Origin: an uncultured Opitutales bacterium
Lineage (GTDB): Bacteria > Verrucomicrobiota > Verrucomicrobiia > Opitutales > Intestinicryptomonadaceae
DNA: 64,000 nt
Assembly: GCA_944389315.1 (NCBI GenBank)
Contig: CALXLX010000038.1
Span: 1-64,000 of the forward strand
Direction: 5' to 3'
Part shown: positions 1 through 64,000 of the stretch, piece by piece
How positions within the stretch are numbered: the stretch's first letter is position 1
Layout: every line of letters begins with the position of its first letter
Notes under the pieces: model-generated
Databases searched by the model: none
What the model was told of the DNA's origin: nothing
Seen by the model: only the letters and a program-made list of their open reading frames with translations
Translations under genes and position numbers: made by a program

Positions 1-22
1 TGCAGACTTTCATTTTTAGTGA

Positions 23-97
<75 letters not shown>

Positions 98-103
98 CTG
101 AAA

Positions 104-145
104 AAAGCCCGCAAGCCGCGCAATCAAGCGCCTTGCGGGCTTTTT
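104..145 (+). terminator. Rho-independent terminator after tRNA-Asn, probably bidirectional
   Basis: A 12-bp stem (AAAGCCCGCAAG at 104-115 with its complement at 132-143) is followed by a T run on the + strand. An A run precedes it, so it would also work for leftward transcripts arriving from the GH5-like gene. Confidence 0.85.
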
Positions 146-283
146 CATTTTTCGGGGGCATTGCGCAGCGCTCAAAGCTCGGCGGATTTCACCCGGCTTC
201 ATGCGTTTTGGGCCGATGGAATTTTGCCGTGGCCCCCCCCGAGCAAAGACGAATGTCCGCGCGAATATTTCCGATATATAGGG

Positions 284-1471
284 CTATTCCAGACCGTTTA
301 GCTCCCTTAATTTCTTAAAATAAATATTTCTGTCGCCGTCTTGCGATATGTCCCATTTCTGTCCCGTGCTATGGTCTTTTAGTCCGAATACCCAGACTGC
401 GCTCAGTTGGATTTTCGCCGCCTTCATGGCGGATACAATCTCCTCCATATACCTTATGTTTTCGGGATCCTCCATGCTGTTGGGAATGCCCCATTCGCCC
501 ACGAATATAGGCTTCCCAACGCGGTCCGAAACAGCCTTCGCAAACTGAAAGCTCTCCGAGATGCCGCCGGTCCATTTAAACGCAAGCATGGCGTCCTTAT
601 ATGCGTGTATCGTGATTGTGTCTATCGGGTCGGGATTGTCCTCGCGGAGCATTATTTTTGATTCTTCGGCGGAATCCTTATCCCATGTTCTTTTGTACCT
701 GTTATTGTATGCGGTGGAACGGATAATAGCATCTCCCGTGAAAACCGGCCTTGTTTTGTCCAGACTTTTGGCGATCTTTGCGAATTCTATATACGCGGGA
801 TATACGTCTTCCCTTTTCAATTTGTCAGCCTTGCTTCTCGCAGGGGGCATGCCCAAAGATGCTATTGCGATAGGCAGCCCCGTCTTTTCTCCGGGCAAAT
901 CGCAGGCAAGCGCAAATTCATTGCCAAACTCCCAGCCCCATATTGCGGGGCTGTCCTTGTAGCGCGTTATAACCTCCCTCGCGTAGGTGCGCATGAAATC
1001 CCGAGTCTTGGAATTTTCCTTGCCTATTGCGCTGACAGGCTCTTTCAGCAGATCTTGAAGCGTATAGTGAACCCAAAAAACCGAAGGAATCAGCCCTATG
1101 TTCAGCCTTTCGGCCTCTCTTACAACTTTGTCCAAATTGGAAAAATACGCCTCTTTGTCCTCCAGATACAGTTTCCAGTTTATCGGATAAAACGGAAACA
1201 CTGAAAACCTTATGAAGGGAACCTTGTTCTTTGACAATGTTTCCAGGCCGCGCTTCCACGACATGTCGTCCTCACGGCCTTTGACGGAGGCATTGTTTAT
1301 CGTTAAAAATACATTGAAGTAGTTTATTCCGTGCGCGTTGACCGCTTTCCCGTCTTTGTAAAAGCGCCCGTCTTTAATGTATAGGCCTTTGCCCGCCCCG
1401 AATAAAATAGCGCACTGAAAATACAGCGCCGTTAAGGCTAATTTAAGGAAAATAGAGATAATCCTCGCCAT
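284..1471 (-). CDS. Secreted GH5-like glycoside hydrolase (cellulase/mannanase superfamily)
   Basis: This 395-residue protein starts with a signal peptide or anchor (hydrophobic residues 4-25). It then reads as a (beta/alpha)8 glycosidase of the GH5 type (clan GH-A). The likely acid/base is Glu185 in WEFGNEF after strand 4, and the likely nucleophile is Glu326 in FVGEWG at strand 7; the HAY motif near 289 fits strand 6. Retaining hydrolysis of a beta-linked polysaccharide outside the cytoplasm is inferred from the family. The substrate (mannan, glucan or host glycan) cannot be read from the sequence. The start is supported by a G-rich Shine-Dalgarno about 10 bases upstream. It stands alone, next to another glycosidase gene on the same strand. 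Confidence 0.8.
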   Translation of the reverse strand: MARIISIFLKLALTALYFQCAILFGAGKGLYIKDGRFYKDGKAVNAHGINYFNVFLTINNASVKGREDDMSWKRGLETLSKNKVPFIRFSVFPFYPINWKLYLEDKEAYFSNLDKVVREAERLNIGLIPSVFWVHYTLQDLLKEPVSAIGKENSKTRDFMRTYAREVITRYKDSPAIWGWEFGNEFALACDLPGEKTGLPIAIASLGMPPARSKADKLKREDVYPAYIEFAKIAKSLDKTRPVFTGDAIIRSTAYNNRYKRTWDKDSAEESKIMLREDNPDPIDTITIHAYKDAMLAFKWTGGISESFQFAKAVSDRVGKPIFVGEWGIPNSMEDPENIRYMEEIVSAMKAAKIQLSAVWVFGLKDHSTGQKWDISQDGDRNIYFKKLRELNGLE

Positions 1472-1673
1472 ATAATAATATCCCCCCCTTGAATCGGTTA
1501 AAGCCTGACGAATGAATACTTTTTATCATATAAAAAAATCGCTCGCTAAATGTCAATACGGCGGGCGCTCCTCGCGGGCTTAGCTTTAAGTGCAGAATGT
1601 GCCCATTTATTTTTCTTAGTCTTAATCAAATCGCCAGCCTATGGAAGTGGGCAATATGCGGGCATGTTTGAGG

Positions 1674-1708
1674 CAAATAAAAATGCCGGAACATATAAGT
1701 TCCGGCAT
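1674..1708 (-). terminator. Terminator downstream of the fucosidase gene
   Basis: Read leftwards, a perfect 10-bp stem (ATGCCGGAAC at 1683-1692 against 1699-1708) with a 6-base loop is followed by TTTTTATTT. It lies about 55 bases past the fucosidase stop codon. Confidence 0.8.
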
Positions 1709-1764
1709 CGGGGAAAATTGGCGCCGGCCAAACGCCTGCGCAAGCCTCTCAGCCAAGAGGCGCG

Positions 1765-2810
1765 TTACAGGCAGTCTTTAACGCGCGCGTAGAGGTCTTT
1801 TAGGATTTTTACGTCTTCGTCCCTGAGCTTGCCGTTGCGGTTCGGCGGGCAGTTCAATATGAGGATATTGTCGTTTTTGGTGCAATGCCTGAAGAGCTTC
1901 TCCAATTCGTCCAGGGATTTAAACTCGTGGTCCTTGGTGTTGTAAAACCACCTCTTGCTTATGCATATTGTAGTTTCCCAGGGCATGTAGTATAGTTTCC
2001 CGTCGTGGGTGAAAAGCTTAGGGTCGTTGTCGGAAGGCAGGCGCGGGTCGCTAAGCCTAAAATCGCTCGGGAAATAGCGTATGGGATAGCCCTCCTTCTG
2101 GTCCTCCGGACGGCACATCGTGTCTATATTCTTTGGAGTGCCTATGGTATGGTGTTTATGCCCACCTGGCAGCCCGGTATCCTCGACTTGATAAGCTGGT
2201 ATATATCCATGACGGGCCAGCGGTAGCTTTCCTTAACCCAGCCTCCGTCGAACCAGAACTCGACTAAATCCGCATATTTTTCAGTTATGTCTATAAGCTC
2301 GTTTAATTGATTGAGCATATATTTGTTGTAGTCGGCGTCCTTTTTCCAATCCTTCACGTCGGCGTTAGCCTTCCTGTCCCAAAGAGAATAGTACAACCCC
2401 AGGCCTATGCCGTGCTTTTTGCATGCTTTGGCCACCTCCTCTATTACATTTGTCTTGTTGCCCGAACTTGCCACATCGTAGTCAGTGTACTTGCTGTCCC
2501 ACAGGCAGAATCCTTCGTGGTGCTTGGCGACAAGAATGATATAGCGCATGCCCGCATCTTTCGCCGCGCGCACCCACTGGTCGGCGTCTATGTTTGCGGG
2601 GGCGTATGACGGGGCGGGTTTTGAGCCGTCAGTCCATTCCTCGTCGTGAAAGGTGTTTATGCCAAAATGTATAAACATGCCGTACTTGCGCTCTATCTGC
2701 TTTCTCTGGGACTCGCTCGGCTCCGTCGAGGGCTGCGGCAAAATGATGTTTTGGGCATATGCAAAGCAGGCCATGCTCCATGCCAGAAGCAGCAAAAGAA
2801 ACTTCCTCAC
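1765..2810 (-). pseudogene. GH29 alpha-L-fucosidase split by a -1 frameshift
   Basis: Two adjacent reading frames together make one GH29 protein of about 348 residues. The upstream part starts at a GTG (2810) behind GGAGGG, has a signal peptide (LLLLLAWSMACFAYA), the family's MFIHFG and KHHEGF blocks, and the nucleophile Asp in FWFDGG (about residue 188). It runs into TAG at 2142-2144. The other frame resumes as HHTIGTP at about 2154 and carries the expected C-terminal half (DFRLSDPRLP, DPKLFTHDGKLYY, LILNCPPNRNGKL) to 1765. Losing or re-reading one base near 2154 restores the family sequence. I see no slippery heptamer. Possible explanations are a recent loss, a phase-variable gene or a sequencing error. 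An ATG at 2118 might allow only a useless C-terminal fragment. Confidence 0.82.
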
Positions 2811-3056
2811 ATATAATAAACCCTCCCTATGTAATGTCTTGTAATTAGAGCTATGCGTTAGTTTGAACGGCTCTTTTTCTTGGTGTCGATAGGCTATTAT
2901 CATTCTCGGCAATTGAGTCGAGGATGAGCATATATTGCCCTGGAATGTTTAAATTATTTCCCGCTTTCCTGCCCCGTAAAAATATTCGCAGGCGGTGTTA
3001 TGCCGCCCGCGTCAAATAATGGAATCTGCCCTTAATCCCAAAGCCGGAAAGCAATC

Positions 3057-3740
3057 TTACTTTGCGAGCCTGTAGCCGACTCCGCGCACCGTCTCTATGA
3101 GATCTGCCTTGTTCCCGAGCTTCTTTCTCAGGTTGGCTATGGCCACGTCCACGGCCCTGTCTGTGACGGGATAGCCGTCTCCGTGGAGATTCTTTATTAT
3201 TGCGTCCCTCGAAAATACCCTTCCGGGGGCGCGCACGAACATCTCGAGAATTTCAAATTCGTTTGCGGTCAGCTCCAGCGCCTTTGAGCCTATCCGCGCT
3301 TCGTGGAACTCGGTATCCATCTCTATTCCGTGCGCGCCGGCTTTCGACGAAGCCTGCGAGGACTCCTGCCCGCTCCTTAGCTGCGCACGCACCCTCGCGA
3401 GCAAAACGCGCTGGCTGAAAGGCTTTGTGATGTAGTCGTTGGCGCCGAATTCCAGCCCGCTGACTATGTCCGCCTCCTCGCTCCTGGCGGTTAGCATGAT
3501 TATGGGAATCTGCCTGAGGCTCTTGTCCGCCCTGTATATGCGGCAGAAATCTGTGCCGTCCATGCCGGTGAGCATGAGGTCGAGCAGTATGAGGTCGAAC
3601 GAAGCCCCTCCCTCAAAGAGTTTGAGCGCGGCCTCCGCCGAGTCCGTGCGCGAGCATTCAAAACCGTTCTTCTCGAGGTTGAATTTTACGAGTTCGGCTA
3701 TGGCGTCTTCGTCTTCTATTATCAGTATGTGTTTTTTCAT
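3057..3740 (-). CDS. phoB: PhoB-type response regulator (OmpR/PhoB family)
   Basis: This 227-residue protein has an N-terminal receiver domain (about 1-120) with acidic pocket Glu9/Asp10/Asp11, phospho-acceptor Asp54 (LILLDLML) and the conserved Lys in ITKPF. A C-terminal winged helix (about 135-225) has the family's ending IETVRGVGYRLA. Linkage to a PhoR-like kinase (4-base overlap with its gene) and to the pst genes across the divergent promoter region supports a role in turning on phosphate uptake at low phosphate. Other OmpR-family roles are possible on sequence alone, but the context makes PhoB by far the best fit. Confidence 0.93.
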   Translation of the reverse strand: MKKHILIIEDEDAIAELVKFNLEKNGFECSRTDSAEAALKLFEGGASFDLILLDLMLTGMDGTDFCRIYRADKSLRQIPIIMLTARSEEADIVSGLEFGANDYITKPFSQRVLLARVRAQLRSGQESSQASSKAGAHGIEMDTEFHEARIGSKALELTANEFEILEMFVRAPGRVFSRDAIIKNLHGDGYPVTDRAVDVAIANLRKKLGNKADLIETVRGVGYRLAK

Positions 3741-5515
3741 AGTCTGTCGGCGAATGAAATCGAAAATTCCGATCCTTTGTCTGGCTTGCTTTTTACGGAG
3801 GCCTCTCCTCCGTGCATTATCGCAACGTGTTTGACTATTGCAAGCCCCAAGCCCGTGCCGCCGAGCGCGCGTGATCTGCCCTTGTCGACGCGGAAGAAGC
3901 GCTCAAAGAGCCTCGGCAGGTGCTCGGCGGCTATGCCGGGGCCGCTGTCTCCGACGCTGATTACGGTCTTTGTCCCCTCCCTGTGCGCCGAGAGCGTTAT
4001 CTTGCAGTTTTTCCCGCCGTATTTTACCGCGTTGTCCACAAGGCTGCTTACCGCTATCAGCGCGAGGGTCCTGTCCCCGGATATTTCGAGGTCTCCGGGG
4101 CATATGATTTCAGTGGAGTCCTCCATGTTCTCAGCCTGGGGCGCGTGCGAGGACAGCGCCTCAGCAAGAAGCTGCGCGACGTTGAAGCGCGTAAAGGTCT
4201 TCTGCGCGTATTCCTCGGTAAATTCAATCCGGGAGAGCAGGAGCATGTCGTTTACAAGGTTTGCCATTCTGTCGCTCTGGGTGTTTATCATCTTGGCGAA
4301 GTGCTTTGCCTCCTGCGTTATATCGAGCTCCTCGAGGGTCTCCGCGCACATCTTTATGGAGGTTATCGGGGTTTTCAGCTCGTGCGACACCCCGGATACA
4401 AACTCCCTCCTGAGCCTTTCGGCGCGCTTTTCCGGCGAGACGTTCCTCATGACAAACAGCGCCCTTGCGTTTTGCGAGTTGTAGGGCAGGGGAGTCCCCG
4501 TGACCGCGTATGGGCCCTCCGTGGATATCTCCACCGTCTTCGAGACTATTTTTTTAGAGTCGAAAGTCTCCGCTATCAGGCTGAGAAGCTCCGTATTCCT
4601 GAGATACTCGGCCATGTCGATGTTTTCGGCGTTCTCGGGTATCCCGAAGAGCTTTGCCAGCGCCTTGTTGAAGCGCCTTATGCGGCCGTCCTGGGAGCAT
4701 ATGAATACGCACTCGGCCATCTGCCCGAAGATTTCGTCGAGCTCGAAATTGCGCTTCTTGAGGGACTTTATCCTCTTTTTAAGGTTGCGAGCCATCTCCG
4801 AGAGTGAGTTTGCAAGAGTGTCTATCTCCTCGGTCCGGCTCTTCTGGGGCTCTGCGTCGAAGTTCCCGTTGGTGTATTGTATGGAAAGCTCCGTCAGGCG
4901 TTTTAGCGGGCTTGCTATGCGCCTTGCTATCAGCCAGGAGAAGAGCGCCGCTGCCATTATGGCGATAGTGGCTATTGCGGCGCAGTCGGCTGCGAGAAGC
5001 TTCCTGCTCTTTGCCAACGACGATGCCGGTATGGACTGCCTGACGCAGTACGCGGCGCCGCCGCCAGACATCTTCCCCGCGGGGGCTGCCACGTATATCA
5101 TCTTTTTAAAAAGGGTCTCGGAATGCCTCTGCTCGAAGGTCTTTTGGCCTTTTAGGGCCTCGCGCACTTCGGCCCTGTCCATATGGTTGGGCATCTTTGC
5201 GGCGTCGGCTTCGGAGTCGAACAGGACGGCCCCGTCCGAGCCTATCAGCGTGGTGCGTATGTCGAGCTCCTTGTCGAAGCTCTTTGCCGTTCGAGATATC
5301 TTGTCGAGCGGAAGCCCGGCGTCGAGGCAGTCGGTTATCAGGCTCGACGAGACGTCGAGTATGTTTTTGGCGTTGCGCTCTATGTCACGCTCGAGCAGCG
5401 AGTATCCCAGCAGCCCCGCCGATATTATTATCAGTGCGCACAGTCCCAGCGTAGAGGTGAATATCCTGAAAAACACGCTGCGGGATTTGCCGTTAGTTTC
5501 CAATATGTCGCCCAT
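3737..5515 (-). CDS. phoR: PhoR-type sensor histidine kinase
   Basis: This 592-residue membrane kinase has TM1 at about residues 12-41, an extracytoplasmic sensor region of about 130 residues and TM2 at about 175-197. These are followed by a HAMP linker (to about 250), a PAS domain (about 257-360), and a HisKA domain with His378 in SGVSHELKTP. The C-terminal ATPase domain shows the N box (DNAVKYGG), G1 (GDSGPGI) and G2 (GGTGLGLAI). E. coli PhoR lacks a sizeable periplasmic domain; this architecture is closer to the PhoR of Bacillus-type systems. It overlaps phoB by 4 bases, so the two are translationally coupled. Its product probably phosphorylates PhoB when phosphate is scarce, with PhoU and the Pst transporter as partners. 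Confidence 0.9.
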   Translation of the reverse strand: MGDILETNGKSRSVFFRIFTSTLGLCALIIISAGLLGYSLLERDIERNAKNILDVSSSLITDCLDAGLPLDKISRTAKSFDKELDIRTTLIGSDGAVLFDSEADAAKMPNHMDRAEVREALKGQKTFEQRHSETLFKKMIYVAAPAGKMSGGGAAYCVRQSIPASSLAKSRKLLAADCAAIATIAIMAAALFSWLIARRIASPLKRLTELSIQYTNGNFDAEPQKSRTEEIDTLANSLSEMARNLKKRIKSLKKRNFELDEIFGQMAECVFICSQDGRIRRFNKALAKLFGIPENAENIDMAEYLRNTELLSLIAETFDSKKIVSKTVEISTEGPYAVTGTPLPYNSQNARALFVMRNVSPEKRAERLRREFVSGVSHELKTPITSIKMCAETLEELDITQEAKHFAKMINTQSDRMANLVNDMLLLSRIEFTEEYAQKTFTRFNVAQLLAEALSSHAPQAENMEDSTEIICPGDLEISGDRTLALIAVSSLVDNAVKYGGKNCKITLSAHREGTKTVISVGDSGPGIAAEHLPRLFERFFRVDKGRSRALGGTGLGLAIVKHVAIMHGGEASVKSKPDKGSEFSISFADRL

Positions 5516-5566
5516 ATTGCGAGCAGTCTTGGCCCGCTAAACTGCCTCGTCAACTTTTCTTTGCGT

Positions 5567-5588
5567 CTTAACAAACTTCTAACAATAC
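5567..5588 (+). promoter_or_regulatory. Putative Pho box in the phoR/porin divergent region
   Basis: Two direct repeats, TTAACA at 5568-5573 and CTAACA at 5579-5584, start exactly 11 bases apart and are separated by AT-rich spacers. PhoB/PhoP-family regulators bind 11-bp tandem repeats of this form. The site lies between the phoR start (5515) and the porin start (5735), where it could control both directions. The assignment rests on spacing and location only. Confidence 0.5.
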
Positions 5589-5734
5589 GCTGGCAATGTT
5601 CTTGCATTTATGGGCGAGAATCTTGCCCGAAACTTGCGGAAGTCTCGCAAAGGCAAAATACAATTCAAATCTCGAAATGGTTTGATATGCGCCATAAGAA
5701 AACGCAATTCGCGCTTTCGGAAACATAAAAACAC

Positions 5735-6997
5735 ATGAATACAAAATACGTAAAACTGATAATCGCGGCCGCTTTGGCGGCGGGCGCGATGTTCCAGGCT
5801 TCCGCGCAGGACAAACAAACTCTCGACCTTTTGGTCTCAAAGGGTCTCATAACCAGAACGGAGGCCGACAACCTCGGCAAGCGCTCAGTGGCAGTGACCC
5901 CGAAGGAGAAAAGCACAAAGTCCATAAAGCTTACGGGCAGAGTGCAGACCCAATACGAGAACATCGGCGTTACCGAATATCTCGGAGACACGAAAACAAC
6001 ATATCAGCGCAAGAACGACTTTATGATGCGCAGAATGTTCATCGGCATGATAGCCGACATAGGCTCCGGTTGGTCGGCAACCGTAATCGCGGACCTTGCC
6101 CGCTCTTCTGACAACTATCTTGAATACGCCTACATCTCAAAGAAGATAGACTACGACAGCCTTGTGGGCACGGCCGATATAGGCTACCGCAAAGTCAACT
6201 TCGCCCTCGAGGAATACACCTCGGCCTCGAAGCTCATCACCGTGGAGCGTTCCATAGCAACGCGCTACTTTGCCGAGGGCAACAACAGCAGGCGCCTCGG
6301 GTTTGCGGGCAGGCACACGGGCCTTTACTGGAACGGAAAACTAAACGAGATAGAGGGCCTCACCTACGGGGTCTCCGTGACCAACGCTTTCAACAATTCA
6401 CCCGCTTCGCTGCCGACTGGTGCCGACAACTCTTTGATGTACGCGGCCAATGTGGCGTACTCGGGCGAGATTGAAGGCGCATCCTTCATGGCGGGCGTGA
6501 ACTTCGCCTACACGGACGGAATGAATGTCGCGGGAAGCGCGGGCGCGCACAACGGGGCGGTCTTGGGCGTCAATCCCTACATAAAGGTATCGGCGCTGGG
6601 ATTCGACCTTTGGAGCGACTTCCTCTTCGCGCAGGTTGAGGACGGAAAGAACAATTACTCGCAGGACGCCTGTCCCATGGGCGTGAACGTCGGCCTCGAG
6701 TACAAAATAGACATAGGCGAGTTCGGGCAGATAGCGCCTGCCGTGCGCTACTCCTGGTTGGATACTGACGGGCGCGGTACGAGCATGAGCGACGGCATTA
6801 AAAACGGCGCCGGCAGCGCGAAGTACAACGCAGGCCAGAGCATATACGCCGGCCTCAACTGGTACATAAAGGGCAACGACCTGAAATTCCAGCTCGGCTA
6901 CGAGTGGGTTCAGATGAACGGAGCAAACCAGTTCAACTCCGCGGGCGGGCATTCCGATGCGGACGTCGTGCGCGCGCAGCTGCAGGTTCTCTTCTAA
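5735..6997 (+). CDS. Phosphate-selective porin (OprO/OprP family)
   Basis: This 420-residue outer-membrane protein has a clear signal peptide ending ASAQ (about residue 25). A short helical segment follows (LDLLVSKGLITRTEADNL), typical for this porin family. The rest is a series of amphipathic beta strands rich in aromatic and glycine residues, ending in a strand that closes with F (QLQVLF), as outer-membrane barrels do. It is the first gene of the rightward pst unit, 40 bases before pstS, so it probably feeds phosphate into the periplasm for PstS. The family call is from general features and context; anion selectivity is inferred. Confidence 0.85.
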   Translation: MNTKYVKLIIAAALAAGAMFQASAQDKQTLDLLVSKGLITRTEADNLGKRSVAVTPKEKSTKSIKLTGRVQTQYENIGVTEYLGDTKTTYQRKNDFMMRRMFIGMIADIGSGWSATVIADLARSSDNYLEYAYISKKIDYDSLVGTADIGYRKVNFALEEYTSASKLITVERSIATRYFAEGNNSRRLGFAGRHTGLYWNGKLNEIEGLTYGVSVTNAFNNSPASLPTGADNSLMYAANVAYSGEIEGASFMAGVNFAYTDGMNVAGSAGAHNGAVLGVNPYIKVSALGFDLWSDFLFAQVEDGKNNYSQDACPMGVNVGLEYKIDIGEFGQIAPAVRYSWLDTDGRGTSMSDGIKNGAGSAKYNAGQSIYAGLNWYIKGNDLKFQLGYEWVQMNGANQFNSAGGHSDADVVRAQLQVLF

Positions 6998-7037
6998 AAA
7001 TACAGGCATAAAAACTTCAACATAAGGATTTCTCATT

Positions 7038-7874
7038 ATGAAAACATCGATACTGAAAAAAATAGCCATAGCCGCTTGCGCGGCCATCTCGGGTTTGTCC
7101 TGCCTCGCGGAAGGCGGAGACGGCAAGATATCCATAGACGGCTCCACAACAGTGGGGCCCATAGCCAAAGCCTTTGCCGACTTCTACAAGGAGAACCACG
7201 AGGGCATAAACATAACCATCAGCGAATCCGGCAGCGGAAACGGCGTAAAGAGCCTGATGAATTCCGCCTGCGACATAGCCGCCATGAGCCGCTTCATGAA
7301 GCCCGCCGAATTTAAGAGCTGCGTTGAAAAGGGCATCATGCCCGTAGCGCACGTCATCGCCTTCGACGCCATCGCCATTGCGGTAAACCCCCAGAACAAG
7401 GTTTCCTCGCTGACGATAGAGCAGATAGCGGACATCTATTCGGGGAAGATCACCAATTGGAAGGAACTCGGCGGCGACGACGCCAAGATAGTTGTAATCA
7501 GCCGCGACACCAACAGCGGAACCTACGAGACCTTCGGCGAGCTTGTCATGAAGAAAACCCCCGTGGGCAAGGATGCCGAATACGTCGGTTCCAACGGCCA
7601 GGCGCGTTCGAGGGTAAACTCCACAAAATACGCGATAGCCTATGTGGGGCTCGGCTTTGCGGACAACTCCGTGAAGGTTGTGTCGGTAAACGGCATAATT
7701 CCCGACCTCAAGAGCGTCTCTTCGGGCAAATATCCCCTTGCTCGCCCTCTGTTCCTGTTCACAAACGCATATCCCAAGATGGGGTCGGCCATTTACGACT
7801 TCGTGAACTTGCATCTGAGCAAAGATGGCAGGGAAATAGTCAAGGACCTCGGCTTCGTGCCCGTTTGCGAATAG
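7038..7874 (+). CDS. pstS: PstS phosphate-binding protein
   Basis: This 278-residue periplasmic binding protein of the PstS family has an N-terminal signal sequence (about 1-24). The phosphate-contact blocks are DGSTTVGP near the mature N terminus, SESGSGNGVKSL, and SRDTNSGTYETF. IDVFADIYSGK-like text (EQIADIYSGKITNW) is also characteristic of PstS. An AAGGA Shine-Dalgarno lies about 10 bases before the ATG. It sits between the porin and pstC in the expected operon order. Whether it is lipid-anchored is unclear, because the LSC near residue 22 is a poor lipobox. Confidence 0.95.
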   Translation: MKTSILKKIAIAACAAISGLSCLAEGGDGKISIDGSTTVGPIAKAFADFYKENHEGINITISESGSGNGVKSLMNSACDIAAMSRFMKPAEFKSCVEKGIMPVAHVIAFDAIAIAVNPQNKVSSLTIEQIADIYSGKITNWKELGGDDAKIVVISRDTNSGTYETFGELVMKKTPVGKDAEYVGSNGQARSRVNSTKYAIAYVGLGFADNSVKVVSVNGIIPDLKSVSSGKYPLARPLFLFTNAYPKMGSAIYDFVNLHLSKDGREIVKDLGFVPVCE

Positions 7875-7898
7875 GCGTCTGCAATATCCTAATGCAAG

Positions 7899-9038
7899 AT
7901 GGCTAAAAAACCTAAAAGTCTTATAATGGGCGGCGGCGGCAGCTTTGCGCAGGCTTTCTGCGCGGGAGCGGGCCGCCTGCTCCTGTTTTGCATAACGGCG
8001 CTCCCCACCGTGGCGATAGTCTTTATGATATTCTTTATCGCCGGGGAGGCTGTGCCGTTTTTTGCCGACCTGAAAAATACCGCGGAGTTCTTCAGCGGTT
8101 TTGAATGGAGGCCGTCGGATTCCCACGCTCCGCATTTCGGGGCGCTTTCCATATTTTACGGGACTGTTATGGTCACTTTGGGCTCCTGTGTTTTGGCCGT
8201 GCCGGCGGGCATAGTCGCGGCGGTCGCCTTAAGCGAAATATCCAGCCCTAAAATATCTAACGCTTTCAAGCCGGTCGTGGAACTCCTCGCGGCGATACCG
8301 TCTGTGGTTTACGGGTTCTTCGCGCTGGTTGTCTTCGCCCCGCTGCTTCAGGAAAACGGTGGCGTGTTGCTCGCCGTGGCGGTGCTTCTTATTGCATTTC
8401 CAGCGAGCGTCGTTGCGGCAATGTGCCTGGGGGAACTTGCGGCGTCGGTATTTTATAAAGATGTGAGAAACCCGCCTGTAAAACTGTTCTCCGTCCCGAT
8501 AGGGGCGCTGCTGATGGCTCTCGGGCTTTTTGCGGCGCACAAGATGCTCTCGGTTGAAATAACAAGCGGAACAAACGCGCTGAACGCGTCGGTCATTTTG
8601 GCGGTCATGGCGCTGCCCACCATAGTCAGCCTTTCGCAGGACGCGCTCGGCTCCGTGGGGCGCGACATGCGCGAGGGTTCCTTCGCGCTGGGTGCAACGC
8701 GCGCGGAGACCATATTCAAAGTGGTTCTGCCCTGCGCAAAAAGCGGCATCGCCGTTGCGGTGATACTGGGCCTGATGAGGGTAGTAGGGGAGACGATGGT
8801 CGTATGGATGGCCAGCGGAAACGCGCTGAAAATCCCAGAGCCGTTCTACAATTTTTTGGAGCCGGTGCGCACAGTCACTGCGACCATAGCCGGCGAGATG
8901 GGCGAGGCCGACCAAAGCACGGGTTCTGCCCGCTACCATGTTCTCTTTGCACTGAGCTTCTGCCTGCTTATGGCCTCTCTCATATTTAACGCCGCCGGGC
9001 AATGGATAGGCGGCGGATTCAAACTTCCGAAAAAATGA
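7899..9038 (+). CDS. pstC: PstC phosphate ABC transporter permease with an extra segment
   Basis: This 379-residue inner-membrane permease has the binding-protein-dependent transport domain. The EAA-like coupling loop is around EGSFALGATRAETIFKVVLP, followed by SGIAVAVILGLMRVVGETM. Typical PstC is about 310 residues. The excess is mostly one block, roughly residues 145-225, between IPSVVYGFFALVVFAPLLQ and VMALPTIVSLSQDAL, where related proteins have only a short link; the block holds about two extra hydrophobic helices. It overlaps pstA at its stop codon. No strong ribosome-binding site precedes the ATG. Confidence 0.92.
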   Translation: MAKKPKSLIMGGGGSFAQAFCAGAGRLLLFCITALPTVAIVFMIFFIAGEAVPFFADLKNTAEFFSGFEWRPSDSHAPHFGALSIFYGTVMVTLGSCVLAVPAGIVAAVALSEISSPKISNAFKPVVELLAAIPSVVYGFFALVVFAPLLQENGGVLLAVAVLLIAFPASVVAAMCLGELAASVFYKDVRNPPVKLFSVPIGALLMALGLFAAHKMLSVEITSGTNALNASVILAVMALPTIVSLSQDALGSVGRDMREGSFALGATRAETIFKVVLPCAKSGIAVAVILGLMRVVGETMVVWMASGNALKIPEPFYNFLEPVRTVTATIAGEMGEADQSTGSARYHVLFALSFCLLMASLIFNAAGQWIGGGFKLPKK

Positions 9039-10750
9039 AAGATTCTTCGAGAAAACTTTTGGATAAATCCTTCACCGCTCTTGCGACTTTCACCCTCGTC
9101 ATGCTCGGCGTATGCGTGGCGGCGTTCCTGCTACCCATAATAATAAGGGGAGCCGGAGCGGTGGTGTTCAAGGCCACGGTGGAGCACGAGAAAGTCCTGT
9201 GCGAGAACTTCGGCAGGGACGCCTCCGAGGCCGACGAGGCCAGATTTGCCTCCACAAATGCCGCAAGGGAGAAATTCTACGCCCTTACGGACGCATACGA
9301 GTCTGCGGCGGCGGCGGAGAAATTCGCCTCGGACATAGACGCGTTGAGAAGCGCCTCTACGGCCGGGGCTGCGAAATACAAAGAGCGTATCTGCGGGGCG
9401 TTGAAATTGAAGTCGTCCGAGCGGGCCGCAAAAATCAGGGAGATTTCACAAAAGCTGTGGAGCGGCTACGCCGATACGCTGGCGCGCTGCGTGAAGGAGT
9501 CTGAAACTTCGGGCGGCTCGTACGGTCTCGAGAAGTTTCTCGACGCCGAGGCAGATAAGCTCTCGGCGGCGGGTAAGGAGATTTCAAAGACTCTAACCGA
9601 GGGAAGCGGCGCTGGATATTCCGCGCGTTCTGCAGTGGCGAGAAACTCCGTCCATTACGCCCTCGGAAAACTGGAGGAGGCAAAAAGCGATCTGGCCGAA
9701 ACAAACGCCGCATACAATGTTTTTAAAAGCGGGGTTCGCGAGTTGCTGGGCCCGCGCGACGCATTGGAGAAAAACTCCTTGAACCTCATGCGCCAAAAGT
9801 ACGGGCAGACGCGCTATGAGAATGCAAAGAAGATTTTCTCGGAGGATATAGAGACTCTGACGCTCACTCAGAAGGACGCCTCGGGGGCGGAGAAATCAGT
9901 GAGGGTTTCTGCAAGGGAGAAATTTTCCGGAACCCCAGTCGAGAAGATGCTCGACACCCTCAGAGCCGATTTCGACGCGATGCTCGCCCCGCACACCGCC
10001 TTCTACTGGGGCTTTTTCACGGACAATCCGGCCGACGCAAACATCTTCGGCGGTATTTTCCCGATGATAGTAGGAACCTTCTGGCTGACGCTTGGCGCCA
10101 TGCTTGTGGCCGCCCCCTTGGGCATGGCAAGCGCCGTGTATTTTTCCGAATACGCCCGCGGAGGCGGCATAACGGGCTTTTTGAGAATGTGCGTCGGCAC
10201 TCTCGCCGGGGTTCCGAGCGTGGTCTTCGGGCTTTTCGGCCTGGCGTTTCTTATAAATACGCTGAAGGTTTCCGACGGCAAGAGCGTGCTTGCGGGGTCG
10301 CTGACTTTGGCGCTGCTGATATTGCCCACGATAATACGCTCGTGCGAGGAGGCCTTGAAGGCCGTTCCCAACTCCTACCGCGAAGCTGCGGGCGCCCTGG
10401 GGGCCACCAAAGCCGGCGCGATACTTACAGTCGTGCTTCCCGCGGCCCTGCCGTCGATGCTAACGGGCATAATAATATCCATGGGGCGCGCCGCTGGCGA
10501 GACGGCCCCCATAATATTTACCGCCGCCACAAGCACCGGGCTTGCCCTCGGATTGGGCGAGCTTTTCAGCCAGCCTACAACGGCCCTTCCGTGGAACATA
10601 TACAACATCTGTTCCGAGCACGAAATGGCCGAGCGCGTCGGGCATGTGCAATACGGCATGGCCCTGACTTTGACTGCGATAGTGCTGGGCCTGAATCTCG
10701 CGGCCATAATCTTAAGAATGAAACTGCAAAGAAAGTTGAAAAATAGATGA
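9035..10750 (+). CDS. pstA: PstA phosphate ABC transporter permease with a roughly 270-residue insertion
   Basis: The start at ATG 9035 overlaps the pstC stop (ATGA), giving 571 residues; an in-frame start at 9002 would overlap pstC further and looks unnecessary. TM1 is about residues 15-37. The canonical permease resumes around residue 317 (HTAFYWGFF) with [15 protein letters not shown], the coupling loop [20 protein letters not shown], and [13 protein letters not shown]. Ordinary PstA proteins are about 280-300 residues. Between TM1 and TM2 lies an insertion of about 270 charged, Ala/Glu/Lys-rich, mostly helical residues, which by topology should face the periplasm. Its role is unknown; contact with PstS or the envelope is one possibility. 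Confidence 0.9.
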
Positions 10751-11619
10751 TTGCAACTATGGAAAATTCCAAGGAAAAAATAAGCCCTTTGGGGAGGGAT
10801 GCGGATAGGGCGCCGTCGGTTTGCGCGGATGTAAAAGCGCGTCGGACAGACGATACTCCTCCGTCGGAGCCGGCCGTTTCGGCGAGGGGCTTTTGTGTTA
10901 ATTACGGCTCGTTCAGGGCGGTGAAAAACGTGGACATGGATTTTGCCCGCGGCCGCGTGACGGCCATAATAGGGCCCAGCGGCTGCGGAAAGAGCACGTT
11001 TCTCCGCTGCATAAACCGCATGAACGACTTTGTCGACGGCTGCACAACCAGCGGCCTTCTGGCGCTCGACGGCGTGAACATATTCCACAAGAGGCTCGAT
11101 GTTGTGGAGCTTAGGCGCAGAGTGGGCATGGTCTTCCAGCGCCCCAATCCCTTTCCCAAGAGCATATACGACAACATCGCCTACGGCGTGCGCCTGCGCG
11201 GCAGAATAGCGCGTTCGGCACTCGACGAGATCGTGGAAAGCTCCCTGCGGCGCGCCGCCTTGTGGGACGAGGTCAAAGACAGGCTTTCGTCTTCGGCGCT
11301 GGGGCTTTCGGGCGGGCAGCAGCAGAGGCTTTGCATAGCAAGGGCCCTTGCCGTAAAGCCTGAGGTCCTTCTTATGGACGAGCCCTGCAGCGCGCTCGAT
11401 CCCAAGAGCACCGCCAGGGTTGAGGAGCTTATAGGCGCCCTGTCGGGAGACTACACCATAGCCATCGTCACCCACAACATGCAGCAGGCTTCGCGCGTGT
11501 CCGACTTCACCGCCTTTTTCTACGAGGGAAACCTCGTGGAGTTCGGCAGAACTTCAGACATATTCACCAATCCCAAATGCGAGGCCACGAACGACTACAT
11601 CACGGGGAGGTTCGGTTGA
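10747..11619 (+). CDS. pstB: PstB phosphate ABC transporter ATPase
   Basis: This 290-residue ATPase starts at an ATGA overlap with pstA. It has Walker [10 protein letters not shown], the Q loop in [17 protein letters not shown] (a PstB hallmark), signature [15 protein letters not shown], Walker [14 protein letters not shown] and the switch His in IVTHNMQQA. About 35 poorly conserved residues precede the first ABC strand, so PstB is longer than usual at its N terminus; an in-frame ATG lies 12 bases downstream of the chosen start. It powers phosphate import through PstC and PstA. Confidence 0.96.
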
Positions 11620-11620
11620 T

Positions 11621-12328
11621 ATGAACTCGCATCTTGTCCGCGATTTGGACTCCCTAAGAAAGCGCCTGCTGACACTGGCTACGCGCGTGGAGGAGAATAT
11701 GTTAAAGTCCGTAAGGGCCTTGAGGAGCATGTCCGAGGCCATGGCCGACGAGGTCGTCGTGTCGGACAAGCTTATAGACTCCCTGGAGGTGGACATAGAG
11801 GAGGAGTGCATGAAGATACTCGCCCTCCACCAGCCGGTTGCAAGCGACCTGCGCTTTGTTGTCACCGTCCTTAAAATCAACGGGGAACTCGAGCACATAG
11901 GGGACGTGGCCGCCAATATGGCCAAGCGCGTCGGCTATATACGCGCCGAGGAAAAAGCTGAAATTCCCTTCGACTTTGAAACCATGACAACGCGCACGGT
12001 CTATATGTTGAAGACTGCAATAGACTCGTTTTTAAGGCAGGATTCCGCCCTCGCGCTGGGTGTATGCTCGGACGACGAAATTGTCGATTCCGCCAACAGG
12101 CAGTGCTACTCGAAAGTCAGGCGCATAATATCGGAAAATCCAAAAAGCGCCATGCTTTGCATAAACTGGCTGCTCGTTTCCAAAAGCTTGGAGCGCATAG
12201 CCGACATGTGCACCAACATCGCCGAAGACGTCATATATATGCGCCACAGCATAATTGCCAGGCACAATATATCCGCCGCCGCAAAACAGGTGCGTTCGGA
12301 TAGCGATAACTCCGTTTATCCGGGCTAA
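11621..12328 (+). CDS. phoU: PhoU phosphate-signalling regulator
   Basis: This 235-residue all-helical protein is made of two PhoU repeats. The ExxxD metal-binding pattern appears as DSLEVDIEEECMKILALHQP and in the second repeat near VCSDDEIVDSANRQC; RIADMCTNIAEDVIYM closes the protein. It starts two bases after the pstB stop. PhoU couples the Pst transporter to the PhoR kinase and limits phosphate uptake when phosphate is plentiful. It is the last gene of the pst unit and is followed by a hairpin terminator. Confidence 0.95.
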   Translation: MNSHLVRDLDSLRKRLLTLATRVEENMLKSVRALRSMSEAMADEVVVSDKLIDSLEVDIEEECMKILALHQPVASDLRFVVTVLKINGELEHIGDVAANMAKRVGYIRAEEKAEIPFDFETMTTRTVYMLKTAIDSFLRQDSALALGVCSDDEIVDSANRQCYSKVRRIISENPKSAMLCINWLLVSKSLERIADMCTNIAEDVIYMRHSIIARHNISAAAKQVRSDSDNSVYPG

Positions 12329-12363
12329 GCTGGAATTCTAAAAAACGGGATATTTTCCTATTT

Positions 12364-12401
12364 CCCCGCTGTGGCACACCGCCGCGCGGGGGTATTTTTT
12401 T
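12364..12401 (+). terminator. Terminator of the porin-pst-phoU unit
   Basis: CCCCGC (12364-12369) pairs with GCGGGG, and a run of seven T residues follows at 12395-12401. It sits 36 bases after the phoU stop. Confidence 0.65.
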
Positions 12402-12461
12402 GCGTGAATGTGGGGGAAAGAAGCTCATAAGAGCCATCTTCTTGCTCTGTTTACGCCAAGA

Positions 12462-12564
12462 AAGAGGGTTTGCAATTCTTGCGTATTTTGCCGTTGGTGT
12501 CCCATAGCGTTTCGCACGCTGCCCCTGATAAGCCTTGTCCTTCAGATGGGGACAAAGCCCTCTT
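12462..12564. ncRNA. Structured intergenic element, candidate small RNA
   Basis: Between two converging genes lies a 103-base segment closed by AAGAGGG (12462-12468) and CCCTCTT (12558-12564). Inside are a hairpin AGCGT-TTCGC-ACGCT (12506-12520) and an 8-bp stem CCTTGTCC (12533-12540) against GGACAAAG (12550-12557). Part of this last arm could also pair with TTTG next to the outer stem, which would allow two alternative folds. No ORF or known RNA family was recognised. The coding strand is undecided. It could instead be the 3' end or attenuator of the antiporter transcript. Confidence 0.35.
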
Positions 12565-12624
12565 AAAATAGAGAGAAAATATTTTTTCCTCTCCTTATTC
12601 CGAAGGCGGACTTGCCGCTATAAA

Positions 12625-14124
12625 TTATGAATTCTTTCCGAGGGAGAGCCTGGATATGCCGAGCTTTGAGCAGACGTCGTCGAGGGCGGAATCGTCCTCG
12701 CTGAGCACAAGCAGCTTGTCCCCCGTTTTTATGGGCGTGTCGCCGCGCGGGATAAAATAGGAGTTGTTCCTGCGTATGAGCATGACGAGCGTCTGCTGCG
12801 GAAGGTTCAGCCTCGCAAGGGTGTCTCCGTTTTTGAGGAGGTTTTCGTCTGCTTCTATTTCCGAGAGAGCCGCCTTTATCTCGTCCGGAATTTCCACGCC
12901 GAAATCCGACGGCGCGTTTTTATTCGGATTTGATACTTTCAAAAATTTTGCGGACGAGGCCACCGTCATGCCCTGGAACAGCAGGGAGACTATCGTTATG
13001 AAAAACACCACGTTGAACATGGTCTTTGCGAAGGGCACTTCCGCAGTGAGGGGATATGTCGCAAATATTATGGGGACCGCACCCCTCAAACCCACCCAAG
13101 ATATGTAAAGCCGCGCCTTTGCCGAAAAATTCCTGAACGGGGCCAGGGAGATGAACACGCTAAGCGGCCTGCCCAAGACTATCATAAATACCGCCACGGA
13201 AAGCCCCAATCCGGCGACGTCCAGAAGCTCCTTGGGGTTTACGAGCAGCCCCAGCGTAAGGAAGATTACTATCTGCCAAAGCCATGCGAAGCCGTCAAAA
13301 AACCTGACAGTCTCGCGCTTGCGGGGCATGGGGGAGGCTCCGACCACAAGCCCGGCTATGTAAACAGCCAGATAGCCGTTGCCCCAAAGCCTGTCTGTAA
13401 GCGAGTAGATTAAAAACACGCAGCCCACCAAAAGAACCGAATATATGGACGGGCTGTCCAGCCTTATCTTGTTTGCAAACTTAACCGTGAGCTTCCCGAG
13501 GAGAAATCCCGCGGCCGCGCCAACGCAAAGCTGCAGGAAAAAAGTCTCAAGCGCGGAGAGGAAATCTGCGTCCTGTTTTATGAAGCTTATCAGTATGACG
13601 GTAAGCACATAGGCCATGGGGTCGTTGCTGCCGCTCTCAAGCTCGAGGGTGGGGCGCAGGTTTTCCCTCAGGTTAAGGCCCTTAGAGCGCAGAAGCGCAA
13701 ATACGCTGGCCGAATCCGTGGAAGACATGACGGCCGCCAAGAGCATGCTTTGCGCAAAGCTCATGTCGTACCCGAAAAATCCGCACGCGGCATATATGAA
13801 CCCTCCCGTAAAAAACGCAGTAAGAGCCACGCCGACAGTCGCCAGAACTATCCCCTGCGCCGCAACCGGGCGTATCTCGGAGATTTTTGTGTCCATGCCG
13901 CCCGAGAACAGTATGACGCTTAAGGCCATCATGCCTATAAACTGCGTGGCGCCTGCGCTTTCAAAATGGTAGCCGACGCCGTCGCTCCCCATGAACATGC
14001 CAACGCACAAAAACAAAAGCAAAGACGGAATCCCGAAACGCGAGCCCGCCTTGCTTAGCACTATGCTTGTAAGCAGCATGGCAGAACCTATCAGTAATAT
14101 GTTCTCGGGAGTGAAGTGTCTCAT
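12625..14124 (-). CDS. nhaP2: CPA1-family cation/proton antiporter with C-terminal TrkA-C domain (NhaP2/CvrA-like)
   Basis: This 499-residue protein has about 12 membrane helices (residues about 8-390). The CPA1 motif is ESGSNDPMAYV, where the Asp belongs to the ion/proton site, and WVGLRGAVPIIFA marks a late helix. A cytoplasmic tail from about 410 ends in a TrkA-C-like fold (LPQQTLVMLIRRNNSYFIPRG, IKTGDKLLVLSEDD), which in this subfamily binds regulatory ligands. The family exports K+ or Na+ in exchange for protons. The specific cation here is inferred from the NhaP2-like domain order. The gene is alone and convergent with phoU. Confidence 0.85.
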   Translation of the reverse strand: MRHFTPENILLIGSAMLLTSIVLSKAGSRFGIPSLLLFLCVGMFMGSDGVGYHFESAGATQFIGMMALSVILFSGGMDTKISEIRPVAAQGIVLATVGVALTAFFTGGFIYAACGFFGYDMSFAQSMLLAAVMSSTDSASVFALLRSKGLNLRENLRPTLELESGSNDPMAYVLTVILISFIKQDADFLSALETFFLQLCVGAAAGFLLGKLTVKFANKIRLDSPSIYSVLLVGCVFLIYSLTDRLWGNGYLAVYIAGLVVGASPMPRKRETVRFFDGFAWLWQIVIFLTLGLLVNPKELLDVAGLGLSVAVFMIVLGRPLSVFISLAPFRNFSAKARLYISWVGLRGAVPIIFATYPLTAEVPFAKTMFNVVFFITIVSLLFQGMTVASSAKFLKVSNPNKNAPSDFGVEIPDEIKAALSEIEADENLLKNGDTLARLNLPQQTLVMLIRRNNSYFIPRGDTPIKTGDKLLVLSEDDSALDDVCSKLGISRLSLGKNS

Positions 14125-14602
14125 GCTTTATGAATTAAATATTTCTGATATGCTTGTCGCACCCAATCTGAAATAATCGGAATATTTCGCCCAAACGCAA
14201 GCAGTGTTTTACGATCGGCTTTGGTAGTATCGAACATAGCTGTCCGCCTTTGTTCCGCTTAAATATGAATTTTGCTCGGCGGTAAGCCTTCTTTTTTTGG
14301 CGCTATGTAGGCGGGGTGTTTTCATCTTTGAGTCTGCGGCATTTTTTACCCTGGCGCTTTTTATCCTGCTGGCAGCCCGCTTTTTTATACGGGGTTAGGC
14401 TCCGTCTTTTGGGAGGCAAACGCGCGCATACACCTGCCTGCGCCCTCCTTAAAGCTTGGGAAAACATGTCAGCCCAAATTGCCGCCTTTGGCCATGCTCC
14501 CCCAAAGGCTTTCCCTGTCTTTTATTTATACGAAAATGTCCGTAAAAAAGCGGGAGATTTGCATCTACCGCATCTTAAAAAAACAGATACAATGTAGGCC
14601 TA
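14125..14602. other. Gene-free interval
   Basis: This stretch separates the antiporter start from the end of the HTH gene, both on the minus strand. Short open frames exist but look like chance frames without a ribosome-binding site or recognisable sequence. It must hold the antiporter promoter, which I could not place confidently, and no strong terminator for the HTH gene was seen. Confidence 0.6.
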
Positions 14603-15133
14603 TTACTTCTCCGCCTCGCCCGCCGCCTCTGGCGCCTTCGGAGAGGCTTCTTTGGGCTGCTCCGGCTTTGCCTTCTTGCGGCTCCTTGACGCCGAGAACG
14701 TTATATTCTTCTCCTCGAGCAGTTTTTTCAGGCCGCGTTTGCCCAAGCTCTTGAGCGACAGTATGCGTGCCTTGAACTTCGGCCTCGGCGAGGAGTTGCC
14801 CAATTCCCAGTGGCTCACCGAGAGCAGGCTGGCGCCTATCAGTTTCCCGAAAACCAACTGGGATATCCCGAGGTTCTCCCTTATGCGCCTTATCGCGGCC
14901 GCGCCGAGCTTTGACGACGAAAGTTTCTTGTCCTCGCATGCCTCTTTTGCGGGTTCGTCGTCCGGTGTGGCTTTTAAAGCCGCAGTCTTGGATGTCTTTA
15001 ATTCCTTTGAAAGAACTGACACGACTTTTTTCAGTTCCAATATTTTTTTTGTTAGAGGCTCCACCTCAGCCTTAATCTCCTTGCGGGCGAGGCGGCGCAT
15101 CTCCTCCGATAATATCTTCTTTAGGTCAGACAT
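14603..15133 (-). CDS. HTH (XRE-like) regulator with N-terminal coiled coil
   Basis: This 176-residue protein has a charged heptad-like N terminus (about 1-48, probable coiled coil for dimerisation). A linker and an XRE-type helix-turn-helix follow at about 79-135 (IRRIRENLGISQLVFGKLIG, then SVSHWELGNSSPRP); the wording resembles the HTH of antitoxin/DUF-type regulators. The C-terminal 20 residues are rich in Lys, Pro and Glu. A perfect 14-bp palindrome lies 7 bases before its start codon, which suggests autoregulation. No toxin partner is adjacent; rsmD lies 120 bases upstream on the same strand. Its targets are unknown. Confidence 0.75.
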   Translation of the reverse strand: MSDLKKILSEEMRRLARKEIKAEVEPLTKKILELKKVVSVLSKELKTSKTAALKATPDDEPAKEACEDKKLSSSKLGAAAIRRIRENLGISQLVFGKLIGASLLSVSHWELGNSSPRPKFKARILSLKSLGKRGLKKLLEEKNITFSASRSRKKAKPEQPKEASPKAPEAAGEAEK

Positions 15134-15140
15134 AATAATT

Positions 15141-15154
15141 ATTGTATATACAAT
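15141..15154. promoter_or_regulatory. Palindromic operator candidate of the HTH gene
   Basis: ATTGTATATACAAT is a perfect 14-bp palindrome just before the HTH gene start. Read on the minus strand it overlaps a possible -10 element, with TTGATG about 15-17 bases upstream as a possible -35. Binding here by a dimeric HTH protein would block transcription. The surroundings are very AT-rich, which raises the chance of an accidental palindrome. Confidence 0.45.
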
Positions 15155-15253
15155 ATATAAGTAATTTTTACATCAATATAAATATAATATTTATACATTT
15201 TTTAACTTTTGCAAGAGAAAAAACGGGAAATTTTTAGTATAAGGTGCTGAATC

Positions 15254-15841
15254 CTACTCGCTTAAATTTAATCGCATTAGTATCTGCGAGGGCTTGCCTC
15301 TAGACTTTTTCCCAAATCTCTTCAGGATTGTAAAAGTGTCTGATGCCGTTTCCGACAGCTCAAATTCCGCCGGAGCCTCGAGCACAAAGAGAGTGTCGGG
15401 ATTCTCGCCCGAGATAAGTTTAAATAAGTCGAATATTTTTGCCGAGGTTCTCGGGTCGCGCAGAAGGTCGTAAGGAGGATCCGCAAATACTATGTCCGCC
15501 GGATCGACTTTCCGCAGGGAGAAACAGTCCGCCGAAATTATGCGCGCGTTGCAAATTTCCCCCAGGGCCTTAGAAACCGCCGATATGTTCTTCCTTATGC
15601 AAAGCACCGCGTTTTTGTCCTTTTCGACAAAGCATGCAGACCTCGCGCCAAGGCTTAGGGCCTCAAGCCCGTAGGCGCCCGTCCCCGCGAAAAGATCCAA
15701 CACCCGCGCCCCGTTTACATCGCCGGCCAACGACGAAAATATCGCCAGCCTCGCCGCGTCAGTAGCGGGCCGGGTGGTGTCGCCCTTCGGCGCGGCCAGA
15801 GATATTCCGCTTGCCTTTCCTGAAGCAATTCTCATCTTCAA
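15254..15841 (-). CDS. rsmD: 16S rRNA (guanine966-N2)-methyltransferase
   Basis: This 195-residue SAM-dependent methyltransferase has motif I VLDLFAGTGAYGLEALSLGA and the catalytic N6/N2-amino-methylase motif DPPY in IVFADPPYDLL. The N terminus (MRIASGKASG, then TRPATDAARLAIFSSL) has the RsmD layout RI..G..kG..L..p....RPT.d..re..F. Its length matches the family. It modifies G966 of 16S rRNA in the assembling small subunit. Its start codon is only 10 bases from that of the divergent lpxR gene. Confidence 0.93.
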   Translation of the reverse strand: MKMRIASGKASGISLAAPKGDTTRPATDAARLAIFSSLAGDVNGARVLDLFAGTGAYGLEALSLGARSACFVEKDKNAVLCIRKNISAVSKALGEICNARIISADCFSLRKVDPADIVFADPPYDLLRDPRTSAKIFDLFKLISGENPDTLFVLEAPAEFELSETASDTFTILKRFGKKSRGKPSQILMRLNLSE

Positions 15842-15851
15842 AGATATTCTT

Positions 15852-16943
15852 ATGAAGAAAATTCTCGCATTGTCAATTTTTCAGACATTCTTGATGCTTT
15901 CCGCCTTGGAGGCTGCAGATGTTCACGCCGATTCGGTCTTGTCTGACCAGGACTCCCGCAAATTGAGCAGGGCGGTGGAAAAATGCCTCGAGACTAATCC
16001 GTACTTCGGCTATTCGCGCACGGCGGGCGTCATAATAGAAAACGACATATTCTTTTCCGACCGCTATTATACAAACGGTATCAAATTTCAATATTCGGAA
16101 AGCGGTTCCGACTGGTGGGCGACTATGCCCCAGTTCGGCCTCTTAGACCTCCTCCCCTGGACGGAGGGAACCCAGAAAATACAGGGTGCGGCCTTCGGCC
16201 AGAATATGTATGTAAACTCAAATATAAACATACCGAACCCCTCGCCGTCGGACCACCCGTACAGCGGCTTTCTGTATGTCGGGGCCGCCGCCCATGCCGT
16301 TTCAAAGGACAGGGCGGACAGTTTTGCCATAAATTTGGGCATAGTGGGGCCGGAGTCGTTCGCGGAGCAGACTCAGAAAATATACCATTCAATCATAGGG
16401 GCGGACAATCCTCTCGGTTGGCATACGCAGTTGGGCGACGAACCCGCCGCGGTATTGTCGTACAACCATGCGGAGCGGCTTTTCCGAATAAATCCGCTCC
16501 CCCTGGAGGATTTTTCCTGCGACTTCATAGGTTCGGGGCAGATAAACGCCGGCAACGCACTGACTGACGGCAGGATAAAAGGGCTTTTCCGTTTCGGCTT
16601 CAATTTGCCCTATACTTTCGACGTATCGCGCATAGACTATTCCATGGCTTCCGAAGCCGCCTGGTATGACTCCTCAAAACCTGCCCCGAAGTGGCACTGC
16701 TTCATGTTTATGGCCGCCACTGCAAGGTTTGTGGCCTACGATATTTCTCTCGACGGCAACACATACCGCCATAGCCGCGGGGTGGACTCGCGCCCTATAG
16801 TGGGAGAATTCATGGTGGGCATATCCTCTCGCTACGACTTTATCCAGGCGGATTTAATCTGGACGGCGCGCACTCAGGACTATTACGGGCAGGAATACTC
16901 CCCGCATTTCTTCTGGGCATTGACCATAAAGGCCTTCTTTTAA
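15852..16943 (+). CDS. LpxR-family lipid A deacylase (DUF2219), outer membrane
   Basis: I chose ATG 15852 (363 residues) over an upstream in-frame start at 15774 because the protein then begins with a proper signal peptide (MKKILALSIFQTFLMLSALEA). The hallmark is NDIFFSDRYYTNGIKFQYS near the mature N terminus, matching the family's ND....D.yYTnGi block, followed by alternating beta-strand text and an aromatic C terminus (KAFF). LpxR enzymes are calcium-dependent barrels that remove the 3'-acyloxyacyl group of lipid A. Activity here is inferred from the family. A terminator follows directly. Confidence 0.8.
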   Translation: MKKILALSIFQTFLMLSALEAADVHADSVLSDQDSRKLSRAVEKCLETNPYFGYSRTAGVIIENDIFFSDRYYTNGIKFQYSESGSDWWATMPQFGLLDLLPWTEGTQKIQGAAFGQNMYVNSNINIPNPSPSDHPYSGFLYVGAAAHAVSKDRADSFAINLGIVGPESFAEQTQKIYHSIIGADNPLGWHTQLGDEPAAVLSYNHAERLFRINPLPLEDFSCDFIGSGQINAGNALTDGRIKGLFRFGFNLPYTFDVSRIDYSMASEAAWYDSSKPAPKWHCFMFMAATARFVAYDISLDGNTYRHSRGVDSRPIVGEFMVGISSRYDFIQADLIWTARTQDYYGQEYSPHFFWALTIKAFF

Positions 16944-16949
16944 TATTTT

Positions 16950-16984
16950 GCGGTCTTTTTCCGCCTCTTAGGACCGCTTTTTTG
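16950..16984 (+). terminator. Terminator of lpxR
   Basis: GCGGTC (16950-16955) pairs with GACCGC (16972-16977) and is followed by TTTTTT, beginning 7 bases after the lpxR stop. Confidence 0.85.
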
Positions 16985-17222
16985 CATGGGTCGGTTTTTT
17001 TTGCCTAAAGCAATCTATTTTTATTGCTCGCATGGAAAGTGGGGAAAAAAGGGGTGGGGTGCTCTATATGCACATATGTGGAGTTTTTTGCATGTAGCTG
17101 ACAGGCAATCTTATAGCCCTATTTTCTTCTTTTGGGCGTTTTTTTCATTTGAGGCAGGCGGGGCGGCGAAAATCCGGTCTGAGAGCCTTGCGAAACAGCC
17201 TTTTACTGCCGCGTAAAAAATT
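16985..17222. other. Gene-free interval, first part
   Basis: No convincing gene is seen. One open frame (16986-17216, +) gives a 76-residue product rich in Phe, Trp and Gly, with no ribosome-binding site and no recognisable family. Confidence 0.5.
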
Positions 17223-17362
17223 ATATTTTTTTTTGAACAAAGCCAAAGGGGCTGCGTCTTAGATATCGAAAGCAGTTAAATTTAAAAGAGTTGTTTTCAG
17301 TCCAGTTTGTAGTTTGTGTTTTTTGACGCCCTTGCGGTATTTGCCGCTTGGGCGTCTTTTTT
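17223..17362 (+). ncRNA. Candidate small RNA ending in an orphan terminator
   Basis: A non-coding stretch ends in a strong rightward terminator that no gene explains: lpxR already has its own terminator 340 bases earlier and no other + gene lies between. Upstream it contains a possible GCTGC...GCAG stem with an internal loop. The 5' end is only a guess from the AT-rich segment near 17223. Confidence 0.3.
17325..17362 (+). terminator. Strong orphan Rho-independent terminator
   Basis: GACGCCC (17325-17331) pairs with GGGCGTC (17350-17356), with an inner GCGG/CCGC stem, and TTTTTT follows. It precedes the SGNH gene by about 80 bases, so that gene must have its promoter in the short remaining gap unless read-through occurs. 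Confidence 0.85.
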
Positions 17363-17439
17363 GTCCCATGGGAAAGGCTTTCTATGCATGTTGTAAAACG
17401 CCTTGAAAAGATAAATGCATGGGTTTAAAAATAAGAGAT

Positions 17440-18264
17440 ATGCGCAATCTTAAAATCATCGTATGCCTGTTCTTGTCTTTTTTGCCGGCCTTATCCCAGC
17501 TTCATTCGGAGCAGGCCTCGCCTGCGGAACTTGCGGGCAGCCAATGGAAGGGCAAGAGAACCGCATTCTTGGGCGATTCTATCACGGACAAGCGCCATGT
17601 GGGCACAACGAAAAATTACTGGCAGTATCTGGAGGAATATCTCGGCATAGTGCCTTTGGTTTACGGAATAAACGGCGACACCTTCAAGGGCTTGATAAAG
17701 CAGGCCGAGTCCTTGAAGGCCCGGGAGGGCGCGGCTGTTGACGCGATAATAATATTCGCGGGCACTAACGACTATAACTCCTCGGTAAAGCTCGGCTGCT
17801 GGTACGAGTATGTAGATTCTCCCGCACCCGTAGCGGGCGGCAAGACCCAGATGCGCAAGCGCAGGGTACACTCTTTGGACAAAGATACATTAAAGGGGCG
17901 CATAAATATTCTCATGGGCTATCTAAAGGAGAATTTCCCCGATCAGCAGATAATTGTGCTTACCCCGGTGCATAGGGGCTTTGCGCGTTTCAGCGCAAAC
18001 AACGTTCAGCCAGACGAGAGTTTTCCAAATGCCATCGGCCTATACATAGACGACTACGTCTCTGCCATAAAGGAGACAGCCAATGTGTGGGCCGTTCCCG
18101 TCGTGGATTTAAACAGCATATCCTCCCTGTATCCAAACGCCTCCTCCAATGAAGCGCTCTTCAACCCGCCCAACGATCTCTTGCATCCGAATGCGGAGGG
18201 GCATAGGCGAATGGCTCTTGCTCTTGCCTATATGTTAAAGGCCTATCCTCCCGACTTTAAATAG
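17440..18264 (+). CDS. Secreted SGNH/GDSL hydrolase (carbohydrate esterase-like)
   Basis: From ATG 17440 (274 residues; an alternative ATG is at 17419) the protein has a signal peptide of about 22 residues and then the SGNH blocks. Block I is FLGDSITD with nucleophile Ser47, block II includes the conserved Gly around YGINGDT, block III is GTNDY with Asn110, and block V is DLLHPNAEGH with Asp246 and His249. The fold hydrolyses ester bonds; deacetylation of polysaccharides is plausible in this glycan-degrading setting but is not shown. It is a single gene with no obvious partner. Confidence 0.83.
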   Translation: MRNLKIIVCLFLSFLPALSQLHSEQASPAELAGSQWKGKRTAFLGDSITDKRHVGTTKNYWQYLEEYLGIVPLVYGINGDTFKGLIKQAESLKAREGAAVDAIIIFAGTNDYNSSVKLGCWYEYVDSPAPVAGGKTQMRKRRVHSLDKDTLKGRINILMGYLKENFPDQQIIVLTPVHRGFARFSANNVQPDESFPNAIGLYIDDYVSAIKETANVWAVPVVDLNSISSLYPNASSNEALFNPPNDLLHPNAEGHRRMALALAYMLKAYPPDFK

Positions 18265-18783
18265 GCTATACCCCCCTTATCCAGCTTGATTTTCCCCCTC
18301 CCGTCCTTGCGCGCTTTTTGTCTTTACTTCCATATAAGCGCATGGAATGACCCTGCCCTGCGGGGGAACGCCTAAGTAATGTCGGAGTGATAGAGAAGCA
18401 GTTCCCTTGCCTTTCAAGGCGGGTTTTGCTGTCAGATTGGGATTTATCCCGCTTTTACTATGGAGCCGGGCCGGAATTTTTCCCCTTTTAGTCAGGTGTG
18501 GATCATCTATTGAGGTAGGGAAGCCCCCCTAAGATATCTATTCCGCGCCGGCTCGGAAATAAATGTCTGCCGATAGCTTCCAAGCTCTCCTTTCCCCGCA
18601 AGGTTCCTTTTAAAATGCCTTTTTAACCGTTCAGGCGCCTTAAGACGGGGCGCGCGAATGTTTCTCTCCGCGCGCCCCTCAACATACATAATACTTAGCA
18701 GAAATTTCTGATTTTTGGCAGCGACAAGCCATTGAAAGGCATGCCGTTTTAGCCTAAGGCGGGCGTCTCAGCCCCATCCGCAA
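18265..18783. other. Gene-free, hairpin-rich interval; possible noncoding RNA
   Basis: This interval holds no convincing ORF but several stems: GGGAAC against GTTCCC around 18373-18404, GCCTT-TC-AAGGC near 18410-18423, TTCCG against CGGAA near 18540-18560, and a perfect 10-bp stem GGGGCGCGCG (18647-18656)/CGCGCGCCCC (18669-18678). A rightward terminator closes it. I compared it by eye with tmRNA, RNase P RNA, SRP RNA and 6S RNA and found none of their signature motifs on either strand. Confidence 0.4.
18647..18678. repeat. GC-rich inverted repeat, possible REP-like copy
   Basis: Perfect 10-bp arms enclose a 12-base loop. The left arm and loop start (GGGCGCGCGAATGTTTC) match the repeat at 36206 at all but one position. 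Confidence 0.5.
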
Positions 18784-18813
18784 GAATTCCCGCAAGCGCG
18801 GGAGTTCTTTTTT
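18784..18813 (+). terminator. Rightward orphan terminator before the dnaA 3' end
   Basis: GAATTCCCGC pairs with GCGGGAGTTC (one mismatch) around a 4-base loop and is followed by TTCTTTTTT on the + strand only. No annotated gene reads into it from the left except the SGNH gene 520 bases away. It does not fit dnaA, which ends here from the other direction. Confidence 0.7.
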
Positions 18814-18834
18814 GTCTCCGGGAGAACGGTGGCC

Positions 18835-20199
18835 TTAGAAGGAGAGCATCTTCATTAGATACTCGACGCTGCGCTTGAGGTTTTCGTCGTTCTCCATCGC
18901 ATCCTCCACAGCTTTCTGGGCATACATAACCGTTCCGTGGTCCCTGCCGCCGAAGAGCTGGCCTATCTCCTCAAGAGAATGGGTGGTCAGCTTGCGCGAA
19001 AGATACATGGCTATCTGGCGAGGCACCGTAATCTTTGCGGGCCTTCTGCGGCTTTTCATGTCGTCGACACTTATGTGGTACATCTCGGCGACCTTCGTCT
19101 GTATGACGTCTATGCCTATCTGCGTCTGCCCGTCCTCCTGCACAAACATGGGCCCCAAAAGCTTCTGAGCCTCGTCCAAATCCAGGTTGCCCACAAGCTT
19201 TGTATAGCCCACGACCTTGTTGAGGGCCCCCTCCAGCCTGCGCACATTCTTGGTGATGCGGTGTGCGATAAGGTCTAGTATGGAAGGATCTATGCTCGCG
19301 CCGACCCCTTCGGCCTTCTTGCGCAAGATATTCAGCCTCGTCTCGTAATCGGGCGGCTGTATGTCTATCGAAAGCCCCCATTCAAACCTCGTGATGAGCC
19401 TCTGCTCGAGCTTGGGAACCTCGTTTATGGGCTTGTCGCAGGACAGAACTATCTGCTTTTGAAGCATGAAAAGATCGTTGAACGTGTGGAAGAATTCGTT
19501 CTGGCAGCTCTCCTTGCCTGAGAAGAACTGCACGTCGTCTATCAAAAGCACGTCCACATTCCTGTACCTTTGGCGGAACTTCAATATGTTCTTGTTTGCC
19601 AAGTCGTTGAGGTACTCGTTTACAAAATGCTCGCTGGTTATGTAGACTATGCGCTTTGAAGGGTCGTCCTGAAATATGAAATGAGCTATTGCATGCATCA
19701 GGTGGGTCTTGCCCGTGCCCGAAGCCCCGTATATAAGCAGCGGGTTATACGCCTTTCCGGGCGCCTTTGCCACCGCGAAAGCCGCGGTGTGCGCAAACTG
19801 GTTGCCTTCGCCAACAACAAAGTTCTCGAAGGTGTTGCGCGCGTCTATCGCCGGAGCCTCGACCTGCGTCCTTCGCGCCGCCGGAACTATGGTGTTTATC
19901 TGCTTGTCTGTCGGGGCGTTTGCGACCTCCTCGGCCTCGGCCGCCACCAGCTTTACCGACATGCTCCTGCCCGCCGCCAGACTCAAATGGTTCTTGAGCA
20001 AATCGAGATAATTGTCGGAAATCCACATTGCGGCAAAGTCGCTGTTGGTCTTCAGGACGATCTCGTCGTCCGTCTGCGACAGGCTCTCCATGTTCTCGAA
20101 CCATGCGGCAAACATCTCGGGAGTAATGCTTTTCCTGAGTTCCTCTTTTGCCGTATTCCAGAGTTCGTTTTGAGACATTTCTTTCAAAGGGTACTGCAT
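18835..20199 (-). CDS. dnaA: Chromosomal replication initiator DnaA
   Basis: This 454-residue protein has the DnaA layout. Domain I is about 1-85 (LWNTAKEELRKSITPEMFAAWF), with a variable linker to about 115. The AAA+ domain has Walker A GASGTGKTHLMHA, Walker B VLLIDDVQFF, sensor and box VII text (PPDYETRLNILRKKA). Domain IV ends in the DNA-binding signature GRDHGTVMYAQKAVE. It melts the replication origin in its ATP form. It reads away from a 0.9-kb AT-rich gap containing DnaA boxes, the usual arrangement near oriC; dnaN is not adjacent. Confidence 0.98.
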   Translation of the reverse strand: MQYPLKEMSQNELWNTAKEELRKSITPEMFAAWFENMESLSQTDDEIVLKTNSDFAAMWISDNYLDLLKNHLSLAAGRSMSVKLVAAEAEEVANAPTDKQINTIVPAARRTQVEAPAIDARNTFENFVVGEGNQFAHTAAFAVAKAPGKAYNPLLIYGASGTGKTHLMHAIAHFIFQDDPSKRIVYITSEHFVNEYLNDLANKNILKFRQRYRNVDVLLIDDVQFFSGKESCQNEFFHTFNDLFMLQKQIVLSCDKPINEVPKLEQRLITRFEWGLSIDIQPPDYETRLNILRKKAEGVGASIDPSILDLIAHRITKNVRRLEGALNKVVGYTKLVGNLDLDEAQKLLGPMFVQEDGQTQIGIDVIQTKVAEMYHISVDDMKSRRRPAKITVPRQIAMYLSRKLTTHSLEEIGQLFGGRDHGTVMYAQKAVEDAMENDENLKRSVEYLMKMLSF

Positions 20200-21110
20200 T
20201 TCCTATGCTTGAAGCGTTGGGTTATTCACAAATTTGGCGCTATTGGTGTATGGACGGACAGTTCCGCACAATTAGAACAACTCTCATGGGCTTAAATAGG
20301 CCATTCGGGGCCTTTAATGTATTGTTTCTTGCCTGCATTTGTGGATGTAAATTGTTTGTTGAAAATATGTTGCGATTGGTGTTTGATTTTCTCCCCGGGT
20401 AGTTTACCATAGTGGTAAAAATCCTCCCAAGAGAGTTTTTCCCCATCTGAACGCAAGTATCCGACGTATTCACATAAAGTGCAAGTAATACTTCTTCTCA
20501 ACTTATTAACAAAACCTATGTAAATAAGATTTTGAAAAAATCTCTTGCAAAACCCGGAAATATTTTTCTAGGCCGCGAAGTCTTTTAAATAGGCTTAAAA
20601 AATTTTTCGCCTCCGCGGCAAAACCCAAAAAAGCCGCAAAAGACATTTTTGTTCTCATATTTTTTTTGGCCGCGCTCTTTTTTTTTCGGTCCCCGTGGTA
20701 AATTTTGATTTTCCCGCCATCAGAGGCGCCCTCGAGATAGTTTTTTGACGATTTTTTATAGAAATGCAGTTGGGGTTCTATCACGTTTAGGTTGTGCGCG
20801 GCATGTCGCCGGGAAAATGTATTTTCCGTTTCGCAACAGGAGTAATCCGGCGGGAGCACGCGGGAACATAGCGCATGGAATCCTCATTTTTCGGGAGCGG
20901 CAGGGTTAGGCCAAAGGCGAGACGCATCTTAAGCCGCCCCTTGCAACTGCACGGCAAAAACAAGAAAACATTGTCCCAATGGAGCTTGCATAGATGCCTG
21001 CAAGATGCAATGTTTGTGCCGATATTTTCAAAAACATGTCTGCCCCGCGCCAAAAACCTTAGATTTTTGTTGAATTTTGGCTTTGTTGAGGTACAAAATT
21101 ATTGTATTTT
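20200..21110. other. Candidate origin of replication (oriC) between dnaA and nuoB
   Basis: This 911-base gene-free interval has a perfect DnaA box TTATTCACA (20222-20230) and near matches GTATTCACA (20466-20474), TTATTAACA (about 20503-20511) and the reverse-oriented TGTGGATGT (20340-20348). An inverted repeat TTTACCA/TGGTAAA (about 20403-20418) and long A/T-rich runs (20518-20620, 20660-20760) that could unwind are also present. It also contains the dnaA and nuoB promoters. Open frames inside look accidental. The origin call is inference from boxes, AT content and dnaA proximity; a skew analysis is missing. Confidence 0.55.
20222..20230 (+). promoter_or_regulatory. DnaA box (perfect match)
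   Basis: TTATTCACA fits the consensus TTATNCACA exactly, 22 bases upstream of the dnaA start codon. It may also serve dnaA autoregulation. Confidence 0.65.
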
Positions 21111-21629
21111 ATGAGTGATACCACGGAAAAAGGTTTCGACGTTAAGGGCGAACAGGGTTTTATATACTCTCGCCTCGACGACATTATAAATTGGGTCAGG
21201 GCAAACTCCATATGGCCCCAGCCCATGGGGCTTGCATGTTGCGCAATAGAGCTTATGGCCGTGGGCGGCTCAAGATTCGACATAGGGCGCTTCGGAATGG
21301 AGGTCATGCGCTTCTCCCCGCGCCAGAGCGACTGCATGATAGTCTCGGGAACCGTAACCTACAAAATGGCCGGCGCCGTCAAGCGCATATACGACCAGAT
21401 GGCGGCCCCAAAGTGGGTCATTGCCATGGGGGCGTGCGCGTCGTCGGGCGGAATGTTCCGCTCGTACTCGACGCTGCAGGGGGTGGACAAAATAATACCC
21501 GTGGACGTTTATGTGGCCGGTTGTCCCACAAGGCCCGAGGCGCTTTTGGACGCCCTTGTGCGCCTTCAAGGAAAGATACGCACGGAACATTCCACCAAGG
21601 AGCTGTTCAGCCGCAGCAGATACTGCTAA
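21111..21629 (+). CDS. nuoB: NADH-quinone oxidoreductase subunit B
   Basis: The ATG at 21111 gives 172 residues; an in-frame TTG nine bases earlier is less likely. NuoB carries the terminal 4Fe-4S cluster N2 that passes electrons to quinone. Its ligands are visible: Cys43-Cys44 (LACCAIE), Cys109 (MGACASSGG) and Cys138 ([11 protein letters not shown]). It is the first gene of the complex I operon here. The gene normally before it, nuoA, is not present in the preceding 900 bases or elsewhere in the window. Confidence 0.96.
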
Positions 21630-21690
21630 AGTTTTCCGTCGGGGATGTCTCGGCGTTTTTTTATTTTTGGCCAGCAAATATTTAATTTTT

Positions 21691-22281
21691 ATGGATAGGA
21701 AGAAAATCAGCTCGGCAATGCCGTATCTGAAGGCGCGGGAAGCCGCCGACGGAATGGAGTCTTACAATTGTCCGCCGGACAAGCTCCTTGAGACTGCGGA
21801 AGTTTTAAAGGACGATTACGAGTTTCAGACGCTCGACGACATAGCCGCCATAGACATGGGGCCTGACAGGCCTTCGGGCGGGCGTTTCGGCGCGGTTTAT
21901 CACTTTTACAGCCACACGCGCAAGTTGTATTTGAGGCTCTGCGCGATGTGCGCGGACAACGAGGAGCCCAAGCTGCCGAGCCTTACGGGCCTGTATCTTT
22001 CCGCCGACTGGGCGGAGCGCGAGGCCTACGACTTAATGGGAATAGTCTTTGAGGGGCATCCCCATCTGGCCCGCATACTCATGTGGGACGGCTATCCGTA
22101 CCATCCGCTGCGCAAAGATTTTCCCCTCGCCGGCTTGCCCGCGCCCTTGCCCGATTCCTTCGACGGCAACTATGAGGCCACGGAGGTCAAGCCCGCGCCG
22201 ATGGAGGGCGGCCCCTTCAAAGCCCCTCAGGGGGATTCTTTCGCAGAGGGGCGCGAGCCGCGTTCAAGAGCCCAAATTTAA
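21691..22281 (+). CDS. nuoC: NADH-quinone oxidoreductase subunit C
   Basis: ATG 21691 (196 residues) starts the family-like part; the longer open frame upstream runs through nuoB. The NuoC/30-kDa signature is seen as LSADWAEREAYDLMGIVFEGHPHLARILMWDGYPYHPLRKDFPL, here spread over about residues 108-151. NuoC belongs to the peripheral arm next to NuoD. The C-terminal 40 residues are Pro/Gly-rich and probably flexible. It is encoded separately from NuoD rather than fused as in some proteobacteria. Confidence 0.94.
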   Translation: MDRKKISSAMPYLKAREAADGMESYNCPPDKLLETAEVLKDDYEFQTLDDIAAIDMGPDRPSGGRFGAVYHFYSHTRKLYLRLCAMCADNEEPKLPSLTGLYLSADWAEREAYDLMGIVFEGHPHLARILMWDGYPYHPLRKDFPLAGLPAPLPDSFDGNYEATEVKPAPMEGGPFKAPQGDSFAEGREPRSRAQI

Positions 22282-22293
22282 GGATTTCTCCAC

Positions 22294-23523
22294 ATGCAAA
22301 ACTTTCAGACAAACACCAATCCGATGGCCGATAAAGGCGGTTATTCGCAGGGTCAGATAGGCGAGACAATAACTTTGAACATAGGGCCGTCGCACCCGTC
22401 GACGCACGGCGTTTTGCGCCTTAAGACCGAGTTTGACGGCGATCTGATAACCCGCGTGGAGCCGGTTGTGGGGTATCTGCACCGCGGCCAGGAAAAGATA
22501 GCCGAGAATCTTACCTACAACCAGTTTGTGCCCTTTACCGACAGGCTCGATTATCTTGCCAGCATGTGCAACAACATAGCTTTCGTGCAGTGCGCTGAAA
22601 AGCTTGCCGACATAGACGCCACGCCGCGCTGCAAGGCCGTAAGGGTGATATGCTGCGAGCTCTCGAGGATAGCAAGCCATCTCGTGGGCCTGGCCGCCTA
22701 TGCCATGGACGCCGGGTCAACAACGGGCTTCATGTACTGTTTTACTCAGCGCGAGAAGATATTGACTCTCTTTGAGGCGCTCACGGGCGCGAGAATGACC
22801 GCGTCTTTCGCAAGGGTTGGCGGCATGGCAAGGGATTTGCCCGACGGCTGGCTGGGAAGCGTCAACGTGTTTTTAAACCAGTTTGCGCCCGCTTTGGAGG
22901 AGATAGACAAGTTCATCACGCGCAACAGGATATTTATAGAGAGGACCGAGGGCATAGGCGTTGTCACGGCGCAGCAGGCCATGCAGTACGGCTTCACTGG
23001 CCCGAATCTGCGCGGCAGCGGCATAGACACGGATCTTCGCAAGACGAATCCGTATCTGGGCTACGAGAATTACGACTTCGACGTGCCGATAGGCACCCAC
23101 GGGGACGCGTACGACAGGTGGCTTGTGCGCATGGAGGAGATGAGGCAGAGCTCGCGCATAGTCAGGCAGGCTATGGAGAAGATGCCCGACGGCCCCATAA
23201 ATATAGACGACCCCAAGATAGTCATGCCCCGCAAGGACAAGGTCCTCACGAGCATGGAGGAGCTGATACACAATTTCACGGTGGCCACGCAGGGGCCGGA
23301 TATTCCCAAGGGAGAGGCGTACTTTGAGGCGGACAACCCCAAGGGGGCGCTGGGCTTTTACATAATGAGCATGGGCGGCGGAGTCCCGTACAGGGTGAAG
23401 ATACGCGCGCCAAGCTTTGTGACGCTGAGCGCCCTGCAGCACATACTGCCCGGGCACCACAACAGCGACATAACCGTGGTCCTCGGCTCTTTGGACTTCG
23501 TCTTGGGCGAGTGCGACAGATAA
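22294..23523 (+). CDS. nuoD: NADH-quinone oxidoreductase subunit D
   Basis: This 409-residue protein is the 49-kDa/NuoD subunit. The opening GPSHPSTHGVLRL, the EKIAENLTYNQFVPFTDRLDY block that lines the quinone site, and the C-terminal SLDFVLGECDR are diagnostic. It shapes the quinone pocket together with NuoB. An AAGGA ribosome-binding site precedes the ATG. The start lies 12 bases after nuoC. Confidence 0.97.
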   Translation: MQNFQTNTNPMADKGGYSQGQIGETITLNIGPSHPSTHGVLRLKTEFDGDLITRVEPVVGYLHRGQEKIAENLTYNQFVPFTDRLDYLASMCNNIAFVQCAEKLADIDATPRCKAVRVICCELSRIASHLVGLAAYAMDAGSTTGFMYCFTQREKILTLFEALTGARMTASFARVGGMARDLPDGWLGSVNVFLNQFAPALEEIDKFITRNRIFIERTEGIGVVTAQQAMQYGFTGPNLRGSGIDTDLRKTNPYLGYENYDFDVPIGTHGDAYDRWLVRMEEMRQSSRIVRQAMEKMPDGPINIDDPKIVMPRKDKVLTSMEELIHNFTVATQGPDIPKGEAYFEADNPKGALGFYIMSMGGGVPYRVKIRAPSFVTLSALQHILPGHHNSDITVVLGSLDFVLGECDR

Positions 23524-23545
23524 CGCGGGGGAGGATTTTTTAGAC

Positions 23546-24100
23546 ATGGATATCCCAAAAGAAATAGATTCCAAAATAGACGCCATCATAGCGCAGTATC
23601 CTAAGAAGAAGTCTGCGGCGATGATGTGCATGCATCTTTTTCAGGAGACCTTCGGATATTTCGACGATTCGGCCATAAGGCACATAGCCTCGAGACTGGA
23701 AGTCGAGCCCATAGAGATATACGGAATGGTTTCGTTTTATCCGATGTTCACGCAGAAGCCGCGCGGCAGGATACACATAAAGGTTTGCCGCACGCTCTCT
23801 TGCGCGCTGGCGGGCTCCTACAAGACCGCGAGCGAAATTTCCAAGGCTGTATCCTGCCCGATAGGGGAGACTTCGGATGACGGCATTTACACGCTCGAGT
23901 TTGTCGAGTGCCTTGGAAACTGCGTGAAGGGGCCGAACGTTCAGGTGAACGACAAGCTCTTCGACAACGTGACCCCCGACAGGGCCGAGAAGCTTGTGGA
24001 CACTATAAAGAAGATGGATTCCGACGGCTCTCTTGCGCCGTTGCCTCCGTTCTCCAAGCCTGCGGGCGGGGATTTTGATTCGCCGGAATACAAAGGTTAG
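23546..24100 (+). CDS. nuoE: NADH-quinone oxidoreductase subunit E
   Basis: This 184-residue thioredoxin-fold subunit binds the 2Fe-2S cluster N1a. The four ligands are in VCRTLSCALAGS and VECLGNCVKGPNVQVN. The helical N-terminal part includes MVSFYPMFTQKPRG, typical of NuoE. The C-terminal 25 residues form a Pro-rich tail. It forms the NADH-dehydrogenase module with NuoF and NuoG, and its gene ends three bases before nuoF. Confidence 0.96.
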   Translation: MDIPKEIDSKIDAIIAQYPKKKSAAMMCMHLFQETFGYFDDSAIRHIASRLEVEPIEIYGMVSFYPMFTQKPRGRIHIKVCRTLSCALAGSYKTASEISKAVSCPIGETSDDGIYTLEFVECLGNCVKGPNVQVNDKLFDNVTPDRAEKLVDTIKKMDSDGSLAPLPPFSKPAGGDFDSPEYKG

Positions 24101-24103
24101 ACT

Positions 24104-25468
24104 ATGGCCGCTACTCAAAAAAGAATAATTTACAGACACATAGACCTTGAAGGCTGGTCGGCAGACATAGACTGCTACATGAAGGACGGCGGGTACGAGG
24201 TCTTGAAAAGCGCCGTTGCGCGCCCGCGCGAGGAGCTTTGCGCGGAGGTGGAGAAGTCCAAGATAAAGGGCAGGGGCGGCGCGGGCTTCCCCATGGGAAT
24301 GAAGTGGAAGTTCCTCGACCGCAAGAGCGGCAAGCCCATATATTTGGTCTGCAACGCCGACGAGTCGGAACCCGGAACCTGCAAGGACAGGCCGCTTATA
24401 TACCAGGATCCCCACCAGATTATAGAGGGCATAATGTGCGCCTCCTACGCGGTCAATGCGGCGCACGCCTTTATATATATTAGAGGGGAGTACATCAACG
24501 GCTACCGCATACTCCAAAATGCCGTGGACGAGGCCAAGGCTAAGGGCTTTGTAGGGAAAAACGTCTGCGGGAGCGATTATTCCTGCGAGATTACGATATG
24601 CAGGGGCGGCGGCTGCTATGTATGCGGAGAGGAGACGGGTCTTCTGTCTTCCCTTGCCGGCGGGCGCGGCTATCCGAGGATAAAGCCCCCGTATTTCCCC
24701 GCAGTTATGGGCCTTTACGACTGCCCGACGGTAGTCAACAACGTCGAGAGCCTCTGCTGGGTGCCCCAGATATTCAAGCTCGGCGGGGAGGCGGTCTCAA
24801 AGATAGGCGTGCCGGTTGATCCGGGCACGCACGTTTGGGGCGTCAGCGGCCAGGTGCAAAAGCCGGGCAGGTACGAGATAGAGACGGGCTCCTGCAAGCT
24901 CGGAGAGTTCCTTTACGACATCTGCGGAGGCCCGCTTGCGGGCAGAACTTTCAAGGCGATAATCCCGGGGGGAAGCTCCATGAAAATTTTGAAGTGGGGC
25001 GAGAAATTCAACGTCAAGCGTCCCGACGGAACGGTCGAGGAGCTGCGCGTGGAGGATATCCCGATGGATTCTGCCAGTTTCATGTCCTGCGGCACGGCGA
25101 TAGGCTCCTGCGGAATGATAGTGATGGACAACACTGTGGACATGGCCGAGGCTCTCGCCAATCTCAACGCGTTTTACGCGCACGAGAGCTGCGGGCAGTG
25201 CACGCCCTGCAGGGAGGGGTCGCTCTGGATTTCGCGCATAACCAAGCGCATCTGCGACGGCTGGGGCCGCAAGGAGGATATAGATCTGCTTCTGGACATA
25301 GCAGACAACATCTGCGGCAGGACTATATGCGCGCACGGGGAGTCCGTCGCGTGGCCGGTGCAGAGCAATGTGGGGAAATTCAGGGAGGAGTACCTCTCAA
25401 AGATAGAGCGCCAGGATATGATGGGCGGCCAGGCCCGTCTGGACAACAACTCTTACAGGCTGATTTAG
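24104..25468 (+). CDS. nuoF: NADH-quinone oxidoreductase subunit F
   Basis: This 454-residue flavoprotein binds FMN and NADH through the Gly-rich loop GRGGAGFPMGMKWKF and carries 4Fe-4S cluster N3 through ESCGQCTPCREG plus the Cys in NICGRTICAHG. It is the entry point for electrons from NADH. The CNADESEPGTCKDR block is fully preserved. It lies between nuoE and nuoG with almost no spacing. Confidence 0.97.
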   Translation: MAATQKRIIYRHIDLEGWSADIDCYMKDGGYEVLKSAVARPREELCAEVEKSKIKGRGGAGFPMGMKWKFLDRKSGKPIYLVCNADESEPGTCKDRPLIYQDPHQIIEGIMCASYAVNAAHAFIYIRGEYINGYRILQNAVDEAKAKGFVGKNVCGSDYSCEITICRGGGCYVCGEETGLLSSLAGGRGYPRIKPPYFPAVMGLYDCPTVVNNVESLCWVPQIFKLGGEAVSKIGVPVDPGTHVWGVSGQVQKPGRYEIETGSCKLGEFLYDICGGPLAGRTFKAIIPGGSSMKILKWGEKFNVKRPDGTVEELRVEDIPMDSASFMSCGTAIGSCGMIVMDNTVDMAEALANLNAFYAHESCGQCTPCREGSLWISRITKRICDGWGRKEDIDLLLDIADNICGRTICAHGESVAWPVQSNVGKFREEYLSKIERQDMMGGQARLDNNSYRLI

Positions 25469-25469
25469 T

Positions 25470-27146
25470 ATGGAAGAAAAACTCGTCACAGTCAACATAG
25501 ACGGCGTAGATTGGAAGGTCCCGTGCGGGCTTAACGTCATAGAGGCGTGCAAGTTCGCGGGGGTGGAGATTCCGCATTTTTGCTACCACGAATATCTGCC
25601 GGTGGCCGGGTCTTGCAGGCTCTGCCTTGTTTCTATAGGGACCCCCGCGCGCGACAGGGCCACGGGAGAGCTTATAAAGAACGACGACGGCTCCCAGAAG
25701 ATAGCCTGGATGCCCAAGCCCGCCATAGCCTGCGGCACCAAGGTGAGCGAGGGTATGCACGTAGTCACCAAGAGCGAGCTTATAGACGACTGCCGCAAGG
25801 GCGTGCTGGAGTTCCTTCTGCTGAACCATCCGCTCGACTGCCCCATATGCGACAAGGCCGGCGAGTGCCGCCTTCAGGAGTACGCCACGGCCTACGGCAG
25901 GGGCGAGAGCAGGTTCATAGAGCGCAAGAACGTAAAGCCCAAGAGGCGCGAAATTGCCGACGGCAAGATAATCTTGGACAACGAAAGGTGCATACTCTGC
26001 TCAAGGTGCATAAGAATTTCCCGCCAGCTTGTTGGGAGGGACGTGTTCGGGTTTACAAAGCGCGGCTCCAAAAACGAGGTGGCAGTCTATCCGGACGAGC
26101 CGGTCGACTCCAACTACATACTCAACGTCGTAGACAACTGCCCGGTGGGCGCCCTTACTGAAAAGGCGTTCCGCTTCAAGATGCGCACGTGGTTCCTCAA
26201 GATGACTCGCGGAATATCCGCGGAGAGCAGCGCGGGAGTCAACACGTGGATATGGTCGAGGGAGAACGTAATTTACAGGATAACCCCGCGCGAAAACCGC
26301 CAGGTAAACGATGTGTGGATGAGCGATTCGGGCCGGTATACGTTCGGCAAGTTCCAGTCGGCGGAGCGCCTGACGACGGCGCGCATAGACTGTTCTGAAA
26401 GCTCGGCCGAGTACGCTCTTACGAGGGCTACGGAGATTCTAAATTTGGGGTCTGTCGCCATTGTGGCAAGCGGATACCAGACACTCGAGGAGCTGTTCAT
26501 GATAAGGAGGCTCGCGGACGACCTTAAGGCCCAGACCTATATGGTAAGCCATCTGCGCGGGTCTGACGACGGCATGCTCGTGAGCATAGACAAGACTCCG
26601 AATTTGCGCGGCGGCTTTGTGGCCGGCATTTTGAAGGAGTACCCGAAGGCGGACTTGGCCGGTCTTGCCGCCAAGGTCAGGGACGGTTCTGTAAAGACGG
26701 TGCTTTGCTTCCACGAGGATTTGCTCTCGCTGGGGTTCGACGCAAAGGATTTCAAGCGGGCAAACATCATATACTGCGGCAGTCTCGACAACACCTGCGC
26801 CAGGGAGGCGAAGGTGGCGCTGCCGCTGCCGTCGGAGTTCGAGAAGTCCGGCCTTTGGATAAACAGGCAGTGGAGGTTGCAGGCCTTCGACAAGGCGGTG
26901 GATTCCCCCGCCGGAGTTTTGAACGATTTTGATGTCCTGTGCTCCTTCGGAAGGACGGCCTCCGGGGAGGATTTCAAGACTCCGACTCTCCAGAGCGTGC
27001 GCCGCGCGATGTCGGCGGCGATAAAGATTCTTCCGGAAAACTGCGAAGTTCCCGCGGAGGGCGCGGTGCTAGACGCCTCGGAATTCTCCGGCGTGGACTT
27101 CCCCGAAACAAACGCATTGCACTTTACGAAAAATGTACAGCAATAA
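25470..27146 (+). CDS. nuoG: NADH-quinone oxidoreductase subunit G, short form
   Basis: This 558-residue protein has the N-terminal iron-sulfur region: 2Fe-2S ligands around FCYHEYLPVAGSCRLC, the HxxxCxxC-type site in LNHPLDCPICDKAGECRLQ, and the 4Fe-4S motif CILCSRCIR. After about residue 225 a molybdopterin-oxidoreductase-like domain follows. Its C-terminal half is shortened: many NuoG proteins reach 700-900 residues. It relays electrons from NuoE/F toward NuoI and NuoB. Its 3' end overlaps nuoH by 14 bases. Confidence 0.93.
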   Translation: MEEKLVTVNIDGVDWKVPCGLNVIEACKFAGVEIPHFCYHEYLPVAGSCRLCLVSIGTPARDRATGELIKNDDGSQKIAWMPKPAIACGTKVSEGMHVVTKSELIDDCRKGVLEFLLLNHPLDCPICDKAGECRLQEYATAYGRGESRFIERKNVKPKRREIADGKIILDNERCILCSRCIRISRQLVGRDVFGFTKRGSKNEVAVYPDEPVDSNYILNVVDNCPVGALTEKAFRFKMRTWFLKMTRGISAESSAGVNTWIWSRENVIYRITPRENRQVNDVWMSDSGRYTFGKFQSAERLTTARIDCSESSAEYALTRATEILNLGSVAIVASGYQTLEELFMIRRLADDLKAQTYMVSHLRGSDDGMLVSIDKTPNLRGGFVAGILKEYPKADLAGLAAKVRDGSVKTVLCFHEDLLSLGFDAKDFKRANIIYCGSLDNTCAREAKVALPLPSEFEKSGLWINRQWRLQAFDKAVDSPAGVLNDFDVLCSFGRTASGEDFKTPTLQSVRRAMSAAIKILPENCEVPAEGAVLDASEFSGVDFPETNALHFTKNVQQ

Positions 27147-28272
27147 TCCGATCTTATTTGCGGCGGCCGACGCAGCCGTCCCGTTGTGGGACGGTGTGCT
27201 CGATGTCATTCTCATGATAGTATTCAGCCTGATAGCCATAGTGGTTGTCATGACCTTCGCCGGGTTGAGCGTGGTGGCTGAGCGCAAGGTCTGCGCCTTC
27301 ATGCAGGGCAGATACGGGCCCAACCGCACGGCGATTCCGTGGATTGCGGCGATACCCGGCGTGGGAACGGTGCTCAGGAGCTTCGGTCTGATGCAGCTCG
27401 TGGCCGACGCGCTGAAATTCCTCCTCAAGGAGGATCCATTGCCCAATCATGTAAACAAGCCCTGGTATCTGGCGGCTCCGGCAATAGCGCTTACGCCCGT
27501 GCTGACGGTCGCGTGCCTGATTCCGTGCGGAGTCATATATGCGGATTCGGGGAAGATACCAATGTCTGTGGCGGATGTCGACTTAAGCTTGATTCTTGCC
27601 CTTGCGATAGGCTCTTTGGGCGCCTACGGGGCGGTTATAGCAGGCTGGTCGTCCAACAGTAAATATCCGTATTTCGGAGGGGTAAGAGCCTCCGCGCAGA
27701 TGATAAGCTATGAGCTTACCATGGGCATATGCGCGCTGACGGTGGCGATATGGGTCGCCCCGGTGACGGGCAAGCCCTTCAGCCTCTTTGCCATAGCAGA
27801 CAGCCAGAGCGGGGCCATGTGGCTTTGCATAACGCAGCCGCTTACGGCGTTTTTGTTCCTGGTGGCTCTGTTCGCGGAGACCAACAGGCTCCCCTTCGAC
27901 ATGGCCGAGAGCGAGACGGACCTTGTCAGCGGCTTTCATACGGAGTACGGAAGCTTCAAATTCGGCCTGTTCTTCGTGGGCGAGTACGGGCATGTGGCGG
28001 TGGCCTCGGCCCTCTTTGCGACGCTCTTCCTCGGCGGCTGGAATCCGCTTCCGGGGCTGTCATGGCCGGCGGATTGGGGCTGGGTGTCGAGCGTGCTTTG
28101 CGTGCTGACCTTCCTGGTCAAAGTCGCGGCGATGATATTCTTCTTCATATGGATGCGCTGGAGCGTTCCGCGCTTCAGGTACGACCAGGTCATGCGCCTG
28201 GGGTGGCAGTGCCTCGTGCCGCTGGCCCTGGCGAACTTCGTATTCTATATAATACTGCGCGCGGCGATGTAG
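27133..28272 (+). CDS. nuoH: NADH-quinone oxidoreductase subunit H
   Basis: This 379-residue membrane subunit has about eight helices and links the quinone site to the proton-pumping arm. Diagnostic text is AERKVCAFMQGRYGPNR, the acidic loop ETNRLPFDMAESETDLVSGFHTEY (split over about 255-280) and WMRWSVPRFRYDQVMRLGW. It overlaps nuoG, so translation is probably coupled. Confidence 0.96.
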   Translation: MYSNNPILFAAADAAVPLWDGVLDVILMIVFSLIAIVVVMTFAGLSVVAERKVCAFMQGRYGPNRTAIPWIAAIPGVGTVLRSFGLMQLVADALKFLLKEDPLPNHVNKPWYLAAPAIALTPVLTVACLIPCGVIYADSGKIPMSVADVDLSLILALAIGSLGAYGAVIAGWSSNSKYPYFGGVRASAQMISYELTMGICALTVAIWVAPVTGKPFSLFAIADSQSGAMWLCITQPLTAFLFLVALFAETNRLPFDMAESETDLVSGFHTEYGSFKFGLFFVGEYGHVAVASALFATLFLGGWNPLPGLSWPADWGWVSSVLCVLTFLVKVAAMIFFFIWMRWSVPRFRYDQVMRLGWQCLVPLALANFVFYIILRAAM

Positions 28273-28302
28273 CAGAAAACAATTTTTAGCGAAAGAAAAA
28301 CC

Positions 28303-28842
28303 ATGTCGATTACAGTGGACAGAAAAAAGCTTTCGTTCCTCGAGAGGACGTACATTCCGCAGATAATAGGCGGCTTGTACATAACCTTCAGGAATATGTT
28401 GAAAAGCAAGGTGACTCTCAGCTATCCGGACCAGAGGCCGACTCTTCCGCCCGGATACCGCGGCGCCCCGACACTCGTCAAGGACGGGGACGGGCGCGAA
28501 AAGTGCGTATCCTGCCAGCTGTGCGAGTTCATCTGCCCGTCGAAGGCCATAAGGGTGACTCCCGGCGCCATAAAGGCGGACAGCAAATACGCTTTTATAG
28601 AGAAGGCACCGCAGGCGTTTGAGATAAACATGCTCAGGTGCATATTCTGCGGAATGTGCCAGGAGGTCTGCCCGGAAAAGGCGATAGTCCTGCAGAACGA
28701 ATTTTCCCTGGCGGGCTTCAGCCGCGAGGAAATGGTTAGGGACAAGGCCGCCCTCTATGCGGCCGGAGGAACCATGCCCGACAAGATAAAAAAATGGTCA
28801 AGAGTAAAGTCCAACGAGGAACTCGAAAGGGGGGAGCACTAA
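28303..28842 (+). CDS. nuoI: NADH-quinone oxidoreductase subunit I
   Basis: This 179-residue ferredoxin-like subunit has two 4Fe-4S motifs, CVSCQLCEFICPSKAI and CIFCGMCQEVCPEKAI, holding clusters N6a and N6b. An N-terminal amphipathic helix (YITFRNMLKSKVTLSYP) docks it to NuoH. It carries electrons from NuoG to NuoB. Confidence 0.97.
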   Translation: MSITVDRKKLSFLERTYIPQIIGGLYITFRNMLKSKVTLSYPDQRPTLPPGYRGAPTLVKDGDGREKCVSCQLCEFICPSKAIRVTPGAIKADSKYAFIEKAPQAFEINMLRCIFCGMCQEVCPEKAIVLQNEFSLAGFSREEMVRDKAALYAAGGTMPDKIKKWSRVKSNEELERGEH

Positions 28843-28843
28843 T

Positions 28844-29365
28844 ATGAGCGTGTTATTCTGCCTGTTTTCAGCCTGCGCCGTATGCGGCGCGCTCGGCGTG
28901 ATTTTGGTCAAGAACTATTTCAACAGCCTGATGTGCATGCTGCTTTGCACGCTCGGGCTTGCCTGCCTGATGATATACGCGGGCGCGGCGTTCGCGGGGA
29001 TACTCATGATAATGATATATGCGGGCGCGATAATGGTGCTTTTCATGTTCGTCGTAATGCTCGTGGGGGACGACAACTCCAACGCGACGCTTAGATGCCG
29101 CATAAAGCTAATAGCAATGTGGGCCCTGATGATGCTCTTTGCGCTCCTGCTGGCCCCCGAGTGCGACGAGCTTAAAGCGGCGGCGGCCGCCGCAGGAGCC
29201 GCAAGCGAGGCTCTGTCTGCAAAAAGCTGCGGAATGGAGCTGTTCTCGAGGTTCCTTCTGCCGTTCCAGATTACGGGAGCGCTGCTGCTGGCAGCCATGG
29301 TTGGCGTGATAGTGGTTGCGCAGGATAAACCCCGTTCGCGCAAATACAAGCGCGACATGATATAA
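28844..29365 (+). CDS. nuoJ: NADH-quinone oxidoreductase subunit J
   Basis: This 173-residue membrane subunit has five predicted helices and the NuoJ hallmark YAGAIMVLFMFVVML in helix 3, where a pi-bulge is known in the family. It starts one base after the nuoI stop. An Ala-rich loop of about 25 residues before the last helix is longer than the minimal subunit. Confidence 0.93.
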   Translation: MSVLFCLFSACAVCGALGVILVKNYFNSLMCMLLCTLGLACLMIYAGAAFAGILMIMIYAGAIMVLFMFVVMLVGDDNSNATLRCRIKLIAMWALMMLFALLLAPECDELKAAAAAAGAASEALSAKSCGMELFSRFLLPFQITGALLLAAMVGVIVVAQDKPRSRKYKRDMI

Positions 29366-29381
29366 AAAGGAGATTTTTAAG

Positions 29382-29687
29382 ATGCAGGAAACTCTCATTC
29401 AATATCTCGTCCCGTGCGCGGCGGTATTCGCCGCGGGGCTTGCGGGCGCTTTGTGCAAGAGGAACGTCTTGGTGGTGTTCATGTGCATAGAGCTTATGTT
29501 GTGCTCGTCGCTGGCGGCCTTCGTGCTGTTTTCGGCGGTCTATGCGGATTCCGTAGGGGCGTCGTTCGCGCTGTTCGTATTCGCGATAGCCGCTTGCGAA
29601 GTTGCCGTGGGGCTCGCCTTGATAGTGCAGCTGTTCAAGCTCAAAAACACGGTCGCGCTGGACCGCTACAACTCTCTGGGGGACTAA
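29382..29687 (+). CDS. nuoK: NADH-quinone oxidoreductase subunit K
   Basis: This 101-residue three-helix subunit has the NuoK pattern of buried glutamates: Glu in CIELMLCSS (helix 2) and in ACEVAVGLALIVQLF (helix 3). It forms part of the proton path beside NuoN. An AAGGAG site precedes the ATG. Confidence 0.96.
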   Translation: MQETLIQYLVPCAAVFAAGLAGALCKRNVLVVFMCIELMLCSSLAAFVLFSAVYADSVGASFALFVFAIAACEVAVGLALIVQLFKLKNTVALDRYNSLGD

Positions 29688-29690
29688 ACC

Positions 29691-31607
29691 ATGGCGGTTT
29701 TGATGAATTTTATGCTGTTTTGCCCGCTGTTCTCGGCGGCGCTGATACTGCTTTTTATGCGCAAAAGGCCCCTCGGCGCGCAGGTTGTCTCGGTGGCATC
29801 GGCGGCGGCCTGCCTTGCGGCTCTTCTGTATGCGCTCTTCGGGGCTGAAAACGGCGCGGTCGCGCCTTTCTCCCATGGCGCGCAGCTCTTCAAGCTGGGT
29901 GACTTTGCCTTCGACTTCGGCCTGATGTTCGATTCGCTCTCGGCAAACATGATTTTTGTCGTTTGCTTTGTGGGGTTTCTAATCCACATATTCAGCGTGG
30001 GCTACATGGACCACGACGACGCAAAGCCGAGGTTCTTCGGCGGCTTGAGCTTCTTTATGTTCTCGATGACGGGCATAGTATTCTCCAGCAATCTGCTTGA
30101 GATGTTCGTCTTTTGGGAGTTCGTTGGATTCAGCTCCTACATGCTCATAGCGCATTATTCCGCAAACGAGGACGCCCGCGCGGCCAGCAAAAAAGCCTTC
30201 ATAACAAACAGGGTGGGCGACTTCGGCTTCCTGCTGGGCATAATCTGGTGCTGGCACAGCCTCGGAACGGTGGACTTTGCCGAGATTAAGTCTTTGCTTG
30301 CGGCGGATCCCGCCAAGGCGAGCACCGCCATGGGGCTTCTTGTGATGTGCGGATTTTTAGGAAAGAGCGCCCAGATACCCCTCCAGGTGTGGCTGACCGA
30401 CGCTATGGCCGGCCCGACTCCCGTCTCTGCTCTCATACACGCCGCAACGATGGTTGCCGCGGGCGTGTTTATGATGTGCAGGCTCGGCCAGATAGGCTTC
30501 CTAACCCCCGGAGTTCTGGGGACAGCACTTGTTCTTTGCTCGTTGCTGGCCTTCCTTGCGGGGCTTTGGGCTTTGGGACAGACGGACATCAAAAAGACTC
30601 TGGCATATTCTACACTGGCGCATCTGGGCCTTATGGGCGCCGCCGTGGGAATGGGGCTTTTCGGCATAGCAATGTTCCACCTGACCATGCACGCCTTCTT
30701 CAAGGCAGGCTTGTTCCTCGTGGCGGGCTCGGTGATACATGCGTGCTCGCACGAGCAGGATATGTTTAAGCTCGGCGGGCTTTTCAAAAAGATGCCCGTC
30801 ACCGCGGTTGCTGCGCTGATTTTCAGCCTTTCTATAATATCCGTGCCTTATTTCGCCGGTTTTTACAGCAAGGACGCCATACTTAACTGCGCTTTCGCCG
30901 AGAATGTCTCGAGGGGCGACGTTCTGAGCCTTGCGGCCCTCGTGCTGATAGGCGGAGCGGCCTTCCTGACGCCGGTTTACATGGGAAGATTTTTCTTCAA
31001 CATATTCCTGGGCTCCCCGCAGAGCGGGAAAGCTTCTGCGGCTAAGGAAAGCTCTGCGTGGATGACATTGCCCCTCGTGGTTTTGGCCGTCTTTGCGCTC
31101 GGCGGGGCGTGGGGTGTAGCCTACGGCCTAAAATGGTCGGACGGCCTTATGAGCGGGCTGCTGCCTTCGGCGGCAACCGAGCTTATAAGCGCGGCCTACG
31201 CAGGCAAGCTCGAGGCGCTGAAAAATGTAGACGGCATGCATACGTTTGAAATGGCCACGCTCTGCATGACGCTTCTGGCGCTTCTTATATCGTGGGGCGT
31301 GTACGGACGCAACAAGGGCGTAGATCCGGTGGCAAAGCGCATGCCTGTGCTTTTCGGCGCGCTGAAGGCGCACGGCTGGTTCGACGACATATACGACTAT
31401 TATGTAGGGAAGATTCAGCAGAGGTTTGCGGCGCTTCTGAGCGTTTTGGATTTGCTGCTGCTGCACAATGTGCTCGTCAGGGGAACCGCGGCGGTCGCGG
31501 CGGTTTTCGGGGAGGCGGTCAAGCGCCTGCACGCCGCGCGGGCGTATTCTTACACCCGCTGGATCATGGTCGGCATAGTCGTAATTTTCATAATACTGAT
31601 AGCCTGA
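29691..31607 (+). CDS. nuoL: NADH-quinone oxidoreductase subunit L
   Basis: This 638-residue antiporter-like proton-pumping subunit shows WEFVGFSSYMLIAHY with the essential Glu of helix 5, KSAQIPLQVWLTDAMAGPTPVSALIHAATMV (split over about 225-255) with the key Lys, and a long C-terminal part that should include the lateral helix. It is the outermost pump of the membrane arm. Confidence 0.97.
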   Translation: MAVLMNFMLFCPLFSAALILLFMRKRPLGAQVVSVASAAACLAALLYALFGAENGAVAPFSHGAQLFKLGDFAFDFGLMFDSLSANMIFVVCFVGFLIHIFSVGYMDHDDAKPRFFGGLSFFMFSMTGIVFSSNLLEMFVFWEFVGFSSYMLIAHYSANEDARAASKKAFITNRVGDFGFLLGIIWCWHSLGTVDFAEIKSLLAADPAKASTAMGLLVMCGFLGKSAQIPLQVWLTDAMAGPTPVSALIHAATMVAAGVFMMCRLGQIGFLTPGVLGTALVLCSLLAFLAGLWALGQTDIKKTLAYSTLAHLGLMGAAVGMGLFGIAMFHLTMHAFFKAGLFLVAGSVIHACSHEQDMFKLGGLFKKMPVTAVAALIFSLSIISVPYFAGFYSKDAILNCAFAENVSRGDVLSLAALVLIGGAAFLTPVYMGRFFFNIFLGSPQSGKASAAKESSAWMTLPLVVLAVFALGGAWGVAYGLKWSDGLMSGLLPSAATELISAAYAGKLEALKNVDGMHTFEMATLCMTLLALLISWGVYGRNKGVDPVAKRMPVLFGALKAHGWFDDIYDYYVGKIQQRFAALLSVLDLLLLHNVLVRGTAAVAAVFGEAVKRLHAARAYSYTRWIMVGIVVIFIILIA

Positions 31608-31620
31608 AGGACTTTTTAAG

Positions 31621-33123
31621 ATGCAAAACTTTTACGAATATCTGTTGATGGCCTCTGTCGCTGTGCCGCTTCTTTGCGGCTGCGTGTTGGCTATTTTCCC
31701 GTTGTCAACGAAAGCCTCCCGCCTTACGGCTCTGATAGGCTTTATCATTCCCGCAATGGCGGCCCTGTTCCTGTGGGAGGCCTTCGACAAGGCTCTCTAT
31801 ACGGATTCCGGATTCGCGTTTCTTACCTCGTCGATATTCTCGGGAGACCTGTTGCCTTTGTTCGGCTTAAACGGCCTGTCTTTGCCGATGTTCGTCCTGG
31901 CGGGCATAGTCGGTTTGGCGGCGGGGCTTTGGGCGTTGGCCCAGAAGAACATAGAGTCCTTCAGAATGTATGCGGGGCTCATGCTGATAATGTCGGGCGG
32001 GCTGATGGGGGCGTTTGCGTCGGTGAATACCCTTTGGATGTACATGTTCCACGAGTTCGCCCTCGTGCCTACTTTCATAGCAATGTGCGTATGGGGCGGG
32101 CAGGGCAGGCGTACCGCTGCGATGGAAATGGCTGTATATCTTACTCTCGGCGCTCTTGCGGCCCTCGTCGGGCTCATAATGCTGTTTATAAACTCGGGCT
32201 CCTTCAATCTGATAGACATGATGCAGTCCTATGCGGCGATGCCCCCTTCGGAGGCCGTACAGGATTTCATATTCCCCTTCCTGCTCTTCGGTTTGGGAAC
32301 TTTGGTCAGCCTTTTCCCCTTCCACTCTTGGGCTCCGAGGACGTACGCGGCCGCGCCTACCTCCTTTGCCATGCTGCATGCGGGCGTACTTAAGAAATTC
32401 GGGTTGTACATGCTTCTTCAGGTGGCTTTGCCGTTGCTGCCCCTGGCAGCCAAAAATTGGGCGGGGGTGCTCGCGGCGCTGGCGCTTTGCAACGTGGTTG
32501 TTATGGGGCTTGTGACCATGGCCCAGAGGGACGTTAAGATGATGGTTTCCTATTCGAGCGTATCGCACATGGGAATTTGCTTTTTGGGAATAGCCTCTAT
32601 GAGCGTACTTGGAGCGGGTGGCGCAGTGCTTATGATGTTCGGCCACGGGCTTTCCGTGGCGCTGCTTTTCATGCTCTCCAACGCGCTAGTAAACAGGCTC
32701 AACCAGTGGAACATGCAGTGGATGGGCGGGGTATATTCCAAGATGCCCGTGTTGGCGTGTTTCTTCGTGGCGGCTATTCTGGCTACGATAGGCCTGCCCG
32801 GATTTGTAAACTTCTGGGGAGAGCTTTCGGTTCTCGTGGCTCTTTGGAAGTTCAGCCCCGCGGTTTGCGCGGCGGGCGCGCTTGGCTTGATAATATCGGC
32901 CATCTACGGACTGAGGGCGGTTGCCTGGATATTTATGGGCAAGGCCGACAGAAGGCTTGAGGCGGCGCAGCCCGTCTATACCGACCTTACCTGGCAGGAG
33001 CGCATCCCCGCGATTCTCCTGGTGGCGGCTTTAGTCTTTGTGGGGGTATTCCCCGACACTATAACCTCCGGGCTCGACGAAGTCTTCGGTTCTGTCAGAG
33101 CCTTTGCGGTAAATATAAAATAG
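31621..33123 (+). CDS. nuoM: NADH-quinone oxidoreductase subunit M
   Basis: This 500-residue pump subunit of the Mrp-antiporter fold has FHEFALVPTFIAMCVWGG with the conserved Glu of helix 5, FPFHSWAPRTYAAAPTSFAMLHAGVLKKFGLY (split over about 236-267), and VSYSSVSHMG. It lies between NuoL and NuoN in the membrane arm and in the operon. Confidence 0.96.
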   Translation: MQNFYEYLLMASVAVPLLCGCVLAIFPLSTKASRLTALIGFIIPAMAALFLWEAFDKALYTDSGFAFLTSSIFSGDLLPLFGLNGLSLPMFVLAGIVGLAAGLWALAQKNIESFRMYAGLMLIMSGGLMGAFASVNTLWMYMFHEFALVPTFIAMCVWGGQGRRTAAMEMAVYLTLGALAALVGLIMLFINSGSFNLIDMMQSYAAMPPSEAVQDFIFPFLLFGLGTLVSLFPFHSWAPRTYAAAPTSFAMLHAGVLKKFGLYMLLQVALPLLPLAAKNWAGVLAALALCNVVVMGLVTMAQRDVKMMVSYSSVSHMGICFLGIASMSVLGAGGAVLMMFGHGLSVALLFMLSNALVNRLNQWNMQWMGGVYSKMPVLACFFVAAILATIGLPGFVNFWGELSVLVALWKFSPAVCAAGALGLIISAIYGLRAVAWIFMGKADRRLEAAQPVYTDLTWQERIPAILLVAALVFVGVFPDTITSGLDEVFGSVRAFAVNIK

Positions 33124-33142
33124 GGAAGGATTTTTATTAGGT

Positions 33143-34606
33143 ATGGAAAATATTTCTGCATCAATACCCACGGCGGCCGACTGGTTTTCGGTTTCCACGG
33201 AGATTGCGCTGGTCTGCACTGCCGCAGTGCTGCTTCTGCTTAAGGTCCTGCTTCCCGCTAGGGCCGAAAAAGCGCTCAACATAATAGCGGTGGTAGCCCT
33301 CTGCCTTATGATGGCCTTCCCGCTTTCGGGGCTCTCCGCGGAGCGCGGGGCGTCGTTTTTCAACATGCTCTTCCTCCTTCCGAGTTTCGAGCTCTTCGGG
33401 CTGGCCTGCGCGATATTTACGTCCCTCATGGCCTTTAGGTACTTTTCAAAGGACAAAAGCCTCGCGCGCACGGAGTTTTTCTGCGTGCTGATGGTGTGCA
33501 CGGCATCTATGATGATTTTTGCCCGTTCGATAAACCTGTTCCTTACCTTTGTGAGCCTGGAGTGTATGACTATATGCATGTATATACTCGCCGCATGGAG
33601 CAGGCGTTCGGCCCCGAGCTTGGAGGCGTCGGTAAAGTTTCTCATAGTCGGCGGCGTAAGCGGCGCGTTGTTTTTGATGGGGCTTGCGCTGATATACGGC
33701 GCGGGTCTCAGCAGCGGGGTGGATTTCTCCTATTACTCGAACTTTGCGGAGGGTCTTAATTCTTCGAGGCTGTTCTGCTTTGGGTTGGTGTTCGTGTTTG
33801 CGGGCCTGCTCTTCAAGATAGGCGCCTTCCCGTTCCAGTTCTGGATGCCCGACGTGTACCAGGGCTCGCCGACTCCCGTCTCCGCATTCTTGGCGGTGGC
33901 CAGCAAAGCGGCCGCGGCGGTTGTCATATTTATAATGGCGATGTCTATGAGCGTAAATTCGGACAAGCTCGTGCTCGCCTTGTCCGTGCTTGCCGCGGCG
34001 ACTATAATAATAGGCAATTTCACGGCGCTTACGCAGTCCAACATAAAGAGGCTGATGGCGCTCTCCGGAATATCGAACGCCGGATACATACTTGTGCTCG
34101 CGGCCGCCACGGCCTCCTTCGCACTAGACCCGGACAGGCAGACGGTATGCTTTACGATATTGATGTTCTATATGGTCGCGTACATGTTTGCAACCTACGG
34201 CATTTTCTTCGTGGTAAATTCCTTCGCGGATCTGGACGACTCGCACCAGAATATGCTCGACTATTGCGGCTTGTCTAAGATAAGCCCGGCGGCTTCGTCA
34301 ACTCTTACAATAAACTTAGCCTCCCTTGCGGGCATACCGCCCACGGCGGGATTCTTCGGAAAGCTCCTCGTCATAATAATGGCGTGGTTTGCGGGGCTCT
34401 ACTGGCTCGTGGGAATCATGATAATAGGCTCCGCGGCATCAATATATTACTACTTCGTGTGGATTAGGACGGCCCATGCGGAAAAGAAGGGCGGGGAGGT
34501 CGTCTTCGCGGGGCTCGGGGGGTCTGCCTCCACGGTTGTCGCCCTTGCGGGTGTGACTCTGCTATTCGGCGTGTTTATATTCGGCACCCTGCCTGCTGCA
34601 TTCTAA
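33143..34606 (+). CDS. nuoN: NADH-quinone oxidoreductase subunit N
   Basis: This 487-residue third antiporter-like subunit has FVSLECMTICMYILAAW (helix 5 Glu), the Lys-bearing FPFQFWMPDVYQGSPTPVSAFLAVASKAAA (split over about 229-258) and the C-terminal GIPPTAGFFGKLLVI. It closes the complex I operon and is followed by a strong terminator. Confidence 0.96.
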   Translation: MENISASIPTAADWFSVSTEIALVCTAAVLLLLKVLLPARAEKALNIIAVVALCLMMAFPLSGLSAERGASFFNMLFLLPSFELFGLACAIFTSLMAFRYFSKDKSLARTEFFCVLMVCTASMMIFARSINLFLTFVSLECMTICMYILAAWSRRSAPSLEASVKFLIVGGVSGALFLMGLALIYGAGLSSGVDFSYYSNFAEGLNSSRLFCFGLVFVFAGLLFKIGAFPFQFWMPDVYQGSPTPVSAFLAVASKAAAAVVIFIMAMSMSVNSDKLVLALSVLAAATIIIGNFTALTQSNIKRLMALSGISNAGYILVLAAATASFALDPDRQTVCFTILMFYMVAYMFATYGIFFVVNSFADLDDSHQNMLDYCGLSKISPAASSTLTINLASLAGIPPTAGFFGKLLVIIMAWFAGLYWLVGIMIIGSAASIYYYFVWIRTAHAEKKGGEVVFAGLGGSASTVVALAGVTLLFGVFIFGTLPAAF

Positions 34607-34916
34607 CGGCTTCTTTACCGCGGAATTTTACGCATAGATAGTTTGACGCGCGGGAGCCCGTTTTGGGCTCCCGCATTTTTTGCGCTTTTGCGCACGGCGC
34701 TAAACGGCAGTTCTTTATTCCGCGCAAAGACTCAGGCCCATTTGCGGGGCGCAAGTTTAATGTATGCGGCCGCGCGGCCGTGAAAGCGCGCAAAAGGCAA
34801 CCCCGCTTGCTCCGTGGATTGTTGCCGTCCGCAATGCGGGATTTTCCGAAGGGCGCTACGGAATATTCCCCGGTTAAAATTACTCACAAATAGCTTGAAG
34901 CAGCCGGGATATTTTA
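34607..34916. other. Interval after nuoN
   Basis: It holds the nuo terminator (listed separately) and a perfect 14-bp palindrome CGGCCGCGCGGCCG at 34767-34780. No gene is supported. The remaining 100 bases must contain the promoter of the next gene, which I could not place. Confidence 0.55.
34650..34681 (+). terminator. Terminator of the nuo operon
   Basis: A perfect 10-bp stem, GCGGGAGCCC (34650-34659) with GGGCTCCCGC (34665-34674), has a 5-base loop and is followed by ATTTTTT. Confidence 0.93.
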
Positions 34917-36137
34917 ATGAAAATACCCGTCATTAAAGGGCCGTATTTATTCGCCCAAACAATATCCGAAGCAGCTATGGACGATAAGACTAAGGTTTAT
35001 ATTTATATCGACAGTCTCGGTTGGCAGACCGCCGAGGAGAACGGTTTCGCCAAGGATATTTTGCCTTGCAGAAACAGGGTAAGGTCTGTTCTGGGTTCCG
35101 ACGGGGCTGTATTCGCATCCGTTGCAAGCGGTAAAATGCCCGCGGAATTGGGCGTGTTTTACCCATATATACAGGCCAGTGGGAAGGGCCCTTTTCACGC
35201 ATTTAGGTATCTGAAATTTCTCTTCGGGGCGGGATTGCACCCCAAGTGCCTGTTCAATACCGCCTTTGCAAGAAATGCAATTTCCGGATTTCTTAGAAGG
35301 CGCAAGGGGTATTCCGCAGATTTTAGCATAGGCAACATTCCCTATGAAAAACTATGGCGTTTGGATTATGAGGGTTGCGCCGACCCTTCTGCTCCCCGGG
35401 CCCTTATGCCCGCGCGCAATTTGCGGGACCTTCTCGACGCCGCCGGCAAGCCGTATTACATGGATACCTCGTCTTCTCCAGACGATTTTAAGCTCGATTT
35501 GCTCAAGGGGGTTATCCTTTCCGGCAAAAACTCCTTTGTCTTTATAAGGCTCAAGGGTCTTTCGCCCATTTTAATGGAACAAGATTCTGTGGCTCTTTCG
35601 GATAGGCTCGGCTTATACGAACGGAGCATTTCGGAGCTGGTTAAGATTCTTGAAAAAAGCGGCAAGCCCCATTCGGTGTCTGTTCTTTCTGGCGGGGGTA
35701 CGGCTCCTTGTGCAAAAACGATAGCTCTCTTACGGCTGTTGGATATTGCGGGGCTGAAGCGCAATGGCGGGTGCATGTTTTTTGCGCACCCTTCAATGTT
35801 GAGGCTGTGGTATGAAGGCGAAACGGCCGCGGTCGCGGCGCGGGAAGGGCTTTCCAAGCTGTCAGATTTTGGAAGTATCCTAAGCCGGGAGGAGCGCACG
35901 TGCTTTGGGGCAGACGGGCCTTCCCGGATATTTGGGGACGACATATTTTTGCTTAAACCGGGAGTGCAGATAACGCCCAACTATATTTCTTCCCGCTCCT
36001 TTAAAGCTGTCGGCGGCTATTCCCCCGACGATGCCTCCTCTTACGCCGCCTTTCTTTCCTCGGAAAGGCCTCCATTTCAGCCGGATAAGATAACAGATTT
36101 CTTCAAACTGATGGTTCCGCCCTCCTCGGAGGCATAA
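34917..36137 (+). CDS. Alkaline-phosphatase-superfamily-like protein lacking the usual nucleophile
   Basis: I recognise no named family for this 406-residue protein. Residues about 25-85 resemble the start of phosphodiesterase/sulfatase-type proteins: VYIYIDSLGW looks like the first metal-binding Asp strand, and FASVASGKMPAELGVFYPY resembles the nucleophile helix of the form P-T-x-T...GxxPxxHG. The catalytic Thr/Ser/Cys position is not evident (FAS instead). Late HAHP-type metal ligands are weak (FFAHPSM near 285). No signal peptide is apparent, so it may act in the cytoplasm. A GDSD-like C-terminal block (FGDDIFLLKPGVQITPNYIS) is also phosphodiesterase-like. It stands alone after the nuo operon. 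Confidence 0.45.
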   Translation: MKIPVIKGPYLFAQTISEAAMDDKTKVYIYIDSLGWQTAEENGFAKDILPCRNRVRSVLGSDGAVFASVASGKMPAELGVFYPYIQASGKGPFHAFRYLKFLFGAGLHPKCLFNTAFARNAISGFLRRRKGYSADFSIGNIPYEKLWRLDYEGCADPSAPRALMPARNLRDLLDAAGKPYYMDTSSSPDDFKLDLLKGVILSGKNSFVFIRLKGLSPILMEQDSVALSDRLGLYERSISELVKILEKSGKPHSVSVLSGGGTAPCAKTIALLRLLDIAGLKRNGGCMFFAHPSMLRLWYEGETAAVAAREGLSKLSDFGSILSREERTCFGADGPSRIFGDDIFLLKPGVQITPNYISSRSFKAVGGYSPDDASSYAAFLSSERPPFQPDKITDFFKLMVPPSSEA

Positions 36138-36159
36138 GCTCTGCAATATTGCAGAGCTT
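36136..36159 (+). terminator. Perfect palindrome at the stop codon, weak terminator candidate
   Basis: AAGCTCTGCAAT and its exact complement abut to form a 24-base palindrome overlapping the preceding TAA. Only TTTAACTTCT follows, so termination would be weak. Confidence 0.5.
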
Positions 36160-36205
36160 TAACTTCTGTTGCGCTGCGCTATTCTCAAGCGCACTTCTCG
36201 ATATG

Positions 36206-36236
36206 GGCGCGCAAATGTTTCCCATGTTTGCGCGCC
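36206..36236. repeat. Inverted repeat of a dispersed REP-like family
   Basis: GGCGCGCAAA (36206-36215) pairs with TTTGCGCGCC (36227-36236). No T run follows on either strand, so it is not a simple terminator. Core text is shared with inverted repeats at 18647 and 46061. Confidence 0.55.
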
Positions 36237-36322
36237 GCTAAATACCATATAAAGCCTTTCCTGCCTGCCACAGAAGGCGTGTAGTCTTTTGGTAGGGGCA
36301 TTTGTCAACGGATGGAGCCGCC

Positions 36323-37300
36323 CTACTTGCGGGCCTTAAAAAATTCTTTCACCCTGGCCATATAGGGGCAGGGCGCTTTGGCGCCGCTTTCCGAAGTTCC
36401 TACAACTTGGGGCGCATTTAAGCCTTTTATAGATTCGGCTTCTTCGTACGACGGTATTCCGCCGGAATAGTCGTAAAATTTCATGGGCTTAAAACGCATG
36501 TCCATAAACATGCTTTTCCCCAAGTCGGACAAGTCGTATATATCGCAGCTTCCGGCGGGCTTTTCCTCGTACCCGTCCAAAGCATAGACGATCTCCGACC
36601 TGCATTTGCCTCCCGAGAACAATTCGAGCTTTATTTCTTTTGGAAATGCGGACTTCTCCTCCCCGTAGAGAACGCTAATCTTTGAAATTAATTCTCCCGT
36701 TGCCTTGGGGGCTGTTTGGGCTGAGATAATGCGGCCGTCTTGCAGCGATACTCCGTATGTAAAATGCTTGTCCGAATAGCTGATTTCATCGTCGGAAATT
36801 TTTAAATCCCCGATTTTCCCCGCCTCGGAGAGTTTGCTTAATCTGTTTTTGAATTTGTCCAAGTTGCCGACCCCGTAGAGCATGAATACAGGGCTTAGAA
36901 ATATTGTCATGCAGTCTGCGTCCTTCAGCAAGACTGTTTGTTGGGAGCGAAATCCGCCCTTGGCGGAAGGCGAAGTTATGTTTACGCAGCCCTTGTCGGG
37001 GATATAGAGCATTAGCTCCGAGACTTTCCTGTCGTCAACGTTATCCAAAAACAGCGCAACTCCGTTTTCGTCGGCAAATAGTTTACCGCTTCTATCTTTA
37101 TTGTACGCCTGGGCTGGGACATTTTTCGATACCTTGAAGTTTTGGCTTTTCGACAGTTTTTCCAGCTCCGCATCCGCCAGAATGAGCATGTTCTTGTCGG
37201 TCTTCTCCTTCACAGAAAACGAACAAACATATGCGGGGGCAGCCTGCATAACTGCCGAACATGCCAAGAGGGAGAACAACAAGAATAACTTAGCCTTCAT
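36323..37300 (-). CDS. Secreted protein of unknown function
   Basis: This 325-residue protein has a signal peptide (MKAKLFLLFSLLACSAVMQA) with cleavage likely after residue 20. The mature part is Lys- and Ser-rich with predicted beta character in the middle (YGVSLQDGRIISAQ) and ends in a basic stretch (VKEFFKARK). I do not recognise a domain. Codon use looks like that of neighbouring genes. It has no operon partner: dnaJ's terminator lies before it and the next gene converges from the left. Confidence 0.7.
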   Translation of the reverse strand: MKAKLFLLFSLLACSAVMQAAPAYVCSFSVKEKTDKNMLILADAELEKLSKSQNFKVSKNVPAQAYNKDRSGKLFADENGVALFLDNVDDRKVSELMLYIPDKGCVNITSPSAKGGFRSQQTVLLKDADCMTIFLSPVFMLYGVGNLDKFKNRLSKLSEAGKIGDLKISDDEISYSDKHFTYGVSLQDGRIISAQTAPKATGELISKISVLYGEEKSAFPKEIKLELFSGGKCRSEIVYALDGYEEKPAGSCDIYDLSDLGKSMFMDMRFKPMKFYDYSGGIPSYEEAESIKGLNAPQVVGTSESGAKAPCPYMARVKEFFKARK

Positions 37301-37396
37301 AATTTAAATTAAAGCATAAAATAAGCATTTTTACAACCAAATTTTCCGCCGCGCTTATGCGGCTTCTATGGCGGAAGCGGCGCTTTGCCTTGAAAC

Positions 37397-37430
37397 AAAA
37401 AAGCCGGCGCGGGTCGGAACGCGCCGGCTT
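37397..37430 (-). terminator. Terminator of the yugP-grpE-dnaJ unit
   Basis: Read leftwards, a perfect 10-bp stem AAGCCGGCGC/GCGCCGGCTT (37401-37410 and 37421-37430) is followed by a run of six T residues, 23 bases after the dnaJ stop. Confidence 0.92.
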
Positions 37431-37452
37431 TAAAATTTGTCAGCCTTTAAAT

Positions 37453-38643
37453 TTAATCCTTAAAGACCCTTTTGAAGAACGACGAAGATGCCGATTCAGG
37501 CTCGTGCTTGTCGTCTCCGCAGGCCAGGGCGAACTCCTCTAGCTTTTTGGTCTGCTCCGGCGTGAGCTTGCGGGGAACCTCAACGATGACTTTTACAAAC
37601 TGGTCCCCCTTTGCAGAAGAGTTTAATACCGGCATTCCTTGGCCCTTTATTCTAAAGAGTGTGCCTGTCTGGGTGCCGGCGGGTATCTTCAAGTTGACTT
37701 TGCCCGTCAGTGTCCTTACCTCCAGATTGCCGCCGAGCGCCGCAAGCGTGAACTTTATGGGCATCTGGCAGTATAGATTGTTGCCGTCGCGCTCGAAGAA
37801 ACTGTGTTCGGCAACAACTATTACAACGTACAAATCACCGTAGGGGCCCCCGTCTATCCCTGCGTTGCCCGCACCGCTCTTGCGCAGGCGAGAGCCCGTG
37901 TAAACGCCAGCGGGTATCTTTATCTTGACTTCGCTCCTCTGCTTTACGCGGCCTGTTCCGTTGCAGTCGGGGCAGGGGCTTTCTATGACTTTGCCAGTGC
38001 CTCCGCAGTTCGGGCAAGTCTGCGTGAAACGCATGAAGCCGTTGCTCTTCGTGACGGAACCGGCCCCCTTGCATGTCGGGCAGGTCTTCTTTGATGTGCC
38101 CGCCTTCGCCCCCGAGCCGTTGCATGTCGGGCACGATACAAGGCGGTTGTACTTTATGGTCTTCTCCGTGCCGGAAGCGGCCTCCTCGAGGGTTATCTCC
38201 AGCTCTATGCGCATGTCGCTGCCGCGCCGAGGCGCAGCGGCCCTGCCGCCACCGTCGTCGTCATATCCGCCGCCGAAAAAGTCAAACCCGCCGAACCCGC
38301 CGAATCCGCCGGAACCTTTCCCGCCGAACCCGCCGAAAAACTCGTTGAATATGTCCGCCGCGTCGCGGAAATTGCCGTATTGCGCTCCGCCTCCCGGAGA
38401 CCCCATGCCACCCGCCTGGAACGCCGCATGGCCGTAGCGGTCGTACGCGGCGCGCTTCTCGGGGTCGCTGAGAACCTGGTAGGCGTCTGATACCTGCTTG
38501 AATTTCTCCTCGGCCTCCTTGTTTCCGGGATTCCTGTCCGGATGGTATTTGAGGGCGAGCTTCCTGTACGCCTTCTTTATTTCCTGGGCGTCTGCGTCCT
38601 TAGCCACGCCCAAAAGTTCGTAATAGTCCTGCGTATCTGCCAT
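37453..38643 (-). CDS. dnaJ: Chaperone DnaJ (Hsp40)
   Basis: This 396-residue type I J-protein has a J domain (about 6-72) with the HPD triad in YHPDRNPG. A Gly/Phe-rich region follows (about 75-125, including [13 protein letters not shown]). The zinc region has four CxxCxGxG repeats ([32 protein letters not shown]), followed by the C-terminal substrate-binding domains. It stimulates the ATPase of DnaK, whose gene is not in this window. It lies 15 bases after grpE. Confidence 0.97.
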
Positions 38644-38658
38644 AGGAAAACCCTCTTA

Positions 38659-39390
38659 CTACATCTCTCCCTTTGAGACCACCACGCTGGCCGGACGCAA
38701 CAGCCTGCCGTTGAGCGAGTATCCAAGGCGCATCACGCCCATTACCTTGCCCTCGGGCACCTCCGCGCTTGGCTCGTGCGCGACACACTCCGCATTGTTG
38801 GGGTCGAAATCCTGCCCCATGGGGTCTATCTCCTTTACCCCGAAAGATTCAAAAACCTTCTTGACCTGCTTGTCCACCATGACAAGCCCCTCCGCATAGG
38901 TCTTGGTCGCCGGATTCCCCTCCAGCCCGCCTATGGCCATCGCGAGCGTGTCCAAAGACGGCAATAGAGACTCCACCAGCGGGGAAATGGCGAACTTCGA
39001 GAGCTCCTCCTTCTCCCTTTGCACCTTGCGGCGGTAGTTTTCCAGATCGGCAACGGCGCGCAGGTATAAATCGCGGTTCTTTGCGGCCGCTTCGGTTGCT
39101 TCGTCGAGCTTCTTTAAAAGATCCGTCTCAGCGCCTTCCTCGGATTGTTTCTCCTTGCAGCATTTGCCGTCTGCATTCTGCTCGTGGCAGCATTTCTTCT
39201 CGCCGCCTTCTGCGTGCCCATGATGGCAGCCGCAATGCTCGTGTTCCGGGTGTTCTTTGCAGCACTTGTCCGCCTTCTCGCCGTGGTCACAGCACTCTGC
39301 CGAGTGCTCCTCATCGCGGGCGCAACAGCATTCCTGCCCGTCTTTATCCGACTGCTTCTTCTTTGAGTTTTTCAAATCCTGATCTTTCAT
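38659..39390 (-). CDS. grpE: Nucleotide exchange factor GrpE with a Cys/His-rich N-terminal extension
   Basis: The last 160 residues of this 243-residue protein are ordinary GrpE: a long coiled coil (about 88-140, with RAVADLENYRRKVQREKEE) and the beta domain (GVKEIDPMGQDFDPNNAECVAHEPS to the C terminus). It releases ADP from DnaK. The first 85 residues are unusual: residues 21-78 hold 13 cysteines (21-23, 33, 34, 43, 44, 53, 55, 67, 68, 77, 78) and 9 histidines among Lys and Glu, mostly as CC pairs. This looks like a metal- or redox-binding head. The start ATG is three bases from the end of the upstream metalloprotease gene, so the extension is in the natural reading frame. Confidence 0.93.
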   Translation of the reverse strand: MKDQDLKNSKKKQSDKDGQECCCARDEEHSAECCDHGEKADKCCKEHPEHEHCGCHHGHAEGGEKKCCHEQNADGKCCKEKQSEEGAETDLLKKLDEATEAAAKNRDLYLRAVADLENYRRKVQREKEELSKFAISPLVESLLPSLDTLAMAIGGLEGNPATKTYAEGLVMVDKQVKKVFESFGVKEIDPMGQDFDPNNAECVAHEPSAEVPEGKVMGVMRLGYSLNGRLLRPASVVVSKGEM

Positions 39391-39393
39391 AAA

Positions 39394-40062
39394 TTATCTC
39401 TGCCTCGTCATTGACGCCAAATATAGCAGCCAGCCCAAACTCGATATGAACGCCGCAACATAGGTAAATGCGGCCGCATCGAGAGTTTCCTCTACCCCGT
39501 CAAGCTCCTCGCCTTCGGCCAAGCCGAGGGCCGATAGCCTCTTCTTCGCCCGGGCGGAAGCGTTGAACTCCACCGGCAAAGTGACAAGCTGGAATATCGT
39601 AAGCACCAAATACACCGCTATGCCCGCCCATATCGCCATGTGGCTGTGGAAGAGGAAAAATCCCCCAAGCATGATTATGGGCAGCAGCTGCGACGCGAAA
39701 TTTGTAACTGGTATCAGCGCCATTCTAAGTTTCAAGGGCGCGTAGCCCTGCTCGTGCTGTATGGCGTGCCCGGCTTCGTGCGCGGCGACACCTATCGCGG
39801 CAAGCGACGTGCCGTCGTAATTTTCCTCGGACAAGGCCAAAACTTTTCTCGTAGGGTCGTAATGGTCCGTCAAATGGCCGCCTATCTTCTCTATGGAAAC
39901 ATCGCTTATCCCCGCGCTTTCAAGCACGGCATGCGCAGCCTCCGCGCCGGTGTATCCCGCGCGCGAGCGTATGGCCGAATTCTTCGCATATGCCGACGAT
40001 ATCCTCATCTGCGCGTACATGCCCACGAAAATCGGTATTAGTATCAATATCAAAAAATTCAT
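39394..40062 (-). CDS. YugP-like membrane zinc metallopeptidase
   Basis: This 222-residue protein starts with a membrane helix (about 1-18) and has the metallopeptidase motif HEAGH in VAAHEAGHAIQHEQGY. Two or three more helices follow (about 120-165 and 195-215). The sequence order, including GHLTDHYDPTRKVLALSEENYDGTSLAAIGVA (split over about 62-93), matches the YugP/zinc-peptidase DUF family. Substrates are unknown. It ends three bases before grpE and likely shares its transcript, which suggests a link with protein quality control. Confidence 0.87.
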   Translation of the reverse strand: MNFLILILIPIFVGMYAQMRISSAYAKNSAIRSRAGYTGAEAAHAVLESAGISDVSIEKIGGHLTDHYDPTRKVLALSEENYDGTSLAAIGVAAHEAGHAIQHEQGYAPLKLRMALIPVTNFASQLLPIIMLGGFFLFHSHMAIWAGIAVYLVLTIFQLVTLPVEFNASARAKKRLSALGLAEGEELDGVEETLDAAAFTYVAAFISSLGWLLYLASMTRQR

Positions 40063-40228
40063 TTTAGATGCGTTTTATCGTAATTTTTCCAACTTTTATT
40101 AGACGGGCAAGCGCGTTTTTTTGTTCCGCGCCCCCCGTTCCGCTTGATTGCGCCGGAAAAAACGCCCTTTCTCCCCTCCACACAATGGAAGAAGAAAAGA
40201 GCGCATCCCGTACGGCAAAACACCCTGA

Positions 40229-41641
40229 TTAGGCCTTGAAAGAGGCGTTCTCCGCCGCCCCGTAGCCTTCGGACTTGGACACGTCTGACTCGTAATCCTG
40301 CAAGTCGCCCGCGTCCCTGTTCCTGACCTTGATGTAGGGCTTGTTGACCTCGCCCTGGTAAATCTGCCTCGGCCTGATAATCTTGCTCTTGGGCTTTGTG
40401 GCAACCTCGCGCCAGTGGGCTATCCACCCGGGCATTCTGCCTATGGCAAAAAGCACCGTGAACATGTCCGTCGGAAGCCCTATGGACTTGAGTATCGTGC
40501 CGCTGTAAAAGTCCACATTCGGATACAGGTTGCGCTCTATGAAATACGGGTCGCTCCTGGCCTTCTCCTCGAGCCGCTTGGCTATCTCCAGGAGGGGATC
40601 CTTCTTCTTGCGCATCACATGGAAAACCTTGTCCGCCGCCTCGCTGAGTATCTTTGCGCGGGGGTCGTAGCTTTTGTATATCCTGTGCCCGAATCCCATA
40701 AGGCGCGTCTTGCCGCCCTTTGCGGCCTCTATGAATCGGGTGCCGTCGTCCCCGTCGCGGTATATTTCCTCGAGCATCTTGATTACCGCCATGTTGGCCC
40801 CGCCGTGCAGCGGGCCCCACAGCGCGCATACGCCCGCAGAGACCGACGCGAACAAGTTAGCCCCGCTGGAGGCAACCATTCTTACCGTGGACGTGGAACA
40901 ATTCTGCTCGTGGTCCGAATGCAGCAGCAATATCAAATCGAGCGCCTTGGTGACGTCGTCATGCGGATAATACTCGTGGTATGGCTCCGAGAACATCATG
41001 TGCAGGAAGTTCTGGCTGTATCCCAAATCCTTCTTCGGATATATCAGCGGCAGGCCGTTCTTCATGCGGTACGTCATGGCGGCTATGGTCCTGACCTTGC
41101 TGAGCAATAGCGCCGCCGCGTCGTCGAAAGACTCCAAGTCCTTCTCGCGGTCGTTCGTGACCATATTCGGATAATAGCAGCCCAGGGAATTTAAAAGGCT
41201 CGAAAGTATGCTCATCGGGTGCGCCGTAAACGGGAACGCCCCCTCGAAGAAATGTAGCATAGCCTCGTGCAAGTTTGCGTTGCGCAGCACCTTCTGGGAA
41301 AAATCGCTCATCTGGCGGCGCGTAGGCAGGTCTCCGTAAATTATGAGGTAGGCCGTCTCTATGAAGGTGGAGTTCTCCGCCATCACCTCTATGGGTATGC
41401 CGCGGTAGCACAGGCGCCCCTTTTCTCCGTCTATGTACGTTATTTTGCTCTGGCAAGAACCCGTGTTGGCGAAACCCTCGTCAAGAGTGATATAGCCCGT
41501 GCGCGAACGAAGCGAACTTATGTCTATTCCCTTCTCGCCCTCTGTCCCTATTACAACGGGGAAATCGTAGCTCTTGCCCCCGAGCTGAAAGGTTGCTATT
41601 TCTCCCTCGCCGGAGGACGGTATGTCTTTAGTATCTGCCAT
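40229..41641 (-). CDS. gltA: Citrate synthase
   Basis: This 470-residue enzyme condenses acetyl-CoA and oxaloacetate into citrate, the first TCA-cycle step. The catalytic residues fit the type II family: His in [17 protein letters not shown], His in [16 protein letters not shown] and Asp in [15 protein letters not shown]. The N-terminal beta-rich domain (about 15-90) marks the long hexameric form, which in proteobacteria is NADH-inhibited. It follows the hisH gene by five bases, an unusual partner, so it probably shares the his transcript. Confidence 0.96.
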
Positions 41642-41646
41642 AAGAA

Positions 41647-42300
41647 CTAAATTCTTGCTTTTCCCTCCAAAAATTCAAGAAAATTTCGGTACAGTCTCAA
41701 GCCTTTTGACTGGCTCTTTTCCGGGTGAAATTGGCAGGCCGCCAAATTGCCTCTCGCCACCGCGCTTACAAAAGTGTCCGCCCCGTATTGCGTAGTTCCC
41801 CAAACTATGCCGTCTTGCCCCGTTTCTACGCAGTAGCTGTGCACAAAGTAAAACTGGTCGTCGGGATCTATTCCCCCAAGCAGGGCGTCCGTATCGGGGG
41901 CTTTTTTGAAGGATACATTGTTCCAGCCCATATGCGGGACTTTCAGTCCGCCCGACGGATTCAACCTCCTAACGCGCCCCTCGAAAACCCCCAAGCCGCC
42001 GACTCCGCCCCCCTCCTCGGAAAACTCAAAGAGCGCCTGAAGCCCAAGGCATATCCCGAAAAACGGCTTATTGTCGGATATCCAGCCCTTGATCAAATCG
42101 TCGAAACGCGTCTGTTTCAGCAGGCGCATAGTATCTGCTATGGCACCCTGCCCGGGAAATATCAGAACGTCGTCTGCAGATACGTCTTTTGGCGAGTCAA
42201 CCAGGCGCGCGTCCGCCCCGACTGCCTGCCACGCCCTGAGCACGCTGCGCAAATTTCCCATGCCGTAGTCTATTACGGCCGCTTTCCTCTGGCCGGCCAT
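41647..42300 (-). CDS. hisH: Imidazole glycerol phosphate synthase glutaminase subunit
   Basis: This 217-residue class I glutamine amidotransferase has nucleophile Cys in [13 protein letters not shown], the loop [12 protein letters not shown], and the His/Glu pair in CQFHPEKSQ. Together with HisF (not in this window) it makes imidazole glycerol phosphate and AICAR in histidine synthesis. It ends one base before hisB begins, as part of the his block. Confidence 0.96.
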
Positions 42301-42301
42301 A

Positions 42302-42895
42302 TTATATGCTGCCCTTTGTTGTGGGGAGGTTGTCGCCCCTGCGGGGATCCTTGCGCGTGGCCATGTCTAAGGCCTTTGCAAAGCATTTGAAAATTCCCTC
42401 CGCCATGTGGTGCGGCTCGTTGCCGTACTCGAGGGTTATGTGCAAATTTGCGCCCGCCTCGTTGGCGAATGCCTGGAAGAACTCCTTTACAAGGGCGAGG
42501 TTAAAATCCTTCACCCATGCGAGATTGTCCGCCGGGGCGTTGTATACCAAATAGGGCCTGTTCGACAAATCTATGGCGCACCTGGCGAGAGTCTCGTCCA
42601 TAGGGAGTATGAAAAATCCGTAGCGGTTCATGCCGGCCTTGTCGCCGACAGCCTCCTTGACTGCCTTGCCAAGCGCCAGCCCGACATCCTCCACCGTGTG
42701 GTGGTAGTCTATTTCTATGTCCCCGTGGGCCTTGAGCTTCAGGTCGAAAAGCCCGTGCCTGGCAAACAGCTCGAGCATGTGGTTGAAGAACGGTATTCCC
42801 GTATCAACGCAGTATTCGCCGCTGCCGTCGAGATTTATCTGAAGGCTTATCTGGGTTTCCTTCGTGTTTCTGACTACTTTTGAGACCCTATCCAT
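42302..42895 (-). CDS. hisB: Imidazoleglycerol-phosphate dehydratase
   Basis: This 197-residue monofunctional enzyme lacks the phosphatase domain fused in enterobacteria. The two manganese-binding repeats are visible as [14 protein letters not shown] and the later [24 protein letters not shown]. The N terminus ([20 protein letters not shown]) is typical. It overlaps the end of hisC by 22 bases, suggesting coupled translation. Confidence 0.97.
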
Positions 42896-44040
42896 CTTTT
42901 TACGCTTTCCTTGAATTTTTCCATCTCCTCGGGCGTGCCCACCGTAACGCGTAGGGAGTCGTTTACAAGCGGATCCGAGGCGAAATACCTTACCAATATC
43001 TTCTCACTCTTAAGATGCCCGAACAAATCGGCCGCAACATCTGCCCCACTTTTCCCGTTCGCCGCGGGGCGCACAAGTATGAAATTCGCGCTGCTGGGCA
43101 CATACCCAAAGCCGATTTTATCGAAGAATTTTTCCGTAGCCGCCCTCGTCGATACAATCTTTGCGCAAAGGCGCCTGTAGTAGGATTTGTCCTTTATTGC
43201 CGCAAGAGCCGCCGCCTGGGCAAGGCGGTCTACATTGTAGCTGTCGCGGACCTTGTCGAGCACGCCTATTGCGCTTTCGTCGGCGAGCGCCCAGCCCACT
43301 CTCATTCCCGCCAGCGCCCAGCCTTTGGACATCGTGCAGACCACTATCGCGTTCTTGTATTTCTTTACCAGGCACGCCGCCGAGCCCGCCTTTGAAAACG
43401 GCGCGTAGGCCTCGTCTATGAGAACGAGCCCCTTGAAGCTTTTCAGCAGCTTTTCAACCTCGGAAATCTCGTATCCATGCGCCGTGGGGGCGTTCGGGCT
43501 TGTCAGGAAAAATATGTTTACGCCGGATTCGCATATGCGCCTTGTCGGAATGGAGAAATTCTTTCCGAAATCGAACTCCTCGTACTTAGCTCCCTGAATG
43601 TTCGCCAACACGGGGTAGAGGCTGTAGCTTAGGCGCATTGCGCCTATCCTGAGGTTTTTATCCGCAAACGCGCGCACGGCAAGGTTGAGAATGTCGTCGC
43701 TGCCGTTGCCTATTATGGCGTTCTTCTCCTCAAGGCCGAAGTGTTCCGCAACCGCCCTGCGCAAAGCACGGCTCTCCGGGTTGGGATACAGGCGCAAATT
43801 TGCGTCCCGCCCGCCTTTGAGCTCCGCAATTATCGCTTCGGCGACTCTCGGGGACGGGGGGTAGGGGAATTCGTTTGTATTGAGCTTCACCCAGCCGCCG
43901 CCCGACGGCTGTTCGCCGGGAACATACGCCTTCAGGCTCTTTACGGACTCCGCCGCAAACAAGTTTGCGTCGAAAACTTTTCCATTCTTTCCGCCGGCTT
44001 TTCCGGCGGGCGCAGACTGTTTATTTCTGTCTTTTTTCAT
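42874..44040 (-). CDS. hisC: Histidinol-phosphate aminotransferase
   Basis: This 388-residue class II PLP aminotransferase has a cofactor Lys in [17 protein letters not shown] and the Asp in [12 protein letters not shown]. The N-terminal block [15 protein letters not shown] is diagnostic of HisC. About 30 Lys/Gly-rich residues precede the conserved part. It overlaps the preceding gene by 20 bases and hisB by 22, so all three are tightly coupled. Confidence 0.95.
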
Positions 44041-44806
44041 CTGTAATGCGCGCTCTTAGCGGGCGCAAATCGGGAAGGGGTTTCAGAAGCTTGCCGCCCT
44101 CGTCCTTCTGGAGGTAAATGTCGGGCTTGCGCTCCAAATCGAAAGGTTCCTCGGGCAGGTTGTCCTCGTCCAAATCAAGCTCGTCGACCGGATCGTAATC
44201 GTCGAAATACATGCTTATGCGGCGCGCTTCATCTATGGTTATCTCCAGCGGATTGTCCACATGGAAGCCGTTCTTTACCATTACGTATAAATGCGGGTGG
44301 CACATCTTCTCGTAGCGGGCCTTTATGGCGTTTATCTGCTTGGGCTCAAGCCCCGCGCGGTTCGTGAGAAACACGCAGTCGGAAAAATGCGCTATCGCGT
44401 CGAAATACGGCTCGCAGAAATTCCAGTCGGCCGAAAACAATTCGCAGTCTATAAAGCCCCATATGCGGCACAGATGCAAAATGCGCTTGTCGCAAAGGCT
44501 CTTGAAAAACTCTATCTCCTCGGATAGCGGCTTAGAGGAGTCGGCTATGTATATCACGTTTGTAAATTTTCCCGCGTCGGCTCCCCCGAGCGTCTTTTCA
44601 ACGTCTGAATGCTCCGCATAGGTTATCAGCCCGCCGCTGTCGGCGTCGGAAATCTTCGCGTCGAACTCGCCCTTGGGCTCGTTCGCAGAGGCGAACACCG
44701 CCGTGAAAGACCCGTCCATAAAGCCGTTTTGCATTATGTCGTAAACAGTCCCGAGCCTGCCGCTGCCGACAGTCCCCAATACCAGATATGCGTTAATAGG
44801 ATTCAT
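44021..44806 (-). CDS. Conserved-looking protein with a degenerate P-loop, in the his operon
   Basis: This 261-residue protein begins with VLGTVGSGRLGTV (residues 9-21), which has the glycines of a Walker A loop but Arg in place of the Lys and Leu in place of Ser/Thr. The rest alternates strand-like and helical text (VIYIADSS, HLCRIWGFIDC, VFLTNRAGL), as in CobW/P47K-type NTP-binding folds. The C-terminal 60 residues are acidic and probably flexible (YDPVDELDLDEDNLPEEPF). I do not assign a function. Its 3' end overlaps hisC and it starts six bases after aroC, so it is co-expressed with amino-acid synthesis genes. Confidence 0.6.
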   Translation of the reverse strand: MNPINAYLVLGTVGSGRLGTVYDIMQNGFMDGSFTAVFASANEPKGEFDAKISDADSGGLITYAEHSDVEKTLGGADAGKFTNVIYIADSSKPLSEEIEFFKSLCDKRILHLCRIWGFIDCELFSADWNFCEPYFDAIAHFSDCVFLTNRAGLEPKQINAIKARYEKMCHPHLYVMVKNGFHVDNPLEITIDEARRISMYFDDYDPVDELDLDEDNLPEEPFDLERKPDIYLQKDEGGKLLKPLPDLRPLRARITDEKRQK

Positions 44807-44812
44807 ACGGCC

Positions 44813-45886
44813 TTATAATACCTTTCTTGCAAGCTGTTTTAGTTTCATGTCGGCAAGTACGAGCGCGGCCATGGCCTCCACTATGGGCACCGCCCGCGGC
44901 GCCACGCACGGATCGTGCCTGCCGACCCCTTTGAACTTCACCGCATTTAAGTTCTTATCGAGCGTTTCCTGCTCTTTTAAAATCGTAGCGGTCGGTTTTA
45001 GGGCTATCCTGAAATCTATGTCTTCCCCGGAGCTTATCCCGCCGAGAGTTCCGCCCGCGTTGTTCGTGCGCGTGCGCACTTTACCGCCGTCGGCGTAGAA
45101 AATGTCGTTGTGCATGCTTCCCGTCATGCGCGCCCCCGCAAACCCAGAGCCTATCTCAAAACCCTTCACGGCGGGTATGGAGAGCATCGCCTTTGCAAGC
45201 TCCGCCTCAAGCCTGTCGAATACGGGCTCACCCCAGCCGGCGGGAACCCCGGATATGCGGCAGCGTATCGTAGCCCCGAGGCTGTCGCACTGGGCTTTCG
45301 CGCGCTTGATAAATTCAACCATATGCTCCGAAGTGTCCCTGTCCGGACAGCGCGCCGGCGAGGCCTCCACCTCCTCGAGCGTGGGAGTTCTCTCCATATA
45401 GGGCATGCATATGGAGCCGACGCTCTCAACCCACGCGCGTATCTGCACCCCGAATAAAAATTTCTTCGCTATGGCCGCCGCGGCGACCCTGCCTATAGTC
45501 TCCCTCGCAGAGCTTCTGCCGCCTCCGCGCGGGTCGCGCAGGCCAAATTTCATGTCGTAAGTATAGTCTGCGTGCGATGGTCTCCACAGTTTGGCTATCT
45601 CGGAATAGTCCTTGGAGTGCTGGTTTTCGTTTTTGACTACCACGCAGATCGGGGTGCCCAGGGTTTTGCCTTCGTACACTCCCGAGAGTATCTGGCATTT
45701 ATCGGCCTCCTTGCGCGGGGTTGTTATGGAGCTTTGCCCCGGGGCGCGCCTGTCCAAGTCCGTCTGAATGTCGTCTTCAGACAGCGGCAGATTGGACGGG
45801 CAACCGTCCACGACGCAACCCACAGCCGCACCGTGGCTCTCTCCGAAAGTCGCCACCCTAAACAAAGTTCCAAAAACGTTTCCCAT
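44813..45886 (-). CDS. aroC: Chorismate synthase
   Basis: The ATG at 45886 (357 residues) gives the family N terminus GNVFGTLFRVATFGESHG; the longer open frame upstream is not conserved-looking and no strong ribosome-binding site marks either start. RRAPGQSSITTPRKE, the RGGGRSSARET motif and GGISSGEDIDFRIALKPT for FMNH2 and substrate binding are all present. It makes chorismate for aromatic amino acids. It heads a leftward unit aroC, unknown gene, hisC, hisB, hisH, gltA. Confidence 0.96.
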   Translation of the reverse strand: MGNVFGTLFRVATFGESHGAAVGCVVDGCPSNLPLSEDDIQTDLDRRAPGQSSITTPRKEADKCQILSGVYEGKTLGTPICVVVKNENQHSKDYSEIAKLWRPSHADYTYDMKFGLRDPRGGGRSSARETIGRVAAAAIAKKFLFGVQIRAWVESVGSICMPYMERTPTLEEVEASPARCPDRDTSEHMVEFIKRAKAQCDSLGATIRCRISGVPAGWGEPVFDRLEAELAKAMLSIPAVKGFEIGSGFAGARMTGSMHNDIFYADGGKVRTRTNNAGGTLGGISSGEDIDFRIALKPTATILKEQETLDKNLNAVKFKGVGRHDPCVAPRAVPIVEAMAALVLADMKLKQLARKVL

Positions 45887-45979
45887 TGGAGAAATGGTCG
45901 CTTTTCCCGCGCCCTTTATCAAGAAAAAAACGCCCCCGCCCCGCAGGAAAATGGATATGGGCAATCGGACGCTCGAAAT

Positions 45980-46009
45980 TTGATATTTATTATTTATAAA
46001 TAATTTCAA
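45980..46009 (-). promoter_or_regulatory. Possible promoter of the aroC-his-gltA unit
   Basis: Read leftwards, TTGAAA (46004-46009) and TATCAA (45980-45985) are separated by 18 AT-rich bases, about 95 bases before the aroC start. The -10 is imperfect. Confidence 0.4.
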
Positions 46010-46060
46010 GGTTCGCCGCCCGCCGCAGGGAAACCCGCGCCGCTAAGAGCCTGCACTTAT

Positions 46061-46091
46061 CCGCGCCCAAATGCGGGTATGTTTGCGCCGG
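46061..46091. repeat. Inverted repeat, third copy of the REP-like family
   Basis: CCGCGCCCAAA (46061-46071) is nearly complementary to the text ending at 46091 (TTTGCGCCGG). The pattern GCGC-x-CAAATG, about five bases, ATGTTTGCGC is shared with the repeat at 36206. It lies between tgt and aroC. Confidence 0.45.
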
Positions 46092-46099
46092 AAAGGCGG

Positions 46100-47221
46100 T
46101 CAGCCCTCCAGGGAATTGTAGCGCTCAAGCCAGGCGTCTCTCCAAGGCTCAAAGTCCCCGGATTCTATATGCTCCCTGGCCTGCTTCATCAGCGTCTGGA
46201 AAAAATGTATGTTGTGTATGGAAAGCAAAGTCGCCGCAAGGCTCTCCTGCGCCATTATCAGATGCCTAATATACGCGCGCGAAAACTTTGAGGCGTAGTT
46301 TTCAAGCTCCCTGTCTATGGGGCCTTCGTCCATGGCGTACTTGGCGTTTTTGAGGTTTATTATCCCCCTTGTGGTAAATGCGTTTGCATGGCGCGCAAGG
46401 CGCGTGGGCATGACGCAGTCGAACATGTCAGCCCCAAGGGAGATCATCTTTAGCAACTGTTGCGGCGTGCCCACCCCCATGACGTAGCGCGGCTTGTCAG
46501 CCGGCAAATACGGAGTGCAGGAGGCAACCTGCATGAGCATCTCCTCCTCGGGCTCCCCGACAGACACCCCGCCTATGGCGCATCCGTCGAAATCCATCTG
46601 CGCTATACGCTCCGAGCAGTAGCGGCGTATATCCTCGTGGCAGCCGCCCTGGACTATCCCGAAAACCTTTAGCCCGCGCTCCGGCATGCCTATCTTCCTT
46701 GAATGTTCCAGGCACCTTTCAGCCCAGCGCAAAGTTCTGTCCACCGAGCTTTGCACGCGCTCCTTGGGGGCGGGGTATTCTATGCATTCGTCGAGCACCA
46801 TTGCGATGTCGCTGCCGAGCCTGCATTGTATCTCCATGCAGCTTTCCGGGCTGAGTACCTTCTTTGCCCCGTCGAGGTGGGATCTAAACTCTATCGCCTG
46901 CTCGCCAATCTTTCTAAGTCCCGCAAGGCTGAAGGCCTGAAAGCCCCCGCTGTCGGTCAAAATGGGCTTCTGCCAGCGCATGAATTTATGGAGCCCTCCG
47001 AGCTTTTCTATAAGCTCTGAAGTGGGGCGCAGATTGAGGTGGTAGGTGTTGGAGAGAATTATCTGGGCGCCGGTTTCCTCTATCTGGTCGGGCGTAAGGG
47101 CCTTGACGGTAGCCTGCGTGCCGACTGGCATGAATACGGGCGTCTCTATCAGGCCGTGCACAGTCTCAAGCCTGCCGCGCCTTGCCATGGACGCGCTCGA
47201 TGTCTTTAATAAATTAAACAT
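46100..47221 (-). CDS. tgt: tRNA-guanine transglycosylase with altered zinc site
   Basis: From ATG 47221 (373 residues) the protein is a clear Tgt, the enzyme that swaps guanine 34 for preQ1 in queuosine tRNAs. Asp90 (LTDSGGFQ) and nucleophile Asp268 (DCVMPTRLARHANAF) are in place, as is the substrate loop GIVQGG. The family's zinc ligands CxCxxC should fall between PID (301-303) and SRAYIRHL (314-321), but the segment reads RELENYASK: the three cysteines are replaced by Glu305, Glu307 and Ala310. The fourth ligand, His336 (SIHN), remains. The fold may be zinc-free here or use another arrangement. A longer open frame upstream of 47221 is not family sequence. Confidence 0.93.
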   Translation of the reverse strand: MFNLLKTSSASMARRGRLETVHGLIETPVFMPVGTQATVKALTPDQIEETGAQIILSNTYHLNLRPTSELIEKLGGLHKFMRWQKPILTDSGGFQAFSLAGLRKIGEQAIEFRSHLDGAKKVLSPESCMEIQCRLGSDIAMVLDECIEYPAPKERVQSSVDRTLRWAERCLEHSRKIGMPERGLKVFGIVQGGCHEDIRRYCSERIAQMDFDGCAIGGVSVGEPEEEMLMQVASCTPYLPADKPRYVMGVGTPQQLLKMISLGADMFDCVMPTRLARHANAFTTRGIINLKNAKYAMDEGPIDRELENYASKFSRAYIRHLIMAQESLAATLLSIHNIHFFQTLMKQAREHIESGDFEPWRDAWLERYNSLEG

Positions 47222-47443
47222 TTCTTGCGCCGGGGGAATTTTCTCCCCCCCAAAAAAAATTCTTTCCTTTATTGTAAAAAATATCCAGCCGCAATTCCTG
47301 CACGCCAAAAATTTTTCTTTCCTGCCGCCGCCCGTGCTTTTTATAAGCCTCCGCTTCCCCCGCGCGCATGACATCCGCCATGCCCATGGCGCGCCTTCTA
47401 AACGCCCGCGCAGGCGGAGCGGGCGAAGAAGCGGGGGACAATT

Positions 47444-48862
47444 TTAAAGTATGGGCGCTGGCTTGTAGCCCTTCGCTCCCTTGACCGTTTTTACATGCGC
47501 CTTGGCTCGCTTTACAAAGTCTGCGGTCTGCTCTTTAGCGAGGCCCGTCTGAGTGCGGGATTCGTCGAGTATCCTCTTTAGATCCGCCTCCGAAAGCGGC
47601 AGGCGCTTGTCGCGCCCAAGGCGCTCGAGCAAATCGTTGGAGGCAATTTTTCCCGCGCGCAAGTCGTCGGCAACGGCTACGGCGTTTTCCTTTATTACCT
47701 CGTGGGCGTCCTCCCTGCCCATTCCGCGCTTTACGGCGTTCATGAGTATGGTGGTGGTAAGCAGGAAAGGCATGTATTTGTCTGCCTCTGCGGCTATCAC
47801 TGCGGTGTTTACCCTCATCTGGCTTAGAACAGTCAGGAACGTCTCAAAAAGCCCGTCTATTGCAAAGAATGCGTCGGGCAGAACAACGCGCCTTACCACG
47901 GAACAGGATACGTCTCCCTCGTTCCACTGGTCGCCGGCAAGGGAGCAGGACATGTCCAAAAGCCCCTTTAGTATTGCGTGGAAACCGTTTATGCGCTCGC
48001 ACGAGCGGGAATTCATCTTGTGCGGCATTGCGGAAGAGCCCGTCTGCCCCTTTGCAAAACCCTCCCCGGCAAGCTCGTGCCCGGCCATTATCCTGAGCGT
48101 CTTGGCAAAACTCGACGGCCCGCAGGCAAGCTGGAAAAGCACGCTTACGGTCTCAAAATCCAGAGTGCGCGGATACACCTGCCCGGTGCATACTATGGAG
48201 TTCTTTATCCCGAGCCCCTGCCTTATCTTTGCGTCGAGCGCAAGCACCTTCTTGGCGTCCCCGCCAAAGAGCGTGAGCTGGTCGAGCTGCGTGCCCACGG
48301 CGCCCTTTATCCCGCGGACGGGATAATTCTCTATGAAAAAGTCCAGCCGCTTCGCCGCCATGAGCAAATCTTCACCGTAGCAGGCTATGCGCTTGCCGAA
48401 AGTCGTCAGCTGCGCTATGACATTGTGCGTGCGCGCGGAAAGAACGGTCTTCTCATGCGCCTTTGCTATGTCGGAAAGCCTGTCGAGCGCGGCGGCAACC
48501 CTGACTCTTATCAGATTCAAAGACTTGAACACCTGGAGCTGCTCCACGCACTCGGTCAAGTCACGGCTGGTCATACCCTTGTGTATGTGCTCGCACTTGG
48601 CGAGCGCGCAGAACTCCTCTATCCTGGCTTTTACGTCGTGCCGGGTTATGCGCTCCCTGGCATTTATGGAGTCTACGTCTATTATGTCCTTTACCTTTTC
48701 GTACGCCTTTATCGCGGAAAGCGGTATGTCCAAACCAAGCTGCCTTTGGGCCTTCATCACGGCTATCCAAAGCTCGCGCTCGGTGAGAATCCTGCCCTCG
48801 GCGCTCCATATTGCCTTCATCTGCTCGGAGGCGTATCTTTGTGCGAGTACATCGGGTATCAT
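47444..48862 (-). CDS. purB: Adenylosuccinate lyase
   Basis: This 472-residue member of the fumarase/aspartase superfamily has signature GSSAMPHKMNSRSCERI. The catalytic His regions include HKGMTSRDLTECVEQ and ARTHNVIAQLTTFGKR. It acts twice in purine synthesis, forming AICAR and AMP with release of fumarate. The MPHKMN form resembles the longer PurB type found in eukaryotes and some bacteria rather than MPYKRN types. It lies 42 bases after serS. Confidence 0.95.
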   Translation of the reverse strand: MIPDVLAQRYASEQMKAIWSAEGRILTERELWIAVMKAQRQLGLDIPLSAIKAYEKVKDIIDVDSINARERITRHDVKARIEEFCALAKCEHIHKGMTSRDLTECVEQLQVFKSLNLIRVRVAAALDRLSDIAKAHEKTVLSARTHNVIAQLTTFGKRIACYGEDLLMAAKRLDFFIENYPVRGIKGAVGTQLDQLTLFGGDAKKVLALDAKIRQGLGIKNSIVCTGQVYPRTLDFETVSVLFQLACGPSSFAKTLRIMAGHELAGEGFAKGQTGSSAMPHKMNSRSCERINGFHAILKGLLDMSCSLAGDQWNEGDVSCSVVRRVVLPDAFFAIDGLFETFLTVLSQMRVNTAVIAAEADKYMPFLLTTTILMNAVKRGMGREDAHEVIKENAVAVADDLRAGKIASNDLLERLGRDKRLPLSEADLKRILDESRTQTGLAKEQTADFVKRAKAHVKTVKGAKGYKPAPIL

Positions 48863-48904
48863 AATCTTTTTAAATCTTCACATTACATCTTTTTGCCCGC
48901 GCGC

Positions 48905-50170
48905 CTATGCGCCGAGCGTCTCCTTGCCGTACCACTTGCGCAAGACTTCGGGAACCTCGACTTTGCCGTCGTCCCTTATGTTGTTTTCAAGTATGGCCGC
49001 AAGCACGCGCGGTATGGCCAGGCCCGAACCGTTCAAGGTGTGCACAAAACGCGCCTTGCCGCCGTCTGCGGGCTTGAACCTTATGCCCGCCCTGCGGGCC
49101 TGAAAGTCCGTGAAACACGAGCAGGAGGAAACCTCCAGCCAGCGCTGCTGCCCGGCCGCCCAAACCTCCAAATCGTACTGCTTGGCGTGCGGGAAGCCTA
49201 TGTCCTTTGTGCATATGGAAAGCACGCGGTAGGGCAGGTTGAGCTTCTGCAGTATGCCCTCGGCGTCCTTCCTCAAAGACTCCAGCTCCTCAAAGCTGTG
49301 GTCGGGGTGGGTCCACTTTACAAGCTCCACCTTGTCGAACTGATGGAGGCGGTTCAGGCCCCTTACATCCTTGCCCCAGCTGCCGGCCTCCCTCCTGAAA
49401 CACGGAGTGTATCCGCAGCGCTTTACGGGCAGGGCCGACTCCTCAAAAGTCTCGTCCCTGAAGAAGTTTGTCAGGGGAACTTCGGCCGTGGGTATCATGT
49501 AAAAATCGTCCTGGGCGTCGTGGTACATCTGCCCCTCCTTGTCGGGCAGCTGGCCGGTCGCAGTGGCGCTGGCGGCGTTTACCATTATGGGGCAGCCCAT
49601 CTCCTCGTAGCCGTTGGCCTGAGCCTCGGAAAGGAACAGGCTAAGCAGGCTCCTGACAAGGCGCGCCATGTCGCCTACATAGAACGGAAAGCCCGCACCC
49701 GTCACCTTGACTCCGCGGGCGAAGTCGAGCATCTTGTCGAACCCGTTTATCTCCCAGTGCGGCTTGGCATTCTTTATCTTGGAAATGTCCCCCCAGGTGT
49801 AAACGGTGACGTTGTCCTTGTCGGACTCGCCGACGGGAACGCTGTCGTCGGGAATATTGGGAATGGTAAGGAGCATCTGCTTCCATTTCTTGTCGGCCTC
49901 GGCTGCCTCGGCCTCGAGAGCCTTGACCTCGGCGCTGACGGTTTTCAGCTCGGCAACCTTGCTTTTAAATTCGTCGCTGCCCTTGGGCAGGCGCGCCATT
50001 TCCTTGCTCGCCAGATTCTGCTTTGCCTTGGCCTCCTCGGCGCGGCTGACTATGCCGCGGCGAACCTCGTCGAAAGCGAGTATGGCGTCTAAATCGCAGT
50101 CGAATTTCTTAAGCGATATCGCCTTGCGTACCTTATCCGGATTTTCCCTTAAAATTTTTACGTCTATCAT
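48905..50170 (-). CDS. serS: Seryl-tRNA synthetase
   Basis: This 421-residue class II synthetase has an N-terminal tRNA-binding coiled coil (about 30-105). Motif 2 is in TPCFRREAGSWGKDVRGLNRLHQFDKVEL (split over about 253-281) and motif 3 is in NGSGLAIPRVLAAILENN. It charges tRNA-Ser in the cytoplasm. Length and order match the bacterial family. It starts the leftward run serS-purB-tgt. Confidence 0.97.
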   Translation of the reverse strand: MIDVKILRENPDKVRKAISLKKFDCDLDAILAFDEVRRGIVSRAEEAKAKQNLASKEMARLPKGSDEFKSKVAELKTVSAEVKALEAEAAEADKKWKQMLLTIPNIPDDSVPVGESDKDNVTVYTWGDISKIKNAKPHWEINGFDKMLDFARGVKVTGAGFPFYVGDMARLVRSLLSLFLSEAQANGYEEMGCPIMVNAASATATGQLPDKEGQMYHDAQDDFYMIPTAEVPLTNFFRDETFEESALPVKRCGYTPCFRREAGSWGKDVRGLNRLHQFDKVELVKWTHPDHSFEELESLRKDAEGILQKLNLPYRVLSICTKDIGFPHAKQYDLEVWAAGQQRWLEVSSCSCFTDFQARRAGIRFKPADGGKARFVHTLNGSGLAIPRVLAAILENNIRDDGKVEVPEVLRKWYGKETLGA

Positions 50171-50284
50171 GGTTTTTAACTTCGGTATATAAAAAAACGC
50201 CCCACCTTTTTTACAAGTCTAAATTCCTCCTACATACGCGCGGGGGGTCTTGCCGCGGAAGCTTGGCAGAGCCGTCTTAGATCC

Positions 50285-50313
50285 TTGATTTTACCCTTGG
50301 GAACTGTTAAAAT
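50285..50313 (+). promoter_or_regulatory. Sigma-70-type promoter of clpB
   Basis: TTGATT (50285-50290) and TAAAAT (50308-50313) are spaced by exactly 17 bases, about 145 bases before the clpB start. I see no clear heat-shock (sigma-32 or CIRCE) element in this gap. Confidence 0.6.
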
Positions 50314-50458
50314 AGTGGGCGTTTTGTCCGATAATGATAGGGAAAATTTGTCGCGCAGTGGGACAGTTTGTCTGCTCTGGCTTTGGGTTTGCCAAACTTA
50401 AGTGGTTGAAAACAAGTCTCATGCGCTTGGAACAAATATTGCTAAACTAAAGGCGAAT

Positions 50459-53071
50459 ATGAATATTAACCCCGAAAAACTCACGGAGAAATCCGTGGAA
50501 GCGATAAACGCCGCAAGGCAGATTGCCCGAGACAGGGGCAATCCGGAAATTACGCAGGCGCATCTTTTGCTCGCTCTATCCCAACAGGAGGGCGGGGTGG
50601 TTTCGTCCATCTTAAACAGGGGCGAACAGAAAAAGTCCGCGCTCGAGCTGGGGTTAGGCAGAATTTTGGATTTGCTGCCCGTCGTAAAGGGCGCAAATTC
50701 CGACTCCTATCCCAATTCCGAATTTGAATCGGCCATAAAGATAGCCGACGAGGTTGCCGCGCAGATGAAGGACGACTTCATCTCCACCGAGCACCTTTTT
50801 TTAGGCATAGTAAAGAAACCGCTGCCCAAAGAGATGGCGCAGTTGCTTTCCTCTTTGATGATTACCGAGAGGTCAACCCTTGATGCGATAAAGGAGATTA
50901 GGGGAGCCTCGAGGGTTTCGTCGAAAAATCCGGAAGACACCTACGAGGTTCTGGAAAAGTACGGGGCGGATCTTGTCGCCCTGGCAAGGGAGGGCAAGCT
51001 GGACCCCGTCATAGGCCGCGACGAGGAGATTAGAAGGGTGGTGCGCATACTTTCGCGCAAGACCAAGAACAATCCCGTCCTGATAGGCGAGCCAGGCGTT
51101 GGCAAAACCGCCATAGCCGAGGGCTTGGCCCAGAGGATAGTCCGCCAGGACGTCCCGGAAAATTTGAAGGACAAATCCATATTCGCCCTAGACATGGGCT
51201 CCCTTATTGCGGGAGCGAAGTACAGGGGCGAGTTCGAGGAGAGGCTCAAGGCGGTTCTCAACAAGATAAAGGAGTCCGACGGAAAGATAATACTCTTTAT
51301 AGACGAGCTGCACACGATAGTGGGGGCAGGGCGCACGGAGGGTTCTCTCGACGCGTCCAACATGCTCAAGCCCATGCTTGCCAGGGGCGAGCTTAGGTGC
51401 ATAGGCGCCACCACTCTCGACGAGTACCGTCAGTACATAGAGAAGGACGCCGCATTGGAGAGGCGTTTCCAGAGCGTGTATGTGCCCGAGCCCGATGTCG
51501 ACACGACCGTCGCCATACTCAGGGGCATAAAGGACAGGCTTGAAACCTACCACGGAGTACAGATAGAGGACAGGGCCCTTGTTGAGGCCGCGAGCCTTTC
51601 TGCGCGCTACATCAGCGGGCGCCAGCTGCCCGACAAGGCCATAGACCTTGTCGACGAATCCTGCGCGAGGATAAAGACCCAGATGAATTCCATGCCCGTC
51701 GAGCTCGACGATCTTTTCAGAAAGATAATGCAGCTCGAGATAGAGGAGGCGGCGCTTGTAAAGGAGAACAGCGACGACAAGAACGACGTTGAACACCTTT
51801 CCGATTTGCGCAAGGAGCTTGCCAATCTGCGCGAGAAGGCCTCCGCAATGAAGGCCAAGTGGGACGAGCAAAAGAGCCTGTCCGACCGCGCCGGCAAGCT
51901 GCGCGAGCAGATAGATTCCGCCAAGAACCGCATGGCGAAGGCCGAGCGGGAATACAACTTGGAGCTTGCCGCGGAGATTAAGTACGGGGAGCTTCCCAAG
52001 CTCAAGGCCGAGCTTGAAAAGGCTCTCGAGCACGAGAAGGACGCAGACTCCAACCTCGTCAAGGAGAAGGTCACGCCCGACGAGATTGCCGAGGTCGTCT
52101 CCGAATGGACGGGTATTCCTTTAAAGAAGCTCGTGCAGAGCGAGAGGGACAAGATTCTTCACCTTGCCGACATACTGCACAAGCGTGTGGTTGGGCAGGA
52201 CAAGGCCGTAAACAGCGTCGCTGACGCGATAATCCGCGCGAGGGCCGGCATAAAGGACCCAAAACGCCCCAGCGGCGTATTCCTGTTCCTCGGGCCGACG
52301 GGTGTAGGCAAGACGGAGCTTGCAAAAACCCTCAGCGAGGCGCTGTTCGACAGCGAGGACAACATGGTGCGCATAGACATGAGCGAGTATATGGAGAAAC
52401 ATTCCGTATCAAGGCTCATAGGAGCTCCTCCCGGATATGTAGGCTACGAGCAGGGCGGCCAGCTTACGGAGGCGGTCCGCCGCAGGCCGTACAGCGTGGT
52501 GCTTTTCGACGAAATTGAAAAGGCGCACCCGGAGGTTCTAAACGCGCTTCTGCAGGTCACCGACGACGGCGTTATGACCGACGGCCAGGGCAGAAAAGTG
52601 GACTTCAAAAACACCGTGATTATCATGACCTCCAACATAGGCAGCCGCTTCATAGTTGACGCTCCTATAGATAAGAACGGCTCCATAAGCCCCTCCGCGA
52701 AGGAGGCGGTGATGTCGGAACTGCGCAGCCACTTCAAGCCCGAGTTCATCAACCGCATAGACGATATCATCGTGTTCAACGCCCTGAAGCTCGAGCAGAT
52801 TGTGGGTATCGTGAAACTCCAGATAGACAATCTAAACGAGAGACTAAAACGCCAGAATGTGCGCGTGGAGCTGACCAAAAAGGCCTACGAGAAACTCGCA
52901 GACTTGGCGTATGATCCGTCCTACGGAGCCAGGCCGCTTAAGAGAATCGTCACCCAGCGCATAGAAAATCCGCTGGCCCGCGCGATACTCTCGGGAGAGC
53001 TCAAGGAAGGCGGCGTGATGAAGTTTACGGAGAAGGACTTCTCCTCCCAGACTGACGAGGAGATAGACTAA
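50459..53071 (+). CDS. clpB: Disaggregating chaperone ClpB
   Basis: ATG 50459, behind AAAGGCG, gives 870 residues; a GTG 57 bases upstream is less likely. An N-terminal Clp repeat domain is followed by AAA-1 (Walker [10 protein letters not shown], Walker [15 protein letters not shown]), a coiled-coil middle domain (about 405-525) that marks ClpB rather than ClpA/C, and AAA-2 ([23 protein letters not shown], sensor GARPLKR). It rescues aggregated proteins with DnaK, DnaJ and GrpE. It is a single-gene unit with its own promoter and terminator. Confidence 0.97.
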
Positions 53072-53156
53072 CTCCTTTAGTCCCGGACCGCCGGGCGCTC
53101 TGCGCGGTTCTGCAAGCGAAAGCGTATTTTGCCGGGGCTGCAGAATCTTTGCAACG

Positions 53157-53196
53157 GGGCGGGCGAAACTGCATTGTTTCGCCCGCCCTTTTTTTT
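53157..53196 (+). terminator. Terminator of clpB
   Basis: A perfect 13-bp stem, GGGCGGGCGAAAC (53157-53169) with GTTTCGCCCGCCC (53176-53188), is followed by eight T residues. Confidence 0.95.
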
Positions 53197-53397
53197 GCGC
53201 CAAATAGGGTGGATATTTTGCGGTGGGGGTGGAATATCGTACGGCAGCTTAGGCAGTCACTTTAATATGATATTTTTTAAGAATATTTGAATTTTTTTTG
53301 CGAAAGCCGGATTTTGCGCGTTTTTTGAAAAAAATGGTTGAGGACGAGGAAATTATTCTATTTCTATGAGGGAGTAAACCTCTATTTATTATATAAA

Positions 53398-55299
53398 ATG
53401 AAATCTGTAAAAATACTTCTGCCGCTTGCGGCCCTTTCATGCGGGGCGCTGTTTGCGGCGCAGACAAACGCGCCTTCCGCCGATCCGTACGCGCCAAGCG
53501 CGAAGGCTTCAAAGCCGGCCGACGCCAAGAAATTGCTCACCCCCGTGGGCGGGGAGTTCGGCAAGCCGGCAAAGCCCCAGGAGCAGATCGTGGGGTTCAG
53601 CTCAAAAGAGTCTTTGCCCAAGAAATTCGATTGGCATGTGATTTTGCTAAACCAGATAGGCTTCGATTCGGCCCTACCCAAACGTTTCACCGCGCCCATA
53701 TCCCAAAACGGCGCCGATTTTTATGTCAGGGCCCTCGACGACGAAAAGCCCCTGTTTAAGGGCAAAGTTGTAAACGGCATGGGGGACTTTTCCGCGTTCG
53801 TTCCGCCCGCGGGGTCGGACGACAACAGGGAATATGTGATAGTCATAAACGGAGACGCCGATTTGAAATCCGGGGTTTCCGACCCCTTCAAGGTGATGCC
53901 CGATTTCTATAAAAAGATGTTCTGGCAGAGGGCCGTCAATTTCCTCATAGACTCGCGCAGCGTGATAGGCACCCACCCGAGCGCATACGGCGGCTGCCCC
54001 TGGCGCGACGGCACTTATTACGATTTCATCGTTCCATCATTGGTTCTGTTCTATCTGTCAGATCCCGCCGCGGTTGAGGCCATGCCGCGCCAGATAGACT
54101 ACGACGCCGAGAAAAAGAGAATACTCGACGAGAAGTTCGGCTATGTGCAGATAAATCCGCAGGGAGGCACTCTCGAAATACTTGGAGTCGCGCGCGACTA
54201 TTTCAACAAGATAGCCCCGCCCGCAAAGGACGCCCCCGATGTGGTAAAGATGATACACTGGGGCCTGGCTTTCTACACCCTCAACCCCTCCACGAAGGAT
54301 CCCGCAAGAGACGAGCTTCCCCGCCGCATACATTCTCAGACGCTCGAGCAGATGGTCTACGCCCTCTGGGCTTGGCCTAAGCTTTCCAAGTGGCTCGACA
54401 AGTCCCTTTACGACGCCGCTTTAAAGGTTGTGTTCGACAACTGGAAGGAGTCTGGCGCGATGGACGTGGACAAGTATTGGTCCGAGGACAGCTACAACTC
54501 CTACATGCAGTCTTTCTCTTGCCAGCATCCCATAAAGGGCAGGCACGCCGCTGGGCACAGCATAGTTCCAAATCTGCTCATGTACGAGTTGGCCAAGCGC
54601 GAGGGCAAGCCCAATCCGGAGCAGTATCTCGACGCGGCCGTAAAACAGGCCGACTGGATAGTCAAGAACCTCAACTGGGATAATCCCTACACAACCAAGG
54701 GCCAGCGCATGAGCGAGCACCGCACCATACCCAACCTCGTGTGGCTTCTGAAAAAATATCCGGATAAGGCTCCCGAAGGCTTGAAGGAGAAGATAGCCTC
54801 CTGGGTTGTGGACACGCAGAGAAAATCCTTCAATATGTGGGATTTTAGGGTGTTCGACCCCTACAGGGGCATGTACACGATACCGTCCATGAACGAAGTC
54901 GGCAATCTGCTGTCCTTCCCGGCCTGCGCGGTTGCGGCGATGTGGACTTTGGACGACAAAGCCTCCAAAGACAGGCTCGAGGAGATCATGGTGGCCCAGA
55001 CGGACGCAATTTTCGGCCGCAATCCGAGAATGTGCGCCGGCGTATCCTACGCCGACCAGTGGGACGGCGTAGACCGCGCGTGGCCGCGCCTCTACAAGCA
55101 CGACATCTGCGCCCGCCTTGAAAAATGCCGCTCCACGGTGGCGACCTCATGCGGCAGCGAGAGCTATCCCTTCCAGCCAAACGCCCCTTACCGCCATGCG
55201 GAAGGCTGGGTTAACTACGGGGCGTCGTGGTGCGTGTCGTTGGCGTATCTAAACTGGCTTAAGGAGGGCACAAGCCCCGATACCATTAAGATGGACTAA
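53398..55299 (+). CDS. Secreted GH9-like (alpha/alpha)6 glycosidase with N-terminal Ig-like domain
   Basis: From ATG 53398 (633 residues) a signal peptide (MKSVKILLPLAALSCGALFA) is followed by a low-complexity linker and a cellulase-type Ig-like domain (about 80-165: LLNQIGFDSALPKRF, then FKGKVVNGMGDFSAF). A large helical catalytic-type domain with several HxxG/W motifs comes next, and the GH9-like block FGRNPRMCAGVSY sits near the C terminus. The usual GH9 DAGDY block is not obvious, so it may be a divergent member or a neighbouring (alpha/alpha)6 family. The substrate is unknown. It precedes a CE1-like esterase gene, which fits joint attack on an esterified polysaccharide. Confidence 0.7.
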   Translation: MKSVKILLPLAALSCGALFAAQTNAPSADPYAPSAKASKPADAKKLLTPVGGEFGKPAKPQEQIVGFSSKESLPKKFDWHVILLNQIGFDSALPKRFTAPISQNGADFYVRALDDEKPLFKGKVVNGMGDFSAFVPPAGSDDNREYVIVINGDADLKSGVSDPFKVMPDFYKKMFWQRAVNFLIDSRSVIGTHPSAYGGCPWRDGTYYDFIVPSLVLFYLSDPAAVEAMPRQIDYDAEKKRILDEKFGYVQINPQGGTLEILGVARDYFNKIAPPAKDAPDVVKMIHWGLAFYTLNPSTKDPARDELPRRIHSQTLEQMVYALWAWPKLSKWLDKSLYDAALKVVFDNWKESGAMDVDKYWSEDSYNSYMQSFSCQHPIKGRHAAGHSIVPNLLMYELAKREGKPNPEQYLDAAVKQADWIVKNLNWDNPYTTKGQRMSEHRTIPNLVWLLKKYPDKAPEGLKEKIASWVVDTQRKSFNMWDFRVFDPYRGMYTIPSMNEVGNLLSFPACAVAAMWTLDDKASKDRLEEIMVAQTDAIFGRNPRMCAGVSYADQWDGVDRAWPRLYKHDICARLEKCRSTVATSCGSESYPFQPNAPYRHAEGWVNYGASWCVSLAYLNWLKEGTSPDTIKMD

Positions 55300-55310
55300 T
55301 TATCCCTTTA

Positions 55311-55371
55311 AAGCCGCCGCGCATTGTTGGGAGGAGGCGAATCTTCCCGGACACTGCTCGGCGGCTTTTTT
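55311..55371 (+). terminator. Terminator after the GH9-like gene
   Basis: AAGCCGCCG (55311-55319) pairs with CGGCGGCTT (55359-55367) around a roughly 40-base loop that has its own small stem, and six T residues follow. Confidence 0.75.
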
Positions 55372-55512
55372 ATGCCTCTATGCGGCCTCTTTTGCCATAA
55401 ACGTGCAAGTTCTTAGGGGAAAGCGGCTCTTGTGGCATTGAGCGCCAGGCGTTGGATTTTTCCCCAATAAAGTTATGGTATTTGGCGGAAGATTATTCTA
55501 TATATCCGAGGA

Positions 55513-56433
55513 ATGAAAAAATATTTTAAGGTAAAATTATTCGCTTTTGCCGCGGCGTTGGCTGTGGCGCTGCTTCCTTCATACGGGCTTCTTGCCGCCG
55601 ATCAAGGCTCGGCGGGCTTAAACAGCGCGCTCGCTTCAGACAGAAACGAGGAGGAGTTTGAGGTTTACAGCCAGTCTATGAAAAAGCCCGTCAAGAATTT
55701 GGCGGTGCTTCCTTCTTCATACAAGAGCTCGCAGAAGCGCTATCCGGTGATATACCTTCTCCACGGCTTCGGCGGAAATTATTCAACCTGGGCGCATCAG
55801 ACTAAGCCCAACCTGCAGCAGCTTGCCGACGCCTACGACGTCATATTCGTATGCCCCGACGGCGCAAGAAGCTGGTATTGGGACAGCCCTAAAGACCCCT
55901 CATTGAGGTATGAGACCTATGTTTCAAAAGAGCTGGTTGAAGCGGTGGACGCAAAATTCAGAACCATACCCCGCCGCGAGGCCAGGGCCATAACTGGCTT
56001 TAGCATGGGCGGCCACGGCGGGCTTTGGCTGGGTTTTAGGCATCAGGATATTTTCAAGAACTGCGGCTCCATGAGCGGAGGCGTTGACATACGGCCCTTC
56101 CCGAAAAACTGGGACATGGAGCGCTCTCTCGGCTCCTATGCGGAAAATCCCGAGATATGGGATTCCCACACGGTGATAAACCAAATGCATCTTTTGCCCC
56201 AGAACGGCGCGGGCATAAACATAATAATAGACTGCGGCTACCAGGACTTTTTCTATAAGGTAAACGAGGCGCTTCATGAAAAGCTTCTTAAGCATAACAT
56301 ACAGCACGAATACACCGTAAGAGCCGGCGCGCATACGCATCAGTACTGGAATAATTCGATAGACTACCAGACTATGTTCTTCGTCAAGAATTTCTACAGG
56401 GACGGGGCGTGCGCGCAAATCCCTCAGAAATAA
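55513..56433 (+). CDS. Secreted CE1-like esterase (EstA/esterase D fold)
   Basis: This 306-residue protein has a signal peptide ending near residue 29. The alpha/beta-hydrolase core includes the oxyanion-region YLLHGFGGNYSTW, nucleophile Ser164 in TGFSMGGHGG, a possible acid in IIDCGYQDFF and a late His in AGAHTHQYW. The CE1 family includes feruloyl and acetyl-xylan esterases; the exact ester is not readable. GAGG lies just before the ATG. It may act with the GH9-like protein, although a terminator separates the two genes. Confidence 0.85.
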   Translation: MKKYFKVKLFAFAAALAVALLPSYGLLAADQGSAGLNSALASDRNEEEFEVYSQSMKKPVKNLAVLPSSYKSSQKRYPVIYLLHGFGGNYSTWAHQTKPNLQQLADAYDVIFVCPDGARSWYWDSPKDPSLRYETYVSKELVEAVDAKFRTIPRREARAITGFSMGGHGGLWLGFRHQDIFKNCGSMSGGVDIRPFPKNWDMERSLGSYAENPEIWDSHTVINQMHLLPQNGAGINIIIDCGYQDFFYKVNEALHEKLLKHNIQHEYTVRAGAHTHQYWNNSIDYQTMFFVKNFYRDGACAQIPQK

Positions 56434-56449
56434 AAGGGCTTTCCCATAA

Positions 56450-57100
56450 GTGTCTTACCGTTTGAAAATATTTTTTAAACTTTTTGCGGTGGCTTTTATT
56501 CTGCTTCCGCCGGGTTTGGCGCTTGCCGGGGGCGAATCTGCCACCGCAGAGCCCCCGCGGGCGCAAGCCGCGCTTTCGCCCGGGGAACCGGCGCAGGCTG
56601 AAGGCGGATCGGGCGGGGAGATGGCCTACTTCCAGGCCCAGGCTTTGGTGTCGTGCGCGCCGGAATACAGGGATTATAAAAAGGCCGCAAAACTCTTTAA
56701 GGACGCCGCTTCGAGCGGCAATGCAGAGGCCAAGTGCGCGCTTGCAAAACTGTATCTTAACGGCTTAGGGCTTAAGCGCGATGCCAAGGAGGCCTTGAGG
56801 CTTTTTTCCGAGGCGGCCGCTGAGGGCTGCGCGCCGGCATTTTACAACATGGCGGTTATGTACGAAAATTCCGTCGGCGTTTAGAGAAATATTCCAAAAG
56901 CTCTCGAATATTACCGCAAGGCGGCCGCTCTGGGCAGCTCTGAAGCCAAAGAGGCCCTGGAAGTTATGGGGGAGTCTTCGCCTCAATCCGGGGAGTTTGC
57001 AGACAGATACATATTGCCGCTTATAGTGCTCGCCCTTGCGGGGTTTGTAATATCGAGGCTGTTGGGTTCCTTCCGCCGCATGCGTTCTGCAAAACACTAA
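56450..57100 (+). pseudogene. Sel1-repeat membrane protein interrupted by an in-frame TAG
   Basis: A GTG start gives a signal peptide (FFKLFAVAFILLPPGLALAG), an Ala/Pro-rich linker and Sel1-like repeats (AAKLFKDAASSGNAEAKCALAKLYLNGLGLKRD, split by repeat boundaries over about 83-115, then EALRLFSEAAAEGCAPAFYNMAVMYENSVGV). A TAG at 56882-56884 then cuts the next repeat. Reading on in the same frame gives RNIPKALEYYRKAAALGSSEAKEALEVM, which completes the repeat. A C-terminal helix (LPLIVLALAGFVISRLL) and stop at 57100 follow. So one sense codon, perhaps CAG, has become TAG. The gene may be dead, translated as a 144-residue short form, or read through by a suppressor. Confidence 0.78.
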
Positions 57101-57328
57101 GCTGCGCGCGCCTATGTATTGCGGCCGCGCAAGTATTGGAGCCGGTCTTTATGGGCGCGGCCTGGCGCGGCGCAAATTTTTTTGAAAGTTATACCGGCCT
57201 TTTTATTTGTTCCCGATTTTTAGCGGGAATAAAAAATATGTCTGCGCATTGATATTTTTTTACATGCATTTGCGTATTATTATCGATTTTGCCTTGAAGG
57301 CAATAAATGAAAATAATATATTGTATAT

Positions 57329-59335
57329 ATGAAAACGCCCCTTTGCCTGGTTTTGCTGACAGTGTCTGTTCCGCTTTTTTTGATATCGTGTTCAAAGAAG
57401 GAGAAGACGCTTTTTGAGACTCTGCCTCCCGAGGCCGCGCTGGAGATATCTCAGACGGCGGACAAGTTCTTTGCCGGCAACAAGGTGCAGAAGAAAAATT
57501 GGATGGAGAAGCAGGCGGCCGCCTGGAAGGAGTTAAATTCCGCCCCGCCTACAATACCGCTTTTGGATTATTCTCTCATAACGGAGAATGCAAAGAAGAA
57601 GTTTCCGTCGGATTTTGAGGGAAGGTTGAATTTTGTCAAAGAGCAGCTCTCCGGCTATAAATCCTTGGACGAACTTTCCAAGACTGTGAACCCGGCCGAC
57701 TGGAACTTTGTAAAATCGGCCATAGGAAAATTTGCCCCGGACGATTTTCAAGCGCAGTCGTACATGGCTGAGGATTGGATAAATTTCAACAATACGGTAA
57801 GGGGATATTCCCAGAAATTCCCGGAGGGAACCTTTCAGCTGGTGTTGCGCAAAGCGTTGGATTTGTCCAAGGGCAGCATCAGTTTCGCCACGGAATACAT
57901 GCAAAACCAGTATTATGCTGCAATATACATATCGTCTCTAAAACCCTACGGGAATTTGACTACCGCCCAGATAGACCAGGCGCGTTCGGAGGCGGCTAAA
58001 AAGCACCCGGAAGATCTGGTCGCAAGAAGGAAGTTTATAGAATCGTTCCTCTTGGAGGCGTCGCGCAACAACAATAATGCGGCGGCGGAAAAGAGAAGGG
58101 CGGAAATTGAGGCAAGATCGGCGCCGTCCCCGGAGAACACCGTAGACGAAAATGAAATAGAGATGTTCTTCAATTCAAGCGTGTTTACGAAAAGGGGAGA
58201 GCTGGAGACCGTATATACGGCGGTCTTGGCGGAGTACAAGGGTAAAAGCGTGGTCTTCTGCTCAAAGGATTTCGTCGCCAGCGGCTTGCCCGTAACCCTT
58301 AAAAACAGTAGGACCAAGATAGTATGCTCCACCGCCTATGTCGCGGAAAACCTGCCTATTGTAATGCTCATTCCCGATGCCGAGCCTGCGGAAAAACCAA
58401 AGATGAAAGTGGTCTCGCCGGAGGAATCGTCCAGGCTTCCGGGCAGAAAACTGCTGATGTTCTCCCCCGAAAATGGCGCGATAAAGCTCGGATTCATGAA
58501 GGTGTTTTCCGAGGACGAAAAATACTACAACCTCTCATACGATTCCGCTCCCGTGATAGTCAGAACGCGCAATGTTAAGACGATGAACAGATACAGCGAA
58601 AACCTGTTCATAACGGTCTCGGAATCTGTCCCGCAGCTCGACGGATCGGTCGTGGTTGACTATGCCAACAAACGTTTTGTCTCTTACGCGATGAAGTTGG
58701 CGAATCCGGGTGTGCTCGAATGGGGCGGAAGAACGGGTTCTGTAATAGGGCACGAGAGCTCTGCCATACCAGATTTCAACACCTTTGTGGCCAACTTCGA
58801 CGCGTCTAAAAAGGCGGCGGATCCTAACCATACCCTGCGTTTCCTGCGCTTTACGGCAATAGACAAGTGGGTAAGATTCAATCCCTCCAGGCTCGAGGAC
58901 CAGAAGACCAAAATCAGGAAACTGACGGATTCAAACAACGATTACCTCATGTTCTTCAAGGAGAACCTGTATTCTGCGGCTCTCAAAAACCAGCGTCTGT
59001 ACGCCATAGCCCGCAGGTATAGGAACGACCTGGTCATGCAGAAGATGGATCAGGAAACTTTCCTGCGCAGATACAAGTCGTACATGCACGACGTCTTAAA
59101 CTCCATGCGCCACGACGAGGTCAGGGTAAACCCGCAGGATTTCTACTCCATATATCGCGACGAGCTCTCCTACCAGCTAGCTTTGCGCAAGGCGATGTTC
59201 GACTATCTCTCTGAAGCCATACGCGAAGACCGGGTCGTCAATATAATACATACGGATTTGCGCACCCGATACCAGAATCCCTACGAGCCCTACGAGCTTA
59301 GGGATTTCTCCGGCTCACTCGGCACAAGTTTCTAA
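57329..59335 (+). CDS. Large lipoprotein of unknown function
   Basis: This 668-residue protein has a lipobox LFLISC (Cys21) followed by Ser-Lys-Lys, so it is a lipoprotein likely sorted to the outer membrane. Two helical, charged parts (about 30-260 and 500-640) flank a beta-rich middle (about 280-500, for example VYTAVLAEYKGKSVVFCSKDF and LPVTLKNSRTKIVCSTAYVAENLPIV, split over strands), which slightly recalls a trypsin-like fold without a visible catalytic triad. I cannot name a family. It lies upstream of the chemosensory cluster but ends in its own terminator, so co-transcription is unlikely. Confidence 0.65.
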   Translation: MKTPLCLVLLTVSVPLFLISCSKKEKTLFETLPPEAALEISQTADKFFAGNKVQKKNWMEKQAAAWKELNSAPPTIPLLDYSLITENAKKKFPSDFEGRLNFVKEQLSGYKSLDELSKTVNPADWNFVKSAIGKFAPDDFQAQSYMAEDWINFNNTVRGYSQKFPEGTFQLVLRKALDLSKGSISFATEYMQNQYYAAIYISSLKPYGNLTTAQIDQARSEAAKKHPEDLVARRKFIESFLLEASRNNNNAAAEKRRAEIEARSAPSPENTVDENEIEMFFNSSVFTKRGELETVYTAVLAEYKGKSVVFCSKDFVASGLPVTLKNSRTKIVCSTAYVAENLPIVMLIPDAEPAEKPKMKVVSPEESSRLPGRKLLMFSPENGAIKLGFMKVFSEDEKYYNLSYDSAPVIVRTRNVKTMNRYSENLFITVSESVPQLDGSVVVDYANKRFVSYAMKLANPGVLEWGGRTGSVIGHESSAIPDFNTFVANFDASKKAADPNHTLRFLRFTAIDKWVRFNPSRLEDQKTKIRKLTDSNNDYLMFFKENLYSAALKNQRLYAIARRYRNDLVMQKMDQETFLRRYKSYMHDVLNSMRHDEVRVNPQDFYSIYRDELSYQLALRKAMFDYLSEAIREDRVVNIIHTDLRTRYQNPYEPYELRDFSGSLGTSF

Positions 59336-59367
59336 GATGCCTCCCCCGCGCGATGCGCCGCAAGAGA

Positions 59368-59417
59368 GGCTTTCATGCCGGAGCGTTTTCCTCCCGGCAT
59401 TGGGAGCCTTTTATTTG
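59368..59417 (+). terminator. Terminator between the lipoprotein and the Wsp-like cluster
   Basis: A compound hairpin, AGGCT...ATGCCGG paired with CCGGCAT...AGCCT (59368-59410), is followed by TTTTATTT. It separates the two transcription units. Confidence 0.75.
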
Positions 59418-59460
59418 TCTTGATGAAAGCGGGAAAATCGGTTTGACTTTACCCGACCGT

Positions 59461-61668
59461 ATGAAATTGCGCACAAAAATAATATTCTATTTTGTTCTGC
59501 CCATATTTCTTCTGAATCTGGCCTGTTCGGTTTACAATCTCGGCAACAGTCTGACGCGCATACGCGCAATGTCGGAGGAGAATTTCTGTCTGGAAACCGC
59601 GCTTATAGCCGCGGAGCTGTCCAAACAAAATACGCAGGGAGTGGCCATAGCAAGCACTGCGGCGATAGCCGCGGCGGACATAGGCCTGGGCGACAGGCCG
59701 CAGGACGTGGCGTATCTGAAGAATTTGCTGCTGCGCTTTCCCGATTATGTTGGCGCGAGCATGGGTTATGAGCCAAATCTCGACGGGAGGGACGCTCAGG
59801 CTCTAAAAGCCCTGACAAACATAAAAGAGGGCAAAAACCCGTCGGACGGCGGGGCTTTCGACTCCTACGACTTCGCCAACAACAGAACTTCGGTGGACAT
59901 AAATACCTGGATAGAAAAGAGCATGGGGGGGCGCTTTTTGGCCTACTGGGGAAGGAAGGGCGCTCAGTGGACGCTCGAACCCCTCGTGGATACGGAGAAC
60001 TCCATGTATTACGCCGGGCTGAAAAAGATGGTGGAGTCTGGCGGCAAGGACGGATACATAATTACGGAGCCTTATGTGTACAAGGATTCGGATCTGATGA
60101 TAGAGTATTCAGCCCCTATAATGGTGGAGGGGAAATTTGGCGGGCAGGTTGCCTTCGACAGGTCTTTGGGGTATCTGCACGATAAACTGATGTCCCTTAA
60201 GACCTATGCGGATTCGGAGTTCTTTCTGGTCAGCAAGTCCGACAGGGTAATAGTGTCAACGCTCGACCAGACCGTCTCCACCATGGACATTTCCGACCTC
60301 TACCAGGACGACAAGGGAAACTTTGTCACGGATTTCCTGAAATTCAAGGGCGGCCAGCTCGTCAGGGACAACGCTATAGCCTCAAACATGGACTTTTCAA
60401 AATATTCGTCGAAATTCCGCGACATACTGCGCATGGAATTGAGCGACGAAACCCTATCGGGGGACAAAATGCGCCTGTTTAAGGATCCCCGCAGCGGGGA
60501 GAAATTCTGCGTGGCGCACAGCACGGTTTCTCCCGCGGGGTGGACTCTTGTGCAAATAGTGCCGGAGTCTAAGATATACGCGCCCATATTCGACGCCATT
60601 ATAAACGAGGCGGTCTCCCAGACGGTCTTTCTGTTTGCAATGCTTCTCATAGCGGTGCTGCTGAGGAAATTCACCAGGAGCATAGAGCATGCAACCGCCG
60701 CGGCGGAGAGGGTCGCCCAGGGAGATTTGCGCGGAAATTTGGAGGATTTCAAGGCGGGGAAGGACGAAGTCGGAAGGCTGATGCTATCCTTGTCAAAAAT
60801 GACGGCGAACCTCCGCTCCCTGATAAACAGGGTGAAGCTCTCGAGCGTCCAGCTGATGAGCTCGTCCTCGGGGATGGAGAGCGCCTCGGCGGACTGCGAG
60901 GGGCGCATGCATTCATTCGGCGCGTCAACCGCGCAAATAGCCGCCGCCATACGCGAGATAACCGCAACCAGCGCGGAACTGTACCGCACCTTAAGCCAGC
61001 TGGCGAAAGTCGCATCAAACAGTTCGGATACGGCGGATTCGGGCAGGAAGCAGCTGTCCAACATGGAAAAGACGATGAACTCCCTGTCGAAGAACACCCA
61101 GACGGTAGCGAGAGGACTGTCCCTCATAAGCCAAAAGGCTAACAACATCGGCTCGGTGATAACGACTATATCGAAAGTCGCCGACGAGACCAACCTGCTT
61201 AGCCTAAACGCGGCCATAGAGGCGGAAAAAGCCGGAAGCTACGGAGTGGGATTTGCCGTTGTCGCAAAGGAGATAGGCCGCCTCGCGGACCAGACTGCCA
61301 TGGCCACCGACGACATAGAAGTTCTCGTGAAAGACATGCAGTCCGCCGTCAATGCGGGTGTTGACGAGATGAACAAGTTCTCCGACGAGGTGCGCCACGG
61401 CGTGGCGGAGGTCGGGCGCATAATACTGGGCATGGACAGCATCATAACCCAGATGCAGGAAATCGCCCCGCAGCTCGAAAAAATCACGGAGGGAATGCAG
61501 TCGCAAAACCTCGGCGCAAACCAGATTAGCCAGGCCATAACAAACCTAAACGACAGCGCAAGGCAGACGGGCGAACTTCTCGGGGAGTTCGGCTCGGCGC
61601 GCAAACAGCTTCACGATGCCATAATGAATATGCGGGAGGAAATCTCCAAATTCAAACTCGGCAACTAA
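59461..61668 (+). CDS. Methyl-accepting chemoreceptor, WspA-like position
   Basis: ATG 59461 gives 735 residues; the longer open frame upstream is not receptor-like. TM1 is about 7-28, followed by a periplasmic double-Cache-type sensor of about 355 residues. It includes WIEKSMGGRFLAYWG and the ligand-pocket-like text ITEPYVYKDSDLMIEYSAPI. TM2 is about 386-403, HAMP about 404-455, and the cytoplasmic coiled coil has the signalling tip KVADETNLLSLNAAIEAEKAG near 573-592. The receptor should control a CheA kinase through the CheW proteins encoded next. The large Cache domain differs from the smaller WspA sensor described in pseudomonads. Confidence 0.9.
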   Translation: MKLRTKIIFYFVLPIFLLNLACSVYNLGNSLTRIRAMSEENFCLETALIAAELSKQNTQGVAIASTAAIAAADIGLGDRPQDVAYLKNLLLRFPDYVGASMGYEPNLDGRDAQALKALTNIKEGKNPSDGGAFDSYDFANNRTSVDINTWIEKSMGGRFLAYWGRKGAQWTLEPLVDTENSMYYAGLKKMVESGGKDGYIITEPYVYKDSDLMIEYSAPIMVEGKFGGQVAFDRSLGYLHDKLMSLKTYADSEFFLVSKSDRVIVSTLDQTVSTMDISDLYQDDKGNFVTDFLKFKGGQLVRDNAIASNMDFSKYSSKFRDILRMELSDETLSGDKMRLFKDPRSGEKFCVAHSTVSPAGWTLVQIVPESKIYAPIFDAIINEAVSQTVFLFAMLLIAVLLRKFTRSIEHATAAAERVAQGDLRGNLEDFKAGKDEVGRLMLSLSKMTANLRSLINRVKLSSVQLMSSSSGMESASADCEGRMHSFGASTAQIAAAIREITATSAELYRTLSQLAKVASNSSDTADSGRKQLSNMEKTMNSLSKNTQTVARGLSLISQKANNIGSVITTISKVADETNLLSLNAAIEAEKAGSYGVGFAVVAKEIGRLADQTAMATDDIEVLVKDMQSAVNAGVDEMNKFSDEVRHGVAEVGRIILGMDSIITQMQEIAPQLEKITEGMQSQNLGANQISQAITNLNDSARQTGELLGEFGSARKQLHDAIMNMREEISKFKLGN

Positions 61669-61673
61669 AGGCG

Positions 61674-62138
61674 ATGTTGTTCATATTGGTGCAGTCAAGG
61701 GGAAACTCCTTCGCGATAGACGCGATGAAGATACACACCGTGCTTCCGTATTGCGGGCTGTCCCGCAGGGATGGAACTCCGTTTGCCGGCGTCGTTGACT
61801 ATGCGGGCGGAAAAGTCGCGGCGGTGGATCTCGTCCAAATTTGGTCGGGAAAGGCGTCCAGAAATTTGTTCAGCACGCGCTGCATTCTGGCGAAGGTGCG
61901 CGCGGGCATTCCCGGGGGCGTGCTGGGCATCGTCTCCGAAGGCATTACAAGCTGCGCGGAAATCGACGAGTCGAAAATAGAGAATTTTTCGTGGTCGGCG
62001 GGGGAGTTCAAACTCTCCAAGGCCTTTGAATATGCGTCGGAAATGTACAAGATAATAGAGCCGGACGAGCTTTACGCCCTCTGCGCGCGGGAGATAGCCG
62101 CCCTCGGTTTGCCGCCGGAGGGAGACGGCTCAAAGTGA
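61674..62138 (+). CDS. CheW-like adaptor, WspB-like position
   Basis: This 154-residue single CheW domain (about 1-120) has the core text LFILVQSRGNSFAIDAMKIHTVLPY and GVVDYAGGKVAAVDLVQIW, the strand order of CheW. The last 30 residues are outside the domain. It links receptor and kinase. AAAGGCG lies just before the ATG, five bases after the receptor gene, and the stop overlaps the cheR start. Confidence 0.85.
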   Translation: MLFILVQSRGNSFAIDAMKIHTVLPYCGLSRRDGTPFAGVVDYAGGKVAAVDLVQIWSGKASRNLFSTRCILAKVRAGIPGGVLGIVSEGITSCAEIDESKIENFSWSAGEFKLSKAFEYASEMYKIIEPDELYALCAREIAALGLPPEGDGSK

Positions 62139-63361
62139 GGAGGTTCTCGGAGGCGTTGGATAGGCTCCGCGACATGACGGGAATAGGAGACGCCGTGCCC
62201 GGAGGGGGCTCTTTCGAGGAATATCTGAAAGCCTTCGCCAAGGGCAATTCATACGCGTCTGTCCGCAAGTGCGCGGCGGAAATTTTAAGCGACGAAACTC
62301 TTTTTGACGCCTTTTTAAGGGGAACGATAGTCCCGCAGACATGGTTTTTCAGGCAGCCGGCCCAGTATGATTTCCTCAGGGAGTACTTCTTAAAGATGCC
62401 CGTTCCTGCGGGCGAGAAATTCAGGGTGCTGTGCGCTCCGTGCTCGACGGGCCAGGAGGCGTATTCAGCAGCGGCTGTGCTTCTCGACTGCGGAGCCTCC
62501 GGGGAGGATTTCGTCGTCGACGGAGCAGATATATGCCGCGACTTCATCCGCGCCGCCCGCAGAGGCGAATACTCGAAAGACTCGATGCGGAGCCTTCCTC
62601 CTAAGGACATAGCCAGGTTCTTTCCCGTCTCCGGCGGATGCCTGCGCGTATGCGGCGAGCTGAAAGCGTGCGTGTCGTTCTTCAAGGCCAATCTCGCGGA
62701 GAAAAACGCGCCGCTTCCCAACGCCCCGTACAACCTGATTTTTTGCAGGAACCTCGCAATATACTTTTCGGACTCGGCAAGGCGCAGGCTTTTCGACACT
62801 TTGCTGGGGGCTCTTGCCGAGGACGGGGCGATACTTTCCGGATATGCTGAGGATTTTCCCTTCATGGACGGGCGTTTCGAGTCCGTAGGGGAGTACGGGT
62901 GCTTCGCGTGCGCCAGGCGCGGCGAAGGGGCGCTCATAAATGAAAGGCTGTATGGCAAACCGCGCTCGGGCGGAATGGAAAAAAACGGAAAGGCAGCATT
63001 GCCTCCGCAGACTCCGGCTGCGCGCAAACGCGCGTGGAAAAATACGCCGCGCCTGAAAAGAGCCCGCGCGCTCGCCGATTCCGGCAAGCTCGACGAGGCC
63101 ATGCGCCTGTGCATGGCCGACATAGAGTTCATGCCGACGGCGGAAAATCTCTTTTTGGCGGGGGATATAAACCTTGCGTTCTCAAACTTCGGCAGGGCGG
63201 CGGAATATTTCAAGAGGTCGGCGGCTCTCGACGAGGGGGAAGGCTCGGCCTACTTTAAGCTGCATCTGACCTACGCGCGCCTGGGCAGAAAAAACGAGGC
63301 AGATTTGTATCTTGAAAAATATAGAGGGAACATTCATTTTCAGGACGGAGACGCTTTATGA
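62135..63361 (+). CDS. CheR-type receptor methyltransferase with C-terminal TPR, WspC-like
   Basis: A GTG start overlaps the previous stop. The 408-residue protein has the CheR methyltransferase domain (about 45-265) with RVLCAPCSTGQEAYSAA as the SAM loop, TWFFRQPAQYDFL, and NLIFCRNLAIYF as the active-site strand. A basic linker and TPR-like helices follow (about 320-400: LADSGKLDEAMRLCMADIEFMP, then GRAAEYFKRSAALDEGEG). It should methylate receptor glutamates. The CheR-TPR fusion next to two CheW genes is the arrangement of Wsp-type pathways. Confidence 0.88.
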   Translation: MRRFSEALDRLRDMTGIGDAVPGGGSFEEYLKAFAKGNSYASVRKCAAEILSDETLFDAFLRGTIVPQTWFFRQPAQYDFLREYFLKMPVPAGEKFRVLCAPCSTGQEAYSAAAVLLDCGASGEDFVVDGADICRDFIRAARRGEYSKDSMRSLPPKDIARFFPVSGGCLRVCGELKACVSFFKANLAEKNAPLPNAPYNLIFCRNLAIYFSDSARRRLFDTLLGALAEDGAILSGYAEDFPFMDGRFESVGEYGCFACARRGEGALINERLYGKPRSGGMEKNGKAALPPQTPAARKRAWKNTPRLKRARALADSGKLDEAMRLCMADIEFMPTAENLFLAGDINLAFSNFGRAAEYFKRSAALDEGEGSAYFKLHLTYARLGRKNEADLYLEKYRGNIHFQDGDAL

Positions 63362-64000
63362 ATGTTGACATAGAGGAGAAGATAAGGGCCTCGTGCTGGT
63401 CGTCCGAAGGCCTGTGGGGGAAGATGTCCTGCGAGCGTCTCAAGGAGCTTGGACACTGCTTCAACTGCGAAGTCTATGCGGCGGCGGGCAGGGAGCTTTT
63501 CGATAAGGACGCCTCCAAACGCCGCAGGGATTTTCCCATAAATACCGCCGCAAAAAACGACTCATCCGATGAGAACAAAGGCAAGACGGCTTCGTACTTC
63601 GCATTTAAACTCGGCGACTTGAACTTTGCGATGGATCTGAAGGGCGTTGTGAGGGTGGCACATCCGCGCGTGGTCCACAGGATTCCCCATAGGGACGATA
63701 AAATCGTTCGCGGCCTGATAAATGTGGGAGGCGAGATAATACCTGCGGCGAGCCTCTGCGACATACTCGAAATTCAGCGCCCTAAATCCGATCCCGCTAA
63801 GGATAGGATATTCGTCTACCGCATGGGGACGGACGTGTTCGCATTTCAGACCAATGCGGCGCTCGGCGTGGCCCGAATTTCCGAGAAGGACGTTTTGGAG
63901 GCCTCTGAAACCGAGGGCGCGCTGAAGTCTCCTTTCGTGGAGAGGGCATTTTTGTGGCGGGGGCGCACGGTCTCCGTCATAGACAGCCAACTTGTGTTCC
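63358..64000 (+). CDS. CheW-like adaptor with N-terminal cysteine motif, WspD-like (partial)
   Basis: ATG 63358 overlaps the cheR stop and the gene runs off the window after about 214 residues. The first 50 residues carry Cys13-Trp14, Cys25 and His33-Cys34-x-x-Cys37, then VYAAAGRELFD, a pattern I recall from WspD-type CheW proteins and possibly a metal site. From about residue 80 a CheW domain follows (FAFKLGDLNFAMDLKGVVRV, RGLINVGGEIIPAASLCDIL). A CheA-receiver hybrid kinase and a CheB would be expected to follow outside the window. Confidence 0.82.
   Translation, partial: MNVDIEEKIRASCWSSEGLWGKMSCERLKELGHCFNCEVYAAAGRELFDKDASKRRRDFPINTAAKNDSSDENKGKTASYFAFKLGDLNFAMDLKGVVRVAHPRVVHRIPHRDDKIVRGLINVGGEIIPAASLCDILEIQRPKSDPAKDRIFVYRMGTDVFAFQTNAALGVARISEKDVLEASETEGALKSPFVERAFLWRGRTVSVIDSQLVF

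Follow-up and report, generated by a model that had tools for sequence, protein, structure and literature searches.

Why would the nucleotide exchange factor of DnaK carry a dense run of cysteines and histidines at its N-terminus? The question is raised by a grpE gene on a contig of an uncultured Opitutales bacterium (Verrucomicrobiota), of which we analysed a stretch of 64,000 nucleotides (hereafter the window). Milder forms of the same trait in related families raise the possibility that metal or redox state feeds directly into the central folding machinery of the cell. The gene (38659–39390, minus strand), recognized from the list of open reading frames and by Pfam family PF01025, encodes a protein of 243 amino acids and is the only grpE in the host genome assembly (2.27 Mb in 54 contigs, 91% complete). 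The host is presumed to be an anaerobe with a reducing cytoplasm.

Most of the protein is conventional. A preliminary description of this DNA had called it an otherwise normal GrpE, and the profile match bears this out: residues 80–240 (38671–39153, minus strand), comprising the stalk helix, four-helix bundle and beta-wing, align with positions 5–165 of PF01025 (E = 9e-45; 152.7 bits against a cut-off of 25.8), and E. coli GrpE (1dkg) matches from residue 97 on. What sets the protein apart lies upstream. After a leading Lys-rich segment without Cys or His (residues 1–20; 39331–39390, minus strand; MKDQDLKNSKKKQSDKDGQE), residues 21–78 (39157–39330, minus strand) read CCCARDEEHSAECCDHGEKADKCCKEHPEHEHCGCHHGHAEGGEKKCCHEQNADGKCC. 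Of these 58 amino acids 13 are Cys and 9 are His, exactly as had been reported, at coordinates within 7 bases of ours. The Cys fall into a CCC (21–23), four CC pairs (33–34, 43–44, 67–68 and 77–78) and a CxC (53/55); the earlier remark that CC pairs are packed into this head thus corresponds to five CC runs beside the one CxC, runs of the kind reported as metal anchors in Helicobacter pylori HspA. At the background composition of 1.8% Cys and 1.6% His (54 non-overlapping open reading frames of the window), about one Cys and one His would be expected in 58 residues, and the next richest stretch in the window has 10 Cys plus His per 58 residues against 22 here. The binomial chance of such a composition is approximately 2e-11 for Cys alone and 8e-18 for Cys plus His, values that serve as description only, since the segment was selected after it had been noticed.

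Is this tail really part of the protein? The last ATG, GTG or TTG in frame before codon 123 is codon 6 (TTG), and codon 123 itself sits within the conserved ENYRRK helix of GrpE. With no in-frame start between the two, any functional GrpE from this gene should carry the tail; in other words, the reading frame indicates that it is translated if GrpE is. The possibility that translation begins downstream and omits the head, which the preliminary description had allowed for, is contradicted by this absence of a usable internal start. An assembly error can likewise be set aside, because an independent metagenome-assembled genome of the same genus encodes a GrpE of equal overall length in which the tail is intact. 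We also considered expansion of a tandem repeat at the DNA level, for which the short imperfect repeats of 10–15 nt that were found give no strong support. The tail has no significant match in Pfam, NCBIfam or PDB, including to metallothionein or any other catalogued metal-binding domain, and a sequence search found no match to it elsewhere in its own genome. An AlphaFold2 model (three-sequence alignment) assigns pLDDT below 50 to nearly all of residues 1–89 and draws the tail mostly as coil, and the N-terminal tail is therefore predicted to be disordered.

The surroundings of the gene are partly typical and partly local. Fifteen nucleotides downstream of grpE lies dnaJ (37453–38643, minus strand; Pfam DnaJ, DnaJ_C and DnaJ_CXXCXGXG), followed by a terminator-like hairpin (37400–37431, minus strand; 12 pairs, 9 of them GC, then a run of T), identified by consensus match only. 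The grpE–dnaJ order is kept in nearly all relatives across the order. A gene for a putative zinc metallopeptidase (Zn_peptidase_2; 39394–40062, minus strand; PF04298, E = 4e-81) ends 3 nt upstream of grpE; among the relatives compared, it occupies this position in the window's genus only. A different contig carries the single full-length dnaK of the genome (contig C45 of G000; locus L099, positions 105–4794), in the order FUR-family regulator, rubrerythrin, dnaK, groES, groEL, the last recognized from its sequence; the content of this cluster suggests an oxidative-stress linkage of the main chaperones. Control by HrcA through CIRCE was considered and rejected, as a search that tolerated up to three mismatches found no CIRCE-like site either in the window or around dnaK.

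If the tail matters, its Cys should outlast the residues around them. One other genome of the window's genus was available for comparison, and in the GrpE of this sister species the tail contains 10 Cys and 9 His. The two proteins are approximately 95% identical in the GrpE body and approximately 35% identical in the tail. Within residues 21–88, nine of 13 Cys and four of nine His are kept in the sister species, as against 11 of the 46 other residues (Fisher p = 0.006 for Cys). Because aligners give Cys matches a high score and so favour such a test, it was repeated without gaps: six Cys positions are shared where 1.9 are expected (hypergeometric p = 0.002; p = 0.04 when the Cys spacings are permuted). 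At the codon level the tail has pN 0.34 and pS 0.75, and the core pN 0.04 and pS 0.67; since pN lies below pS, the tail is coding and constrained as protein, though it is fast-changing, its nonsynonymous rate being roughly ten times that of the core (dN 0.46 vs 0.043). Beyond the genus the spacing is loose. The sister species has five ungapped Cys positions in common with the GrpE of a third genus (G007; p = 0.003–0.006), and the window's GrpE has three, an overlap that is not significant (p = 0.24–0.34). This comparison indicates that Cys clusters are kept while the rest of the tail diverges.

How widely does such a tail occur? We read GrpE tails from 108 distinct loci, 107 of which could be placed on a tree built from the core alone. 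At least four tail Cys (range 4–13) were found in 13 of these 107 proteins, spread over five Opitutales families: four in the window's own family (f1), four in f19, three in f21, and one each in f23 and f9. Families f11 and f14, with 34 GrpEs, have zero or one tail Cys in each. Long putative upstream extensions with Cys at four loci (L025, L030, L088 and L123) were treated as start-site artefacts and excluded from the count. The counts cover the order Opitutales; a profile search at phylum level ranked its matches by core similarity too, so that Cys-rich GrpE tails may also exist in other orders. On the core tree, parsimony requires at least seven changes in the Cys-rich state, four of them forced by strongly supported (starred) branches; the tree has few alignment columns, which leaves many deep forks open and gains indistinguishable from losses. 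The window's tail is the richest in Cys of all those compared. Tails from f23 (KHDCKCHEN..PCGCEHE..GCCKG) and f21 (KCHCHEH..SCCGE..CQCKG) combine CxC or CC with His as the window's tail does, and those of f19 share a conserved stretch of the CGMGFCPESEGADTACEC type in which His is nearly absent. The head is thus present in relatives, as the preliminary description had proposed to establish: the sister species has it, and milder versions occur in other genera and in four further families. Many GrpEs of the window's own family have just one to three tail Cys, and for this reason the Cys-rich tail cannot be essential. The evidence indicates that this tail is real, retained in its lineage and recurrent, and its function we infer by analogy.

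Several further features of these GrpEs deserve mention. Four f19 species of one genus (g37; L105–L108) have a nearly His-free Cys stretch, C-GM-F-CPESEGADTACEC; it is more strongly conserved than the tail in the window, and might be simpler to test. In another genus of f1 (g2; L008, L010, L013, L016, L020, L040 and L041) most GrpEs have an acidic-flanked EEQ-hydrophobic motif, MCxEEQ(A/S)xN or a close variant, immediately ahead of the coiled coil; it is missing from the GrpE tails of the window's genus, and is possibly the local equivalent of the DnaK-binding IIM motif of E. coli. One g2 genome (G009), a single contig of 2.3 Mb and 95% complete, has no detectable GrpE (PF01025) where its relatives have one, possibly a true loss or a masked region. 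At L043 (G013, contig C53), grpE is apparently split by an in-frame TAG, which could reflect a pseudogene or an assembly error.

What might the tail do? The explanation that we favour, with about even confidence and by analogy with known metal-holding tails, is that this disordered segment acts as a flexible metal-thiolate/imidazole array that would buffer metal and possibly tune DnaK. The approximately six Cys clusters (CCC, CC or CxC), about 10–13 residues apart and interspersed with His along a chain that is acidic and not hydrophobic, would form the ligand array, and the GrpE dimer would place 26 tail Cys and 18 tail His beside DnaK. In a reducing cytoplasm the tail may hold several metal ions of the soft or borderline class, of which Zn(II) is the most probable, Cu(I) is possible and Ni is less probable. 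We rank Ni below Zn and Cu since neither NiFe hydrogenase (PF00374) nor urease (PF00449) was found in the genome, a modest argument in an assembly that is 91% complete and with these two as the Ni enzymes covered; on the same grounds, nickel storage for hydrogenase or urease is disfavoured. Two roles seem likely: metal buffering or sequestration, and a switch between a metal-bound and a metal-free or oxidized state, altering the reach of the tail to the substrate-binding domain of DnaK. Such a switch would tune client release in metal or oxidative stress. The position of dnaK behind a FUR-family regulator and rubrerythrin also speaks for the metal-array reading. Residues 7–90 contain no I, L, V, M, F, W or Y; the tail therefore lacks an IIM-type motif and, to judge from its composition, should be a poor pseudo-substrate for DnaK.

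The same Cys could serve without any standing metal. As a thiol redox switch, vicinal and CxC Cys would form disulfides within or between chains, tails would compact or crosslink and GrpE activity would change, or oxidation would release Zn as in Hsp33. The CC and CxC clusters suit this reading, as do the relatives that are Cys-rich with almost no His (G002 with 7 Cys and 1 His; f19 with 5 and 1), the position of dnaK behind FUR-family and rubrerythrin genes, and the precedent of Cys87 in human GrpEL2 (PMC12987570). The nine His in the tails of both the window's GrpE and that of the sister species, however, are easier to explain by metal binding than by thiol chemistry alone. That no Hsp33 was detected in the window's family might also seem to favour a redox switch, but Hsp33 is absent from most Cys-poor relatives too (6 of 54 genomes have a match), so that its absence does not discriminate, and the idea that the tail substitutes for a missing Hsp33 was dropped on the same count. 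We consider a switch of this kind unlikely. Alternatively, the tail may be a pure metal sink or store that rides on an abundant protein and leaves DnaK unaffected, as has been proposed for HspA. The anatomy is the same, since in both cases an abundant co-chaperone bears a His/Cys tail; H. pylori is viable without the HspA tail, which nevertheless affects nickel content and tolerance (PMC3856676); and the window's tail lacks the hydrophobic motif through which E. coli GrpE tails engage DnaK. Against this, the tail recurs on GrpE specifically, in five families, and nothing similar occurs on the genome's own GroES (no Cys, no His) or on the C-terminal tail of its DnaK, which has no Cys-rich segment. 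This hints, weakly, that the position on GrpE matters, and we give a pure sink a small chance.

Near-neutral drift would dispense with function altogether: a poorly constrained acidic linker would have wandered, in a reducing cytoplasm, to a Cys/His-rich composition. The tenfold faster nonsynonymous change in the tail and the wide differences in Cys number inside f1 are what such drift would produce. It does not readily account for the preferential keeping of Cys in the sister species, for CxC and CC clusters that appear repeatedly in five families while the 34 GrpEs of f11 and f14 stay almost free of Cys, or for the fact that no other protein of the window shows such a composition, and we judge it very improbable. 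Returning to the metal-thiolate array, a broader proposal is that Opitutales repeatedly turned the DnaK-facing GrpE tail into a metal/redox switch, so that Hsp70 would release its substrates according to the zinc, copper or thiol status of the cytoplasm and GrpE would be a metal- or redox-gated nucleotide exchange factor; this we offer tentatively, as rather doubtful.

Bacterial GrpE is known as a thermosensor of the DnaK cycle. If the metal/thiol array works as proposed, in the very tail that comes close to the substrate groove of DnaK, bacteria would offer an example of Hsp70 taking its cue directly from metal or redox state. We found no published description of a Cys/His-rich GrpE tail in the literature searched, which included few subscription papers. 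Among proteins that do couple metal or thiols to protein folding, Hsp33, a chaperone under Zn-thiolate/redox control, comes near in mechanistic idea but is an unrelated protein, and its family was not detected in the window's own genome. SlyD, HypB and Hpn hold metal in His/Cys-rich low-complexity segments, but are different proteins with no family match to the tail; a description of Hpn is given in PMC3856676. In human GrpEL2, Hsp70 coupling has been proposed to respond to oxidation of the Cys87 thiol (PMC12987570), although this is a single stalk Cys that forms an inter-protomer disulfide, not a tail array.

The closest relative in fold is E. coli GrpE (1dkg), which shares the full core and the disordered N-terminal tail with the window's protein, here the product of a sole, canonically dnaJ-adjacent grpE. 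In E. coli the tail is acidic and occupies the DnaK substrate groove via IIM flanked by Glu, competing with clients (PMC12915176), whereas the window's tail has 13 Cys and 9 His in place of any such motif; Glu-flanked hydrophobic motifs are common in GrpE and not defining for PF01025. A review treats the pseudo-substrate role of bacterial GrpE tails as unsettled, not directly visualized and structurally constrained (PMC12987570), and the Opitutales GrpEs offer natural tail swaps for this question. The closest relative in anatomy is H. pylori HspA, a GroES whose tail of 4 Cys and 8 His with two CC pairs binds 2 Ni per monomer (PMC5116745), supports hydrogenase maturation and, when deleted, lowers nickel content and tolerance (PMC3856676). 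Both are essential co-chaperones with a terminal His/Cys-rich extension containing CC pairs, but HspA has the GroES fold, a shorter, C-terminal tail, a measured capacity to bind metal and a role in nickel supply to hydrogenase; the likeness is one of analogy, not homology. The feature is, by family assignment, a GrpE with HspA-like anatomy that lies outside the HspA family, and if our reading holds, the principle known from HspA, the co-chaperone as metal holder, would have a second example of independent origin.
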